A stretch of DNA of 35,696 nucleotides from Planctomycetota bacterium. GTDB lineage: Bacteria; Planctomycetota; UBA11346. A model generated the notes under the pieces. That model had not been told where the DNA came from. It saw nothing but the letters and a program-made list of their open reading frames with translations, and did not search any database. Each line of letters opens with the position of its first letter. Position 1 is the first letter of the stretch. Shown here one piece after another: positions 1 to 35,696 of this stretch. Made by a program: the position numbers and the translations under genes. The stretch is from assembly GCA_013696105.1 (NCBI GenBank), contig JACCZE010000124.1:1-35696 (forward strand), in the 5' to 3' direction.

Positions 1-102
1 AATAAAAGAAGCAGGGCTAGAACCGGGCGCATGGCGGAAGCATGTGGCGGATCGCCGTCGGTTGAAGCGGCATGCCGGCGCAGCGAGCGAGCATCGCTTG
101 CA
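1..102. other. intergenic, window edge
   Basis: Region downstream of the FHA kinase stop codon at the left edge of the window. No gene, convincing hairpin or promoter could be recognised in it. Confidence 0.4.
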
Positions 103-2742
103 TCAATCGCTGGCGAGCACCTGCAGATCGTCGAGCTTCCACACGAAGCCGCCGACTTCGAAGCGCAGCTGCGAACCAGCCGGGATCCGCGCCTGCTCGA
201 CGCTGGCGACGACCTCATCGTCGATGAGCACGGTCAGGGTGCCGGCCCGGCACGAGAGGCGCACGCGCATGCGCTCGGTGAGCGCGTGCTCATGCTCGTT
301 CTCGATCGCGCCTGCCGTCGCCTGCACCTTGAGCCGGACCCTCTCGGGCGAGATCCGCAGACTGAGGTTGACGTTCTGCCCGTCGACGCACGAGATGACC
401 GCCTCGGCATCCTGAGGATCCTTGGTGGCGAGCGCGAGCGACAGGCTCGCGCTCCAGCTCTCGCCCCCCACCGGGACCGTGCAGGCCAGACCGCAGGTGT
501 CCTCGCCCGAGAGCGCCCCGTTCGCGAGCACCGGATCGCCCTGCAGGGTATCGATGAACTGAAGGTCGCCGATGTCGTCGAACGACAGGATCGCCGCCTC
601 ATTGCCCAGAAGCGCCTCGCGGCGACGCAATGCCGCGCCACTCGCGAGCGCGGGATCGGCGAGCAGCTTCTTGGCCTGCGCCAGGCTGTTGGCGTCGCCC
701 GAGATCATCAGCGCCGCTGCCGCTGGGATGGCGGCGGTGCCGCGGCTCGCCAAGAGGGCGCCGTGGGTGGCGTTCCAGCTGCCCTTCCATTGCGGTCTGA
801 TCGCCGCGGCCTCGCTGACCAGGGTGTGGAACTGACGGTGAAGTCCGGCCACCGGAGTCGCCGTGAAGGCCGGCTCCAGCGAGGTCGCGAGCGGAACCAG
901 CTGATCCAGCTGGCCAGCCTCGAGCGCGCGCCGCGCTTGGCGGCGCGCATCGTCGAGCCGTTGCTTCAGCTTGGCCAGCGCCTCCTGGTAGCGCGCTTCC
1001 GCGTCACCGCGGTTGGCGCCGATGGTCACGTCGCGCAAGGCAGCGAGCTGGCGCAGCCGAACGGAAAGCCCTCCCGCATCCGCCGCGCTGGGCATGGCCG
1101 CGAGGCTCTTCTGGTAGGAGGCATCGGCATCGCTCTGGAGCTGGCTGGTGCGCAGTCGGACCGGTCCCACGATGTCGCTGTCGGGAGCCCCGGCCGCGAG
1201 TTCGGCGGAAAAACGCGCGAGCGCGAGTTCGGCCGCACCCCAATCGCCGCGTTCGGCGCTGGCATCGATCTTCGGGGAGAGCTGCTGCCAGCGCTCGACC
1301 CATGCATCCTTGGTCGGAGGTGGCTTCGGGACGTCGGGGCGCCGCGGCGGGGTGATGTCGGACGGACCGCGGCCGGTCCGAGGCAGCGGAACCGATGGCG
1401 GCTCGGGCCTCTGCTCGAGCTGCTGGGAGAGACGCGACAGATCAGGCAAGCCCACGAAGCCGATGACCACGGCGATCGCGACGACGCACAGCAGCATCAT
1501 CGCGCGCGACTGCAGGTTCGAGGACCGCCGCTGCTCGACGCGCTTGCGTGCGCGCTCGGCGATCTTCGCGCGCGCGCTGTCCTCGGCGCCCTCCGCGTGC
1601 GCGCCGGGGGTCACGATCTCGCGCAGCGCGCGGAGCTCGGCGACGACCTCGTCCATCGAGGCGAAGCGCCACTCGACATTCTTGTTCATCATGCCGACCA
1701 GCAGCTGGTCGATCTTGGGCGGAAGGCCGAGGTTCGCCGCGATCTCGGGGACCGGCTGCTTCTCGTGCGCGGCGACCACCTCCTTGAAATTCGCTCCGCC
1801 GAACGGGACCTTGCCGGTGAGGGAGTGGAAGATCACGCAGCCGAGCGAGTAGATGTCGCTGCGCACGTCGCTGGTGCCGCCCTTCGCCTGCTCGGGCGAC
1901 AGGTAGAACACCTGCTTGGTGGCGGCGTGCGCCTGCACCAGGCGGCTTTCCTTCCCGGTCAGCCCGGCGATGCCGATGTCGAGGATCTTCACGTGGCCGG
2001 TCTCGGTCAGCATGATCGTCGCCGGCTTCACATCGCCGTGCACGATCCCCGCGTTGTGCGCGGCCTGCAGGGCGAGCGCGGTCTTCTCGGCGATCAGCAG
2101 GGCCAGCGAAGGCTCCATGGCGCCATCGCGCTTGAGCAGCTGCTCGAGCGTGTCGCCCGTCATCAGCTCCATGGTGTACCACAGGATGTTGGCGTCGTGC
2201 CCGCACTCGTGGATGCGCACGATGCCGTCGTGGGTGATCGAGCAGGCCTTGGTCACCATCTTCAGGAAACGCTCGCCGAACCCCGGATCCGATGCGGCCA
2301 GGCGCGGATCCATGATCTTGAAGGCGACACCACGCTGCAGCGCGACCTGCTCGGCGGTGTAGATCGTCCCCGTGACTCCGCGGCCGATGAGCCCGGTGAT
2401 GCGATGTCCGGCGATGGTCTGGCCGACCAGGTCCTTGCCCATCAGCGACTTCAGGTCCTGCGAGGCGTGGGCGTCGTCGTTGAAACGGATCTCGCTCTTG
2501 CCGATGACGATGATGTCCTTGTCGTGCAGCTGTGCGCGCTGCTTCAGCGACTTGCCGTTGAGGCTAGTGCCGTTCGCCGATTCCAGGTCCTCGAGCCACC
2601 ATTCGCCGTCGACCAGGAACACCCGAGCGTGCTGCCGGCTGGCCTTGTCGTCGGTGATCTTCAGTCCGCAATCGCGTTTGCGTCCGATGACGCACTCCGC
2701 CTGCAGGGGAATGGATGTCGTGCCATGGACCAGGTTCGCCAT
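103..2742 (-). CDS. FHA domain Ser/Thr protein kinase, membrane-anchored, atypical catalytic loop
   Basis: Predicted 879-residue signalling kinase. An N-terminal FHA phosphothreonine-binding domain (about residues 17-87; RKRD, SRQH and NGT motifs) precedes a Hanks-type kinase domain (about 114-375) with glycine loop GRGVTG at 120-125, Lys142 in AFKIM, catalytic loop HGDVKPAT at 235-242, DIG at 255-257 and SPE in place of APE near 282. One membrane segment at about 414-432 puts the C-terminal half outside the cytoplasm. That half has a proline-rich linker, alanine-rich helices and a final beta-rich region (about 720-879) resembling a LamG/concanavalin-type sandwich. The usual catalytic-loop Asn is Thr242, so activity may be reduced. 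ATG 2742 is chosen because the FHA domain begins there; upstream in-frame codons lack domain homology, and a -10-like TACATT lies 6 bases before the ATG. Substrate unknown. Confidence 0.88.
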   Translation of the reverse strand: MANLVHGTTSIPLQAECVIGRKRDCGLKITDDKASRQHARVFLVDGEWWLEDLESANGTSLNGKSLKQRAQLHDKDIIVIGKSEIRFNDDAHASQDLKSLMGKDLVGQTIAGHRITGLIGRGVTGTIYTAEQVALQRGVAFKIMDPRLAASDPGFGERFLKMVTKACSITHDGIVRIHECGHDANILWYTMELMTGDTLEQLLKRDGAMEPSLALLIAEKTALALQAAHNAGIVHGDVKPATIMLTETGHVKILDIGIAGLTGKESRLVQAHAATKQVFYLSPEQAKGGTSDVRSDIYSLGCVIFHSLTGKVPFGGANFKEVVAAHEKQPVPEIAANLGLPPKIDQLLVGMMNKNVEWRFASMDEVVAELRALREIVTPGAHAEGAEDSARAKIAERARKRVEQRRSSNLQSRAMMLLCVVAIAVVIGFVGLPDLSRLSQQLEQRPEPPSVPLPRTGRGPSDITPPRRPDVPKPPPTKDAWVERWQQLSPKIDASAERGDWGAAELALARFSAELAAGAPDSDIVGPVRLRTSQLQSDADASYQKSLAAMPSAADAGGLSVRLRQLAALRDVTIGANRGDAEARYQEALAKLKQRLDDARRQARRALEAGQLDQLVPLATSLEPAFTATPVAGLHRQFHTLVSEAAAIRPQWKGSWNATHGALLASRGTAAIPAAAALMISGDANSLAQAKKLLADPALASGAALRRREALLGNEAAILSFDDIGDLQFIDTLQGDPVLANGALSGEDTCGLACTVPVGGESWSASLSLALATKDPQDAEAVISCVDGQNVNLSLRISPERVRLKVQATAGAIENEHEHALTERMRVRLSCRAGTLTVLIDDEVVASVEQARIPAGSQLRFEVGGFVWKLDDLQVLASD

Positions 2743-2748
2743 GGACGG

Positions 2749-2776
2749 AATGTAGCGGCGCATCCAGCTGCGCCAA
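2749..2776 (-). promoter_or_regulatory. candidate promoter of the FHA kinase (leaderless)
   Basis: On the minus strand TTGGCG (2776-2771), a 16-base spacer and TACATT (2754-2749) precede ATG 2742 by only 6 bases. No Shine-Dalgarno is visible. If the promoter is right, the transcript starts at or next to the start codon. Confidence 0.4.
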
Positions 2777-2790
2777 AGGCATTGGCGCGC

Positions 2791-2817
2791 TTGTGCTGGC
2801 GGCATCGCGGGCACCGT
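2791..2817 (+). promoter_or_regulatory. candidate promoter of the TIM-barrel gene
   Basis: TTGTGC (2791-2796), a 15-base spacer and CACCGT (2812-2817) lie 18 bases upstream of ATG 2836. A GAGG Shine-Dalgarno follows at 2827-2830. The hexamers are weak matches to consensus. Confidence 0.3.
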
Positions 2818-2835
2818 GGCGGCACCGAGGTCCCC

Positions 2836-3756
2836 ATGTCCATCCCCGTTCCCGCCACCCCCGCGATCGCCAACGCGAACGACGGCACCGCCGCGGCCCC
2901 CTACCTGCGCACCGATCTGAACCTGGGTTCGGTGTGGCAGCTCCCCGCATCATCGACGGGGCCGCGCGGGGACGACGAGACCATCCTGCGCGCGGTGAAG
3001 GCGGCCGGTTATCGCGGCGTCCAGGGCGGAGACCGCCCCATCGCCAGGCGCCTCGGCCTGGGGTGGACCGGTGGCGGTCGGATCAACGCCCCCGAGGATG
3101 CCGAGCGCCTCGCGATCGAACTCGCAGCCGCCGGGGCCGACGCGGCGAGCGTCCACGTCGGCTGGGGCATGGAATCCGACGCTGAGATCGACCGGCTGGT
3201 CGAAGCGATCATCGCGGCCTCGGTTCGCCATGGCGTGCCGATCTACATCGAGACCCACCGCGCGACCATCACCCAGGACATCTGGCGGACGGTTCGGATG
3301 GTGGAGCGCCACCCCGGCGTGCGGTTCAATGCCGATTTCAGCCACTGGTACACCGGCCTCGAGATGCCCTACGGCGACATCGAAGCGAAATGGACATTCC
3401 TGCAGCCGGTCTTCGACCGCGTGCGCTTCATGCACGGCCGCATCGGCAATCCCAGCCACATCCAGGTGCTGGTGAACGAGGGCGAAGCGGGCGCCGCCCA
3501 GACCTTCGTCGCGCACTTCCGCGAGATGTGGACGCGATCGTTCCTCGGCTTCCTGCGCACCGCCAGGCCAGGCGACTATATCAGCTTCAATCCCGAGCTG
3601 CTGCCGGCGAGCATCCATTACGCCCGGCTGTTCCCGACCGCGGACAACGGCTGGGACGAGGAGACCGACCGCTGGCAACAGGCCGCGGTGCTGACGCGCA
3701 TCGCCCGCGACTGCTTCTCTCAAGCGCAGCGGCGGATGGTGGTTGGCGCCGACTGA
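2836..3756 (+). CDS. sugar phosphate isomerase/epimerase-like TIM-barrel protein
   Basis: Predicted 306-residue cytoplasmic protein resembling the xylose isomerase-like/AP endonuclease family 2 TIM barrels that are abundant in PVC bacteria. Visible features are repeated strand-helix units and candidate metal ligands: Glu139 (IYIETHR), Asp167/His170 (NADFSHW), His200 (RFMHGRIG) and Glu254 (FNPELLP). These have the Glu/Asp/His/Glu character of divalent-metal sites in this superfamily; the assignment is by pattern only. The start is ATG 2836, with GAGG five bases upstream; the reading frame is open far upstream only because it runs opposite the kinase gene. It is divergent from the kinase. Substrate unknown; isomerase, epimerase or lyase activity are all possible. 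Confidence 0.75.
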   Translation: MSIPVPATPAIANANDGTAAAPYLRTDLNLGSVWQLPASSTGPRGDDETILRAVKAAGYRGVQGGDRPIARRLGLGWTGGGRINAPEDAERLAIELAAAGADAASVHVGWGMESDAEIDRLVEAIIAASVRHGVPIYIETHRATITQDIWRTVRMVERHPGVRFNADFSHWYTGLEMPYGDIEAKWTFLQPVFDRVRFMHGRIGNPSHIQVLVNEGEAGAAQTFVAHFREMWTRSFLGFLRTARPGDYISFNPELLPASIHYARLFPTADNGWDEETDRWQQAAVLTRIARDCFSQAQRRMVVGAD

Positions 3757-3786
3757 CGGACCAGGCGCCCGTTTTCATGGGTGCTG

Positions 3787-3836
3787 CGTGCTCCGTCCCC
3801 GCTCCTGAGTCGACCCCAGACAGCCGGTCGAAACTT
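3787..3836. repeat. possible degenerate copy of the heptad-hairpin element
   Basis: The gap between the convergent TIM-barrel and glycosyltransferase genes holds CGTGCTCCGTC (3788-3798) and, about 25 bases on, GACAGCCG. Both are signature strings of the element at 17.8-25.0 kb. I see no complementary right arm, so it would be a decayed or partial copy, or chance. Confidence 0.25.
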
Positions 3837-3895
3837 TCCGCCGATCCACTCGCGCGCATGGGCCGGGCCAGCCGCGCGACCGCGCTTGCATACAT

Positions 3896-5725
3896 TCACG
3901 GTTTTGTCGCTGGGCCCTCGTCCAAGCCATGCACGGTCTTCTCCCAGTAATGCGGCTTGAACAGCAGCTGCCACACCGCTTTCCACGCCCCGATGCTGAT
4001 CAGCACCCAATAGATCGGGCTGGCCAGCGCCGCCCACCACATGCCGCGCTGCCCAGGTCGGCGGCCGGCGAGCGCCGCGATCAGCACGAACAGCAGGTTG
4101 CCGACGAACAGGCAGATCGCCGCCGCGAAGAACACCTGGCTCATGGTCGAAAGCACCGGGTCCTCGTTCCGGCCCGAGTACATCATCTGCCAGCTGTAGC
4201 GCAGCTTCTCGCGGTCGTGGGTGGTGAGCACCTCCCACAGTCCGTACCCGTTGGCGAGATCCAGGCCGATCAAGGTCGCATGCACGCCGGCGACGCACCA
4301 CAGGATCAGGTTGAACGCCGCGAGCGACGACACGCAGAAGACCGACAGGAAGAATCCGAGCGCGGCCCATGGGCCGAGGCGTGCGACCAGGTGGATCGGG
4401 CGTCGCGACCACACCAGGTGGGTGATCAGGTAGCCCTTGAGCCAACGACTGCGCTGGCGGATCCAGTTGCCTAGGTGCGAATTCGCCTCTTCCCAGGTCG
4501 TGCTGTCCAGGGTCATGGTGCGGTGGCGCGCCATGTACAGGCGCACGCCGAGATCGCAGTCCTCGGTCACGTTGAACGGATCCCAACCACCGAGCTCGCG
4601 CAGCACCGAGGTGCGGAAATGGTTGCTGGTCCCGCCGAGCGGGATCGGCACACCCAGGCGCACGAGACCGCCGAGGTAGCGGCGGAACCACACGTTGTAT
4701 TCCAGAGCGAACCAGCGCGTGAGCAGGTTCTGGCGGTGGTTGTGGTAGGCGAGCTGTGCCTGCAGGCAGGCGACGCGCGGATCGGCGAGCGCGAAGGCGC
4801 ACACCGCCTGCTTGAGCTGATCCGGCTCTGGACGGTCCTCGGCGTCGAAGATGACCAGGAAGTCACCGCGCGCGCGCTCGAGCCCGTGGTTGCAGGCGCG
4901 CGGTTTGGTCTTGGGCTGTGCATGCGGCACCACCACCACTTCGGCCCAGGCGGGCACCCCGGCCGCCATCACGGCGTCGTAGGTTTCGGCATCGTCCGCT
5001 TCGAGCAGCAGCTTCACGTCGAGCCGATCCGCCGGGTAGTCGAGCTGCGCCAGGTTGTGCAGGATCTTCTTCGCGACGTTGCGCTCCTTGTAGAGCGGGA
5101 CGAGCACGGTGTAGAGCGGCCACCCAGACGCCGGAGGGACGAGCGCGTCGGTGCGCGCCCCCTGGTGTCCGCCGACGGCGATCGCGAGCACGCGGAAGGT
5201 GATCGCCAGGAAGTAGATCAGGCAGATCACGCCGGTGACCACCCCCAGGCAGACCAGGAGGTCGTAGAGCAGGAGGTACACCAGCGCGACCGCGGCGAAG
5301 CCGAAGTACGGTTCGAGACCAGCGGGCACTCCGCGCGGTTTCACCAGCGCACCCGCCGTGCTGGCGACGACCGCGGCGATGGCCATGCCGATCAGGCACG
5401 ACCCGGCATTGCCGAAGTGGGCGTTCATCCAATGCGCCATCGCGGTCGCATCCTCGGGCAGGACCGCGGCATCGCCCGCGAGATGCGATCCGATCGCTCC
5501 GCCAAGCATGGCGACGATGGCGCCGATCACGATCCATAGCCACGACACCGTGGTCCAGGCGCAGGTCGCTCGGTGGGCCTCGAGATAGCGTCGCACCAGC
5601 GGATCGCCGCCGCCCTCAGCCGGCACGCGGATGACCTGGACACCCGCCGGAGACGGCGGGACGCCTGGGGCTCCCGAGGCGTCCGCCGCCGTCGCCTCTG
5701 CGCTGCCGGGAGTCGGAGGAATCAT
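3896..5725 (-). CDS. membrane glycosyltransferase, family 2 (cellulose synthase-like)
   Basis: Predicted 609-residue inner-membrane processive-type glycosyltransferase. After a Pro/Ala-rich N-terminus come membrane segments at about 57-80, 108-125 and 139-183, then a GT2 catalytic domain with the classic set of motifs: Asp244-Asp245 (LLLEADDAE), DAED at 294-297, TED at 387-389 and QRSRW at 424-428. Further membrane segments follow (about 448-480 and 530-600). This D,D,D,QxxRW arrangement is characteristic of cellulose/hyaluronan-synthase-like enzymes that polymerise a nucleotide sugar while exporting the chain; the actual polymer is unknown, and I see no PilZ domain or bcs-like neighbours. 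ATG 5725 has GGAG five bases upstream. It follows tsaE on the same strand after 51 bases and may be co-transcribed. Confidence 0.85.
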   Translation of the reverse strand: MIPPTPGSAEATAADASGAPGVPPSPAGVQVIRVPAEGGGDPLVRRYLEAHRATCAWTTVSWLWIVIGAIVAMLGGAIGSHLAGDAAVLPEDATAMAHWMNAHFGNAGSCLIGMAIAAVVASTAGALVKPRGVPAGLEPYFGFAAVALVYLLLYDLLVCLGVVTGVICLIYFLAITFRVLAIAVGGHQGARTDALVPPASGWPLYTVLVPLYKERNVAKKILHNLAQLDYPADRLDVKLLLEADDAETYDAVMAAGVPAWAEVVVVPHAQPKTKPRACNHGLERARGDFLVIFDAEDRPEPDQLKQAVCAFALADPRVACLQAQLAYHNHRQNLLTRWFALEYNVWFRRYLGGLVRLGVPIPLGGTSNHFRTSVLRELGGWDPFNVTEDCDLGVRLYMARHRTMTLDSTTWEEANSHLGNWIRQRSRWLKGYLITHLVWSRRPIHLVARLGPWAALGFFLSVFCVSSLAAFNLILWCVAGVHATLIGLDLANGYGLWEVLTTHDREKLRYSWQMMYSGRNEDPVLSTMSQVFFAAAICLFVGNLLFVLIAALAGRRPGQRGMWWAALASPIYWVLISIGAWKAVWQLLFKPHYWEKTVHGLDEGPATKP

Positions 5726-5767
5726 GGATCTCCAGTGCCTACAATGAACGCGCGGCGGCGTTGTGAC

Positions 5768-5788
5768 CCGGCCGGATCACCCGGCCGG
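5768..5788 (-). terminator. GC-rich hairpin over the tsaE stop codon
   Basis: Two CCGGCCGG octamers (5768-5775 and 5781-5788), each also self-complementary, flank a 5-base spacer containing part of the tsaE stop. No T-run follows on either strand. It could attenuate or pause transcription between tsaE and the glycosyltransferase, but it is not a classical intrinsic terminator. Confidence 0.3.
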
Positions 5789-6259
5789 AGCCTCGGGAGG
5801 AAGCATCCGCTCGATGACCGGCAGCTGCAACCGTTTCCCCGCCGGAGGGATCACATCGGCGATGCGCCCGCCGGCGCCATCGTGATCGATGCGCACCCGC
5901 CAGCAGCGGTCGCCGGCGAAGGCGTCCGCCACGCGCTCGGCCCATTCCACCACCGCGACCGCTCCGTCGGCTGCCTCGTCGAAGCCCAGGGCACCGAGTC
6001 CAGCCGCCGAAGAGAGCCGATAGGCGTCGACATGGACGACGCGCAGGCGGGCCTGGTAGATATGCATGAGCGTGAAGGTCGGGCTGGCGACCTGTGCGGG
6101 ATCGCCGCCCAGGGCAGCGACCAGAGCGCGCACCAACGTGGTCTTACCCGCACCGAGCGGGCCATCGAGGCATAGGACGTCGCCTGCGACCAGCTGCGAT
6201 GCGAGCGCGTCGGCCAATCGTGCGGTGGCCTGCGGATCCGGGAGCGGAAGCGGAAGCAT
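5777..6259 (-). CDS. tsaE: tRNA threonylcarbamoyladenosine biosynthesis ATPase TsaE
   Basis: Predicted 160-residue TsaE, the P-loop ATPase that works with TsaB and TsaD to make the t6A37 modification of ANN-decoding tRNAs. The family signature is clear: Walker A GPLGAGKTT, the SPTFTLMHIY segment, HVDAYRL and a VVEWAERV strand matching the VEWxER motif. Length agrees with the usual 150-160 residues. ATG 6259 is preferred; a TTG at 6292 would add 11 residues, and neither has an evident Shine-Dalgarno. tsaB and tsaD are not in the window. It lies upstream of the GT2 gene on the same strand and is divergent from the ABC ATPase. Confidence 0.92.
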   Translation of the reverse strand: MLPLPLPDPQATARLADALASQLVAGDVLCLDGPLGAGKTTLVRALVAALGGDPAQVASPTFTLMHIYQARLRVVHVDAYRLSSAAGLGALGFDEAADGAVAVVEWAERVADAFAGDRCWRVRIDHDGAGGRIADVIPPAGKRLQLPVIERMLPPEAPAG

Positions 6260-6378
6260 CCCGGCAGGATGGATGGAGGCGGCCGACGGCAACGGCCCAT
6301 GTCCATGCGCGTGTCATGTCCATGCGTGAGCCGGGTGCGACTGGCGCCACGCCACCTCCCTTGGATGATCCCCACGGC

Positions 6379-7188
6379 ATGCTCGATCTGATCGACGTCG
6401 GCAAGAGCTTCTACGACCCCAAGCGCGGCGAAGTCAAGGCGGTCGACCGCATCAGCGCGTCGATCCCCGGCGGGGTCCTGGCGCTGGTCGGAGCCAATGG
6501 CGCGGGCAAGAGCACGCTCCTGCGCCTGGTGTCGACGCTGCTGATACCGGATCGCGGTCGGGTGATCGTCGACGGCATCGACACCCGCGCGTCGCCCGAA
6601 CTCGTGCGCGCGCGCCTGGGGTACCTCTCGACCACCACGCGCATGTACCAGCGTCTGACCGGCATCGAACTGCTGCGGTACGTCGGCGGCTTCTTCGGCC
6701 TCTACGGCGCCGAGTTGGAAAAGCGCATCGCCCAGCAATCGGAGGTGTTCGGGCTGGACGCCTTCATCGATCAACGCATCGACGGACTGTCGACCGGCCA
6801 GCTCCAACGCCTGAACCTGGCGCGCACGCTCCTGGGCGAGCCGCGCATCCTCATCCTCGACGAGCCGACCACCGGCCTGGACATCCTCGCCGCCTGGCAG
6901 GTGGTCGAAGCGGTGCGCGCTGCCACCCGCCCAGACCGCCTGATCATCCTCGCTACCCACATCATGCATGAAGTCGAACGCACCGCCGATCGGCTGTGGG
7001 TCCTGCGCAAGGGCAAGCTCATCTTCGATGGCGCCCCCAGCCGACTCGGCACCGGAAAAGACTTCGAGGACGCCGTCCACGGCATGCTCACCGACGAAGC
7101 GCACCGCGTCTCGATGAGCGAACGCATCGACGTCCTCCCCCACGCATCCGCGAGCGCCGCTCCCCCGTCCAACCAGGACGCGCCATGA
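6379..7188 (+). CDS. ABC transporter ATP-binding protein (NatA-like)
   Basis: Predicted 269-residue cytoplasmic ATPase driving the permease encoded next. It has Walker A GANGAGKST, the Q-loop region, an LSTGQ signature, Walker B ILILDEPTTGLD and switch His in ATHIMHEVE, in normal order. The family is the ABC-2 drug/Na+/polysaccharide export ATPases; NatA of the NatAB sodium exporter is the closest type because the partner is NatB-like. ATG 6379 begins the conserved core. ATG 6316 or 6322 would add a Pro/Gly-rich segment whose third codon positions are less GC-rich than the gene, which argues against them. No Shine-Dalgarno is visible at any of these starts. Confidence 0.88.
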   Translation: MLDLIDVGKSFYDPKRGEVKAVDRISASIPGGVLALVGANGAGKSTLLRLVSTLLIPDRGRVIVDGIDTRASPELVRARLGYLSTTTRMYQRLTGIELLRYVGGFFGLYGAELEKRIAQQSEVFGLDAFIDQRIDGLSTGQLQRLNLARTLLGEPRILILDEPTTGLDILAAWQVVEAVRAATRPDRLIILATHIMHEVERTADRLWVLRKGKLIFDGAPSRLGTGKDFEDAVHGMLTDEAHRVSMSERIDVLPHASASAAPPSNQDAP

Positions 7189-7214
7189 TACGCGAGCCAG
7201 CCGACCGGGGGGCC

Positions 7215-7234
7215 CGGGGGGTGGCAGCCCCCCG
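7215..7234 (+). promoter_or_regulatory. 7-bp GC hairpin between ATPase and permease genes
   Basis: CGGGGGG (7215-7221), loop TGGCAG and CCCCCCG (7228-7234) form a perfect 7-bp stem. No T-run follows, so it may act as attenuator or mRNA stabiliser rather than terminator. It sits just before the separate permease promoter. Confidence 0.35.
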
Positions 7235-7263
7235 TGATACGAGTAAACGACTCGGCGGAGACG

Positions 7264-7269
7264 TATAAT
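7264..7269 (+). promoter_or_regulatory. -10 element TATAAT of the permease/protease gene
   Basis: A perfect TATAAT in GC-rich DNA, 27 bases before the GTG start at 7297, with a GGAG Shine-Dalgarno (7286-7289) between. No good -35 is visible, so it may need an activator. It implies the permease can be expressed separately from the ATPase. Confidence 0.45.
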
Positions 7270-7296
7270 GGACGACAGTCCAGTCGGAGCGCGGCC

Positions 7297-9588
7297 GTGA
7301 TCAATCGCCACGTCCTCCACGTCTTCAAGAAGGACGGTCTCGAGATCCTGCGCGATCGGCGGACGCTGTTCGTGAACATCGTGCTGCCGGTGCTGCTCTA
7401 CCCGCTGATCCTGCTGTTCATGATCCAGGTCCTGCAGCTCACGCAGGCTCAGAAGGTGGAGCAGGCCGGGATCGTGGTCGTCGACGCGCCCGACGAGATA
7501 GCGGAAGCCCTCCAGGCCTATGGCGACAAGCCGCGCGGACGCGAGGTGCAGCCCGCGACGCTGCCGGTCGAAGCACCGGTCGAAGCATCGAAGAAGGTCC
7601 CGACCGTGAAGGTGGTGGTGGTGGAGGAGCCGGGGCGCGTCGCGCTGCGCGCGAGCGCGCGCGAGCTGGAACCGATCCTGCGCGACATCGACGCCTTGGC
7701 CGACCGCGGCGAGCCGGTGCCGCAACCGCTGCGCGAGCGATCGACCCAGTCACGCAAGCGGGCGCTCGAAATCCTGCGCCTGCACGCGGCCGCCGCCGCC
7801 ATCGTGCAGATCGATGGCGGTACCCGGGCGCGGGTGGTGGTGCTGAAAGACGACGCCAGCACGCGATCCGAGGTCGCCGACGACGCCATCGCGCGCGTGC
7901 TCGCCGATCATCGCCAGCGACTGGTGATCCGCCGGCTGAAGGCGTCCGACGTGCCCGAATCCGCACTCCATCCGCTGGATATCGCCAACGTGCGCCTGGC
8001 TCCGGCGGCGGAGGCCATCCGCACCAAGGCCTCGGGCCTCCTGCCCATGCTGCTGGTGCTGCTCGCGGCGAGCGGTGCGTTCTTCCCGGCGCTGGATCTG
8101 ATCGCGGGCGAACGCGAACGCGGCACGCTCGAGAGCCTGCTGTCGTGGCCCGTGCGCAGGCGCGACGTGTTCGTGGGCAAGTTGCTGGTCGCCTGCGCCG
8201 CAGCGGCGATCTCGGTGGTGCTGAACATCCTCTCGCTGGTGCTGACCATCGCGATCGGCGGCAGCCAACTCGCTGGCGGATCCGGGGGGGAATTGGCGGG
8301 CATGTTCTCGGTCGGCGGCGGTGCGCTCGCGCTCAGCTTCTTCGTGCTGATGCCCCTGACTATCACCCTGGCGGCGATCGCGCTCGCGGTGACGGGCCTG
8401 GCGAACAGCAGCAAGGAGGCGCAGAACTACCTGACGCCGATGATCCTGGTGGTGATGGTCGCGGCGGGCGTCGCCGCGATCCCGGGGACGCGGCCGAGCT
8501 TCGTCCTGGACATCATCCCCATCACCGGACCGGTGCTCGCGCTCAAGGAGAGCCTGCAGGCGACGACGCTGCCCTGGGCCCACCTCGCCCTCTCGACCGC
8601 GGCGAGCATCGCGCTGGCGGCCGTGGTGGTCGGCTGGTCGGCGCGCCTGCTCGAGGACGAACGCTTCCGTTATCCCGGCCTGGTGCGCGCGGGCTGGGGG
8701 CGCTTCCGCGCGTGGGGCTCTGCGCCGCCGACCCCCGGGGGCATGGAGGTCATCGGCGTCTTCGCGCTCGCGGTTGCGGGGTTCACCCTGGGATCCGGTC
8801 ACCTCAAGGACGCTGGCACTATCGCGATGGTCGGCGTCCCCCTCATCGCATTCACCCTGCTGCCGGCGCTCGCGCATTGCTGGCTCGGCGCCTACCGCGC
8901 CGATCAGACGCTCCGCTACCGCGCACCGATGGGTCGCGCGGTCCTCGGGGCGCTGGTGATGGTGCCCTTCGCTGCGATGCTCAGCGCCGCCATCGGCGCG
9001 CTGCAGGATCCGTACGTGCCCAAGGCGGACGACGCAGGCAAGATCGAGCAGGTGTTGAAGGAGCTCGCAGATATCGGCGGCCTGCCGTTGACCCTGCTGC
9101 TGGTCGCCTTGCTGCCGGCGATCTGCGAAGAGACGCTGTGCCGCGGCACGCTGCTCTCGGGCCTCGAGCGCGGCGTCGGTCGCCGCGCCGCGGTGGTGGT
9201 GTCGGCCTTCCTGTTCGGGATCCTCCATCTGTCGCCTGCGCGCTTCGTTCCGCAGTTCGTGCTCGGACTGGTGCTCGCCATCGTGACCCTGCGTACGCGT
9301 TCGATCGTGCCGGCGATGATCATCCACGCCGGTCACAATGGGGTGATCGTCACCATCGAATCATACTCGGCCGCGCTGACCGCCTGGGGACCCGTGCGAG
9401 CCTTCGTGTCGTGGTTCGATGCGCACCAGGTGGTCGGGATCATCGGCCTGGTGGTCGGCGGGCTGGGCGGGCTGGGCGCCAGCGTCGCGCTCGCCGGACG
9501 ACGACCGCAGCCGATCGACGAGGCCCTGGTCCACCACGATCCGACCCCGTCCCATCCCCGGCTGACCGCCTATCCTCCCCTCGGCTGA
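7297..9588 (+). CDS. ABC-2 permease fused to a CPBP intramembrane metalloprotease
   Basis: Predicted 763-residue membrane protein. The N-terminal half is a NatB-type ABC-2 permease: a first membrane segment near residues 20-40, a large extracytoplasmic domain (about 45-240), and a second membrane block around 245-450, including ERERGTLESLL, typical of this family. The C-terminal half is a CPBP (CAAX protease/bacteriocin-processing) domain with EETLCRG near 610, FGILH near 638-642 and HAGHN near 676-680, the expected metal-site motifs. This fusion is known from planctomycete-type genomes; what the protease cuts is not known. GTG 7297 is chosen for GGAG seven bases upstream. It pairs with the upstream ATPase, 108 bases away. 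Confidence 0.88.
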   Translation: MINRHVLHVFKKDGLEILRDRRTLFVNIVLPVLLYPLILLFMIQVLQLTQAQKVEQAGIVVVDAPDEIAEALQAYGDKPRGREVQPATLPVEAPVEASKKVPTVKVVVVEEPGRVALRASARELEPILRDIDALADRGEPVPQPLRERSTQSRKRALEILRLHAAAAAIVQIDGGTRARVVVLKDDASTRSEVADDAIARVLADHRQRLVIRRLKASDVPESALHPLDIANVRLAPAAEAIRTKASGLLPMLLVLLAASGAFFPALDLIAGERERGTLESLLSWPVRRRDVFVGKLLVACAAAAISVVLNILSLVLTIAIGGSQLAGGSGGELAGMFSVGGGALALSFFVLMPLTITLAAIALAVTGLANSSKEAQNYLTPMILVVMVAAGVAAIPGTRPSFVLDIIPITGPVLALKESLQATTLPWAHLALSTAASIALAAVVVGWSARLLEDERFRYPGLVRAGWGRFRAWGSAPPTPGGMEVIGVFALAVAGFTLGSGHLKDAGTIAMVGVPLIAFTLLPALAHCWLGAYRADQTLRYRAPMGRAVLGALVMVPFAAMLSAAIGALQDPYVPKADDAGKIEQVLKELADIGGLPLTLLLVALLPAICEETLCRGTLLSGLERGVGRRAAVVVSAFLFGILHLSPARFVPQFVLGLVLAIVTLRTRSIVPAMIIHAGHNGVIVTIESYSAALTAWGPVRAFVSWFDAHQVVGIIGLVVGGLGGLGASVALAGRRPQPIDEALVHHDPTPSHPRLTAYPPLG

Positions 9589-9629
9589 GCGTTCCAGCCG
9601 CCGACTGAGCGGCAACGCCGCTGCATCGG

Positions 9630-9651
9630 CACGGTAGATGTAACTATCGTG
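9630..9651 (+). terminator. possible terminator hairpin after the permease gene
   Basis: CACGGTAG and CTATCGTG pair at 7 of 8 positions around a 6-base loop, about 40 bases after the permease stop. There is no clear T-run, so terminator function is tentative. Confidence 0.3.
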
Positions 9652-9772
9652 CGACCGGCGGCATTATTCTCGAGTGGTCCCCGCGCATCATGACCCTGGA
9701 CCCTGATGACGGGATTCCTGCCCGGGCGAACCTTTTGGCTTGGCGTTCGTCTAACTACGTCTTGCTGCCCCA

Positions 9773-9802
9773 CATCCGCATCCGCATCCGCATCCGCATC
9801 CA
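9773..9802. repeat. CATCCG hexamer tandem repeat
   Basis: Four perfect CATCCG units followed by one CATCCA, head to tail, in non-coding DNA. This is a simple-sequence tract whose copy number could vary by slippage. Confidence 0.85.
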
Positions 9803-9939
9803 GATGCCGCTGCGCGGTTCCGCCCATCCCGTCGCACCAGTCCACGACCGATCCGTGTCGCGGCCCGAAGCCATCGCGATGCGGCATGCTGACTCCTCCC
9901 AGAACGCGTCCTGTGCGGCCTGGAGCCTGGCCGCTGGGC

Positions 9940-9967
9940 TTGCGTAGCAGCCGCCCACTGGTATATC
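9940..9967 (+). promoter_or_regulatory. candidate promoter of the secreted solenoid protein
   Basis: TTGCGT (9940-9945), a 16-base spacer and TATATC (9962-9967) lie 35 bases before ATG 10003. AGGAG (9989-9993) is a well-placed Shine-Dalgarno. Confidence 0.5.
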
Positions 9968-10002
9968 ACACACCCTTCGCATCCCTGTAGGAGCCGTCTT
10001 CA

Positions 10003-11793
10003 ATGCACGCTTTCAACTCATTGCTGCTGCTCGGCTTGTTGTCATCCGTCCCCCTCCTGGCCGCGGACGAGCCGGCGGTCGCGACCAGCGAAACCCCGGC
10101 AGGCGACGTCGATCTGCGCAAAGAGGCGTCGACCTATGTGGCTGCGGGCAATCTCGCCATGCGCGATGCCGACACCGACCCCAAGCGGGCGGTGGATTCG
10201 GCCTTGTCGTTCTCGCACGCGCTCAAGACCTACGAGAAGCTCGGGGACGTCGATGCGATCTGCGAGATGCAGGCCAACATCTACTGGTGCAAGAAGCGCA
10301 TGAATCTGGACAACCTCGGCGATTATATCGCCAAGAAGGGTGCAGACGCGCAGGTCGACCTGTCGCGGGTGAAGGAGATCATCACCAAAGAGGTGCCCGT
10401 CGAGGAAGCGCAGACCTATTTCGAACGCGCGAAGAAATTCCAGCAGTCGAACCCAGACAAGCATTTCCAGATCGCCATCCGCTTCAGCGAGGTGCTCGAG
10501 CGCTTTCCCGACACCGAAGCCGCCAAGCTGGCGAATTCCATCTTCGCCAAGGAGCAGACGGCCTACATGACGCAGGTGGCCGAGGAGCGAAAGAAGGAGC
10601 AGGCCGAGAACCAGAAGGAGCGCGACCTGCTCAAGCAGGAGCGTGAGCAGATCCGCACCAGCCGCTTCATGAATCCGCCGCAGGTCAGCTCGGGGGCCAC
10701 CACCAAGGTTCCCGACAAGGCGGCGCAGGAGAAATCACTCGCCACGCTGAAGAAGCTCTACGCCGAAGGCTACAAGAAGAAGAAGGACGGCCAGAAGCGT
10801 ACGCTCGCACGCAAGCTGTTCGAAGAAGCGGCTCAGAGCAAGGACGACGCCGCGCTGTATTACGTGATGCTCGACGAATCCACGCGGCTGGCGCGCGAAT
10901 CCGAGGACTACGAGCAGCTGCTGTCGTCGATCGAGAAGATGGCGGAGACCTACGAAGGCTTCGACCAGCTCGCCTACAAGCGCTCCGCGCTCGCCATCAT
11001 CAAGAGCAAGCCGACCGCAGCCGCGATCCTCAAGCTGCTCGACGATCCGAAGGACAAGACCTCGAATTCGACGGTCGGCAAGTTCTTCTGCTTCAACATG
11101 GGGCGCTGGGACCTCGGCCTGACCATGCTTTCCCTGGGATCCGACGCCGATATCGCCAAGGTCGCTGAGATGGAGATTGGAAACCCGAAGGAGCCGCAAG
11201 AGAAACGCGCGACCGGAGACGCCTGGTACGACGCGGGCAAGAAGTCCTCGGGCGCCGACAAGAACGGCATGTGGCAGCGTGCGCAGTTCTGGTACTCGCA
11301 AGCGCTGCCCGGTCTCACCGGCGCGCACAAGGAGCGCGTGACCAAGGCGATCGAGGAGATCGACAAGGTGCTTCCTCCGATCATCACCGATTACGACAAC
11401 ATCACCCCACACCAGTGGGACAAGCTCAAGGGCACCACCGTCGCCGTCGATGCCAAGCTCGATCGCGCCGACAGCGGCGTCACCTTCGCCGCCAAGAAGA
11501 AGTACCGGGTCGTGCCGCACCCGACCGACAAATGGTCGATGACCATCTGGGATGAGAAGATGGAGTGCGACTACAAGGGTGAGGAGCCGTTCTTCTTCAG
11601 CTCGCGCCGCAATCGCGACGGCAAGCGCCTGGGCGCGCTCCTGTGCCAGCTGGGCAACGGCGACTGGGTGAAGCCTGGAGTCCTCGAGGGGCCCGGACAC
11701 CTGTATTTCGTCGCCAACACCAACAGCTGGGGCGCAGACGACCGCAAAGGCACCATCCGCGTCAAGATCCTGCCGGTCGCGGACGACGACTGA
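10003..11793 (+). CDS. secreted hypothetical protein with helical repeats and C-terminal beta domain
   Basis: Predicted 596-residue exported protein of unknown function. A signal peptide (about residues 1-21, cleavage after LLAA) is followed by helix-rich, Lys/Glu-rich sequence typical of TPR-like solenoids and coiled coils, including a strongly charged stretch around 190-225 and repeated ARKLFEEA and KKLYAEGY-like units. The last 130 or so residues are different: beta-rich with many aromatic residues (YRVVPHPTDKWSMTIWDE, HLYFVANTNSW). The start is supported by AGGAG nine bases upstream and a promoter. It resembles in style the anchored protein at 16274 and the tails of the two kinases, but I did not establish homology. 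Confidence 0.75.
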   Translation: MHAFNSLLLLGLLSSVPLLAADEPAVATSETPAGDVDLRKEASTYVAAGNLAMRDADTDPKRAVDSALSFSHALKTYEKLGDVDAICEMQANIYWCKKRMNLDNLGDYIAKKGADAQVDLSRVKEIITKEVPVEEAQTYFERAKKFQQSNPDKHFQIAIRFSEVLERFPDTEAAKLANSIFAKEQTAYMTQVAEERKKEQAENQKERDLLKQEREQIRTSRFMNPPQVSSGATTKVPDKAAQEKSLATLKKLYAEGYKKKKDGQKRTLARKLFEEAAQSKDDAALYYVMLDESTRLARESEDYEQLLSSIEKMAETYEGFDQLAYKRSALAIIKSKPTAAAILKLLDDPKDKTSNSTVGKFFCFNMGRWDLGLTMLSLGSDADIAKVAEMEIGNPKEPQEKRATGDAWYDAGKKSSGADKNGMWQRAQFWYSQALPGLTGAHKERVTKAIEEIDKVLPPIITDYDNITPHQWDKLKGTTVAVDAKLDRADSGVTFAAKKKYRVVPHPTDKWSMTIWDEKMECDYKGEEPFFFSSRRNRDGKRLGALLCQLGNGDWVKPGVLEGPGHLYFVANTNSWGADDRKGTIRVKILPVADDD

Positions 11794-11835
11794 GCCCGCC
11801 TCGTTCTAAGCCCCCGTGGCGTGCGGCGTTTGCCC

Positions 11836-11863
11836 TTGCATTCGCCTCTTCGGGCGCATTCTT
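11836..11863 (+). promoter_or_regulatory. candidate rpsD promoter
   Basis: TTGCAT (11836-11841), a 16-base spacer and CATTCT (11858-11863) give a leader of about 27 bases before ATG 11897. CAGGAG at 11885-11890 is the Shine-Dalgarno. Confidence 0.4.
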
Positions 11864-11896
11864 TGCGGCCCGTTTCGCCCTCCTCAGGAGTCTGTG

Positions 11897-12514
11897 ATGG
11901 CCCGTTATACCGGCCCCCGTCTGCGCGTCATCCGTCGCATCGGAACCGAACTTCCCGGTTTCACCACCCGCACGCTGACCCGCCGTCCCTATCCCCCGGG
12001 CGCCGCGGCGGCCGCTGCGGGCAAGCGCATGTCCAAGACCAGCGAGTTCGGTCTGCGCCTGCGCGAAAAGCAGAAGCTGCGCTTCCATTATGGGCTGACC
12101 GAACGCGGCCTGCGCCTGGTGTTCGAACGCGCTTACCGCATGCCCGGCGACACCGGTCGCAACATGCTCAGCCTGCTCGAATCCCGCCTGGACAACCTGG
12201 TCTGGCGCTCCGGCCTGACTCGGACCATCCCCGCGGCTCGCCAGCTGATCGGCCATGGTCATCTCAACATCGGCACTCGGCGGGCCTCCAGCCCCGGGCA
12301 GCAGGTGAAGACCGGTCAGACCTTCGTCGTGCGCGAGAAGGCCCGCAACCGCGAAGACCTGCGGGTCACGGTCAACGCGCCCATCCTCGAGCGCCCGGTC
12401 GGCCTCAAGGTCGATCTCGACCAGTTGAGCGTCACCGTGGAATCCCTACCAGGCCCCGAGCAGGTGCCCTTTCCGGTCGACATCCAGAAGGTCATCGAGT
12501 ATTTCGCCAAATAG
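11897..12514 (+). CDS. rpsD: 30S ribosomal protein S4 (uS4)
   Basis: Predicted 205-residue primary 16S rRNA-binding protein that nucleates 30S assembly. It has the standard N-terminal MARYTGP start, the FGLRLREKQKLRFHYGL helix region, and an S4 RNA-binding domain at about 95-160 (SRLDNLVWRSG and the LIGHGHLNI hairpin). There is no Cys, so this is the zinc-free type. CAGGAG lies six bases before the ATG. It stands alone with its own promoter and terminator, not in the usual alpha operon with rpsM, rpsK and rpoA, so autoregulation by S4 of that operon would have to differ here. Confidence 0.97.
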   Translation: MARYTGPRLRVIRRIGTELPGFTTRTLTRRPYPPGAAAAAAGKRMSKTSEFGLRLREKQKLRFHYGLTERGLRLVFERAYRMPGDTGRNMLSLLESRLDNLVWRSGLTRTIPAARQLIGHGHLNIGTRRASSPGQQVKTGQTFVVREKARNREDLRVTVNAPILERPVGLKVDLDQLSVTVESLPGPEQVPFPVDIQKVIEYFAK

Positions 12515-12531
12515 GCGGTTGTTCGATGATT

Positions 12532-12571
12532 CGACGAAAGCCGTCCGCCCTGCGGTCGGCTTTCGTCGTTT
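12532..12571 (+). terminator. rpsD intrinsic terminator
   Basis: A perfect 12-bp stem, CGACGAAAGCCG (12532-12543) with CGGCTTTCGTCG (12557-12568), closes a 13-base loop and is followed by TTT. The stem carries AAAG/CTTT, unusual in this GC-rich DNA. It lies 18 bases after the rpsD stop. Confidence 0.85.
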
Positions 12572-12635
12572 CTGGGCCAAATCTCGTGCGTGCAAACCCG
12601 GTCGATCTCCCGTCCGCCGGGAAGGTAGGACCTGG

Positions 12636-12641
12636 TACATT
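12636..12641 (+). promoter_or_regulatory. -10-like TACATT before the ubiB-family operon
   Basis: TACATT stands 19 bases before ATG 12661, just after the rpsD terminator, with GGAG at 12650-12653. No convincing -35 is visible. Confidence 0.4.
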
Positions 12642-12660
12642 GGTCGCACGGAGCGAAGCC

Positions 12661-12981
12661 ATGGAAACGAATTGGACCTCGGATGCGAAGCAGGACCGCC
12701 CCTGCTCGAGCGACGAACTCAAACGTGCGGCGGATGAGGCGTTCCTCGCCGCCGATAACGCGGTGCAGCGGCTGGTCGGTAGCGATCTCGGAACGCACCT
12801 GCGCAGCGCGGCGAAGCACATGCTGCAGGCCGGCGTGGCCGCGATCAATGAGACCGAACGCAAGATGCAGGAGCGCCGGGAACGCGCTGAAGCGCGATCG
12901 GCTGCCGAGCAGCAGAAGCCGACCGCGTCGGCTCCGGCTCCTGATCGTGCGGGGAACAATCACGCGCCTGAATGCCTCTGA
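12661..12981 (+). CDS. small helical protein overlapping the ubiB-family gene
   Basis: Predicted 106-residue soluble protein without a recognised family. It is predicted to be mostly helix: an alanine-rich amphipathic segment (about 18-62, including AADEAFLAADNAVQRLVG), then an Arg/Glu-rich helix (about 63-85) and a Pro/Ala-rich tail. The form recalls phasins or the coiled-coil accessory factor UbiK, but similarity is only in style. The start has GGAG seven bases upstream, a -10-like TACATT and the rpsD terminator before it. Its last 10 bases overlap the next start codon region, so translation is probably coupled and a shared function with the UbiB-family protein is likely. Confidence 0.7.
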   Translation: METNWTSDAKQDRPCSSDELKRAADEAFLAADNAVQRLVGSDLGTHLRSAAKHMLQAGVAAINETERKMQERRERAEARSAAEQQKPTASAPAPDRAGNNHAPECL

Positions 12982-14567
12982 GCGCCGCAACGCTCGCGCC
13001 ATCGGCACCGATCCGCTCCGTCTCGCCCCAGGTGGGCCGCGAGACCGCTGATCCGTCGCCGTCCATCATCGGACGCGCGCTCGGTGGAACTGCGCTGCTC
13101 GGGGTGCTGGCCGTCTCGTACCTGGCCCTGCTCCTGGCCAATCGGCTGTGGATCTCGACCAATGCCAGCAAGCAACGCCTCGATCGTTGGGGCAGCGCGC
13201 GCTTCACCGCCTACATCGTGCGCCATGGCGGGATGCTGATCAAGATCGGACAGTTTGTCGCAAGTCGCCCGGACCTGTTCCCGAACGCGTACATCGAGGC
13301 GTGCGCCGGTCTGCGGGACCAGGCCCCACCGCGTCCGTACAGCGAGATACGTCGCGTCCTCGATCGCACCTACGAGGGCCGCGTCGACGAGCGCTTCGCG
13401 CGCATCGAGGAGCAGGCCCTCGCCGCCGCCAGCTTCGGCCAGGTGCATCGCGCCTGGCTGCACGATGGGCGGCCGGTGGCGGTCAAAGTGCAGCACCCCG
13501 GCCTGGAACGCCTGGTGACCGTCGATCTGGCTCTGACGCGAGGAGCGCTGCGGCTTCTGGCCGTGACCATGCGGGGATTCCCGTTCCGCGACCTGTGCAT
13601 CGAATTGGAGCGCGCCAGCCGCGACGAACTCGACTACCTCAACGAGGCGACATCCGCGGACCGCCTGCGTCCATGCCTGGCCAGGCACGGCGTGCGGGTG
13701 CCGAGCATCCTGTGGGAGCACACCCGCGAGAAGGTGTTGGTGATGGAATTCGCCGATGGCGCCACCCTCGCGCGTACCGATCTCAGCGCCCTGGGCGACG
13801 ACGAGCGGCTGCGCGTCGCGAGCCGGATCATCGACGCGTATCTGGGCATGCTGCTCGAGGAAGGATTCTTCCACGCCGATCCGCACGCGGGGAATTTCAT
13901 CTACCGCTCCGGCGAGATCTGGCTGATCGATTTCGGCATGACCGCGAGCGTCACCCGTCATCAGGCGGAATTGTACCGCCGCTTCATGGTGCACGTGCAG
14001 CGCCAGGACACCGATGGCATGATCGACGTCATGCTCGAACTCGGATTCGTTCTGCCCGAGCTGGAGCGCGAGGACCTGCGCGCCCTGGCGCGTGAACTGT
14101 ACCAGAGCATGAACGATCTCGCTCCGCAGGCGCTCAAGGGATCGCGTCGCCAGTTGGAGCTCGGCGCGCGCATCAACGACATGCTGCGGCGGTCTCGCGG
14201 CATCGTCTTCCCCCAGCACACGATCATGCTCTCGCGTGCGATCAGCCTGATGGAAGGCCTGTGCATGGAGCTGGTCCCGGCGACCAGCTTCCTGAGCCTG
14301 GTCCGCTCCCGCCTCCAAACAGTGATCACCCCCACCATGCAGATCGAACGGCTGGTCGAGGAAGCGGCGCAGACCTGGAAATCCCTGCGCACCCTGCCCG
14401 AACGGCTGGTCGCAGCGGCGGCTCAGCGCTCCGCCTTCCCGTCGGCGGCCATCGTCTCGGGGTGCGTGCTCATCGCCGCGTTGCAACTCGGAACGGGCTG
14501 GCCGCAAGTGATCGCCGTAGCCGCCGCCGGCATCGCGATGCTCGCATCGCTCAGGCGCAGCGGCTGA
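12972..14567 (+). CDS. UbiB/ABC1/AarF-family atypical kinase
   Basis: Predicted 531-residue membrane-bound member of the UbiB (ABC1/ADCK) family, whose members are ATPases/atypical kinases needed for ubiquinone or other isoprenoid lipid metabolism. Visible hallmarks are the KxGQ motif (LIKIGQF, near 86), the Ala-rich AAAS loop replacing the glycine loop (near 151), Lys in AVKVQHPG (near 170), HADPHAGN (near 300) and DFG (near 319). A membrane segment lies at about 38-58 and two more at the C-terminus (about 490-528), as in UbiB. ATG 12972 lies inside the end of the preceding small gene, indicating translational coupling. No other quinone gene is in the window, so the pathway is inferred from family only. 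Confidence 0.9.
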   Translation: MPLSAATLAPSAPIRSVSPQVGRETADPSPSIIGRALGGTALLGVLAVSYLALLLANRLWISTNASKQRLDRWGSARFTAYIVRHGGMLIKIGQFVASRPDLFPNAYIEACAGLRDQAPPRPYSEIRRVLDRTYEGRVDERFARIEEQALAAASFGQVHRAWLHDGRPVAVKVQHPGLERLVTVDLALTRGALRLLAVTMRGFPFRDLCIELERASRDELDYLNEATSADRLRPCLARHGVRVPSILWEHTREKVLVMEFADGATLARTDLSALGDDERLRVASRIIDAYLGMLLEEGFFHADPHAGNFIYRSGEIWLIDFGMTASVTRHQAELYRRFMVHVQRQDTDGMIDVMLELGFVLPELEREDLRALARELYQSMNDLAPQALKGSRRQLELGARINDMLRRSRGIVFPQHTIMLSRAISLMEGLCMELVPATSFLSLVRSRLQTVITPTMQIERLVEEAAQTWKSLRTLPERLVAAAAQRSAFPSAAIVSGCVLIAALQLGTGWPQVIAVAAAGIAMLASLRRSG

Positions 14568-14585
14568 CGGCGGCCGACAGTCGCG

Positions 14586-15317
14586 CTATTTGAGGACGTT
14601 CGAGCCGTCGTCCGGCGCCGGCGCGGAGTCGCGCAGGCCATCGGCGTCGTCCGATACCGGCTCCTGCTGGATGACCTTCGGAGCCACCAGCGTCTCGGCG
14701 GAAGCGATCATGAAATGCCCGGGCCACGCAGCGCGCATGGCCGCGAGCGCGGCCTCGGCCGCCTCGTGCTTGCCGAGACGGCTCAACCCGAGGATGTGGT
14801 AATAATAGTGGCGCGCGGTCTTGGCTGGCGCATTGGCGGAGGCCTCGACCAGGGCAGCCCATTCGGCCTGGGTCACCAGCTGGGCCAAGCGCTCATCGTC
14901 GGGGCCGGCAGCTGCCGAGGTCTCGTCGGGGATGACCGGTCCGAGCATGCGCATGATGCCGTTGACCGCACCTTCGGTCGGATCGCTGCTCTTGCCGGCG
15001 ATAGCGACGTGGCGATCGACATGCCCCTTCGACCACACCACCGACTCGATCACTCCATCGCCGCCCGAATTGCGGCGTTCCAGCCGGATGATCACCAGAT
15101 CGGGCTTCTGACCGGTCAGCTGCTCGCCCAGAGCCGGTGTGGCGACCAGATCGCTGTCCTTGATGCCCTGCTTGGCGAGTTCGGTCACGGCCTCCGCGCC
15201 GATGACCACCTGCACGCGCGTTCCACCGGCATCGGTGATGCTTTCGGCCAGGCGTTGCGGCAGCGGATCGGTGTCGGGACCGCCCATCAGGACGAGTATC
15301 AGCAGGATCTTTTCCAT
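14586..15317 (-). CDS. hypothetical protein with alpha/beta N-domain and TPR-like C-region
   Basis: Predicted 243-residue protein of unknown function. The N-terminal half alternates strands and helices (MEKILLILVLMGG start, then VQVVIGAEAV and PDLVIIRLERR), resembling a receiver- or nucleotide-fold-like domain, though no signature residues let me name it. The second half has a short TPR-like pair of helices (YYYHILGLSRLGKHEAAEAA). ATG 15317 is chosen because sequence upstream in frame runs into the divergent permease gene region; no clear Shine-Dalgarno is seen. It could start with an uncleaved hydrophobic segment. It ends 18 bases from the convergent ubiB-family gene. Confidence 0.6.
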   Translation of the reverse strand: MEKILLILVLMGGPDTDPLPQRLAESITDAGGTRVQVVIGAEAVTELAKQGIKDSDLVATPALGEQLTGQKPDLVIIRLERRNSGGDGVIESVVWSKGHVDRHVAIAGKSSDPTEGAVNGIMRMLGPVIPDETSAAAGPDDERLAQLVTQAEWAALVEASANAPAKTARHYYYHILGLSRLGKHEAAEAALAAMRAAWPGHFMIASAETLVAPKVIQQEPVSDDADGLRDSAPAPDDGSNVLK

Positions 15318-15384
15318 GCCCGATGGAATCGCGCCCAGCCGGCGACGCAAGCCCTTGAACGTCCGTCCGGGCCGGGTCGACTGC

Positions 15385-16182
15385 GGCATGCGCACTGCGC
15401 GGTTGGCCTGGCTGCTCTTCGTCACGGTGCTCAAGCGTCGGCTGGCCTATCGGGGCGATCTCATCCTCCAGGGGCTCGACGAGATCATGCGTGGACTGGT
15501 GGCCTTCGCGATGCTCCAGGTGTATGTCTCGAAATCCCCGCAGATCGCCGACTGGGGCAAGGCCGAGCTCACCTTCATCCTCGGCTTCAGCATGGTCCCC
15601 ATCGCGCTGTTCCACTGCTTCTGCAGCAATCTCTATCAGCTGTCGAACACCTACATCATCCAGGGCAATCTCGATCGGGTGCTGCTGCGCCCGTATCCCG
15701 CCTTCCTGCAGATCTGCTTCGATCGACTCGCCATCGAGGACCTCTCTGGGGTGGTCTTCGGATTCCTGGTGATGGCGATCGCGGTCCCGGCCCTGCCCGA
15801 TTTCCATTTCGATGCCTGGCGACTGGCGCTGCTGGTCGTGCTGATGGCGTCGGCCTTTGTGCTGGTCCTCGCCGTCTTCATGGCCTTCGCCGCTTCGGGC
15901 TTCTGGTTCGAGGACCGGGTCGGGATGGTCCCACCGGTCTACAACCTCATGGAGCTGGGCCGCTGGCCCAACAGCATCTACCCCCCCGCCCTGAAGTTCC
16001 TCATCAGCTGCGTGGTCCCCTTCTCCTTCGTCGCATTCTACCCCGCCAGCGTCTTCACCGGCAACCACCTGGCCGAACCGGTGCTAGCCCTGGCCACCCC
16101 ATTGGTTGCGACAGTGGCTCTGCTCGTGGCCCTGTGCATGTGGCGAGCCGGGATCCGGCGCTACAATTCGACCGGCACCTGA
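15385..16182 (+). CDS. ABC-2 family permease, DUF990-type
   Basis: Predicted 265-residue membrane protein with about six hydrophobic segments, matching the DUF990/COG3694 ABC-2 permease family. Typical features are the N-terminal LAYRGDLILQGLDE and the NLDRVLLRPYP segment after the second membrane helix, then RWPNSIYPP before the last helices. Such permeases normally occur as two paralogous subunits beside an ATPase; here neither is adjacent, so it is an orphan in this window and its partner must be elsewhere or absent. ATG 15385 begins the conserved region; no Shine-Dalgarno is evident. It is divergent from the hypothetical gene at 14586-15317, with 67 bases between. Confidence 0.82.
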   Translation, partial: GMRTARLAWLLFVTVLKRRLAYRGDLILQGLDEIMRGLVAFAMLQVYVSKSPQIADWGKAELTFILGFSMVPIALFHCFCSNLYQLSNTYIIQGNLDRVLLRPYPAFLQICFDRLAIEDLSGVVFGFLVMAIAVPALPDFHFDAWRLALLVVLMASAFVLVLAVFMAFAASGFWFEDRVGMVPPVYNLMELGRWPNSIYPPALKFLISCVVPFSFVAFYPASVFTGNHLAEPVLALATPLVATVALLVALCMWRAGIRRYNSTGT

Positions 16183-16273
16183 ACCCCCGTGACAACCCAG
16201 GCGTGAACCGTCGACCGCGACGGACGTTGATCCTCAGCCGTTGTCCCTTTCCAGCCCACCCGGAGCAGCCCGC

Positions 16274-17812
16274 ATGGCACGTCAATCCTCCAGCTCGCAG
16301 ACTCCGAAGCGCCGATCCAGTGGCGGAGGCGGAGGCTACCTCTTCGTCATCATCCTGATCGCCGGGCTGGCCTGCACCTTCGTCTTCGCCGGCGACAAGG
16401 TGCGCTCGATGCTGGGCATCGCGAAGAAGCCCTCGGACGAGGGCGCCGAACCAACCGCTCCGGTGGCCGTGGAAGGGAGCGGCGCGCAGAAGGTCGACCA
16501 CCAGGGAGACATGCCGCCGTCGGGGGTCACGACCGTGAAGAAGGAGGCGCCCAAACCGACGGCCCCCGTCGCCAAGCCGATCGAGCAGGGTCCCACCTTC
16601 AAGGACCAGGCGAAAGCCGAGAAGATCCTCGCCGAAGCCGAGAAGGCCTATGCCGCGTTCCAATGGCAGGACGCCAAGAGCGCAGCGGCCAAGCTCAGGG
16701 GCCTGGACGCGAAGAAGGACATCCTCGCCCGCGCCTCGGACATCTCCACCGGCGCCACCGAGATCGAGAACCTCTTCAAGGGCCTGGATGATCGCGACGA
16801 GCTCACACGCAACTACGACACCGATCCCAGCCTGGTGCAGATCGGAGAAGGCAAGGGCGCGATGTTCGTCGTGCCGGTCGTGGACGACAGCAAGCCGCCG
16901 ACCATCGTCGATCAGGATCCGCTGAACTACATCAGGCAGAAGAACCAAGCCGGGTCCAAGATCTGGGCGCTGATAAAGGGCAATAAGGATTTCATGCTCG
17001 GTCAGCTGCCGGACACCCTTGGCGACCTGGCACTGGTGGACCAGAAGAGCGTGCGCTCCGAGAAGCTCTCGGAATTCAACGCGAAGGTGGCTACCCTGCG
17101 CAACAGCACGCGCGCCAACGACGCGCTCGCCTGGTACGACGGCGCCAAATACGCCTACCGCAACCGCCTCGACGACCACGTCACGAAGATGCTCGACCGT
17201 GCGCTCGACCTCGACCCCGATCTGGTCAAGACGGTGCGCGAGGACAAGGCGGCCAAGCTGTACGCCAACATGGTGTTCCACCTGCAGAACAACAATCGCA
17301 AGCAGGCGGACACCTTCATCACCATCATCAGGCGCAAGTTCGCCGACACCGATCAGGGCAAGCAGGCACAGTTGTGCTACGACGGCAAGACCGGCGAGCT
17401 GGTGGCCCTCGCGATGCAGGAGGACCAGCGCCGCAAGGACGAGACGCAGCGGCGCATGCAGGCCCGCATCGAGAAGGCCAAGAACGCGGGCGACCTCGAA
17501 AAGGTCGCAGCGATCGAGAAGGAGCAACCGGTCGAGGAGACCGAAGAGGTGGTGATCTCCGGCAGCCCGGACGAGGCCGCCGCCGAGAAGGAGTTCAACG
17601 AGGGCTACGCTCTGTACGCCAAGGCCAACGACATGCCGCCGGTCGCCGGTCGCAATGTCTTCTACAAGGATGCCGCGAAGCACTTCGAGAAGGCCGTGGC
17701 GATGTACCGCAAGCTGGTCGAGAAGAACCCGAGCGATACCAACCTGCAGAACAAGATGGTGCGCGCGAGTCAGCTGAAATTCGGATCCCACAAGAACCAG
17801 ACCGCGTTCTGA
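16274..17812 (+). CDS. membrane-anchored solenoid-like hypothetical protein
   Basis: Predicted 512-residue protein of unknown function. A short Ser/Gly-rich cytoplasmic N-terminus is followed by one membrane segment (about 21-39), a Pro/Ala/Lys-rich linker to about 115, and a long charged helical region. The end carries TPR-like units (NEGYALYAKAN and AKHFEKAVAMYRKLVEKNPSD). The architecture suggests a periplasmic scaffold held by one anchor. GGAG lies eight bases before the ATG; a TACAAT at 16162-16167 inside the previous gene might be its promoter. The heptad-hairpin pair starts about 20 bases after its stop. Confidence 0.7.
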   Translation: MARQSSSSQTPKRRSSGGGGGYLFVIILIAGLACTFVFAGDKVRSMLGIAKKPSDEGAEPTAPVAVEGSGAQKVDHQGDMPPSGVTTVKKEAPKPTAPVAKPIEQGPTFKDQAKAEKILAEAEKAYAAFQWQDAKSAAAKLRGLDAKKDILARASDISTGATEIENLFKGLDDRDELTRNYDTDPSLVQIGEGKGAMFVVPVVDDSKPPTIVDQDPLNYIRQKNQAGSKIWALIKGNKDFMLGQLPDTLGDLALVDQKSVRSEKLSEFNAKVATLRNSTRANDALAWYDGAKYAYRNRLDDHVTKMLDRALDLDPDLVKTVREDKAAKLYANMVFHLQNNNRKQADTFITIIRRKFADTDQGKQAQLCYDGKTGELVALAMQEDQRRKDETQRRMQARIEKAKNAGDLEKVAAIEKEQPVEETEEVVISGSPDEAAAEKEFNEGYALYAKANDMPPVAGRNVFYKDAAKHFEKAVAMYRKLVEKNPSDTNLQNKMVRASQLKFGSHKNQTAF

Positions 17813-17832
17813 ACATACGTCCTCAGTTCTGC

Positions 17833-17909
17833 GTGCTCCGTTCTCCGTCGGACAGCCGTTCGATATAACGAGTCCCAGTTCCAGCCCCGTTAGACGGAGA
17901 ACGGAGAAC
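17833..17909. repeat. heptad-hairpin element, copy 1
   Basis: Left arm 17833-17849 and right arm 17893-17909 pair at 16 of 17 positions and are built of TTCTCCG/CGGAGAA 7-base units. The 43-base loop begins GGACAGCCG. It follows the stop codon of the gene at 16274 by 20 bases. Confidence 0.85.
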
Positions 17910-17910
17910 C

Positions 17911-18020
17911 TCCGTGCTCCGTGCTCCGTTCTCCGTCGGACAGCCGCACCCGATCCAGCGAGTCCCGTTCCAGCACCGATGGACTGAGAACGGAGAACCG
18001 AGAACCGAGAACGGAGAACC
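17911..18020. repeat. heptad-hairpin element, copy 2
   Basis: The left arm (17911-17937) is four CTCCGTN-type units and the right arm (17982-18020) is five CNGAGAA-type units, complementary with few mismatches. The 44-base loop begins GGACAGCCG. It abuts copy 1 with one base between and is followed by CTTTTT, so on the plus strand it may terminate transcription. Confidence 0.85.
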
Positions 18021-18038
18021 CTTTTTCTCGTCCGCCCC

Positions 18039-18065
18039 TTGCCGCATCGCCGAGCCGGCAACACT
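18039..18065 (+). promoter_or_regulatory. candidate promoter of the SGNH hydrolase
   Basis: TTGCCG (18039-18044), a 15-base spacer and AACACT (18060-18065) end 7 bases before ATG 18073. There is no Shine-Dalgarno, which fits a leaderless transcript. The -10 match is weak. Confidence 0.3.
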
Positions 18066-18072
18066 GCGGTCC

Positions 18073-18729
18073 ATGCGCATAGCACCCAAGAGCAAGCTGG
18101 TCATGATCGGCGATTCCATCACCGACGTCGAACGCGCGCGTCCGATCGGCGAGGGGCTCTTCGGCGCACTCGGCAAGGGCTACGTCGCCTACGTCGACGG
18201 ATTGCTCGCCTCGGCCTATCCGGCGCACCGCATCCGCGTGGTGAATGTCGGCACCAGCGGCAACACCGTGCGCGACCTCAAGGCCCGCTGGCAGACCGAC
18301 GTCCTCGACCTGAAACCGGATTGGCTCTCGATCATGATCGGGATCAACGACGTCTGGCGCCAGTTCGATTCGCCCCTGCGCACCGAGATCCACGTCGGCC
18401 TCGATGAATACCAGCGCACCCTCGAGGAACTCGTCGCCGCCACCAAACCGTCGCTCAAAGGCCTGGTGCTGATGACGCCGTTCTACATCGAGACGAACCG
18501 CCAGGACGCCATGCGCGCGCAGATGGACCGCTACGGCGCTGCGGTCGGGGCCGTCGCCAAGAAGCACGGCGCCATCCTGGTCGACATGCAGGCCGCCTAC
18601 GACCGCGTACTCGCTCACGGGCACTCCGCCGGTCTGGCCTGGGATCGCGTCCACCCCACCCATGTTGGGCACATGCTCATGGCGCGCGCGTTCCTCGACG
18701 GCATCGGATACGAATGGCGGGGGGAATAG
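18073..18729 (+). CDS. SGNH/GDSL-family esterase
   Basis: Predicted 218-residue cytoplasmic SGNH hydrolase. All four family blocks are present in order: GDSIT (nucleophile Ser near residue 14), the block II Gly in GTSGNTV, GIND (Gly and Asn of blocks III) and the DRVHPT block V with catalytic Asp and His. The order and spacing are like rhamnogalacturonan acetylesterase-type and lysophospholipase-like members, which deacetylate or hydrolyse carbohydrate or lipid esters; the substrate is not predictable. No signal peptide is seen. ATG 18073 places GDSIT at the expected distance from the start. The gene is bracketed by heptad-hairpin elements on both sides. Confidence 0.9.
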   Translation: MRIAPKSKLVMIGDSITDVERARPIGEGLFGALGKGYVAYVDGLLASAYPAHRIRVVNVGTSGNTVRDLKARWQTDVLDLKPDWLSIMIGINDVWRQFDSPLRTEIHVGLDEYQRTLEELVAATKPSLKGLVLMTPFYIETNRQDAMRAQMDRYGAAVGAVAKKHGAILVDMQAAYDRVLAHGHSAGLAWDRVHPTHVGHMLMARAFLDGIGYEWRGE

Positions 18730-18736
18730 AAAGGCC

Positions 18737-18839
18737 CTCCGTGCTCCGTCCTCGGTGCTCCGTCGGACAGCCGAAGCCATCCCGACGCGACCGATCCCAG
18801 CTCCGGTAGACGGAGGACCCAGGACGGAGGACGGAGCAC
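18737..18839. repeat. heptad-hairpin element, copy 3
   Basis: Four 7-base units on the left (CTCCGTG, CTCCGTC, CTCGGTG, CTCCGTC; 18737-18764) face four on the right (GACGGAG, GACCCAG, GACGGAG, GACGGAG; 18809-18836), matching at 25 of 28 positions. The 44-base loop begins GGACAGCCG. It begins 7 bases after the SGNH hydrolase stop. Confidence 0.88.
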
Positions 18840-18851
18840 GTTTCCATCGTC

Positions 18852-18953
18852 CTCCGTGCTCCGTCCTCGGTGCTCCGTCGGACAGCCGAAGCCGATTTGA
18901 CGAAGCAGATTCCGCACTGGTAGACGGAGAACGGAGGACAGAGGACGGAGCAC
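18852..18953. repeat. heptad-hairpin element, copy 4
   Basis: Left units at 18852-18879 are identical to copy 3; right units are GACGGAG, AACGGAG, GACAGAG, GACGGAG (18923-18950). The 43-base loop begins GGACAGCCG. A 43-base block (18736-18778 and 18851-18893) is identical between copies 3 and 4. It ends 7 bases before the yicC stop codon, filling the convergent gap. Confidence 0.88.
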
Positions 18954-18960
18954 CTCTGTC

Positions 18961-19815
18961 TTAAGCGATATTCGCCGCCTGTTCGCGCATCTGCTCGAGC
19001 ACGTGCTTGGTCTCGAGGACATGGGCGGTCAGACGCGCATCGTTGGCCTTCGCGCCGGTGGTATTGACCTCGCGCGCGCACTCCTGCAGCAGGAACTCGA
19101 GCTTGCGGCCGATCTGATCCTCGGGCGATGACACCAGGGACTCGAGCGCGTCCAGATGCGCGGCGAAGCGCACCAGCTCCTCCGAGACATCGATGCGCTC
19201 GGCATGGAGCGCGAGTTCGCGCACCAGCAGCTCGGGCGTGACCGCGGCTTGGCCCTGGAGGACCTCGCGCAACCGTGCGGACAACGATTCGCGGTACGAC
19301 GCCGTCCGCCCCGCGGCGCTGTCGACCATGCCGCGCAGCTGCGTGCGCAGCGTCCGCACGTGCGCAGCGAGGTCGCGCGCCAATGCGGCGCCTTCGCGCG
19401 CGCGCATGGAGACGAGGTCCGCGACCGCCTGGGCCAAGGCCTGGCGGATCAACGGCTCGGCTCCGGTGCGCGATTCCTGGCGCGCGGTCGGCAGCAGGGC
19501 CGCGACGCGTTCGATGGTCGGCGCGGGTGCGCCGAGCTCGCTCGCCAATGCCGCGAGTTCACGCCAGGTCTGGGACAGGCGTGCGCGGTCGAAAGCCGCG
19601 GACTGGGCGGCCTGGAACGAGACCTGGGCGTTCACGGATCCGCGCACGAGTGCGGTGCGCAGCTCTTGGCGGACGACCTCCTCGAGCGCGACGTCGTGCA
19701 GGTCCGAACGCAGGTGGATCGCCAGCGAGCGGTTGTTCACCGCGCTGATCTGCACCGTCGCCCTGCCACCCGCATCGGCAGCGGCGCCTTGTCCGAATCC
19801 GGTCATCGAATGCAT
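18961..19815 (-). CDS. yicC: YicC/YloC-family endoribonuclease
   Basis: Predicted 284-residue member of the YicC family (RNA endonucleases of stress physiology, acting in the cytoplasm). The N-terminal MTGFGQG strand, the internal VNNRSLAIHLR segment and the C-terminal IGRKLEFLLQECAREVNT region are family hallmarks; DUF1732 forms the C-terminal part. ATG 19815 has a GAGG-type Shine-Dalgarno that overlaps the lpxB stop region; an ATG three codons later is also possible. It lies 7 bases after lpxB on the same strand, so translation is probably coupled. In many genomes yicC instead precedes gmk. Its 3' end abuts heptad-hairpin copy 4. Confidence 0.93.
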   Translation of the reverse strand: MHSMTGFGQGAAADAGGRATVQISAVNNRSLAIHLRSDLHDVALEEVVRQELRTALVRGSVNAQVSFQAAQSAAFDRARLSQTWRELAALASELGAPAPTIERVAALLPTARQESRTGAEPLIRQALAQAVADLVSMRAREGAALARDLAAHVRTLRTQLRGMVDSAAGRTASYRESLSARLREVLQGQAAVTPELLVRELALHAERIDVSEELVRFAAHLDALESLVSSPEDQIGRKLEFLLQECAREVNTTGAKANDARLTAHVLETKHVLEQMREQAANIA

Positions 19816-19822
19816 GCGTGCC

Positions 19823-21046
19823 TCACCCGTCGGTCCCGAGATGGCGATTGCCTGAGGGATAGACCTGCGTCTCGCGGCGCCTGCCGATCTCGAGCTCCTC
19901 GGCCAGGATGTTCGCGATGGTGGCGATCGCACCCCCCGCGCCCAGGCGCTGCCGCAGCTCGACGAGATCCGCTCGGCAGGCCTCGCGCGCAGGACCGGCC
20001 CATAGGCGTTCGATGTGCGCGACCAGACGTGGGACGGTGAGCTGGTCCTGCAGGACCTCGGGGCACGCCCGCCGTTCGAGCACCAGGTTCGGCAGGCCGA
20101 CGTGCTCGGTGCGGATGACCTGCCGGGCGATGGCTGCGGTGATCCGGTCCATGCGATAGGCGATGATGTGCGGCAGGCCGATGATGCCGGCTTCGAGCGT
20201 GGCGGTACCCGAGGCGATCAGACCCAGGTGCGCGCGCGCGCAGAGTTCACGGAAATGGCCTTCGATCAGCGGGAAGTGCGAATGCCGGCGATAGAGATCC
20301 ATCGGCAGGTCGGGAACCTTGGCGATCGCCACCGCCACCTGACCGGTGCGGCGCATGGCGGCTTCCGCCGCGTGATGGTAGATCGGCAGCAGCGTGCTCA
20401 CCTCGCGTTCCCGGCTGCCGGGAGCCAGCAGCAGGAGCGGTCGGCTCGCGTCGATTCCCAATGCGCGATCGATGCCCGAGGTATCGAACCGCTTCGCCAC
20501 CAGATCCACCAGTGGATGGCCGATGAAATCCGCGCGGCAGCCGAAGCGCGAGAACAGCGGCGGCTCGAACGGGAAGAAGCACAGGAGGCGGTCGATCGAA
20601 TGGGCGACCGACTTCGCCCGCCGGGGCTTCCAGGCCCAGACCTGCGGCGCCACCACGTGCACGAAGCGCGTGCCCGCGTGGCGCACATCGGCCAGGCGCC
20701 GCGCGAGGCGCAGGTTGAATCCAGGGTAGTCGATGGTGAGGACCACCTTGGGCTTGCGCTGCCGCACCAGGTGCGCCATGCGCAGCCCCAGGCGGATGAA
20801 CTGCGGCAGACGCGCCAAGACCGGGAACAGGCCCATGACCGCCAGGCCCTCGATATCCTGTTCGACCTCGGCCCCCGCCTTGGCCAGCTCGGGTCCGCCC
20901 ATCGCCGCGCAGACCGTGTCCGGCTGGCGTCGTCTGAGCTCCTCGAGGATGGCCGCGCCATAGGCGTCACCCGACGGTTCCCCGGCGATGATGAAGACGT
21001 CGCAGGTGGGGGTCAAACCCATGGGCGGATATGCTGGTAGCGACAT
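19823..21046 (-). CDS. lpxB: lipid-A-disaccharide synthase
   Basis: Predicted 407-residue GT19 glycosyltransferase that condenses UDP-2,3-diacylglucosamine with lipid X to give lipid A disaccharide, at the inner membrane face. Visible family motifs are GEPSGD near residues 22-27, LTIDYPGFN, HVVAPQVWAWKPRR, LLAPGSREREV and ASGTATLEAG. ATG 21046 is the likely start; ATG 21022, eight codons later, is an alternative, and neither has a strong Shine-Dalgarno. Its presence is the best evidence for an LPS-type outer membrane. It is the first gene of an lpxB-yicC operon and divergent from the second FHA kinase; other lpx genes are not in the window. Confidence 0.95.
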   Translation of the reverse strand: MSLPAYPPMGLTPTCDVFIIAGEPSGDAYGAAILEELRRRQPDTVCAAMGGPELAKAGAEVEQDIEGLAVMGLFPVLARLPQFIRLGLRMAHLVRQRKPKVVLTIDYPGFNLRLARRLADVRHAGTRFVHVVAPQVWAWKPRRAKSVAHSIDRLLCFFPFEPPLFSRFGCRADFIGHPLVDLVAKRFDTSGIDRALGIDASRPLLLLAPGSREREVSTLLPIYHHAAEAAMRRTGQVAVAIAKVPDLPMDLYRRHSHFPLIEGHFRELCARAHLGLIASGTATLEAGIIGLPHIIAYRMDRITAAIARQVIRTEHVGLPNLVLERRACPEVLQDQLTVPRLVAHIERLWAGPAREACRADLVELRQRLGAGGAIATIANILAEELEIGRRRETQVYPSGNRHLGTDG

Positions 21047-21180
21047 CGGCGGTCGCCAGGGCTCATTTGCCCCACCCGGACGTGGGCCCTCAACGGGGCG
21101 CGGCACTGGCGGTATGCATTGCCCTTCGATCGTCGGTAACGTTTGCAGCAAAAGGGGTTCGCGCCGCGTACCACCTTGCT

Positions 21181-21207
21181 TTGCGGCGCTGCCAGCCACT
21201 CTAGGCT
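21181..21207 (+). promoter_or_regulatory. candidate promoter of the second FHA kinase
   Basis: TTGCGG (21181-21186), a 15-base spacer and TAGGCT (21202-21207) precede ATG 21222. GGGAGG (21213-21218) is a strong but close Shine-Dalgarno. Confidence 0.45.
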
Positions 21208-21221
21208 CTCGCGGGAGGCGC

Positions 21222-23675
21222 ATGCCCAAGCTGGTCTGCCAATCCGGTCCCACCGCCGGTCACGAGTATCCTCTGACCAAGGATGTCACCATCCTCGGGC
21301 GGCAGTCGGCCTGCGACGTGCAGATCCACGACACCATGTCCAGCCGGGCTCACTGCCAGGTGCGGCGTGACGGCAAGCTGTTCAGCCTGGTCGATCTCGG
21401 CTCGCGCAACGGCACCCTGCTCAACGGCAAGAAGGTCTCTGAACGCCAGCTGTCCTTCGGCGACCGCATCGCCGTGGGCCACGCCGAATACCTGTTCGTC
21501 AAGGAAGCCGGCGACGTCGAGCTCAAGGACCTGCTGTCGAAGTACGAGATCCTCGAGAAGATCGGCGAAGGCGGCATGGGCATCGTCTACAAGGCGAACC
21601 AGCGCTCGATGGCCCGGGTGGTCGCCCTCAAGATCCTGTCGCCCAAGTACATCTCGAAGCCCAAGTTCGTCGATCAGTTCACGCGCGAGGCGCGCGCCGC
21701 CGGCTCACTGAACCATCCGAACATCATCCAGGTCCACGACGTCGGCACCGAGAACGAGATCCACTACTTCTCGATGGAATTCGTCGACGGCCCGACGTGC
21801 ATGCAGGTGCTGAAGCAGCAGGGGCCGTTCCCGGTGAACGATGCCCTCGAAATCATCCGCCAGACCGCGAAGGCGCTCGAGTACGCCCATGCGCACCGCC
21901 TGATCCATCAGGACATCAAGCCCGACAACATCATGGTCGGGCCGAACAACATCGTGAAGCTCGCGGATCTGGGCATCAGCAAGACCTTCGACGAGGTCGA
22001 AGCCGACGAAGCCGTGAAGAAGGTCATGGGCACGCCGCATTACATGGCGCCCGAAGCCGCACTCGGCAAGAAGATCGACCAGCGCGTGGACCTCTACAGC
22101 CTGGGCGCCACCGCGTACCACCTGCTTACCGGCAAGACCCCGTTCAGCGGTTCGAGCCCGACCGAAGTGCTCAAGCACCACGTGATGGATCCGCTGCCTC
22201 CGATCAGCGAACACAACGCGTCGGTCCCGGACAACGTCGTCGCGCTGATCGAGCGGATGATGGCCAAAAAGCCGGAGGACCGCTACCAGAGCGCGACCGA
22301 GGTGCTCGAGGAGATCCGCCGCATCGGCGCCGGCGAGGGCATGGGCACCGAGCGCATCGGCGGCGGCGAGACCATGATCCTGCGCCGCTACGCCAAGGAC
22401 GGCTTCGCCGCGGCGTCGGTCCCCACCCCGGGCGGCGGCACCACCGGCAGCCGCACCCCGGGCGCCGAGAACACCACTCCGGAAGGATCGAACTCCATCT
22501 CCGACGACCCGGGCGTGCGCACGCTCAACCGCATCATCCGCGTTGCGATCGTCGGCGTGATCGCGCTGATCGTGATCTTCATCGCCAATTCGCTGCTGAG
22601 CGGTCCACCCGCTCCTCCTCAGTCCGTGACTGCCCCGCCGGTATCCCAGAACCCGACGAAGAACCCGGTCGACCCATTACCCGAAGATCCCGCCCCCGCG
22701 GCAGCCGCCGAGGCCGCCGCTGCCGCGCAGGCGAAGGCAGCCGCCGAACTCGCCGCGCTCGAGGACCGCATCGCCAAGGAGGGTGACGCAGCTGACACCA
22801 CCAAGCTGACCAAGGAGCTCGAGCGCATCACCGACGAATCGCTGAATGCGTCGAACCTCGACCGCGCGAAGAAAGTCGGAGAGCGCATCGAAGCCCTGAT
22901 CACCCGCAAACGCAGCCAGCAGGTCGTCGCCGCCTATGCCTCGCTGACGAAGGACGTCGGGAAACTGGTCGATGAGCGCGATTACGACAACGCCTTGTCC
23001 CGGCTGGACGCGTTCCCTGATCGCCGCAATCCGGCGGTGAAACCGTCGTTCGACAAGCTGCGCTCGTCGGTCGAGCAGTCGAAGACGCAATACCTGACCG
23101 AGCTCAGCCAACGCATCGTGGACCTGTCGGGCCAGAAGGACGGACCGGGACTGAAGCAGCTGCGCGACTCGCTTCCCAGCGCCCTTCTCGGGACCGGCGT
23201 CGAGCAGGACATCATCAAGGCGATGAAGACGATCGATGACGAGAGGCAGGCGCAGTTCCAGACCATCGCCGCTGCAGCAGCGAAGGACCTCGTCTCCTGG
23301 CGGTTCGCCGAGCTCGAGAACCGCTGCAAGAATTCCCGCCCGGCCATGGGTGCATCGCCGGCCGGCACCCAGCTCGACCAGTACCGGGAGGCGGCCCAGA
23401 AATTATCCGCGTTGGTGGCCACGGTCGGCCCGAAGCTCGCTGCGCGCAAGATACGATTCCGCGGCAACCTGCTTGGATCCGAGGATCCCGACATGACGAA
23501 TGGCAGCCTGGAACAAGGGCTCGAGCTGACGGTCGAGAGCGGCGGACATCTCGAGATCAAATGGTCGTCGATCCCGGTCGAGGACCTCGCGACGATCGCC
23601 ACGCTGGTGTTGGGCAAGGACGCAGAGACCTACAAGCCCGCGATCAGCACCTTGGCCGCGGCAAAAGGAAAATGA
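21222..23675 (+). CDS. FHA domain Ser/Thr protein kinase, membrane-anchored
   Basis: Predicted 817-residue kinase with the same plan as the one at 103-2742. The FHA domain (about 22-90; GRQSACD, SSRAHC, SRNGT) binds phosphothreonine. The kinase domain (about 108-370) has GEGGMG at 115-120, Lys137 in VALKIL, HQDIKPDN at 229-236 with the catalytic Asp231 and Asn236, DLG at 249-251 and APE at 276-278, so it should be active; HRD is HQD. A membrane segment at about 437-458 is followed by a Pro-rich linker, an Ala/Glu-rich coiled coil and a short beta-rich end. Substrates are unknown. GGGAGG supports the ATG. It lies just before rsgA on the same strand. Confidence 0.92.
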   Translation: MPKLVCQSGPTAGHEYPLTKDVTILGRQSACDVQIHDTMSSRAHCQVRRDGKLFSLVDLGSRNGTLLNGKKVSERQLSFGDRIAVGHAEYLFVKEAGDVELKDLLSKYEILEKIGEGGMGIVYKANQRSMARVVALKILSPKYISKPKFVDQFTREARAAGSLNHPNIIQVHDVGTENEIHYFSMEFVDGPTCMQVLKQQGPFPVNDALEIIRQTAKALEYAHAHRLIHQDIKPDNIMVGPNNIVKLADLGISKTFDEVEADEAVKKVMGTPHYMAPEAALGKKIDQRVDLYSLGATAYHLLTGKTPFSGSSPTEVLKHHVMDPLPPISEHNASVPDNVVALIERMMAKKPEDRYQSATEVLEEIRRIGAGEGMGTERIGGGETMILRRYAKDGFAAASVPTPGGGTTGSRTPGAENTTPEGSNSISDDPGVRTLNRIIRVAIVGVIALIVIFIANSLLSGPPAPPQSVTAPPVSQNPTKNPVDPLPEDPAPAAAAEAAAAAQAKAAAELAALEDRIAKEGDAADTTKLTKELERITDESLNASNLDRAKKVGERIEALITRKRSQQVVAAYASLTKDVGKLVDERDYDNALSRLDAFPDRRNPAVKPSFDKLRSSVEQSKTQYLTELSQRIVDLSGQKDGPGLKQLRDSLPSALLGTGVEQDIIKAMKTIDDERQAQFQTIAAAAAKDLVSWRFAELENRCKNSRPAMGASPAGTQLDQYREAAQKLSALVATVGPKLAARKIRFRGNLLGSEDPDMTNGSLEQGLELTVESGGHLEIKWSSIPVEDLATIATLVLGKDAETYKPAISTLAAAKGK

Positions 23676-23718
23676 CCCCGGCCGGCTGCGCCGCGCCCCG
23701 GATGCGAGGTGGATCGCC

Positions 23719-24861
23719 GTGAGCGGGAAGCAGGGGAAGTACAAGGGCGTCAAAGGCCACAACCAGCGCCAGGGGATGGGCCGGCTGCGCCGCGCGAACA
23801 CCAGCGATCCCGGTCGGGTCGGCGGATACGAGCGGCACGACGAGGACGCCGAGATCTTCGATCGCCTGGGATCGCTCGCGCGCGCATCCCACGGTGGCGA
23901 ATCGCTGCTGGCGAAATTCAACCGCCTCGCCGGCATCCCCGAGCAGGCCGGCGGTGAACGCGGCGAGATCTGCGGCTTCGCCGGCACGCTCACCCTGGTG
24001 CGCGCCGCCGCGGGAGCCGAGGTCCCCTGCAGCGTGCGCCAGGTGCTGAAGAAGCGCGTCAAGGGCGTGAAGAACCCGCTGTGCGTCGGCGATCTGGTCA
24101 CCTTCGAGCGTGCCGCCGATGGTTCGGGCGTCATCGATGCGGTTGCGCCCAGGCGCAACCAGCTCGAACGCGCAGACAGCCACAACCGTTCGCTGATACA
24201 CGTCTTCGCCTCGAACATCGATGCGCTGGTGGTGGTGAGCTCGCTGCACGAGCCCGACATCAAGCTGGGGCTGATCGATCGCTACCTGCTCATCGCCGCC
24301 GCCAACCGCATCCCGGCCTGCCTGGTGATCAACAAGAGCGATCTCGGCGATCCCTCGTTCGCGCTGACGCTCTACCGCGGGATCGGCATCCCGTGCTTCG
24401 CGACCATCGCCACCGGGACCGGCGACAGCGGACCCGATCTCGCCGCGCTGCGCGAACACCTCCATGGCAAGGCGTGCGTGATCGCGGGCCAGAGCGGCGT
24501 CGGCAAATCCTCTCTCGTGAATACGCTGTTCCCGGGAACGGGTGCGCGCGTCGGGGTGGTTGCGGACGCTGGGCACGGGCGGCACACCACCACCAGCTCG
24601 CGCAGCTACCTGATGCCTGACGGGGCGCGACTGATCGACACACCGGGCGTGCGCGAATGCTCGATCACCGGGCTGGTACCGCTGGATGTCTCGCTGCTCT
24701 ACCCCGACATAGCCGCGTTCCACCAGGCCTGCCACTTCAAGGATTGCACGCACCTGCACGAGCCGGAGTGCGCCGTCCGCACCGCTGTCGAGGACGGCCG
24801 CATCGCCGATACGCGGTATGACAGCTACTGTTCGATCATTCTGGAAGATCTGGTGATGTGA
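23719..24861 (+). CDS. rsgA: small ribosomal subunit biogenesis GTPase RsgA
   Basis: Predicted 380-residue circularly permuted GTPase that monitors late 30S maturation. The permuted order is clear: an OB-type N-terminal domain (about 80-150), then G4 NKSD (near 204), G1 GQSGVGKSS (near 256-264) and G3 DTPG (near 307-310), followed by a zinc site (CHFKDCTHLHEPEC, near 338-351). A basic N-terminal extension of about 75 residues precedes the OB domain. GTG 23719 has a GAGG Shine-Dalgarno about nine bases upstream. It begins 43 bases after the kinase stop and is convergent with the HNH gene, with heptad-hairpin copy 5 between. Confidence 0.95.
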   Translation: MSGKQGKYKGVKGHNQRQGMGRLRRANTSDPGRVGGYERHDEDAEIFDRLGSLARASHGGESLLAKFNRLAGIPEQAGGERGEICGFAGTLTLVRAAAGAEVPCSVRQVLKKRVKGVKNPLCVGDLVTFERAADGSGVIDAVAPRRNQLERADSHNRSLIHVFASNIDALVVVSSLHEPDIKLGLIDRYLLIAAANRIPACLVINKSDLGDPSFALTLYRGIGIPCFATIATGTGDSGPDLAALREHLHGKACVIAGQSGVGKSSLVNTLFPGTGARVGVVADAGHGRHTTTSSRSYLMPDGARLIDTPGVRECSITGLVPLDVSLLYPDIAAFHQACHFKDCTHLHEPECAVRTAVEDGRIADTRYDSYCSIILEDLVM

Positions 24862-24876
24862 TCCGGACGCCGCGTG

Positions 24877-24976
24877 CTCGGTGCTCCGTCCTTCGTCCTC
24901 CGTCGGACAACAGACCGCATTCGACGCCCAGATTCCTGTACCCCAAGACGGAGCACGGAGGACCGAGCACGGAGCA
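24877..24976. repeat. heptad-hairpin element, copy 5
   Basis: Left units CTCGGTG, CTCCGTC, CTTCGTC, CTCCGTC (24877-24904) face right units GACGGAG, CACGGAG, GACCGAG, CACGGAG (24947-24974). The 42-base loop begins GGACAACAG, a variant of GGACAGCCG. It fills the gap between the convergent rsgA and HNH genes. Confidence 0.85.
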
Positions 24977-24989
24977 CTCGCCGTCCGAA

Positions 24990-25538
24990 TCAGTTCGACC
25001 ACAGGGTGATGCCGAGGCGCTTGAGGCAGCCGAGCCAGGTCTGGCGCTCCTTCGAGCGGCAGGTCTTGAGCACACAGCGGATCTTCTCCTCGTCGGTGAG
25101 CGGACGCGGTCTGTTGCGCAGCACCATGCCTGCCTGCTCGGGCGTCCGGTTGGCCTTGCGGCCGTTGCACGGCTTGCAGGAGGCCACGACGTTGGTCAGC
25201 GAGTCGGGCCCCTTGAGCGCGCGTGGAACGACGTGGTCCCGCGTGCCCGCGCCCATGGTCAGGCGCGAGCCGCAGTACTGGCATTCGAAATTGTCGCGGA
25301 TGAAGACCGCTTTCTTGGTCGGCATCTGGAAGAGCTTGGTGCGCTTCTTGACCATCACCTGGTAGCGCATGACCACGACCGCCGGCAGCTGGAAGGTGCA
25401 GTGCTGGCTGCGCACCACCTCGGGATAGTGCTCGATCGGGATGGCCTTGCCTTCGAGCACGAGCATCAACGAGTCGAACCAGCTGTCCTCGATGTTCAGA
25501 TACTCGTAGCTGGCGTTGAGAACCATGCAGCGTGTCAC
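24990..25538 (-). CDS. HNH endonuclease family protein
   Basis: Predicted 182-residue HNH protein. The N-terminal segment MVLNASYEYLNI is typical of a widespread stand-alone bacterial HNH family. The nuclease core shows CxxC (CQYC), the RDHVVPRALKG His, the NVVASCKPCNGRK segment with a second CxxC and the Asn residues, consistent with a metal-dependent betabeta-alpha nuclease fold. Cellular role is unknown; these genes are usually chromosomal and not part of an intron. GTG 25538 is preferred for the AGGGGG Shine-Dalgarno 5-6 bases upstream; ATG 25526 is an alternative. Much longer in-frame sequence upstream is Gly/Ala-rich and not convincing protein. Confidence 0.85.
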   Translation of the reverse strand: MTRCMVLNASYEYLNIEDSWFDSLMLVLEGKAIPIEHYPEVVRSQHCTFQLPAVVVMRYQVMVKKRTKLFQMPTKKAVFIRDNFECQYCGSRLTMGAGTRDHVVPRALKGPDSLTNVVASCKPCNGRKANRTPEQAGMVLRNRPRPLTDEEKIRCVLKTCRSKERQTWLGCLKRLGITLWSN

Positions 25539-25555
25539 GGCCGCCCCCTGCAGGC

Positions 25556-25583
25556 ACTCTAGCGATGCCGGTGCCACCGTCCA
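25556..25583 (-). promoter_or_regulatory. candidate promoter of the HNH gene
   Basis: On the minus strand TGGACG (25583-25578), a 16-base spacer and TAGAGT (25561-25556) lie 17 bases before GTG 25538. The AGGGGG Shine-Dalgarno falls inside this short leader. Confidence 0.4.
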
Positions 25584-25663
25584 CGGCTGCCCGACCCGTG
25601 CAGTCGGGCGCCCGGCGACCGTTCGCGGATCACCGCGGGAACTGGCTTCATCTCCATTGTCAT

Positions 25664-25681
25664 CTCCGGCTCCGGCTCCGG
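25664..25681. repeat. CTCCGG hexamer, three units
   Basis: Three tandem CTCCGG units in the 249-base gap between the HNH and hydrolase-like genes. More purine-rich GGCGGAG-type repetition lies at about 25750-25770. Non-coding simple sequence. Confidence 0.6.
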
Positions 25682-25787
25682 CCGCATCCTGATGTCGTGG
25701 AGCATTGGCGCCGAAGCCGGAGCCAAGGCCGAAGCCCATGTCCGGGGCGGGTGGCGGAGGCGGAGGCGGCTGTCGCCGGCTCCGAGG

Positions 25788-27083
25788 CTACTCCTTGAGC
25801 AGGATCAGCTCCGCGGCCAAGGTTGCCGCCTGCGATCCCTCGGTGAGGCGCCCGGCGACCGCCGTGAGCGCGGGGATCTTCTGCGCCGGGACCTTCGGAT
25901 ATTTGTCGTCGATCATCAGCACGTTCGGCAGCATCTTGTTCAGCTCGGCGCTGGCGGCGAGTCCCGCGGCGAAGCTCTTGTCCTTCTTGGTGGCGGCGAG
26001 GATGTCCTTGAGCTCCTTCTCGGAGGGGAGCCCCTTGCACTGGGTCACGAAGAGCGGGACGTAGAAATTGCAGAGGACGGGGTCGCGCTTGGCGAGATCC
26101 TTCGCCAAGACGCTGATGCGGCCAATACGTTCGGAGATCTTTGCACTGAGCTGGTCGGCCTTGGCCTTGATCTCCTCGGCGAGACCGGGTTTGGCAGCGA
26201 GCTTGGTCAGCGACGCGCTGGCCGCCCCCAACTGAAGGTCGTTCGCGCTCGCGACGATGGCTTTCAAGTCCTTCTCGGCGAAGTCCGGTGCGTAGATGAA
26301 CGGCGCGAAGGCGAGATCCGCGCGCGCGAATCCCTCGGTCGATGCCGCGATATCCGTAACCGACACCAAGTTGTCCTGTCCCTTGGTGATCTTCAGGCAG
26401 ATGTCCGGGCAGCCACCACGCGGAACATTCTGCGACAGCTCGATGGCATGGGCGACCGAATCCGCGCCGATGCGATCGAGCGCCATCAGCCACGCCACCG
26501 ATCCGCAGCCGATGAACCAGCTCATCGCCGGGAGACCGGCCGGAGAGGCCGGATACGCCGATGTGTACAACGCGCTGTGGCAGAACGGCCAGCCCGGACC
26601 GCGGCCACGGCCGCATTCCTGTGCGAACATGGCATGGGTGATGCCTCCGGCTTCAAATGAAGCCACGACCCCGCGACCCGGGATGATCTTGTAATCAGCC
26701 AGGGTCTGGGCGACCGCCTCGCGCGCCGCCGCCGATTTCGCGCTGGTGTCCTTGCGGTTGTCGTCGTCCTCGAACTCCATGTTGATGCCGATGAGGTTGT
26801 GCGGCTTCAGGACGTGCTTGTCCCACTGCTCGAACACCGCCGCGGAGTTGTGGCCGCCGTTGCCATGGAAGAACAGGTGGATGCCGGCGGGGTTGTCATC
26901 GCCGTAGCTCGCAGGGACCGACACGTAGTACGTGCAGCCCTTCTGCTTGGTCTGGCATTGGTAGCTGCCGGTCTTGCCCTTGTTCGCGGATGGCGGCATC
27001 GGCTTCGGTTCGGCGGCATGGGCCGACGCCGAGGCGATGACCAGGATCGCGGCGATGACGGTGGTTCGGATCGTGGTGGGCAT
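25788..27083 (-). CDS. secreted alpha/beta-hydrolase-like protein, probable pseudoenzyme
   Basis: Predicted 431-residue exported protein. A signal peptide (1-23, cleavage after SAHA) precedes an alpha/beta-hydrolase-like domain resembling the PHB depolymerase/esterase group: oxyanion-type HFFHG-like strand (LFFHGNG, 70-76), and the nucleophile-elbow position GVVASFEAGG, where Glu144 takes the place of the Ser found in its neighbour. The candidate Asp-His site is QDN (Asp237-Asn238). A helical C-terminal region (about 280-431) follows. It has extra Cys residues (43, 50, 157, 168, 193, 225, 229) absent or mostly absent from the paralogue, possibly disulfides. GGGAGA is a good Shine-Dalgarno. 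Binding rather than catalysis is my inference. Confidence 0.72.
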   Translation of the reverse strand: MPTTIRTTVIAAILVIASASAHAAEPKPMPPSANKGKTGSYQCQTKQKGCTYYVSVPASYGDDNPAGIHLFFHGNGGHNSAAVFEQWDKHVLKPHNLIGINMEFEDDDNRKDTSAKSAAAREAVAQTLADYKIIPGRGVVASFEAGGITHAMFAQECGRGRGPGWPFCHSALYTSAYPASPAGLPAMSWFIGCGSVAWLMALDRIGADSVAHAIELSQNVPRGGCPDICLKITKGQDNLVSVTDIAASTEGFARADLAFAPFIYAPDFAEKDLKAIVASANDLQLGAASASLTKLAAKPGLAEEIKAKADQLSAKISERIGRISVLAKDLAKRDPVLCNFYVPLFVTQCKGLPSEKELKDILAATKKDKSFAAGLAASAELNKMLPNVLMIDDKYPKVPAQKIPALTAVAGRLTEGSQAATLAAELILLKE

Positions 27084-27110
27084 GAGATCTCCCGCGCTGC
27101 GCGCGGCCAG

Positions 27111-27138
27111 ACCGTAGCACCCGCGGCGCGGGTGTCAC
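27111..27138 (-). promoter_or_regulatory. candidate promoter of the Glu-variant hydrolase-like gene
   Basis: GTGACA (27138-27133), a 16-base spacer and TACGGT (27116-27111) lie 27 bases before ATG 27083. It is a good match, so this gene can be expressed without its upstream paralogue. Confidence 0.45.
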
Positions 27139-27159
27139 CCGGCCGACTCCTGCGTCTGG

Positions 27160-28467
27160 TCAGCGCAGAGACAGGAAATTCGCGATCATGCGCCCGATCT
27201 GCGAGCCGGGGGGGAAGTATGTCGCCAAGGCCTCGAGATCCTTCTCCTTGGCCTGCGCCACGCGGTAATCTCCCGGAAAGAGCTCGGAGAACGCCTTGGC
27301 AAACTGCGCATGGGCTGTCAGCGCTGCGCTGAAGCCCTTCTGCTTCGCGGCCGCGGCGAGGATGGTGCGCAGCTCCTTCTCGGCGGGTATGCCTTTGCAC
27401 TGGGCGAGATACAGCTGTCCGTAGAACGACGCGAGCACCGGATCGTTGGCGGCGAGCTCGGTGGTGAGCGCGATCAACCGAGCGATGCGCGCGTCGATGC
27501 GGGCCTCGATGTCCTGGGCCTTCTTCTTCAGCGCCTCTGGGATTCCGGCCTTGGCGAGTACCTTGGCGAGCGCGTTCTTCGCGATGCCGATCTGCAGCGC
27601 ATTCGCCGCATCGACCACGTGGCGCAGCTCTTTGTCGGGGAAATCAGGGGCGTATAGGAACGGTGCATAGGCGAGGTCCACCCGTGGGAAGATGGTCGCG
27701 GCTTCCTGCACATCCACGTCGAGGATGATGTGATCCTTCTCCTTGATCACGTTGAAATAGAGGTCGGGGTTCCCCCCTTTCGCAGTTGCGAGCAGCAGCT
27801 CGGTCGTGCGTCCCTTGGCGTCCTGCCCGAGATTGGCGAGCGACCACTCCTTGCCTCCGACGCCGATATACCACCCCATCGGGACGCCGGTGGTGGCGTC
27901 CAGGCGATAGTTCGACGAATACAGCGCCACCTGGCAGAACGGCCAATCGGCGCCGCGCTCCTGGGCGTGCTGCGCCGTGAACAGCGCATGCACCAGGCCT
28001 CCGCCCGAGAATGAGCAGATCACGCCGCGACCCGGGATGACCTTGTAGTCGGCCATCACCTGCGCGATCGCCTCGCGCGCGGCTGTGAGCTTCCCCTGGG
28101 TGTCCTTGCCGTTGTCGCCATCCATGTACTGCATGTTGATGCCGATGAGATTGTACGGCGACAGGAAATGCTTCGTCCAGTGATCGAAGTAGGGCGCGGT
28201 ACCTTGCGATGACTGGCCATGGAAATGAAGGTGGATGCCGGCCGGCTCGGCAGCGGAATACGTCGGCGGGACGCGCACGTAGTAATTGATGCCCGCATGC
28301 CTGGTCATCTCGACCAGGTAGGTTCCGGCCTTCCCCTGGTTGGCCGACGGTGCCACCACCGCCGGGGCGATCGCCGTGGTCGCGCCCGACACGGTCAGGG
28401 GCACGAGCAGGAGCAGCGCGGCGAAGATGATCAATACGGGCGGAACCATCGGTCGAGGCCAGGCCAT
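27160..28467 (-). CDS. secreted alpha/beta-hydrolase-like protein
   Basis: Predicted 435-residue exported protein, paralogue of the gene just downstream: the two align from the PSANxGK segment through IHLxFHG, HNLIGINM/YNLIGINM, DYKxIPGRGV and the C-terminal QCKGxPxEKEL helices. A signal peptide or anchor covers about 8-30. The alpha/beta-hydrolase-like domain keeps Ser154 in the elbow SFSGGG and Asp245-His246 in KEKDHII as candidate triad residues, so it may be an active esterase or depolymerase; the substrate is unknown. The C-terminal helical region (about 285-435) is shared with the paralogue. GAGGGG is a Shine-Dalgarno for ATG 28467; the gap to the next gene is 76 bases. Confidence 0.75.
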   Translation of the reverse strand: MAWPRPMVPPVLIIFAALLLLVPLTVSGATTAIAPAVVAPSANQGKAGTYLVEMTRHAGINYYVRVPPTYSAAEPAGIHLHFHGQSSQGTAPYFDHWTKHFLSPYNLIGINMQYMDGDNGKDTQGKLTAAREAIAQVMADYKVIPGRGVICSFSGGGLVHALFTAQHAQERGADWPFCQVALYSSNYRLDATTGVPMGWYIGVGGKEWSLANLGQDAKGRTTELLLATAKGGNPDLYFNVIKEKDHIILDVDVQEAATIFPRVDLAYAPFLYAPDFPDKELRHVVDAANALQIGIAKNALAKVLAKAGIPEALKKKAQDIEARIDARIARLIALTTELAANDPVLASFYGQLYLAQCKGIPAEKELRTILAAAAKQKGFSAALTAHAQFAKAFSELFPGDYRVAQAKEKDLEALATYFPPGSQIGRMIANFLSLR

Positions 28468-28485
28468 GTGCACACCCCTCGGGTA

Positions 28486-28491
28486 AGGATA
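28486..28491 (-). promoter_or_regulatory. -10-like TATCCT before the Ser-type hydrolase gene
   Basis: On the minus strand TATCCT (28491-28486) lies 18 bases before ATG 28467, with GAGGGG between. No clear -35 is visible. Confidence 0.3.
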
Positions 28492-28631
28492 CCGCATTCA
28501 GACGGTGCCGTTGCCGATCAGTTCCAATCGTTGCGGACGTTCGCAGCCCACTGTGGCAGCTACGGGGAGCAGCTCGGGGGGCTGCAACCGGGGGCGGGGA
28601 GCCCCTTCCTGGTCCGATCGCGTCGCCACGG

Positions 28632-28637
28632 TACCGT
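28632..28637 (+). promoter_or_regulatory. -10-like TACCGT before the AraC-family gene (leaderless)
   Basis: TACCGT ends 6 bases before GTG 28644, with no Shine-Dalgarno. The same spacing occurs at the first FHA kinase. The -35 is unclear. Confidence 0.3.
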
Positions 28638-28643
28638 GACGCC

Positions 28644-29627
28644 GTGCGCACGCTGCCGCCCATCGAACACCGGGTCTCACTGAAGCCCCCGCGCCTGACC
28701 AGCCGCCAGGTGCACACCCTGCCGATCGAGGAGATCCAGCCGTACATCCGCATCGCCCATCGCAGCACGGGCGTCTTCGACATCCACGAACGCGTGATCG
28801 TCGATCACGAGTTCGTGCTCCTGCTGTCCGGTGCGGCCGAATTCACCACCCGTCAGGGACGCGTCCCGCTGCTCGAGCACCAGCTGCTGTTCATCCGGCC
28901 GTTCGTTCCGCATGGATTCGCGAGCACGGCGCGTTGCGAACACCTCGCGGTCCACTTCGACCTCAATCCACGGCAGCCGAAATTCGTCCATCATCCGGAA
29001 CGCCGGCGACCGTACGAGATCCGCTTCGCAGATGGATTGGACATCGAGGGATCGCAGCGCCTGACCCCCGAGGATGGCCTGCACGCGTCCTTCCTGCAGC
29101 TGGTGCGTGACTGGAGCGCGGGGACCGCGCTCGGACGGTTGTCCGCGCACGCGCGCCTGCTCGGCATCATCACCAGCCTGCTGCGGCCGCATGCGGATGT
29201 CCCTACCGTTGCGAGCGCTGCCGGCAGGCACCTCGATCGCACCCGCATCGAGCGCGCGCTCGCTCTGATGCGCGAGCACGTTGCCGAACCCCTGACCGGA
29301 GCCGAACTCGCGCGGGCGGCAGGACTGGGGCACAGCCGCTTCTCGATCGTGTTCAAGGATCAGACGGGGTACACACCGAAGGAATACCTGCGGCGCCTGC
29401 GCATCGATCGGGCGCGCACGCTGCTCGGCGACATCGACCTGTCGATCAAACAGATCGCGGCGCGCACCGGATTCGAGGACCAGTACCATTTCAGCCGGGT
29501 GTTCCGCCAGATCGATGGCGTCCCGCCCACCGCCTACCGCGAGGCGCTCCTGGCCGGACGGTCGAGTGGAAAATCGTCCATCAGGTCGGGCACGGCGCCA
29601 TTGCGATCGTCGGAGCCCCGCCGCTAG
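28644..29627 (+). CDS. AraC-family transcriptional regulator
   Basis: Predicted 327-residue regulator. The N-terminal part (about 20-110) looks like a cupin-type ligand-binding domain (HEFVLLLSGAAEFTTRQG, HQLLFIRPFVPHGF). The C-terminal domain has two helix-turn-helix units: AELARAAGLGHSRFSIVFK and IKQIAARTGFEDQYHFSRVF, ending in GVPPTAYR, the AraC signature. The ligand is probably a sugar or related small molecule (inference from family). The GTG at 28644 is close to a -10-like element; a later GTG at 28710 is possible. A promoter for the following PhyH gene overlaps its stop codon, suggesting control of that gene. Confidence 0.9.
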   Translation: MRTLPPIEHRVSLKPPRLTSRQVHTLPIEEIQPYIRIAHRSTGVFDIHERVIVDHEFVLLLSGAAEFTTRQGRVPLLEHQLLFIRPFVPHGFASTARCEHLAVHFDLNPRQPKFVHHPERRRPYEIRFADGLDIEGSQRLTPEDGLHASFLQLVRDWSAGTALGRLSAHARLLGIITSLLRPHADVPTVASAAGRHLDRTRIERALALMREHVAEPLTGAELARAAGLGHSRFSIVFKDQTGYTPKEYLRRLRIDRARTLLGDIDLSIKQIAARTGFEDQYHFSRVFRQIDGVPPTAYREALLAGRSSGKSSIRSGTAPLRSSEPRR

Positions 29628-29630
29628 ACT
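29601..29630 (+). promoter_or_regulatory. candidate promoter of the PhyH-family gene
   Basis: TTGCGA (29601-29606), an 18-base spacer and TAGACT (29625-29630), which includes the AraC-gene stop codon. GGAGG (29642-29646) lies five bases before ATG 29652. Confidence 0.5.
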
Positions 29631-29651
29631 GCACCCATATCGGAGGATCAC

Positions 29652-30461
29652 ATGCTGAACGCCGCCCAGGTTTCGCAGTTCGCACGCGACGGCTACATCA
29701 AGACCGGACGCATGATCGACGAGGCATGGGTCGCCGAGCTGCGCGCAGAAGTGCTGCGCGTGATCGCCGACGAGGGCACCGGCAAGCCGCAGCCGGTCTC
29801 GCTCTCGAAGTGGGATGTCGATGGCGCGGTGATCTACCAGATCTGCAACATCTGGGAGGCGAGCACGGCCTTCCGGCGCCTGATCACCCATGCGCCCATC
29901 TTGGATGCCGCCGGTCAGCTCCTGGGCGCGCGCGAACTGCGCGTGTGGCACGACCAGATCCAATACAAGCCCGCCCAGACCGGCGGCGTGAACCGTTGGC
30001 ACCAGGACTGGCCGTACTGGCCGATCCTCTCCGGCCCGACCCAGGTCACCGCGTGGATCGCCTTGGACGACGCGGACGACGGCAATGGCTGCATGAGCAT
30101 GGTCCCGGGCTCGCACCGGTGGGGGAACCAGATCGATTTCCTGCACACCATCAAGGAGATCGACGACATGCCGGCCGAGCACCAGGGACATGCGCTCGCC
30201 GTGCGGCGCTGTCCGGTCGGAGCCGGAGAGGTGCATTTCCACCACGGCCTGACCTGGCACGGATCGCACGCGAACGTCTCTGGCCGTCCGCGTCGCGCGA
30301 TCGCCATCCACCTGATGAGCGAGCAGACGCGATTCGTCGCTTCTGGAAACCACCTGATGAAGCCGCACGTCACCGTCGCCGACGGCGAGGTGATCGCCGG
30401 CGAGCACTTCCCGCTGGTGTGGAGCACGCCGGCCGAGGTCGCGAGCCTCGCGGGCGCCTGA
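29652..30461 (+). CDS. phytanoyl-CoA dioxygenase (PhyH) family protein
   Basis: Predicted 269-residue Fe(II)/2-oxoglutarate-dependent oxygenase. The iron facial triad is visible as His117 and Asp119 in RWHQDW and distal His203 in TWHGSH, with Arg214/215 as the likely 2-oxoglutarate ligand. PhyH family members hydroxylate varied substrates, not only phytanoyl-CoA; pairing with an AraC regulator is frequent in PVC bacteria and suggests a sugar- or small-molecule-derived substrate. GGAGG gives a good Shine-Dalgarno. It has its own promoter and is convergent with the DUF1206 gene, 44 bases away. Confidence 0.9.
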   Translation: MLNAAQVSQFARDGYIKTGRMIDEAWVAELRAEVLRVIADEGTGKPQPVSLSKWDVDGAVIYQICNIWEASTAFRRLITHAPILDAAGQLLGARELRVWHDQIQYKPAQTGGVNRWHQDWPYWPILSGPTQVTAWIALDDADDGNGCMSMVPGSHRWGNQIDFLHTIKEIDDMPAEHQGHALAVRRCPVGAGEVHFHHGLTWHGSHANVSGRPRRAIAIHLMSEQTRFVASGNHLMKPHVTVADGEVIAGEHFPLVWSTPAEVASLAGA

Positions 30462-30505
30462 GCCTCGCCCCCCACTGCGGGGCGGATGCGGGGCGGATAC
30501 GTCGA

Positions 30506-31459
30506 TCAGCCGGTGCTCGGTCGTCGCTGGGATCCAGCGACCGATCCGATGGTGCGCGGCCGCCCGGGCGGAGCGACATAGAAGCGCCGGTAGCGGACCA
30601 GCAGCAGCTCGAACACCCCGTACGCGAACAAGCCCGCCGCAACCATGCCCATCAGGTAGGGTATGTAGGCCTGCTCGTTCAGCCACGCCAACGCACCACC
30701 CAGTCCCTTGGCGCTGTCCGGGTCGGAGTACCAGCCGGCCACGCACAGGAATGCGCCGGTGACCAAGGCGACGACTCCGCGCGCTGCATAGCCGAAGCGT
30801 CCGAGGGCGACGATCAGCCGGAACATCCCGGGAGTGAGCTCCTCGAGCCTGAGCCGGCGGCGGATGTAGGCGGTGTAGATCATGTAGAATTGCATCAGCC
30901 CCATCGCGACCAGGTAGATGCCGAGCGCGATCACCAGCCATTCGCCGTACAGATGGCTGATGAGCGATGCTGCGATCGACTTGGCGAAGGTGTCTCCGCT
31001 GCCATCTCCGTCGTTCAGTCCCATGACCAGCTGCAGCGCGAGGAAGGCCAATCCGATATAGATCACGCTCTTGATCAGCATGCCCAGCCGCTTGAACAGG
31101 CCGATGACGTCGCTTCCCTTGCGATCGGTATCGAACAGCGCGGCGACGGTCTTGAACAGCGCGTAGCCGATGTTGCCGGTCATGACCACCACCAGCAGGA
31201 GCATGCCGAAGGCGTGGCTGGCGATCCGCTGCATCACGCCATAGGCATTGATGAAGTCCCCGCCCAGATCGAGCGCGGCGAGACCGGCCAGGGAACCGAT
31301 CATCAGGAAGATGACCCCCTTCACCAGCAGGCCCCAACGCGCGAATGCGCGGAACCAGCGGCGCGTGGCGAGCGCGCGTCCGACCGCTTCCAGACGCGCC
31401 AACGACGGTGGAGGGCGCACTGCAGTCGACCGAGGGGATGATGCCGGCACGTCGCGCAT
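30506..31459 (-). CDS. DUF1206-family integral membrane protein
   Basis: Predicted 317-residue membrane protein with about six membrane segments arranged as three two-helix repeats (RWGLLVKGVIFLMIGSLAG, RLGMLIKSVIYIGLAFLAL and RFGYAARGVVALVTGAFLC begin the three units). This internal threefold repeat is the mark of DUF1206, whose function is not known. Start uncertain: ATG 31459 overlaps a -10-like TAGGAT on the minus strand, and GTG 31450, three codons later, would follow it by 7 bases. Divergent from the beta-helix gene, with 106 bases between. Confidence 0.8.
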   Translation of the reverse strand: MRDVPASSPRSTAVRPPPSLARLEAVGRALATRRWFRAFARWGLLVKGVIFLMIGSLAGLAALDLGGDFINAYGVMQRIASHAFGMLLLVVVMTGNIGYALFKTVAALFDTDRKGSDVIGLFKRLGMLIKSVIYIGLAFLALQLVMGLNDGDGSGDTFAKSIAASLISHLYGEWLVIALGIYLVAMGLMQFYMIYTAYIRRRLRLEELTPGMFRLIVALGRFGYAARGVVALVTGAFLCVAGWYSDPDSAKGLGGALAWLNEQAYIPYLMGMVAAGLFAYGVFELLLVRYRRFYVAPPGRPRTIGSVAGSQRRPSTG

Positions 31460-31521
31460 CCTAGCGGCTAACGCTCCGGCACCACCGCGCTCGCTGCAGG
31501 CGTCTACGCCGGGCCGTGGAC

Positions 31522-31548
31522 TTGAACCCCCTCCAGGTCCCCTACCGT
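31522..31548 (+). promoter_or_regulatory. candidate promoter of the beta-helix gene
   Basis: TTGAAC (31522-31527), a 15-base spacer and TACCGT (31543-31548) precede ATG 31566, with GAGGG (31557-31561) as Shine-Dalgarno. Confidence 0.5.
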
Positions 31549-31565
31549 CGACAGTCGAGGGTCCC

Positions 31566-33353
31566 ATGCTCCGATACCTGTCCGTGCCCGTGCTCCTGAC
31601 CTGGTCGATCGGCGCGGCGCTCGTCGCCGCGGACGCGTCCGACCCGCTGGCCGGTCCGGTGGTCGAACCCTCCACGCAGCAGTCGCTGGGCTTCCATTGG
31701 ATCATTCGTGGCGACGACGATGCGGACGCTCGGATCACGGTCGCCTACCGGACTGCCGGTGCCGCGGGAGCCGCCTGGAAGGACGGGGCGCCCCTGCTGC
31801 GAGTACGCAAAGGCGCGCATGCGCAGGCGGGCAAGGAGAAGCACCGCAGCGACCTCGACGTGCCGGCCGATGGTTGGCTCTTCGCTGGCAGCGTGCTGAT
31901 GCTCGATCCGAAGTCCGAATACGAGGTGAAACTGTCCCTGGTCGACGCCGATGGAGGCTCGGTCGAAAAGCTCGTGAAAGCAGGAACGACGGCGGAACCG
32001 ACGCTCCCACCCGCAGGAACGGTGGTCCATGTCGCTCCGGGATCCGGCGGCGGACGCGGGACGAGTTCGGAGCCGTTCCTAGGCCTCGAGGCGGCGCAGG
32101 CCGCGGCCAAACCGGGAATGCGGTTCGTGCTCGCGGCGGGCATCTACGCCGGGACCGCGCTGTTCGCCGCCAGCGGCGAACCGGGAAAGCCAATCGTGTG
32201 GCACGGACCGGACGACGGCGAGGCGATCCTCGATGGCAAGGGTTCTGGCGACTCGGTTCCAGCCCGAGTCGTCTCGGCGAACGAGATACACGATGTGTGG
32301 TTTCGCAAACTCACCATCCGCAACGCCGAGTTCGGCATGGTCCTGCACGGAGCCCAGCGCATCGTCATCCAGCGCTGCCGCCTCAGCGGGGTCGGCTACG
32401 GCATCACCTGCCACGATGGACCCAAGGGCCCCGCCCGGGACCTCGTCATATCCGACAACGTGCTGGTCGGTGAATTCAAATGGATCCTGCCCTTCCATGG
32501 CATCCCCGAAGGCGATGCGCAATGGAAACAGGAGAAGCGCGGCATCGAGGTCACCGGCACCGGGCACGAGGTCTGCTACAACCGCATCTCCTACTTCAAG
32601 GACGCGATCGACACAGCACCGTCGAGCGTCTGCGCGGATATCGATTTCCACCACAACGACATCAGCCAGGTGATCGATGACGGCATCGAGATGGACGGAT
32701 CGGACCGCAACACGCGCTGCTTCCTCAACCGCATCACCGATTGCCACACCGGCATCTCGATCCAGCCGGTCTTCGGAGGGCCGGTGTACATCTTCCGCAA
32801 CACCCTGTTCAACACGAATTCCGAGACGCTGAAGATGCACAACTGCCCGTCGGGCGTGCGGTACTTCCACAACACGACGGTCAAGAAGGCCGAGCCGTTC
32901 CTCGTGTCGACCGGTGACAAGGTCTCGGACTGCTGGTTCCGCAACAACATCTTCATCGGAACGTCCGGACGCGCCCTCAACCTGGACTGCCCCCAGGCAG
33001 GATGCGACTTCGATTTCGACGGCTTCGGCGGTTGGAGCGGCGACGTCTTCCTGAAGTTCGACGGTGTGAAGTACGCCACTCCCGAGGAGGCGAAGGCCAA
33101 GGCGCCGATCGAGACGCACGCCGTGCTGCTCGATCCGGCGACCACCTTCGCATCCGGCCTGGTGCCGCCGAGCGATGCGGCGGACAAGCACGATCCGGTG
33201 GAATTCGATCTCAAGCCGGGGTCTCCCGCTATCGATGGCGGCGAGATCCTGCCAGGACTGAACGATGGCTTCGCTGGGAAGGCACCGGATATCGGCGCGC
33301 GAGAAGTCGGAGCGCCGCCGGTGCATTACGGGCCCAGGCCCGAGAAGAAGTGA
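31566..33353 (+). CDS. secreted right-handed parallel beta-helix protein
   Basis: Predicted 595-residue exported protein. A signal peptide (1-22, cleavage near AADA) is followed by a beta-rich domain resembling fibronectin type III (about 40-140), then a right-handed parallel beta-helix (about 155-470) with typical repeats such as IRNAEFGMVLHGAQRIVIQR, CHDGPKGPARDLVISDN and DIDFHHNDISQVIDDGIEM. The final part (about 520-595) ends LKPGSPAIDGG and GAREVG, common in this family. Such proteins are often polysaccharide lyases or hydrolases, but no catalytic residues are assigned here. The start is backed by a promoter and GAGGG. It is convergent with tdh. Confidence 0.85.
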   Translation: MLRYLSVPVLLTWSIGAALVAADASDPLAGPVVEPSTQQSLGFHWIIRGDDDADARITVAYRTAGAAGAAWKDGAPLLRVRKGAHAQAGKEKHRSDLDVPADGWLFAGSVLMLDPKSEYEVKLSLVDADGGSVEKLVKAGTTAEPTLPPAGTVVHVAPGSGGGRGTSSEPFLGLEAAQAAAKPGMRFVLAAGIYAGTALFAASGEPGKPIVWHGPDDGEAILDGKGSGDSVPARVVSANEIHDVWFRKLTIRNAEFGMVLHGAQRIVIQRCRLSGVGYGITCHDGPKGPARDLVISDNVLVGEFKWILPFHGIPEGDAQWKQEKRGIEVTGTGHEVCYNRISYFKDAIDTAPSSVCADIDFHHNDISQVIDDGIEMDGSDRNTRCFLNRITDCHTGISIQPVFGGPVYIFRNTLFNTNSETLKMHNCPSGVRYFHNTTVKKAEPFLVSTGDKVSDCWFRNNIFIGTSGRALNLDCPQAGCDFDFDGFGGWSGDVFLKFDGVKYATPEEAKAKAPIETHAVLLDPATTFASGLVPPSDAADKHDPVEFDLKPGSPAIDGGEILPGLNDGFAGKAPDIGAREVGAPPVHYGPRPEKK

Positions 33354-33365
33354 TGGTGGATCGTT

Positions 33366-33404
33366 GGTCAGTGATCGTTGGCGACACGGATCACGGACAG
33401 GACC
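33366..33404. terminator. possible bidirectional terminator hairpin
   Basis: Between the convergent beta-helix and tdh genes, GTGATC (33371-33376) pairs with GATCAC (33389-33394), and GGTC (33366) with GACC (33401) after a bulge. No T-run. Consistent with an end-of-gene structure for both strands. Confidence 0.35.
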
Positions 33405-33416
33405 ACTCACCCTGCA

Positions 33417-34454
33417 TCACTGCCAATCGAGGATCACCTTTCCCGATCTGCCCTCCTTCATCGCCTGGAATCCCGCGAGGTAATCGTCGACCGGCATGCG
33501 GTGGGTGATCACCGCGGAGATGTCGAGCCCGCTCTGCAGCATGCTCGTCATCTTGTACCAGGTCTCGAACATCTCGCGGCCGTACACGCCCTTGAGCATC
33601 AGGCCCTTGAAGATCACCGTGCTCCAATCGATCGCGACCGGCGCGGGGAAGATGCCGAGGATGGCGATGCGTCCACCGTGATTCATCGCCGCGAGCATGG
33701 ATTGGAAGGCCTGGCCGTTGCCCGACATCTCGAGTCCCACGTCGAATCCCTCGGTCATGCCCAGCGAGGTCATCACCTCCTGCAGGGTGCCGTTCTTCGG
33801 ATTCAGCACGCGCGTCGCGCCCATGGTCGTCGCCAGCTGCAGGCGGTAATCGTTGACGTCGGTCACCACCACGTGGCGCGCTCCGACATGCTTGGCGATC
33901 GCCGCGGCCATGCAGCCGATCGGTCCGGCGCCGGTGATCAGCACGTCCTCGCCGACCAGGTCGAACGACAGCGCGGTGTGGGTCGCGTTGCCGTACGGGT
34001 CGAAGATGCTCGCGAGCTCGTCCGAGATGTCGTCCGGCAGCTTGAATGCGTTGACCGCGGGCAGGCTGAGGAACTCGCCGAAGCAGCCCTGGCGGTTCAC
34101 CCCGATGCCCTGGGTATTGCGGCACAGGTGGCGGCGGCCGGCGCGGCAGTTGCGGCAGTGCCCGCAGGTGATGTGCCCTTCGCCTGAAACGCGATCGCCG
34201 ATCGAGAATCCGGCGACCGCCGAACCGACGCGCTCGACCACGCCGACGAATTCGTGGCCGGTGACCATCGGCACCGGAATGGTCTTCTGCGACCATTCGT
34301 CCCAGCTGAAGATGTGCAGGTCGGTGCCGCAGATCGCGGTCTTGCGCATGCGGATGAGCAGATCGTTGGGGCCGATGTCCGGCACCGGGACCCGCTCCAT
34401 CCACAGGCCGGGCTCGCGCTTGGCCTTCACCAACGCCTTCATGGTCGCGGCCAT
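33417..34454 (-). CDS. tdh: L-threonine 3-dehydrogenase
   Basis: Predicted 345-residue zinc-dependent medium-chain dehydrogenase that oxidises L-threonine to 2-amino-3-ketobutyrate with NAD+. Catalytic zinc ligands appear at Cys42 (ICGTDLH), His67 and Glu68 (GHEF); structural zinc cysteines are 97, 100, 103 and 111. The Rossmann motif is GAGPIG, and length fits the family. AAGGAG lies about six bases upstream of ATG 34454. Its neighbour kbl encodes the next enzyme, which supports the call over other sorbitol or alcohol dehydrogenases. It lies 46 bases after kbl in the same operon. Confidence 0.95.
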
Positions 34455-34500
34455 CGAAACTCCTTGCCGCGGACGGCGGACTGGTCGGTCGCTCGTTCTC

Positions 34501-35688
34501 TCAGGCGATGATGGTAAGCGCGCGGCCAACATGGGCAAACGCGGCGAGCGCTCGGTCGATGTGCTCGGGGTCATGCCCGGCGGACATCTGCGTGCGGATG
34601 CGCGCCTTGCCCAAGGGCACTACCGGGTAGGCGAAACCCACCGCGTAGACCCCCTGTTCGAACAGCCCTGCCGCCATCGCTTGGGCCAGCACCGCGTCGC
34701 CGAGCATCACCGGGACGATCGCATGTTCGCCCGGCACCACCGTGAAGCCGAGGTCGGTCAGACCGGCGCGGAAACGCCGGGTGTTGTCGCGCAGCCGTTG
34801 CCTCAGCGCGCCGCCGGAACCGACCAGCTCGAGCGCTCGCAGCGTGGTGGCGGCGATGACGGGAGCCACCGAGTTCGAGAACAGGTAGGGACGCGAGCGC
34901 TGGCGCAGCCAATCGACGATCTGCCGGCGGCCGGCGGTATAGCCCCCGGACGCGCCACCGAGCGCCTTGCCGAAGGTGCCAGTGAGGATGTCGATCCGGC
35001 CCTCCACTCCCCGCAACTCGGGCGTCCCGCGGCCGTTGTCGCCGATGAATCCCACCGCATGCGAGTCGTCGACCATCACCAGCGCCTGGTGGCGATCCGC
35101 GAGATCGCAGATCGCGGCCAGGTCGGCGATGGTGCCATCCATCGAGAACACCCCGTCGGTGGCGATGAGCTTGAAGCGGCAGCCTTTTGCGGCCTCGAGC
35201 TGGCGCGCCAAGTCGGCCATGTCGTTGTTCGCGTAGCGGAAGCGCTGGGCTTTGCACAGCCGGACGCCATCGATGATGCTGGCATGGTTCAGCGCGTCGC
35301 TGATCACCGCGTCCTCGGGACCGAGCAGGGTCTCGAACAGCCCTCCGTTCGCATCGAAGCACGACGAGTAGAGGATGCTGGCCTCGACGCGGAGGAACTC
35401 GGCGAGCCGCGCCTCGAGGTCGGTATGCAGCTGCTGAGTGCCGCAGATGAAGCGTACCGATGACAAGCCGTATCCGTAGCGGTCGATCGCCGAGCGTGCC
35501 GCGTTCTCGAGATCGGCGCTGTGCGACCATCCGAGGTAGTTGTTGGCGCAGAGGTTGATCACCTGGCGTCCACCGACGGTCACCATCGCCGATTGCGGCG
35601 AGGTGATGACCCGCTCGGTCTTGAAGAGTCCAGTCTCGCGCAGCTTCCCGAGTTCGGCATCCAGGTGTTCGAGATACGCGGCGTGCAT
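34501..35688 (-). CDS. kbl: glycine C-acetyltransferase (2-amino-3-ketobutyrate CoA ligase)
   Basis: Predicted 395-residue PLP enzyme of the alpha-oxoamine synthase family that cleaves 2-amino-3-ketobutyrate with CoA to glycine and acetyl-CoA. Motifs seen are [43 protein letters not shown] and the Schiff-base Lys in [10 protein letters not shown] (near residue 242). Length equals the E. coli enzyme type. GAGG lies about four bases before ATG 35688, right at the window edge; any promoter is outside. Upstream gene of the kbl-tdh operon for threonine to glycine conversion. Confidence 0.97.
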
Positions 35689-35696
35689 CGATCCTC

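Follow-up and report, generated by a model that had tools for sequence, protein, structure and literature searches.

The closest published case to the repeats considered here is that of the heptamer arrays of Xanthomonas, with the units GGGAATC and (GGGANTN)n, and of Nostoc, with the unit GGGGA(C/T)T (Rehm et al. 2015, PMC4692102). In Xanthomonas four units are preferred, about 185 arrays are dispersed over each genome and 70-75 facing (convergent) pairs are formed; the arrays lie on average 28 nt from the upstream ORF, are rare between divergent genes and have 83% of their positions in common between two species, and the authors linked the preference for four units to G-quadruplexes (PMC4692102). 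REPs of the GTAG and CGTC superfamilies are intergenic palindromes found between genes that are unidirectional or convergent, most of them no more than 20 bp from a 3' end, and those of the CGTC families have stems of 8-9 bp and loops of 4-5 nt (PMC3733652). The TAACTGA repeats of Beggiatoaceae, Cyanobacteria and Bacteroidetes are intergenic heptamer arrays of 2-6 units near genes for which regulator binding has been proposed, and it was noted in the same work that one heptamer can be bound per protein by CspB of B. subtilis (PMC4679880).

The repeats described here were found in a 35,696-nt stretch of DNA from a Planctomycetota bacterium (hereafter the window). As in the Xanthomonas and Nostoc repeats, fixed and free letters are combined in a heptamer, four units are preferred, arrays face each other in pairs, placement is at 3' ends and positions are shared between species; unlike those repeats, the unit is CTNNGTN, without a G-tract in both species studied, almost all arrays stand in facing pairs and the stop codon lies 10 nt away. 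The elements adjoin the 3' ends of genes, as REPs do. With the TAACTGA repeats they share the form of intergenic heptamer arrays at a short distance from genes, although the latter are direct rather than inverted, lie mostly just upstream of start codons and have a nearly invariant unit. An earlier note on this DNA had held that the pattern was not that of a REP, ERIC, CRISPR or simple repeat, and this was borne out: the window copies are members of a family of inverted elements with heptamer arms, present in many dispersed copies.

Heptamer-armed copies in the window

Five inverted copies with heptamer arms were located in the window, at 17819-17909, 17910-18019, 18737-18839, 18849-18953 and 24874-24977, with loops of 43, 44, 44, 43 and 42 nt respectively. 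Coordinates and lengths were checked letter by letter, and the 7-base-unit arms, the loop lengths and the loop starts given in the earlier note (GGACAGCCG in four of the five copies, GGACAACAG in copy 5) were found to be exact. Left arms read on the plus strand and right arms on the minus strand; each arm holds four units, except the right arms of copy 1 (two units) and copy 2 (five units).

The left arm of copy 1 (17819-17849) starts 6 nt past the stop codon of an ORF at 16274-17812 and consists of GTN, four CTNNGTN units and a final C; it is followed by the loop (17850-17892) and the short right arm (17893-17909). Copy 2 follows directly, with its left arm at 17910-17937, loop at 17938-17981 and right arm at 17982-18019, after which comes CCTTTTTCTC. 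Copy 3 (left arm 18737-18764, loop 18765-18808, right arm 18809-18839) starts 7 nt past the stop codon of a GDSL gene (18073-18729), while copy 4 (left arm 18849-18879, loop 18880-18922, right arm 18923-18953) ends 7 nt short of the stop codon of the converging yicC gene (18961, minus strand); the first 15-17 nt of its loop are common to the loop of copy 3. Copy 5 (left arm 24874-24904, loop 24905-24946, right arm 24947-24977) lies between two converging genes, 12 nt past the stop codon of rsgA (24861) and 12 nt short of that of an HNH gene (24990, minus strand), so that the outer arms in the window stand 6-12 nt from stop codons.

The predicted RNA folding of the five copies was stronger than that of dinucleotide shuffles (z -3.5 to -6.5). 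Such strong folds, placed directly after stop codons as with REPs, are in keeping with an RNA hairpin whose stem would be formed by the arms and which, as a 3'-UTR structure, would end transcription or block 3' exonucleases, as proposed for REPs. Against this, an intrinsic-terminator scan, which covered loops of 3-8 nt only, found nothing resembling a terminator where the elements lie; CCTTTTT comes after copy 2, and the outer flank is rich in C and T but does not form a T-run.

Family size and repeat unit

The window is contig C225 of its own genome (G000; 4.33 Mb, 481 contigs, 79% complete), which was compared with its only same-genus relative (G001). Of the named hits to rsgA the closest was a Planctomycetota MAG (54% identity), from which the phylum was taken. 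The pattern CTCCGTBCTCSGTBCTCCGT, with up to 2 mismatches, gave 604 matches in G000 and none for the reversed control, so that chance does not account for them; the strict pattern matched exactly 219 times in G000 and not once in 58 relatives. When copies were read individually, the true unit was seen to be CTNNGTN, in which CT and GT are almost fixed and three positions are variable. Four consecutive CTNNGTN units were matched exactly 308 times in G000 and 82 times in G001, longer arrays giving several overlapping matches which were each counted. With a leading GTN and up to 2 mismatches there were 414 and 167 matches (reversed-pattern controls 0 and 2). The two species use different dialects of the unit, CTCCGT being preferred in G000 and CTGNGTT in G001.

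Among the other 21 genomes of the taxonomic family, a few matches were found in four, of which three scored below the reversed control. The CTNNGTN family is genus-specific, with no comparable signal in the rest of the taxonomic family. CTNNGTN was also considered as a phylum-wide signal and rejected as such: 33 of 392 genomes matched, but the reversed control also matched in many genomes, which indicates that it is heptamer arrays in general, and not the CTNNGTN skeleton, that are widespread. A search of the elements against Rfam gave no match above the gathering score and none that was credible, and comparable repeat strings looked for in the literature gave no matches.

In a small hand-read sample, heptamer arrays built of other units were seen across Planctomycetota, some as facing pairs (L188, L206). 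Within the same taxonomic family, facing heptamer arrays of other units were found in G009 (GGTTCCT; loci L252, L259 and L266, with a constant inner box GGTGCGCGC) and in G021 (GGTTCGT; L246 and L260). In addition, repeats with units of ~8-10 bases (e.g. AATCCGCGTCATCCGCGTAATCCGCGGTT) were seen beside heptamer arrays in other Planctomycetota (L182, L186, L194) and appeared by eye to be of a similar intergenic kind.

Array architecture

The G000 sequence assessed for architecture came to 858 kb, about a fifth of that genome, and the G001 sequence to 260 kb; both genomes are incomplete MAGs. Exactly four units were present in 83 of 139 arrays in G000 and in 33 of 54 in G001, four being the mode in both. 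Neighbouring arrays of opposite orientation faced each other in 55 cases vs 2 in G000 and 22 vs 1 in G001. An element consists of two facing arrays of about four units, GTN-(CTNNGTN)x4-C, which flank a loop, and measures about 67-220 bp. Just outside the arms the sequence is purine-rich and ends in AACGT, and the left loop end is often CGACAGCC or CGGACAGCC. The heptamer GGGCAAT was enriched just outside arrays in a single orientation (4 vs 0.37 expected in G000, 3 vs 0.09 in G001), and was also present beside a G021 array. Two further loci (L085:4323-4440 and L113:3536-3650) have a normal left arm with a right side made of a different heptamer, GTCGGAC.

The published reason for four units was examined in the same arms. 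Quadruplex-type arms with three Gs numbered 0 of 110 in G000 and 1 of 44 in G001, and those with two Gs 73 of 110 and 1 of 44 respectively; as quadruplex-capable arms are almost absent in G001, that reason cannot hold for the CTNNGTN family.

The earlier note had suggested that the arms grow by slippage, and signs of this were present. Neighbouring units were identical at all three variable positions more often than random units (0.264 vs 0.133 in one species, 0.25 vs 0.097 in the other), and some arrays have grown to 7-10 units. Together with the many kinds of heptamer arrays across Planctomycetota, this would fit elements that had arisen without function, through replication slippage and the copying of quasi-palindromes. 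Neutral growth, however, predicts neither a mode of four units, nor facing pairs, nor a fixed spacing from the stop codon, nor, at orthologous sites, a skeleton that stays fixed while other letters are free. Quasi-palindrome copying should give an element two similar arms, which is not the case; we consider this origin improbable.

Loops and the window subfamily

Loop length in the 55 elements of the 858 kb of G000 ranges from 13 to 143 nt, with a median of 47, each loop being measured 2 nt longer than by the loop definition of the earlier note. These loops, with heptamer arms of ~28 bp and the element size given above, set the family apart from REPs, which are palindromes of 20-40 bp with a GTAG or CGTC tag. 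Most loops are unrelated in sequence between copies and, when the copies of the window and of contigs C91 and C282 were left out, only 6 of 48 were within 40-47 nt.

Loop or element-wide homology was confined to the group formed by those three contigs. Copy 2, together with the preceding right arm of copy 1 and ~10 following bases, recurs in C91 (L098) among unrelated genes, where the loop is 96% identical, and the pair of copies 3 and 4 has, linker included, about 82% identity to a tandem pair in C282. From these comparisons the window copies look like one subfamily which has partly spread to other loci, and common descent of that subfamily would best explain the constancy of their loops. The earlier proposal that the constant loop is a functional unit was not supported; further copies were found in number in the genome and its relative, but their loop lengths are widely spread, in partial refutation of it. 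What the elements do hold constant is four units per array, built on the CT..GT skeleton, the way the arrays face each other and how far they stand from the stop codon.

Near-identical sequence in unrelated surroundings, as for copy 2 and for the pair of copies 3 and 4, would also fit a non-autonomous mobile element, a selfish repeat akin to MITEs or REPs and directed at gene ends, with the arms as terminal repeats bound by a transposase; the arms do face each other as terminal repeats would, and the expansion is genus-specific. The interiors, however, are not shared between copies outside the group above, unlike those of MITEs or insertion sequence ends, and no element with a gene enclosed by distant arms was found in the DNA that was read. 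Four weak Y1_Tnp matches were found in G000, none with an array within the surrounding 1.7-2.3 kb, so that these transposase (RAYT) loci are without arms; in the GTAG group of REPs the RAYT gene has the repeats on its flanks. In a search of the relative for an empty site corresponding to the C91 copy, no clear ortholog of the site was found.

Placement and conservation at gene ends

Gene calls were made with a purpose-written coding-score script, for which start-side distances are uncertain. In tandem intergenic regions the distance from stop codon to array had a median of 10 nt, and 83% of the distances were at most 17 nt, compared to 46% by random placement. An element was present in 14.6% of convergent, 9.7% of tandem and 5.2% of divergent regions.

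Conservation was assessed with 48 reciprocal best hits between the two species whose C-termini were aligned and whose proteins were on average 82% identical; 45 of the gene ends could be scored. Arrays were present at the orthologous gene end in both species in 9 cases, in G000 only in 1, in G001 only in 3 and in neither in 32 (P = 2.3e-6), in a set that was partly pre-selected, as most G001 contigs had been chosen for carrying arrays. Across 13 orthologous arms, identity was 96-100% for the letters of CT and GT and 19-42% for the variable ones; since it was the CT..GT skeleton by which arms were identified, strongly decayed arms would be missed and the conservation of the skeleton is partly built into the sample. 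Loops, like the variable letters, have drifted between the species while the positions of the elements have stayed shared. At one orthologous gene end (L118:10490-10650 vs L151:4012-4147), G001 has a heptamer element and G000 an unrelated inverted repeat (GCCAAGG / CCTTGGC-like); here two kinds of repeat occupy the same site.

Positions that are mostly common to both species argue against the mobile element set out above, as does a fixed skeleton with drifting free letters in old copies, which would not be expected of dead copies. We regard that explanation as unlikely.

Arm pairing and possible sequence recognition

Covariation between the two arms of an element was assessed by permutation within species. 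The inner two variable positions gave no signal (P = 0.77 and 0.69), and neither did all positions taken together (P = 0.20 and 0.42); a pairing signal at position 7 was weak in G000 (P = 0.03) and absent in G001 (P = 0.20). Arm-to-arm pairing as a conserved feature is unsupported at the two inner variable positions. A count in which the species were mixed did give apparent covariation, but this is confounded, as it can be explained by the dialects of the two species. No complementarity in total was found between outer and inner flanks, and real arms folded slightly better than chimeras.

These results bear on the RNA hairpin introduced with the window copies. The advantage of real arms over chimeras and the position 7 signal in G000 speak for it, in addition to the strong folds and the location after stop codons; the lack of covariation at the inner positions in either species, the ready explanation of the mixed-species count and the absence of terminator-like sites in the scan speak against it. 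Moreover, if selection acted on pairing alone, a change of CT or GT in one arm should be matched in the other, and instead both are nearly fixed as letters. A hairpin as the reason for the elements is possible but somewhat doubtful. The absence of within-species covariation at the inner positions, together with the fixation of CT and GT as letters, leads us to favour recognition of the sequence, with the hairpin as a probable by-product or helper.

Discussion

Tentatively, and with a little less than even confidence, we interpret the CTNNGTN repeats as a genus-specific REP-like 3'-end element, anchored to stop codons, whose skeleton is under selection and is read by a putative nucleic-acid-binding factor. 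Acting at gene ends on either RNA or DNA, such a factor would read about four 7-nt sites per arm, and its reading would keep the CT..GT skeleton under selection, while the loop between the arms would need no fixed length or sequence. The element may mark or protect the end of the transcript, or insulate the gene from its neighbour. Against this interpretation, the arms fold strongly, and with the position 7 signal and the difference from chimeras pairing may play a part; an expansion confined to one lineage and the scattering of copies would suit a selfish element as well.

A broader proposal, which at present seems unlikely to us, is that facing elements of four heptamers would form a general class at bacterial gene ends in several phyla, each lineage with its own unit, and that they would be read by a putative factor which binds about four 7-nt sites in register, and not through G-quadruplexes. 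What the present family contributes is that the four-unit mode, the facing pairs and the 3'-end placement occur with a unit which in one species is almost free of G-tracts, so that a quadruplex cannot be the general reason for them. The division of the unit into fixed and free letters, together with orthologous copies in two species, provides a direct handle on what is read.
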